Shown: positions 1 to 13,800 of the stretch, one piece after another
Numbering within the stretch: the first letter of the stretch is position 1
Layout of the letters: the number at the start of each line of letters is the position of its first letter
Assembly (NCBI GenBank): GCA_002509745.1
Contig: DAWK01000025.1
Coordinates: 11,977 to 25,776, forward strand
Origin: Methanobacteriaceae archaeon UBA349
GTDB lineage: Archaea > Methanobacteriota > Methanobacteria > Methanobacteriales > Methanobacteriaceae
Length of the DNA stretch: 13,800 nucleotides
Direction: 5' to 3'
The notes under the pieces: model-generated
The model's input: only the letters and a program-made list of their open reading frames with translations
Told to the model about the DNA's origin: nothing
Databases searched by the model: none
Program-made: the position numbers and the translations under genes

Positions 1-414
1 ATCGGTTCTGGTAAAAGAGAAAAAGTTTCCCGTGTGAATCGCAGATTAAAGCATGAAGATTTAACTGCAACCTCCCGTGTGGAATTGCAATACGTCATCG
101 AAGAGATTATACACGCTGAAGAAGAAAAATACGTCCATTTTTTCAATGACTCAGGACCCATAAGCACTCGACTTCACCAGTTAGAACTGTTACCTGGTAT
201 TGGTAAAAAGCACATGTGGGATATTATTAAGGCTCGGGAAGATAAACCTTTTGAAAGCTTTGATGATATTAAAAGTAGGGTTCCCATGCTATCTGATCCT
301 ACTAAACTTCTGGTAAAAAGGGTTCTTATTGAACTTGATGCTGAACCCGCCACTAGAGGGAAAAAAAAATATATATTGTTCACTAGACCCCCAACCAGGC
401 GAAAGCAAATCTAA
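1..414 (+). CDS. DUF655 family helix-hairpin-helix protein, 3' part
   Basis: This is the C-terminal part of an archaeal DUF655 protein. The frame is open from base 1 (IGSGKREKVSRVNRR...), so the GTG at 34 is an internal valine and the true start lies before the window. The visible 137 residues contain the conserved LPYVIEEI-like segment (here LQYVIEEIIHAEE) and a helix-hairpin-helix core, LELLPGIGKKHMWDI, a fold that binds nucleic acid backbones. It ends in a basic tail, RPPTRRKQI. In many archaea this gene sits between the RNA polymerase subunit F gene and the KsgA/Dim1 gene, and rsmA does follow here 121 bases downstream. Its biochemical function is not established. A T-rich tract after the stop suggests that at least part of its transcription ends before rsmA. 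Confidence 0.9.
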   Translation: MGSGKREKVSRVNRRLKHEDLTATSRVELQYVIEEIIHAEEEKYVHFFNDSGPISTRLHQLELLPGIGKKHMWDIIKAREDKPFESFDDIKSRVPMLSDPTKLLVKRVLIELDAEPATRGKKKYILFTRPPTRRKQI

Positions 415-418
415 ATTA

Positions 419-430
419 TTTTTTTATTTT
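419..430 (+). terminator. Oligo-T terminator after DUF655 gene
   Basis: Seven T's, one A and four T's begin five bases after the DUF655 stop codon. Archaeal RNA polymerase terminates at such U-tracts without needing a hairpin, and no strong hairpin precedes this one. The rest of the gap to rsmA (431-535) is almost entirely A/T and could hold a TATA element for rsmA, but no single one stands out. Confidence 0.45.
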
Positions 431-535
431 AATTTATATTTTAAATTATTTCAGATTAAATTTTATTTTAATAATTATAATATATTCCACAATATTCTAA
501 ATTTTAAATTTTAAATGCTAATTGGAAGATAAAAA

Positions 536-1411
536 ATGTCCCTTAATGAAAACGGATCAGGGACTATTTCTCTGGCCCAAGAAACTAAACAGGTTTTACA
601 GCAACATGAAATCCGTTTAAATCGAAAATTAGGTCAAAACTATCTTATTGACGATTTTAAAAGAAAAAAGATACTTAATTTTGCCAGTTTAAATTCTAAT
701 GATGTTGTGCTGGAAATAGGCCCGGGTATTGGGACTTTAACTATTCCTATGGCCAAGCAGGCCAAAAAAGTAGTGGGCATTGAACAGGATCCTAGAATAG
801 CGCGCATATTAAAAGAGCGCGTGGAAGAAGAAGGCTTGGCAAATGTAGAAGTTATGGAAGCAGATGCTTTAAAAGTTGATTTTCCCTATTTTAATAAAAT
901 TGTTTCTAATTTGCCTTATCAAATCTCATCCCCCATTACTTTCAAGTTTTTAGAGTATGATTTTGATCTGGCAGTTTTAATGTATCAAAAGGAGTTTGCT
1001 CAGCGCATGAATGCACCGGTGGGAAGTAAGCATTATTCCCGCTTATCAGTAATGATGCATTTTAAGGCCCAGGTGAAAATAGTGGATAATGTCTCGGCCC
1101 AATCATTTGTACCCCCACCAAAAGTGGATTCTGCCGTGGTAAAAATGATACCTCTGAAAAATATAGAAACAGATGACTTTTTTGCTTCTGTTTGTCGGGC
1201 CCTATTCCAGCACCGTAGAAAGAAATCTTCTAAATCTCTGAGAGAGTCTTTCCATGAAATAGGGAATTTTAAAAAGGAAGAAGTTAAAGAAATTTTAGGT
1301 GAATTGGATTCTAAAATGGAAAATAATTTTCTAGAAGAAAGAGTTTTTAAATTATCTCCAGAGAAGATTTTAGAAATATCTACGAACTTAAAAGAATTAT
1401 TAAATAAATGA
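536..1411 (+). CDS. rsmA: 16S rRNA adenine N6,N6-dimethyltransferase (KsgA/Dim1)
   Basis: This enzyme uses S-adenosylmethionine to dimethylate the two adjacent adenines in the 3'-terminal hairpin of 16S rRNA, a late step in small-subunit assembly. All family landmarks are present in the 291 residues. They are the N-terminal KLGQNYLID (31-39), the SAM-binding LEIGPGIGTLT (59-69), the acidic ribose contact E83, D110 in MEADAL, the catalytic NLPY (125-128), and FVPPPKVDSAVV (191-202) before the C-terminal helical domain. The length is somewhat above bacterial KsgA, mainly from a 30-residue N-terminal extension before KLGQN. The ATG at 536 is preceded by a weak GGAAG. The next gene follows after 51 bases on the same strand and could be cotranscribed. 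The identification is close to certain. Confidence 0.97.
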   Translation: MSLNENGSGTISLAQETKQVLQQHEIRLNRKLGQNYLIDDFKRKKILNFASLNSNDVVLEIGPGIGTLTIPMAKQAKKVVGIEQDPRIARILKERVEEEGLANVEVMEADALKVDFPYFNKIVSNLPYQISSPITFKFLEYDFDLAVLMYQKEFAQRMNAPVGSKHYSRLSVMMHFKAQVKIVDNVSAQSFVPPPKVDSAVVKMIPLKNIETDDFFASVCRALFQHRRKKSSKSLRESFHEIGNFKKEEVKEILGELDSKMENNFLEERVFKLSPEKILEISTNLKELLNK

Positions 1412-1450
1412 AATAATAACCATTTTTATTCATTAATAGTTCAGAATAGC

Positions 1451-1456
1451 GGAGAT
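1451..1456 (+). promoter_or_regulatory. Ribosome binding site for the CMD-family gene
   Basis: GGAGAT ends six bases before the ATG at 1463. It is the clearest Shine-Dalgarno site in the + strand block and fixes the start of this small gene. Confidence 0.6.
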
Positions 1457-1462
1457 AAGTAC

Positions 1463-1780
1463 ATGAGTGAAAATTCCTATCAACTTTTTAAAGAAGAACT
1501 ACCATCTTTATTTGAAAATTTCAACCAGTTAGTTAAGGCTCAAAAAGATCTTCCAGGTCTTGATCCTAAAACCAAGCAACTAGTGAATATTGCCATACAA
1601 ACTGCACATAAAAACCTCGATGGAGTTAAAATCCACACAGCCATGGCCCGAAAAATGGGTGCTAGCTGGGAAGAAGTAAAGGGTGCTGTAGCATTAAATC
1701 TTCACTTATCCGGACTGGGAAGTATTTTAGATTGCCTTCCTGCTGCTAAAGAAGGATTTGAAATGGAATTAGAATTTTGA
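1463..1780 (+). CDS. Carboxymuconolactone decarboxylase-fold protein without CxxC
   Basis: This 105-residue protein has the all-helical CMD/AhpD fold. The core LDPKTKQLVNIAIQTA (33-48) is followed by the segment ending in H58 and AMARKMGASWEEVKGAVALN, which matches the family's 'H..AL.AGAT.EEI.EA' signature. In AhpD-type members a CxxC pair lies seven and four residues before that histidine. Here those positions are N51 and G54, so thiol peroxidase or disulfide reductase chemistry of the AhpD kind is not expected. The only cysteine is C91, near the C-terminus. The family also includes true gamma-carboxymuconolactone decarboxylases and many uncharacterised archaeal proteins, so the substrate is unknown. 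It sits between two methyltransferase genes that act on the translation apparatus, and may only be a passenger there. Confidence 0.85.
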   Translation: MSENSYQLFKEELPSLFENFNQLVKAQKDLPGLDPKTKQLVNIAIQTAHKNLDGVKIHTAMARKMGASWEEVKGAVALNLHLSGLGSILDCLPAAKEGFEMELEF

Positions 1781-1829
1781 TACATATATTTAAGTCTATT
1801 TAATTCCAGGCCAATTGTGAGAATTTAAA

Positions 1830-2426
1830 ATGCCAGACTATAACCATGTAAAATTTGAAACCTGCAAACAGGTTTATGCCCCAGCAGAAGATACATTTCT
1901 TCTAGTTGACAATTTAATAGTACATAAAAGAGATCTTGTATTAGAAATAGGGACTGGAACTGGCCTAGTGGCATTGAATGCTTCTAAAACCGCTTCTAAA
2001 GTAGTGGCCACCGATATTAATCCCCATGCCATAAAATGTGCCCAGACCAATGCTTTGCTTAATGAGGTAGAAAATATGGATATTCGCCAGGGAGATCTTT
2101 TTCAACCGGTGCAAGGTGAAAAGTTCGACCTAATCTTATTTAATACTCCATATCTACCTAGTACAGAAGATGAAATTATAGGTGATGAGTTGGATGCTGC
2201 CTGGGACGGTGGCGTAGATGGACGGCGGGTGATTGATCTCTTTTTAAATGAAGTTAGAAATTACTTAAATAATAAAGGAATAGTACAGCTGGTACAGTCT
2301 TCCCTTTCTAATAATGAAAAAACTTGTCAAAAATTGGAAAATATGGGTTTTAAAGTAGAAATAAGTGCCAGCGAACGATTTTTCTTTGAAGAAATAGTAG
2401 TTATAAGTGGTTTTCTCAAAGAATAG
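1830..2426 (+). CDS. Mtq2/HemK-type N5-glutamine methyltransferase
   Basis: This is a class I SAM-dependent methyltransferase of the HemK/PrmC-related archaeal-eukaryotic group (Mtq2). Family members methylate the glutamine of the GGQ motif in the class I release factor (aRF1 in archaea), usually as a complex with the small zinc protein Trm112. The 198 residues show the N-terminal YAPAEDTFLL (16-25), motif I LEIGTGTG (38-45), D62 as the ribose contact, D89, and the catalytic NTPY (105-108) followed by LPS. NTPY replaces the NPPY of bacterial PrmC. Such proteins lack the N-terminal release-factor-binding domain of bacterial PrmC, as here. The ATG at 1830 follows a weak GTGAG. No Trm112-like gene is in the window. 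The role is inferred from family and from the neighbouring rsmA. Confidence 0.85.
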   Translation: MPDYNHVKFETCKQVYAPAEDTFLLVDNLIVHKRDLVLEIGTGTGLVALNASKTASKVVATDINPHAIKCAQTNALLNEVENMDIRQGDLFQPVQGEKFDLILFNTPYLPSTEDEIIGDELDAAWDGGVDGRRVIDLFLNEVRNYLNNKGIVQLVQSSLSNNEKTCQKLENMGFKVEISASERFFFEEIVVISGFLKE

Positions 2427-2489
2427 TAAATTTGTAATAGTAAGTGTTAATCTTTCTAAAAATATATTTTCCCAAAAAATAAAATTAAT

Positions 2490-3314
2490 TTATTCTGTAG
2501 GTGGGCAAGAAGAAATTTCCGCATCACCTGGAAAATTTTTAAGGGCCATTTTACCATCCAAAATCTCTAAATAGCTATTTTTACCATCCATCCAGGCCCC
2601 AGTATTCACCACATCATTGGAAATACAGGGTTTATGTGTGTGTCCAAAAATTAGCTTTTCTTCTGGATCCATTCCCAAATACATACAGCGCGCTGCCTTT
2701 GAATTAGCCAGATCCCATAGTTTTTCCACATTCCTTTCTGAGTTAGAGGGATGTTTTAAAAGAATTTCCGGGACTTTTTCCAGGAGATCTTTAACCTTTC
2801 CAGAGATACTGCTGCCTGCTTGAATAACATCCCACAATTCACTGGATGCTTTACCACTTAAGTCCCCGCTTAGACCCATATTCTTAGAAAAGGTCTCATA
2901 AATATCAATACTCATAACTTCAGAAAAAGAAAAGACTTCTAATTCATATCCATGAATAAAATAGAAGTTTTCGCCTCCATCTTCCAATCGAAGGGATTTA
3001 GAAACTACAAACGGGCCGTAAAAGTACTGGTTCCCATCCTGAATTCCATATCTCTGAGCCAGAGAATAGAGATAATAATCGTGATTTCCAATAATGTAAT
3101 TTACTTCCTGAATATTAAGAGAAGAGATTTTAGAGAGTATTTCCTTATTATTTTTAATTATGTTAATATTGTCCTCTCTCCAAAAGTCAAAAACATCCCC
3201 CACTAAAACTAAGCGACTTATTTCTCCGGGATTATAACCATCTAAAAAGTTTAAAAAATCTTCTTTGTCTGCTTTTTCATATCCCAAGTGCAAGTCTGAT
3301 ACTGCTATAATCAT
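2490..3314 (-). CDS. Calcineurin-like metallophosphoesterase
   Basis: This is a predicted cytoplasmic dinuclear-metal phosphoesterase with all five metallophosphoesterase signatures. Numbered from the ATG at 3314, they are DLH (7-9), GDVFDF (39-44), GNHD (76-79), a FIHG histidine further on, and GHTH (224-227), and a NTGAW segment follows. D7, H9, D40, N77 and the later histidines are the expected metal ligands. There is no signal peptide or membrane segment. The substrate cannot be told from sequence, because the family ranges from nucleotidases to protein phosphatases. An in-frame GTG lies three codons upstream at 3323, but it is part of the GGGGTGA Shine-Dalgarno sequence that serves the ATG, so the 274-residue form is preferred. 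The gene converges on the methyltransferase gene that ends at 2426. Confidence 0.93.
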   Translation of the reverse strand: MIIAVSDLHLGYEKADKEDFLNFLDGYNPGEISRLVLVGDVFDFWREDNINIIKNNKEILSKISSLNIQEVNYIIGNHDYYLYSLAQRYGIQDGNQYFYGPFVVSKSLRLEDGGENFYFIHGYELEVFSFSEVMSIDIYETFSKNMGLSGDLSGKASSELWDVIQAGSSISGKVKDLLEKVPEILLKHPSNSERNVEKLWDLANSKAARCMYLGMDPEEKLIFGHTHKPCISNDVVNTGAWMDGKNSYLEILDGKMALKNFPGDAEISSCPPTE

Positions 3315-3319
3315 AATTT

Positions 3320-3326
3320 TCACCCC
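3320..3326 (-). promoter_or_regulatory. Shine-Dalgarno site that decides the phosphoesterase start
   Basis: On the - strand GGGGTGA lies five bases before the ATG at 3314-3312. It overlaps the GTG at 3323-3321 that would otherwise be the longest-frame start. Nothing resembling a ribosome binding site precedes that GTG. Confidence 0.55.
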
Positions 3327-3490
3327 ATATTATATTAATTAAAGAAGATTATAAAATTTGTTTATCAACAAAGTAATTTTGATAAAAAACAAATGAGTTA
3401 TCATCAAAAAATTGAAGTAGAAATCTATGATAAAAATAAAACAATAAAAAGAGCTTTCTCTAAAAAAAGATGTATTTAATATTCTTATTG

Positions 3491-3513
3491 AAAAAAAAGA
3501 TTAAAGAAAAAAA
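3491..3513 (-). terminator. U-tract terminator after the first TPR gene
   Basis: Read on the - strand, runs of seven and eight T's follow the TPR gene that ends at 3524, within about 35 bases of its stop. This fits an archaeal oligo-U terminator. No strong hairpin accompanies it. Confidence 0.5.
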
Positions 3514-3523
3514 TTTAATTAAA

Positions 3524-4489
3524 TTAATTGTCTTTTAATTCCCCTATTTCCCTCAAAGCATCTTCATTATCTGGTGAAATTTCTAAGGCCTTCTCAAAAC
3601 ATTTTAATGCTTCTTCTTCATTTTCAGAACCTTTATAAACCACTCCCAAATTCATATAAGCAGCTTCGTATTCTGGATAAAGAGCTATGGCCTTTTCCAA
3701 TGATTCTATGGCATCATCGTTATTTCCCATACTGGCCAGAACACATCCCTGATAATTCCAGGCCTCGGGTTGTTCACTATCCAGTTCAATAGCTTTTTTA
3801 AATGATTCCAAAGCTTCTTCACCTTTTTGCATGAGGAATAAAACATTGGCCCGGTAGAAATGAGCTTTGTAATTGTTCCCATCCACTTCAATTAAGCGGT
3901 TCAGGCATTTCAGGGACTCATCATATCGACCCATATCCGCCAGAGTAGTTCCTAAATTATAAATAGCTGGTAAATAAGTGTTATCAATTCTTAAAACTTC
4001 TTCAAATGATTTTAAGGCATCTTGATCGTTCTGGAGAATGCTGTAAATAACTCCTTTATCATTCCAGGCTTCCAAGAAATCATTGCTGATATTTAGTGCC
4101 TTATTCAGGTATTCAAGTGCGGTTTCATATTCTCCCAGGTTAAAGTAGCAGCGAGAGAGATAATAATTTGCCCATTCACTTTCATCTATTTTTAAAGCCT
4201 TTTCAAAGGATTCGATAGCTAAAGGAAAATTTTCTATGTAATACAAGGTCAAGCCCTGACCATAAAGAGCAGAAGCGGTGTTCTGAATTTTTAAAGCCTT
4301 CTCAAATGATTTCAGTGCTTCATCATATTTTTCGACATTGCCTAGCGCATACCCCAGTTCACTGTAGGCCTCTTGAAAATCAGGATCAATTTCTATGGAT
4401 TTTTGAAATGATTTAATTGCTTCTTCATGATTTTCTGATTCTGAATATTTTTTTCCTTCTTCAAAGAATGTTTTAGACTTATCTGACAA
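3524..4489 (-). CDS. Nine-repeat TPR protein A (TTG start)
   Basis: The whole 321-residue protein is tetratricopeptide repeat. Nine consecutive 33-34 residue units begin around residue 3 (examples end in EEAIKSFQKSIEIDP, DEALKSFEKALKIQN and EEALKCFEKALEISP), and a short C-terminal helix, DNEDALREIGELKDN, caps them. It has no signal peptide, membrane segment or catalytic domain, so it is a soluble acidic scaffold that should bind other proteins. The start is TTG at 4489, chosen because GAGGAGAT lies just before it (4493-4500) and the first TPR begins at once. It aligns repeat for repeat with the next gene upstream (4606-5580), including identical stretches such as AIYNLG and LADxGxY, so the two are tandem paralogues. 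Partner proteins are unknown. Confidence 0.9.
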   Translation of the reverse strand: MSDKSKTFFEEGKKYSESENHEEAIKSFQKSIEIDPDFQEAYSELGYALGNVEKYDEALKSFEKALKIQNTASALYGQGLTLYYIENFPLAIESFEKALKIDESEWANYYLSRCYFNLGEYETALEYLNKALNISNDFLEAWNDKGVIYSILQNDQDALKSFEEVLRIDNTYLPAIYNLGTTLADMGRYDESLKCLNRLIEVDGNNYKAHFYRANVLFLMQKGEEALESFKKAIELDSEQPEAWNYQGCVLASMGNNDDAIESLEKAIALYPEYEAAYMNLGVVYKGSENEEEALKCFEKALEISPDNEDALREIGELKDN

Positions 4490-4492
4490 GAT

Positions 4493-4500
4493 ATCTCCTC
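4493..4500 (-). promoter_or_regulatory. Shine-Dalgarno site supporting a TTG start
   Basis: GAGGAGAT on the - strand ends three bases before the TTG at 4489, with its GGAG core five bases away. No ATG or GTG in frame competes near it, so it fixes the TTG as the start of TPR protein A. Confidence 0.6.
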
Positions 4501-4605
4501 TTAAATTGATTAATATTATTTAAATTTTATTTAAATTAGATTATTGTTATTATTTAATTCCAATCGTTTCTTTTTAGGTACTTTAGTAAAAAATTGGACT
4601 ATTAC

Positions 4606-5580
4606 TTAATCCCAATCATCTTTTAAGCTGTCTTTATAAAAAAGTGCTTCCTCATTATCTGGTTCAATTTCCAGGACTTTTTCAAAGGATTCTAAGGCCA
4701 GATCATCTTTACCCAAATCCAGGTAAACATTTCCCAGATTTAAATAAGGTGCCGAATAATCATTATTCAATTTAATGGCCTCTTTTAATGATTCAAGGGC
4801 TTCGTGATTTTGACCCAGGCTAAACTGTACATAGCCCAAATAATTCCACAATTCTTTCTGTTCATTGTCTATTTTAAGAGCTTTTTTAAAGTATTCTACT
4901 GCTTCTTCTTCTTTCTCCAGGAAGTAAAGAACATTACCCTTGTAAAAGAGTGCCTTGAAGTTTTCTGGATCGATTTCTATGGTCCGGTTTAAATATCCCA
5001 AAGCATCCTCATAATTACCACTATCAGCTAGAGTGGAACCTAGATTATAAATAGCTGTTTCATAGTAATTATCAATCCCCAATACCTGTTCAAAGCATTC
5101 TATGGCCCGTTCATCCTGTCCCATTATGCTATAGGCCACACCCAAGTCATTCCATGCCTCAACAAAGTCAGGATCCATGGAAAGAGAGATTTCAAAAGAA
5201 TTAACTGCGTTTTCATAATCCCCTAAAATAAGGTGGCAATCGCCCTTATAGTACCAGATATCCTCATTTTCCCCAATCTCCAGGGCCTGTAAAAATGAAT
5301 CTAGAGATTTTTCATAATCTTCTAATAAGAAAAGGGAAAGTCCCTGACCAAATAGGCCGGGAAATGAGTTTTGTATTTTTAAAGCATTGTTAAATGATTT
5401 TAAGGCCTCTTCATAGATTTCCATAGTTCCTAAAATGTATCCCAGTTCCAGTTGGGCCTCCATACAGAAAGGATCTGCATCTACAGCTTCACGGAAATAA
5501 TTCATGGCCTCCTGGGGCTTTCCATAGGTTAATAATTCTATTCCCTTTTGATAAAGTTTTTTAGCTTGATTATTGGTCAA
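4606..5580 (-). CDS. Nine-repeat TPR protein B (TTG start)
   Basis: This 324-residue tandem paralogue of the following TPR gene also has nine 33-34 residue TPR units and a short acidic cap (DNEEALFYKDSLKDDWD). Repeat 3 of both proteins shares an unusual 33-residue form containing GQGLxL, and repeat 6 shares AIYNLGxTLADxGxY. The frame is open further upstream to an ATG at 5655, but that 25-residue extension (MKFTLFISKIS...) has no TPR match. The TTG at 5580 follows AAGGAG (5588-5593) and gives MTNNQAKKLYQKG, which aligns with the start of paralogue A. The start at 5580 is therefore preferred. It is a soluble scaffold-type protein with no enzymatic domain. The 116 bases to gene A leave room for a separate promoter, so operon membership is open. 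Confidence 0.88.
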   Translation of the reverse strand: MTNNQAKKLYQKGIELLTYGKPQEAMNYFREAVDADPFCMEAQLELGYILGTMEIYEEALKSFNNALKIQNSFPGLFGQGLSLFLLEDYEKSLDSFLQALEIGENEDIWYYKGDCHLILGDYENAVNSFEISLSMDPDFVEAWNDLGVAYSIMGQDERAIECFEQVLGIDNYYETAIYNLGSTLADSGNYEDALGYLNRTIEIDPENFKALFYKGNVLYFLEKEEEAVEYFKKALKIDNEQKELWNYLGYVQFSLGQNHEALESLKEAIKLNNDYSAPYLNLGNVYLDLGKDDLALESFEKVLEIEPDNEEALFYKDSLKDDWD

Positions 5581-5587
5581 TTTATTT

Positions 5588-5593
5588 CTCCTT
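5588..5593 (-). promoter_or_regulatory. Shine-Dalgarno site that decides the TPR B start
   Basis: AAGGAG on the - strand lies seven bases before the TTG at 5580. It lies inside the longer open frame that begins with ATG at 5655, and that ATG has no ribosome binding site in front of it. Confidence 0.55.
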
Positions 5594-5887
5594 ATGATTA
5601 TATGGTAAATTTTATGTGTAAATGATATTTTTGAAATAAAAAGTGTAAATTTCACTGGTTTGAAAATAAAGTTTCAGCAAAATAAGATAATAGTAAGGTC
5701 TCTATTTTATTATATTAAAACTTATAATGATATAAATAAATTAATATATTAAGTAATCAAGTTCATCTAAAATTACAATTAATTAAAATAACCCCACGAT
5801 ATGAATTTAATTTCTATTAAATACTATTAAAATAGTTATCAACAAAAAATAAGAATAGAGAATTATTTAATTAAATATTTTAATAGA
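5594..5887. other. AT-rich intergenic region between TPR genes
   Basis: Nearly 300 bases lie between the TPR B ribosome binding site and the terminator of the next TPR gene, with no convincing coding frame. The part next to TPR B has two direct copies of GTGTAAAT, at 5616-5623 and 5643-5650, spaced 27 bases apart, plus a partial copy (GGTAAAT) at 5604-5610. The rest is low-complexity A/T with several TATA-like stretches, and none can be singled out. The promoter of TPR B must lie here if the gene is transcribed on its own. Confidence 0.4.
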
Positions 5888-5908
5888 TAAAAAAGGATAG
5901 GGTGTCCT
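5888..5908 (-). terminator. Short hairpin plus U-tract after TPR protein C
   Basis: On the - strand, about 28 bases after the TPR C stop codon, AGGAC-ACCCT-ATCCT forms a small four-base-pair hairpin and runs straight into six T's. The stem is weak, but the T-tract alone is enough for an archaeal terminator. Confidence 0.45.
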
Positions 5909-5935
5909 GAAATATTTAAATCTCATTAATTTATT

Positions 5936-6604
5936 CTATTTTTTTAAAATTTTCTCCATATTTAAAATAGAAATTTCATCACCAGGATTTAGTTCCAAGG
6001 CCTTTTGAAAACACTTTAATGCTTTTTCATTATCTTCCAGCCCCATCCAGGATACTCCCTGGTAGGAATAAGGCAAATAGTAATCCGGATCCATTTCAAT
6101 AGCTTTATTTGCAGACTTTAAGGCATCTTCAAATTTTGAGAGGGAATTTAAGCAGTTTCCCATTTCACACCACGATTGAACATCATCCACATTGATTTCC
6201 AGATGTTTTTCAAAAAAGGGAATGGCTTGATCACATTCATCTAGCCCTAAATAGTTGTATGCTCGAGCATAATAAGTAATTTCTTCTTCAAAGCCTTTTT
6301 CAATGGCCATATCAAAGTAATCATTTGATTCTTTAAATTGTTCTAAATCAGAAAGTGCATTGGCCTTAAGATAATATAATGATCCTATATCTGGATTTTC
6401 TTCTATCTGGCTTTCAATATATTCTAAAGATTCATCCAATGATTTTAATTCAGTGATAGCAAATGATTTATAGGCAATGGCGTTTTCAAAGATAGGGTCC
6501 ATATTTAAGGCCTTTTCAAAGAATTCTAATGATTTATCGTATTTTTCCTCGTCAAACAGGTCTAATCCCTGGTCAAAGTAGTTCCATTTTTCTTGGTCTT
6601 TCAT
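5936..6604 (-). CDS. Six-repeat TPR protein C
   Basis: This 222-residue protein consists of about six TPR units. It starts at residue 1 with EKWNYFDQGLDLFDEEKYDKSLEFFEKAL and ends with NEKALKCFQKALELNPGDE and a basic tail, MEKILKK. The units are more diverged than in TPR A and B: the middle repeats (ESLEYIESQIEENPD, ESNDYFDMAIEKG) depart from consensus. It is therefore a relative of those proteins and not a recent copy. No signal peptide, membrane segment or catalytic domain is visible. The ATG at 6604 has AGGAG eight bases upstream on the - strand. It is probably a cytoplasmic protein-interaction scaffold, with unknown partners. Confidence 0.9.
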   Translation of the reverse strand: MKDQEKWNYFDQGLDLFDEEKYDKSLEFFEKALNMDPIFENAIAYKSFAITELKSLDESLEYIESQIEENPDIGSLYYLKANALSDLEQFKESNDYFDMAIEKGFEEEITYYARAYNYLGLDECDQAIPFFEKHLEINVDDVQSWCEMGNCLNSLSKFEDALKSANKAIEMDPDYYLPYSYQGVSWMGLEDNEKALKCFQKALELNPGDEISILNMEKILKK

Positions 6605-6660
6605 GGTTTTTCTCCTGATTTTAATTGTTTGTCCTTTTTGGTAAGTTTTTTTTTCTAAAT

Positions 6661-6674
6661 ATAATTTAAATATA
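6661..6674 (-). promoter_or_regulatory. TATA-like element upstream of TPR protein C
   Basis: The - strand reads TATATTTAAATTAT here, an archaeal TATA-like stretch. Transcription starting about 25 bases downstream would give a leader of roughly 30-35 bases carrying the AGGAG site. The surroundings are so A/T-rich that this is only a plausible placement. Confidence 0.3.
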
Positions 6675-6747
6675 CAAATATTCTTAAAAATAATTTTAAA
6701 TAAAATAAATCCTATCTAAATATATAATAAATACTTGATTCCGCGAT

Positions 6748-7392
6748 CTAATACCTATTTTGTCGGTTAATATATTTTAAAAGATTGTTTAAACATTTCT
6801 TAGTGTAATTAGATAATTTAGAATGATTTTCTAAATAGCCAGCAACTGGAGGGCTGGTATGGTAATAAATTTCAACCAAAATTCGGCCCCAGATTCTTTT
6901 AAGAAGGTAATAGTCCCTGAAATTCCTTAAACTAATCACTTCTGGAGCATTAAAATCTCCGTAGGCCGCAGTGGCAATAAAGCATTTGTTTTTGAATCTT
7001 TCTTCCCTCACTTTTCCGTCTTCACGATTCATTTTCAACATATGATGCTCATTTTCTTCCATTAGTTGACAACCTTGTTCCATTAAATTAAGCATGAATT
7101 CCAGGTGCTTTTGATCCTTATCATGACAGTAATTAAGCAGTTCCATTATGGCCGAGCGATAGTTGGTCAATGCTAGAATAATTCCCGGGTGAGCCATTCT
7201 AAATTCCCAAGGTGGGTCCATGCGCTCCATATATTTTATTATACTGCTCATTTTTTTATAGTGCATGGTCAGATCTTTTTCTTGACATATTTTAAGCCCC
7301 ATTTCCGAATCATTTTTTCTTAAAATATCTAAAAAACCGTCTATGATTATCTGGGCCTCTGTGATCTTGTTCTGTATTTTAATTTCATACAT
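6748..7392 (-). CDS. Helical protein with C-terminal CFI-box domain
   Basis: The protein has 214 residues and two parts. Residues 1-132 are helical and charged with no family I recognise; they include the tryptophan/proline segment MDPPWEFRMAHPG (58-70) and two predicted long helices. From C137 the sequence is the CFI-box C-terminal domain: CFIATAAYG (137-145), then APEV, LRNFRDYYLL (155-164), GR (169-170), YY and SPPVA (180-184), and a basic tail. This module ends many otherwise unrelated bacterial and archaeal proteins, and its job is unknown. The hydrophobic segment after the cysteine is too short for an ordinary membrane helix. There is no signal peptide. The ATG at 7392 has a moderate AGGGG upstream. 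It lies upstream of the TPR gene cluster on the same strand and is divergent from the histidine kinase. Confidence 0.85.
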   Translation of the reverse strand: MYEIKIQNKITEAQIIIDGFLDILRKNDSEMGLKICQEKDLTMHYKKMSSIIKYMERMDPPWEFRMAHPGIILALTNYRSAIMELLNYCHDKDQKHLEFMLNLMEQGCQLMEENEHHMLKMNREDGKVREERFKNKCFIATAAYGDFNAPEVISLRNFRDYYLLKRIWGRILVEIYYHTSPPVAGYLENHSKLSNYTKKCLNNLLKYINRQNRY

Positions 7393-7680
7393 CTAGAAGA
7401 ACCCCTATTAAATGGTTATTAATTAATTTCAAAATTATTTTAGACAATTAGTACCTTTTTACATCCCATCTATTATAATCACATAATCGTGCTATAAAAT
7501 TAATTTACTATTCATTTAATCTATTTATTATAATCTATTTTTCGAAATTTATTCTTAATATATAAGTTTGACTTTAGAGATTAATTTATAAATATTTATA
7601 TTAACTTCTTATCAATTATTATTTATCGCAAATAAGAAATAATGAATAAAAAATAATTTTAATTCTTTATTTCACCTTAG
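7393..7680. other. Divergent promoter region, CFI-box gene and kinase gene
   Basis: About 290 A/T-rich bases separate the two divergent genes, and no coding frame of substance is present. A good TATA candidate for the kinase (listed separately) lies at 7585-7594. For the CFI-box gene several TATA-like stretches exist on the - strand, for example around 7492-7503, with none clearly best. No strong dyad that would suggest a shared operator was found. Confidence 0.4.
7585..7594 (+). promoter_or_regulatory. TATA box for the histidine kinase gene
   Basis: TTTATAAATA matches the archaeal TATA consensus well. It would place the transcription start near 7615-7620, leaving a leader of about 70 bases that ends in the AGAGGTGG ribosome binding site at 7679-7686. 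No purine-rich BRE is obvious before it. Confidence 0.4.
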
Positions 7681-7686
7681 AGGTGG
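7679..7686 (+). promoter_or_regulatory. Strong Shine-Dalgarno site before an ATT codon
   Basis: AGAGGTGG is one of the best matches in the window to the archaeal anti-Shine-Dalgarno consensus (GGAGGTGA). Its GAGGTG core ends five bases before the in-frame ATT at 7691. No ATG, GTG or TTG occurs in the kinase frame between here and the ATG at 7871. The site would have no purpose if translation began at 7871, 180 bases away. Confidence 0.65.
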
Positions 7687-7690
7687 TTTT

Positions 7691-10057
7691 ATTACAGATA
7701 ATCCCTTTGATCTTGAAGATGCACATCAAGAAATAAATAAACTAAAAGACAGAGTTTATAATCTTCAATTAAGGGAGCGACAATCTCGTGAAGCTCTGGT
7801 AGGGACTGAAGAGAGAATAAAAAAAATTTTAGAAAGTACCAGTGATGGATTCTTATCCATAAATGCTGAAATGAGAGTTGTTTATTTTAATAGTGCTGCT
7901 GAGGAGATTTTAAAAAGAGGTCGGCACGAAATCATGGGAATGGACATTTTTGAAGCATTCCCCCGAATAAAAGGATCTTTTTTTGAAGAAAAATATTATG
8001 AATCAATTGAAAGCGAAAGAAAAGTTTGTTTTGATGCTTATTTTGGAGAGCCCCCCCATGAAACATGGTATTATTTCAGAATAATCCCTAATTCCAATGA
8101 AATTTCCATATTTTTAAGAAATATAACTAAAGAGAAAAAAACAGAGCAGATACTATCCCAAGAAAAGGAAAAATATCATCTATTGGCAGATAATGCTACG
8201 GAGATAATATGTACTCATGACTATGAGGGAATATGTACCTATATCTCCCCCTATATCAAAAAACTCCTGGGATACTCTTCAGAGGAATTAACAGGTAAAA
8301 ACGTGTATAATATAATACCTCCCTCTGAACGAGATTTAATTAAGCAAAAACAAAAATATCTTTGTTTTAAAAACAAAATAGTTAGTTTTGAACATAGATT
8401 AATAAAAAAAGATGGTAGTTACTTGTGGGTTGAATCCAAAACCAATTCAGTTATGGATTCAAATGGCGAATTTCAGTATTTTATTGTAACTACTCGAGAT
8501 TTAAGTCATCACAAAAAGACTGAGAAACATTTAAATGAAACCGAACATTACTATAGAACTATTTTTGAAAACACGGGAACCGCATCAGTTATTATTGAAA
8601 AAGATAAAACGATTTCTCTGGTTAATTCTGAATTCGCAAAGCTTTATGGGCTTCCCAAAGAGGAAATTGAAGGCAAATTAAAGTGTACCTCATTTGTACA
8701 TCCCAGTTACCAGAAAATAATGGGCCGTTATCAATCTCAGAGATTTTTGGATCCAGATTCCGTTCCCAGGAACTATGAATTCAAGTTTTTAGACTATGAA
8801 CAGGAATCTAAAGACGTTTTTACGACCGCCAGTATAATTCCTGGTGCTCAAAAATCATTACTCTCCCTAATAGATGTGAGTGAACGAAACCGTGCTAATA
8901 ATCGACTTAAATGGGAATTAAAAGTCAATGAATCTTTAAATAAAATTTATGCACCATTAATTTCTTCCCAAACCAGCTTGGAAGATATTGCATATGTTAT
9001 TTTGGCCCAGGCCATGGAATTAACGGATAGTACATCTGGTTTTGTAAGCGAGATAATTCCTGAAACTAAAAACATGCTGATTCTTTCTATGATGCCACCT
9101 GTTCCCGATAACTATTATTTTTCCAAACCAATTATCCGAACCGGTGAAAATGAGAAGGGTAGTTTAATGAGCCACAGCTTTAATAAAAACGAGGGTTTTT
9201 TTACTAATAATGCATCTCACCACCCTTTATTTAAAAATATCAAAGGCCACCTAAATATCAATAGATTTCTTTCAGTTCCTGTTTTAAATGATGGAATAAA
9301 TGTAGGTCAAATTGCAGTTTCCAATTCTAAAAAAGATTACACCCAAAATGATGTGGAAGCCTTGGAAAGGCTGGCTGATTTTTACACCCTTGCCTTGCAA
9401 AAAGTTGGAAATGAAAACAAAATCCTGGAGTCTTTAGAGGAGAAGAAAGTACTTCTAAGGGAAATTCACCACCGGGTTAAAAATAATCTACAGATAATTT
9501 CCAGTTTATTGAATCTACAAAGCCAGTATATTGAAGATGATGTAACTCACGATGTTTTAATTGGAAGCCAGAATCGTGTACGATCTATGGCCCTGATTCA
9601 CGAGAAATTATATGGCTCCATCAGTTTAAATCATATTGATTTCGGAGAATACGTAAAAAACCTTTCAGAAAGCCTTATAAATAGCTATATCGAAATTCCA
9701 GGTAATGTGAAAATACACATTGATATTAAAAATGTTTATTTGAATATAGAAACAGCTATTCCCTGCGGATTAATGATAAATGAATTAATATCCAACAGCC
9801 TAAAGCACGGTTTTAAAGAGTCTAAAGGAAACATAAAAATAAAAATGGCTCCTAAAAACGAAGAATATATTTTAAAAATTTGTGATGATGGTGTAGGTTT
9901 CCCCGAAGAAATTGATTTCAGAAATACTGAAACTTTGGGAATGCAATTAATAAATAGTCTGGTTAAGCAGCTTGATGGTGAGATAAAACTGGTTAAAAAT
10001 TCAGGCTCTTGTTTTATTATTAATTTTAAAGAGTTGTGCTATAAAAAAAGAATTTAA
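7691..10057 (+). CDS. Soluble PAS-PAS-PAS-GAF histidine kinase (ATT start?)
   Basis: This is a cytoplasmic sensor kinase. Numbered from the ATT at 7691 (788 residues), it has a coiled coil (7-47) and PAS1 (47-150, [13 protein letters not shown]... to [10 protein letters not shown]). PAS2 (161-275), PAS3 (285-398) and GAF (410-570) follow. Then comes a HisKA_2-type dimerisation domain, [20 protein letters not shown], with the phosphoacceptor His at 594, and an HATPase domain with N-box [11 protein letters not shown] (697-707), DDGVGFP (732-738) and LGMQLI (from 749). There is no membrane segment, so it senses an internal signal or takes input from partner proteins. The first canonical start (ATG 7871, 728 residues) cuts into PAS1, so the upstream frame is surely coding. 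No response regulator is in the window. The gene converges on dapF, 13 bases apart. Confidence 0.9.
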
Positions 10058-10089
10058 TGGTTAAGTCGATTTAAACATCCATAACCATT
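10056..10089. other. Inverted repeat at the kinase/dapF convergence
   Basis: AATGGTTA (10056-10063) and TAACCATT (10082-10089) are a perfect eight-base inverted repeat with an 18-base loop. It spans the kinase stop codon and the last codons of dapF. It could slow polymerases arriving from both sides, but no T-tract follows on either strand, so a terminator role is not supported. Confidence 0.25.
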
Positions 10090-10943
10090 ATTCCATCAAA
10101 TACTAAAACAGCATCTCCTTCCATGAAGGCCCCTAATTCGTTTTCTTCAGAATAAACATCAATTTGGAGTTCTCCACCAGGTAAGTGCACCAGTACGCTT
10201 TCTGCTAATTTTTCCAGTTTATTACCTGCAATGACACAAGAAGTAGCTCCAGTACCACAGGCCAAAGTAGGGCCTGCTCCTCGTTCCCAAGTAGCCATAA
10301 TTATTTCTTTAGTAGAAACCACTTCTACAAAGTGCACATTGGTTCTTTGGGGAAATGATGGATGATTCTCAATGGCCGGGCCCCATTTATCAAGGTCAAT
10401 TTCACCAGCATTATCTACAAATATAACGGCATGAGGATTTCCCACACTTAAAGCTGTCATCTGCATGGGTTGTCCTTCTACCTTGAGTAATTTATCTACA
10501 AATTCATCTTCTGCTACATCCATAGGTATTTCACTAGTTTTAAAGGTGGCTTTACCCATGTTAACCCTGCAAGATTCAACTTTCCCATTCGAAAGAGTCA
10601 TCTCAACCGTTTTAATTCCGGCTAGGGTTTCTACATCCATTTTTTCCTTGCGAATAATCCCATTATCATAAACAAACTTGGAAAAACATCTTATACCATT
10701 TCCACACATCTCAGCTTCACTACCATCGGCATTGAATATACGGAATTTTATATCTCCTTCTCCCGTAGCAGGTGCTACAAATATTGCTCCATCAGCACCT
10801 ACTGAGAATCCTCTGCGGCATAATTCCACCACAAGTTCGCTTTTTTTATCTTCACTAACACATTCACTCTCAATCTCATCAATTACCACGTAATCGTTTC
10901 CTAGACCGTGCATTTTAGAAAATAAAATGTTAACTTTACTCAT
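10071..10943 (-). CDS. dapF: Diaminopimelate epimerase
   Basis: This enzyme converts LL-diaminopimelate to the meso form by a two-base mechanism without cofactor, the step before lysine formation. The 290 residues show the start [15 protein letters not shown] (8-22), the substrate and catalytic segment [17 protein letters not shown] with C80, and [16 protein letters not shown] with the second catalytic cysteine C229. The length matches bacterial DapF. The ATG at 10943 follows a tandem Shine-Dalgarno sequence. lysA, which uses its product, ends 59 bases upstream on the same strand, so the two are probably one transcript read lysA then dapF. In methanogens of this group meso-diaminopimelate is made by the aminotransferase (DapL) route. 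DapL is not in this window. Confidence 0.97.
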
Positions 10944-10945
10944 TT

Positions 10946-10966
10946 TATAATCTCCCTATAATCTCC
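10946..10966 (-). promoter_or_regulatory. Tandem Shine-Dalgarno repeat before dapF
   Basis: On the - strand the ten bases GGAGATTATA occur twice, 11 bases apart (10966-10957 and 10955-10946), with a G between them. The copy nearest the ATG at 10943 is at ordinary initiation distance. The other is a second possible docking site. Confidence 0.5.
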
Positions 10967-11002
10967 AATACGTCAATAATATTATCCCCATATTTTATGA
11001 AT

Positions 11003-12289
11003 TTATTTTAAAAGTCTTGCAGGAAGGATTTGTTTATTTAAAACATCAGCCATAGATTCTCGTTCCCTTATTAAATCCATTTCACCATCTTTTACCAGTA
11101 CTTCTGCTGGCCTTGGCCGTGAATTATATTGAGAAGCCATGGAAAAGGCATAGGCCCCGGCATTCATAATAGCGATTATATCTCCTTCTTCTATCTCTGG
11201 AAGAGTTCTATCTCTGGCAAAAAGGTCTCCTGATTCACATACATTTCCAGCAACGTCTATTTCTTCCACTGCTTCTGCTTGAGGTTTGTTAGCCACCACA
11301 ATGTGGTGATAGGAACCATACATGGCCGGACGCAGCAAAGTATTGAATCCTGCATCTACTCCTACAAATTTACGATAACTCTGTTTTATCGTGTTTACTT
11401 TAGCCAGTAAGTAAGATGCATCGCCTACTATATACCTTCCAGGTTCTATACACATGGTTGGTTTTCCCAGATTGTATTGAGCCAATTTTTCCTTGAATAA
11501 ATCCGTGATTTCTTTGGCAAAGGTTTCAATGTCCAGTATATCCTCTTCAGGAGTATAAGGAATTCCCAGTCCCCCACCAAAGTCTATAAATTCAAATTTA
11601 ACTCCAGCATTCTCTGCAATATCACCTGCAATATCCATGAGAGTGGTTACTGCTAATTTGAATGGTTCTGGATCCAGAATACCGGATCCAATGTGAGTAT
11701 GTATACCTACCGGATCAAATCCAAGCTCTTTAGCTAATTTATATACTTCCACAGCTTCTTTTTCCATTATTCCAAATTTACTCATTTCTCCACCAGTGAT
11801 ACAATGCTCATGGTGGCCAGCCCCGACCATAGGATTTACCCGGAAAGATATTTTAAAACCTTTAGGATCCACGATTTTGGCCAGTCTTTTAAGCTGAGAA
11901 ACAGAATCCACATTTAATCTAACACCACTTTCTATGGCAAACTCCATTTCTTCATCTTTTACATTGTTTCCAGTGTAAAGGATTCTTTGAGGATCAAATC
12001 CCGTGAGTGAAGAAGTATAAATTTCTCCAGGAGATACTGCATCTATGCCACTACCTTCTTGTTCTAAAATACGCAGCACAGAAAGGTTGGTATTGGCTTT
12101 GCAGGCGTAAAATATTTGAAAATCATCATAATGCTTGGAAAAAGCCTCGTAAACTCGACGGTAATTTTCTCGCACTTTATTCTCATCTATAACATATAAA
12201 GGAGTTCCATACTCCCGGACAATCTCTGTAGCGTCGGCACCGCCAATACTTAGATTGCCTTTTTCGCTAATTTCTAAATCGAAAACCAT
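11003..12289 (-). CDS. lysA: Diaminopimelate decarboxylase
   Basis: This pyridoxal-phosphate enzyme decarboxylates meso-diaminopimelate to L-lysine, the last step of the pathway. It belongs to the alanine-racemase-fold (type III) decarboxylases and has 428 residues. Landmarks are YACKANTN with the PLP lysine K64, the HIGSGI phosphate-side segment, a glycine-rich [15 protein letters not shown], and [11 protein letters not shown] with the catalytic C351 contributed across the dimer. The C-terminal [24 protein letters not shown] is typical of LysA and not of arginine or ornithine decarboxylases. The ATG at 12289 has a strong GGAGGAT upstream on the - strand. dapF follows 59 bases after the stop. 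Confidence 0.97.
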
Positions 12290-12349
12290 CTATAAATCCT
12301 CCAAATAAACTTAAGTTAACATCAACTTTCTATTTTTCATTTTATTTAA

Positions 12350-12358
12350 ATTTATAAA
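12350..12358 (-). promoter_or_regulatory. TATA-like element for lysA-dapF
   Basis: The - strand reads TTTATAAAT, a good archaeal TATA match. A start site about 25 bases downstream would give a leader of roughly 40 bases ending in the GGAGGAT site (12296-12302) before the lysA ATG. It lies downstream of the hairpin terminator at 12438-12469, as expected for an independent promoter. Confidence 0.4.
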
Positions 12359-12437
12359 TCAATTAAATGAATATTTAGATGACTTAAATAGAGTAATGAA
12401 GAAAGGTTATTATACATAAAACGCATCTAATGGATCT

Positions 12438-12469
12438 TAAAAATAAAATAGCATTACCAAATAATGCTA
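12438..12469 (-). terminator. Hairpin terminator upstream of lysA
   Basis: TAGCATT (12449-12455) and AATGCTA (12463-12469) form a perfect seven-base-pair stem with a seven-base loop. On the - strand the stem is followed by TTTTATTTTTAA. It lies 41 bases after the end of the nitroreductase-like remnant on the same strand, so it looks like that gene's original terminator, now insulating lysA from upstream transcription. Confidence 0.55.
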
Positions 12470-12509
12470 AAAAAATGGAAAAAGAAAAATATTAAAATAA
12501 GTAACTAAA

Positions 12510-12707
12510 TTAAAGCATTATTTCTTCTTTAGGGAACCTTATTTTTGCTGATGGTTCTTCTAGAGTATTATCCTAAAACAATGAGTTTCGTGGGCACAAT
12601 ATTCTGAGGCAGTTCTCCAAGATATAGTCTATTTTATCTTCCTTGATTTTCTTTTAACTGAATGCTCTGGCCGCAAATCTTTTCTCCACTAATTCTGCAA
12701 ACTCCAT
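12510..12707 (-). pseudogene. Degraded nitroreductase-like gene, internally deleted
   Basis: Read on the - strand from the ATG at 12707, the frame gives MEFAELVEKRFAARAFS, a stop codon, then KKIKEDKIDYILENCLRI. This is the N-terminal signature of the nitroreductase family (FMN-binding 'EKR..AR.F', then the 'K...IL...R' helix). The next bases give IVPTKLIVLG in a shifted frame, and LEEPSAKIRFPKEEIML returns in the first frame up to the stop at 12510-12512. Both pieces resemble the C-terminal end of a small nitroreductase. Some 100 or more internal residues, including most of the flavin site, are missing, since the family is normally about 170-200 residues long. With in-frame stops, a frameshift and no ribosome binding site, it cannot make a working enzyme. 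The family match is by eye, so the exact subfamily is open. Confidence 0.6.
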
Positions 12708-12880
12708 AATTACGCTTCTTTGCATATATTTATTATTTTTAAAGTATAAATTATTTAAAAAAATATAAAATATTTGAAATCAATATGAATCATCATAAAT
12801 AAGCCCGAAAAGAAAATAAATGATATGTATAAATAAAATTAATTAGTGGACAATGGATTAAAAAATATGACATTTAATAG
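12708..12880. other. AT-rich intergenic region before the Nudix gene
   Basis: These bases are mostly A/T with no coding frame I can support. They must hold the remains of the nitroreductase promoter on the - strand, but no single element is convincing. Confidence 0.35.
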
Positions 12881-12883
12881 GGA

Positions 12884-12892
12884 TTTATAATT
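12884..12892 (+). promoter_or_regulatory. TATA box for the Nudix gene
   Basis: TTTATAATT sits about 25 bases before a likely transcription start near 12914. This leaves a leader of about 25 bases that carries the AGGAG site at 12928-12932 and agrees with the start at 12939. Confidence 0.4.
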
Positions 12893-12927
12893 AAAAAGCA
12901 TCATTTTCCATTTAATAATGAGAATTC

Positions 12928-12932
12928 AGGAG
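12928..12932 (+). promoter_or_regulatory. Shine-Dalgarno site that decides the Nudix start
   Basis: AGGAG lies six bases before the ATG at 12939. The ATG at 12918, which opens the longest frame, sits upstream of it and has no ribosome binding site. Confidence 0.6.
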
Positions 12933-12938
12933 AATAAA

Positions 12939-13340
12939 ATGACAGATAAACCATTTGGACTGGTAGTTAGAGCCATAATAAAAGATTCTGATAACAATAT
13001 TCTTATTTTAAAACGTGCCCCAGATTCTCGAAGTAATCCTCAGTGCTGGGAACTTCCAGGAGGTAAAGTAGAACCAGGAGAATCTTTTGATAAGGCCATG
13101 ATAAGAGAAATCAAAGAAGAAACCAATTTAGATATCACCCTGAATCGTGCAGTAGGTATAGCTCAGCAGGATCTTCCCCACATACATTCCGTGCATGTAA
13201 TAATGACTGTAGAAGTGAATTCTGGAGATTTAAAAATCAGTGACGAACACACTGAATTTAAATGGAGAAGTTTAGACAAAATAAAGACTCTAAAGTTATC
13301 TAACTGGTTTGAAAGCTTTTTAGATGAAAAAGATATTTAA
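12939..13340 (+). CDS. Nudix hydrolase, MutT-like
   Basis: This 133-residue single-domain Nudix protein hydrolyses a nucleoside diphosphate linked to some other moiety. The Nudix box runs from G42 to L64 with E48, R56, E57, E60 and E61 all in place, so metal binding should be intact. The usual glycine near its end is N63. An upstream WELPGGK leads into the box. Small size and the N-terminal VVRAIIKDSDNNILILKR resemble MutT-type nucleotide-sanitising enzymes, but substrate cannot be told from sequence. The longest frame starts with ATG at 12918 and adds MRIQENK; the Shine-Dalgarno site favours ATG 12939. The gene lies between lysA and an argD-type gene and is read opposite to both. Confidence 0.92.
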   Translation: MTDKPFGLVVRAIIKDSDNNILILKRAPDSRSNPQCWELPGGKVEPGESFDKAMIREIKEETNLDITLNRAVGIAQQDLPHIHSVHVIMTVEVNSGDLKISDEHTEFKWRSLDKIKTLKLSNWFESFLDEKDI

Positions 13341-13380
13341 TTAATTTATATTAATTAGGAATTTTATCTACTTTAATCTA

Positions 13381-13387
13381 TTTTTTT
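13381..13387 (+). terminator. Oligo-T terminator after the Nudix gene
   Basis: A run of seven T's lies about 40 bases after the Nudix stop codon, in an A/T-rich stretch. This is consistent with an archaeal U-tract terminator. Confidence 0.4.
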
Positions 13388-13444
13388 GAATTATCTATAA
13401 AACCTATTAATAACAGCCGAAAAATCTAAAATAAGAATTAAAAA

Positions 13445-13475
13445 TAGAAAATTAAAATAAAAATTGAAGAATAAA
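13445..13475 (-). terminator. T-rich end of the argD-type transcript
   Basis: On the - strand, beginning about 15 bases after the aminotransferase stop, several T-runs of four or five (for example TTTTTATTTTAATTTTC) follow one another without a clear hairpin. They would suit multi-site oligo-U termination facing the convergent Nudix gene. Confidence 0.3.
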
Positions 13476-13488
13476 TGTTTTTGTGATT

Positions 13489-13800
13489 TTAAGATATTTT
13501 AGCCAGAGCCGCATCCAAAACCTTTACCACTACATCTAATTGTTCTTTAGTAATTATTAGAGGTGGTAACAATCGAACAACCGTATCTGCAGTACAATTT
13601 ACTAGAACGCCTTGTTTTCGAGCCGCAGTAACCACATCTCCACAACTTTTTGTGAGTTCTATGCCTATCATTAGGCCTTTACCCCGTACTTCTTTTACTA
13701 TTTCATATTTAGAAGCCATCTGTTCTAGATTTGCTTTAAGGTAAGCCCCTAATTCTTGAGATTGATGAACCAGATTTTCATCCAGTATAACTTCAATGGC
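13489..13800 (-). CDS. argD: Acetylornithine aminotransferase family, C-terminal part
   Basis: Only the last 103 residues are in the window. The frame is open through base 13800, so the ATG at 13719 is internal (LEQMASKYEIV) and the gene begins beyond the window. The visible part is the C-terminal domain of a class III PLP aminotransferase. It contains LGAYLKANLEQ, VREVRGKGLMIGIEL-like VKEVRGKGLMIGIEL, the GVLVNCTADTVVRLLPPLIIT segment, and a final helix. The combination GVLVNC and VVRLLPPLII is characteristic of ArgD, which transfers an amino group between N-acetylornithine and 2-oxoglutarate in arginine synthesis. Family members can also act on N-succinyl-diaminopimelate. The PLP lysine lies outside the window, so the exact enzyme is inferred from this end alone. 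Confidence 0.88.
   Translation of the reverse strand, partial: AIEVILDENLVHQSQELGAYLKANLEQMASKYEIVKEVRGKGLMIGIELTKSCGDVVTAARKQGVLVNCTADTVVRLLPPLIITKEQLDVVVKVLDAALAKIS

Follow-up and report, generated by a model that had tools for sequence, protein, structure and literature searches.

The window, by which we mean the whole stretch of 13,800 nucleotides analysed here, corresponds to G000:C12:203118-216917 in the genome of Methanobacteriaceae archaeon UBA349 (G000) and carries a histidine kinase gene behind a conserved promoter and leader. Two other species of the same genus, G001 and G002, were available for comparison. The features of the kinase locus are:

7570..7690, + strand: conserved promoter and 5' leader, with 6 substituted positions out of 121 in the three species plus small insertions
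7585..7593, + strand: TATA-box-like TTTATAAAT within the conserved block, recognized from the sequence
7636..7673, + strand: candidate AU-rich leader hairpin that fits all three sequences, with no compensatory changes
7673..7685, + strand: small hairpin CACCT-TAG-AGGTG, read from the sequence, which would pair part of the Shine-Dalgarno (SD) motif; the predicted fold of G001 differs
7680..7685, + strand: SD core GAGGTG within AGAGGTGG (7679-7686), from sequence, alignment and spacing
7691..7693, + strand: proposed initiation codon ATT, the same in 3/3 genomes
7691..10057, + strand: histidine kinase PAS-PAS-PAS-GAF-HisKA_2-HATPase, 788 codons plus stop (Pfam)
7811..8128, + strand: first PAS domain, residues 41-146, truncated by a start at 7871 (Pfam)
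7871..7873, + strand: first in-frame ATG, without SD; the start is called there for the homologues P0001 and P0003; probably internal

Elsewhere in the window, three adjacent repeat proteins are encoded at 3524-6604 on the minus strand; the two that were scanned are TPR proteins and the third (4606-5655) looks similar. Bases 1306 and 1360, both within a gene at 536-1411 (Pfam RrnaAD), differ from contig G000:C12.

The reading frame of the kinase opens at 7646, directly behind the last upstream in-frame stop (TGA, 7643-7645), and contains no ATG, GTG or TTG from there to 7870. This agrees with the first-pass annotation, which had described a frame extending 60 codons upstream of the ATG at 7871 without any of these codons; the ATT at 7691-7693 lies in frame at exactly that distance. 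With 75 codons, the kinase has the longest stretch without a canonical start among the 299 ORFs of at least 150 codons on contig C12. The probability of such a gap, computed from codon usage, is 0.016, and taken alone the missing canonical start is weak to modest evidence for initiation at AUU. An SD motif had been placed five bases ahead of the ATT. The motif is present, and the gap of five applies when it is counted from GAGGTG, with four bases (7687-7690) separating the longer AGAGGTGG from the ATT. In this register the ATT lies 7 nt past the projected end of AGGAGG, which is the modal spacing on contig C12 (seen in 82 of the 215 ORFs there that have an SD match of at least 5 before ATG, GTG or TTG). 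The upstream codons also complete the first PAS domain, as had been proposed: read from the ATT, the protein matches Pfam PAS_8 at residues 41-97 and PAS_4 at residues 47-146, and read from 7871 the first PAS unit is gone. Curated cut-offs were passed by HisKA_2 (96.5 vs 22.3 bits) and HATPase_c (38.8 vs 26.4 bits), and the predicted product is a PAS histidine kinase of the HisKA_2 type. The 2.36-Mb source genome holds 40 matches to the kinase (25 of 73 candidates were scored); some related genera have comparable numbers, others none.

The string GAGGTGGTTTTATT, which comprises the ATT, the SD and the spacer, was identical in all three genomes whose kinase N terminus was read. In the alignment of these orthologues position 7691 is thus occupied by ATT, not ATG, in both related species. 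The codons immediately behind it vary (codons 2-3 read ACA GAT, CCA TAT and CTA GAT), and the variable columns between 7691 and 7870 fall on codon positions 1, 2 and 3 in a ratio of 12/2/17. This bias indicates that the 60 codons before 7871 are coding. The frame is intact in G000 and G001; in G002 it lies in two pieces on the ends of contigs, both of them free of internal stops. The G000 kinase is 91% identical to that of G001 and 87-88% identical to the two G002 pieces. Neither the relaxed constraint nor the broken frame of a pseudogene was found; the G000 frame runs stop-free through 788 codons and the codon-position bias is maintained.

Database homologues were taken from the best 120 of 257 protein matches. 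Among the eight closest homologues, which were aligned, none begins at the equivalent of 7691, and starts are called at five places: the equivalent of residue 61 (P0001, P0003), 37 (P0002), 27 (P0004), only 84 (P0006-P0008), and an upstream in-frame Met (P0005). The last of these proteins, 61% identical to the kinase, reads IRGVF-IPDNLFDLEE at the position of the kinase start, with an Ile in the place of the ATT. Its Arg-Gly-Val is the translation expected from AGAGGTGT, and P0005 therefore seems to have retained the same SD together with an Ile codon. The evidence for P0005 is protein sequence, and that at the DNA level comes from the three congeneric species. A search with residues 1-120 of P0005 returned four proteins (P0005, P0002, P0001 and a distant one at 27%) and no new N terminus. 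A contig scan for further kinase orthologues gave 3 loci, of which one, the G002 record, belongs to a close relative. The family-wide DNA search matched 70 of 138 genomes (E <= 0.001), with matches outside the three congeners that were short and AT-rich (best E 3.4e-7). With P0005 as protein query within the family (138 genomes, E <= 1e-120) and P0008 across the class (151 genomes, E <= 1e-150), the same four genomes were returned, namely the three congeners plus G015, where the match does not include the N terminus.

The conserved block at 7570-7690 is less variable than the adjoining coding stretch (31 of 180 positions variable), and the intergenic DNA farther upstream (7411-7560) is just 43-72% invariant per 30-base bin. 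TTTATAAAT may serve as a TATA box, with transcription presumably starting about 25 nt downstream of it. The z-scores of five folds around the SD ranged from -0.16 to -1.38, and the 40 pairs in the three-sequence leader alignment showed no compensatory changes; on these fold scores and the absent covariation a riboswitch or thermosensor in the leader was dropped. An Rfam scan of 7380-7900 gave a single CRISPR repeat match (23.6 bits vs a gathering threshold of 47), which was judged to be due to chance.

Further candidate starts of this kind were found in the source genome, in which contig C12 (375 kb, 358 ORFs) and positions 1-400000 of contig C4 (348 ORFs) were sampled:

G000:C12:125842-127209: gatB, ATT 7 nt after AGGAGG
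G000:C12:240897: TetR-family gene (Pfam TetR_N), ATT after AAGGAGG, first ATG 30 codons on
C4:262864 and C4:94156: ORFs with ATA starts after the nine-base match AGGAGGTGA, conserved in G001
C4:297904: DUF460 ORF, CTG after AGGAGG, conserved in G001

The most widespread case is gatB. In the source genome its ATT (C12:125854) stands at SD+7, and the annotated ATG follows two codons on, 13 nt from the SD. Of 25 genomes, 24 yielded the gene, and 12/12 loci read, G000 included, carried ATT; ten further upstream regions had ATT (8) or ATA (2). When the pattern put no constraint on the codon, 17 of 151 genomes matched, with ATT in 17/17. A wider pattern, which required ATT, ATA or ATC at a variable distance from the ATG, had matches in 130 of 151 genomes and 0 for the reversed control; this pattern excludes ATG by design, and the absence of ATG rests on the 12 loci, the 17 matches and the upstream regions. 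Its 133 rows from the 130 genomes comprised in-frame ATT (112), ATA (19) and ATC (2), located at SD+7 in 130 rows and at SD+8 in the other 3; the ATG stands 2 to 9 codons downstream, and no ATG, GTG or TTG lies between the two in any of the 133. The 21 unmatched genomes include incomplete ones and sequence variants, and three of them (G027, G029 and G036) have ATT. The GatB proteins in the database start from the ATG: of their N termini (best 120 of 7985 matches), 110 begin with MKCGL and none with MKMKCGL. As judged from these sequences, gatB probably has an AUU or AUA start throughout the class.

In the sampled parts of the genome, codons were collected that precede the first canonical start by 2 codons or more and lie behind an SD match of at least 6 at a spacing of 6-8 (n=13). 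Single-base near-cognates of AUG made up 8/13 of these vs 18.9% expected (p=0.00085), and the six other spacing bins showed no near-cognate excess. With SD matches of at least 5 the excess was weaker (12/42, p=0.086), and in C12 alone ATT was not globally enriched after such matches. When C12 was compared with G001:C5 (228/358 ORFs matched), the kinase and gatB, both with ATT, were the only sites at least 2 codons upstream with an SD match of at least 6 in both species, in a comparison that takes the best conserved site per ORF and yields mostly chance SD matches inside genes. The comparison of C4 with G001 (191/348 ORFs matched, SD match of at least 5) gave near-cognates at 5 of 10 conserved upstream sites; among these five are the confounded protease described below and C4:213327, which has an ATG 2 codons further on. 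The TetR-family gene has orthologues in another genus (G014) and in G001 (loci L093 and L094) with ATT after GGAGG, that is, in 3 genomes of 2 genera; an ATG out of frame lies between SD and ATT in G000 and G014 and is missing in G001. The products of C4:262864 and C4:94156 would gain N termini that we read as putative, signal-peptide-like extensions. Candidate starts in G000 with ATT at C4:251168 and C4:305948 and with ACG at C4:56366 did not appear in the set of conserved sites from G001:C2.

Several candidates were set aside. The hydrogenase maturation protease at C4:162669 (ATA; Pfam HycI) was not counted as proof: its apparent SD overlaps sequence that seems to code for the preceding gene, and in four g19 genomes the corresponding position reads ATG. 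The methyltransferase ORF at C12:130712-131470 (- strand) without a canonical start has an ATG frame in G002, G010 and G013 and is frame-broken in G000, where it appears to be either a pseudogene or a sequence error. A difference between ATG and ATT in G000 and G001 at C12:130091 was not used, as the sequences are out of frame beyond it. A separate observation on C12 concerns the homoserine dehydrogenase ORF at G000:C12:86945-88039 (+ strand), which matches the NAD-binding profile only from position 55 and is preceded by AT-rich DNA; its N-terminal part is apparently missing.

The kinase is very probably translated from the AUU at 7691, giving a predicted product of 788 residues in which the first PAS domain is complete and preceded by an N-terminal linker. 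True AUU initiation was one of three options offered by the first-pass annotation, and it is strongly favoured by the combination of ATT and SD in 3/3 genomes and the Ile in P0005. In the proposed mechanism, the strong SD (GAGGUG) at the best spacing would hold the 30S subunit over the AUU, which the initiator Met-tRNA may read as a near-cognate of AUG with two of the three positions paired. Initiation of this type would be less efficient than from AUG and would respond more strongly to the factors that police start codons. Selection may keep the AUU such that the kinase stays low and open to control by start-codon stringency via aIF1; a low, tunable kinase level through a weak start is plausible.

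The AUU could also be a passive relic, whereby any near-cognate behind a strong SD works well enough and the codon drifts without a regulatory role. The presence of near-cognates in several genes of unrelated function, together with the alternation of gatB between ATT, ATA and ATC among genera, makes this a possibility to be taken seriously, if the less probable one. Against it, gatB has no ATG at this position in the 17 codon-free matches although ATG is one substitution away, which suggests selection against AUG. The other alternatives concern the site of initiation itself. Translation from the ATG at 7871 or a later ATG, with the 60 upstream codons as untranslated leader, corresponds to the choice of gene callers for P0001 and P0003, but is very unlikely given that these codons evolve as coding sequence and hold the first part of the PAS 1 domain, that no SD precedes 7871, and that the residue equivalent to 61, the Met at 7871, is Leu in P0005. 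Initiation in another frame, from which the kinase frame would be reached by frameshifting or reinitiation, might draw on a short ORF of 4 codons (MNKK*, 7642-7656, opened by the ATG at 7642), which has 3-codon counterparts in the relatives, or on the GTG at 7683-7685, which lies inside the SD and opens a short overlapping frame. The short ORF, however, stops ahead of the SD, the GTG has no SD of its own, and the SD-to-ATT spacing is modal and repeated by gatB in many genera, so that this route has a slighter chance still. A recent ATG-to-ATT mutation in this strain, leaving a damaged and poorly translated gene, or a wrong base call at 7691 would need no more than one changed base, ATT being a single base from ATG, but both are excluded for practical purposes because ATT, SD and spacer are kept in all three species, the frames are stop-free and P0005 has an Ile codon, while codons 2-3 vary and the substitutions follow codon position.

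Translation from AUU, the preferred reading for the kinase, has counterparts in bacteria, where near-cognate starts behind strong SD motifs are already known. Like the kinase, E. coli infC, which encodes IF3, and pcnB start with AUU, and they are described as the only E. coli genes that do so (PMC9410913). The first-pass annotation had drawn the comparison with infC. It holds for the type of start codon and fails for autoregulation: E. coli IF3 discriminates against its own AUU (PMC9410913), whereas the archaeal product is a PAS/HisKA_2 kinase and no initiation factor, and aIF1 begins at an ATG after AGAAGGAGACATAA in G000 and G001, the two genomes read. In Staphylococcus aureus, infC (AUA), cvfC1 (AUU) and ccpN (AUA) likewise combine a near-cognate with a strong SD, and the cvfC1 start is conserved among relatives, as is the AUU of the kinase (PMC13009471). 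In poor medium, AUU and AUA starts with extended SDs gave about 10% of the expression obtained from AUG, and ccpN reached up to 30% in rich medium (PMC13009471). These starts are bacterial and were demonstrated by Ribo-Ret and reporters (PMC13009471), whereas the archaeal kinase start is predicted from sequence. An archaeal parallel is the Asgard tubulin gene atubA, whose annotated start is too short: to complete the fold, translation has to begin at an ATT farther upstream, which has a plausible ribosome-binding site (PMC13394414). That ATT concerns a single gene, was inferred for cloning, and is described in a passage without class-wide conservation (PMC13394414).

Reconstructed switches from AUG to AUU starts amount to 1 in 61,358 (PMC5622118), and an archaeal initiation review, in the sections considered, gives AUG, GUG and UUG as start codons and nowhere mentions AUU (PMC7531240). 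Among the literature matches listed, no title or abstract opening reported AUU or near-cognate starts in Methanobacteria. Within these matches, the conservation of such starts over an archaeal class and their recurrence within one genome appear to be new. More broadly, Methanobacteria might use AUU and AUA, and occasionally CUG or ACG, behind strong SD motifs as a selected minority of starts (about 1% of the sampled ORFs, gatB and the kinase among them) that share a layer of control by aIF1 stringency hidden by annotation; we put this forward as a tentative proposal with a chance not far short of even. With AUU, AUA or AUC at gatB in most methanogens of the class and AUU at the kinase, the group offers a natural and testable set of archaeal near-cognate starts, which is relevant to the way in which fidelity of start-codon choice is set by aIF1 and the SD. 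The findings also indicate a systematic error in N-terminal annotation, as such starts are overlooked by gene-finding software.
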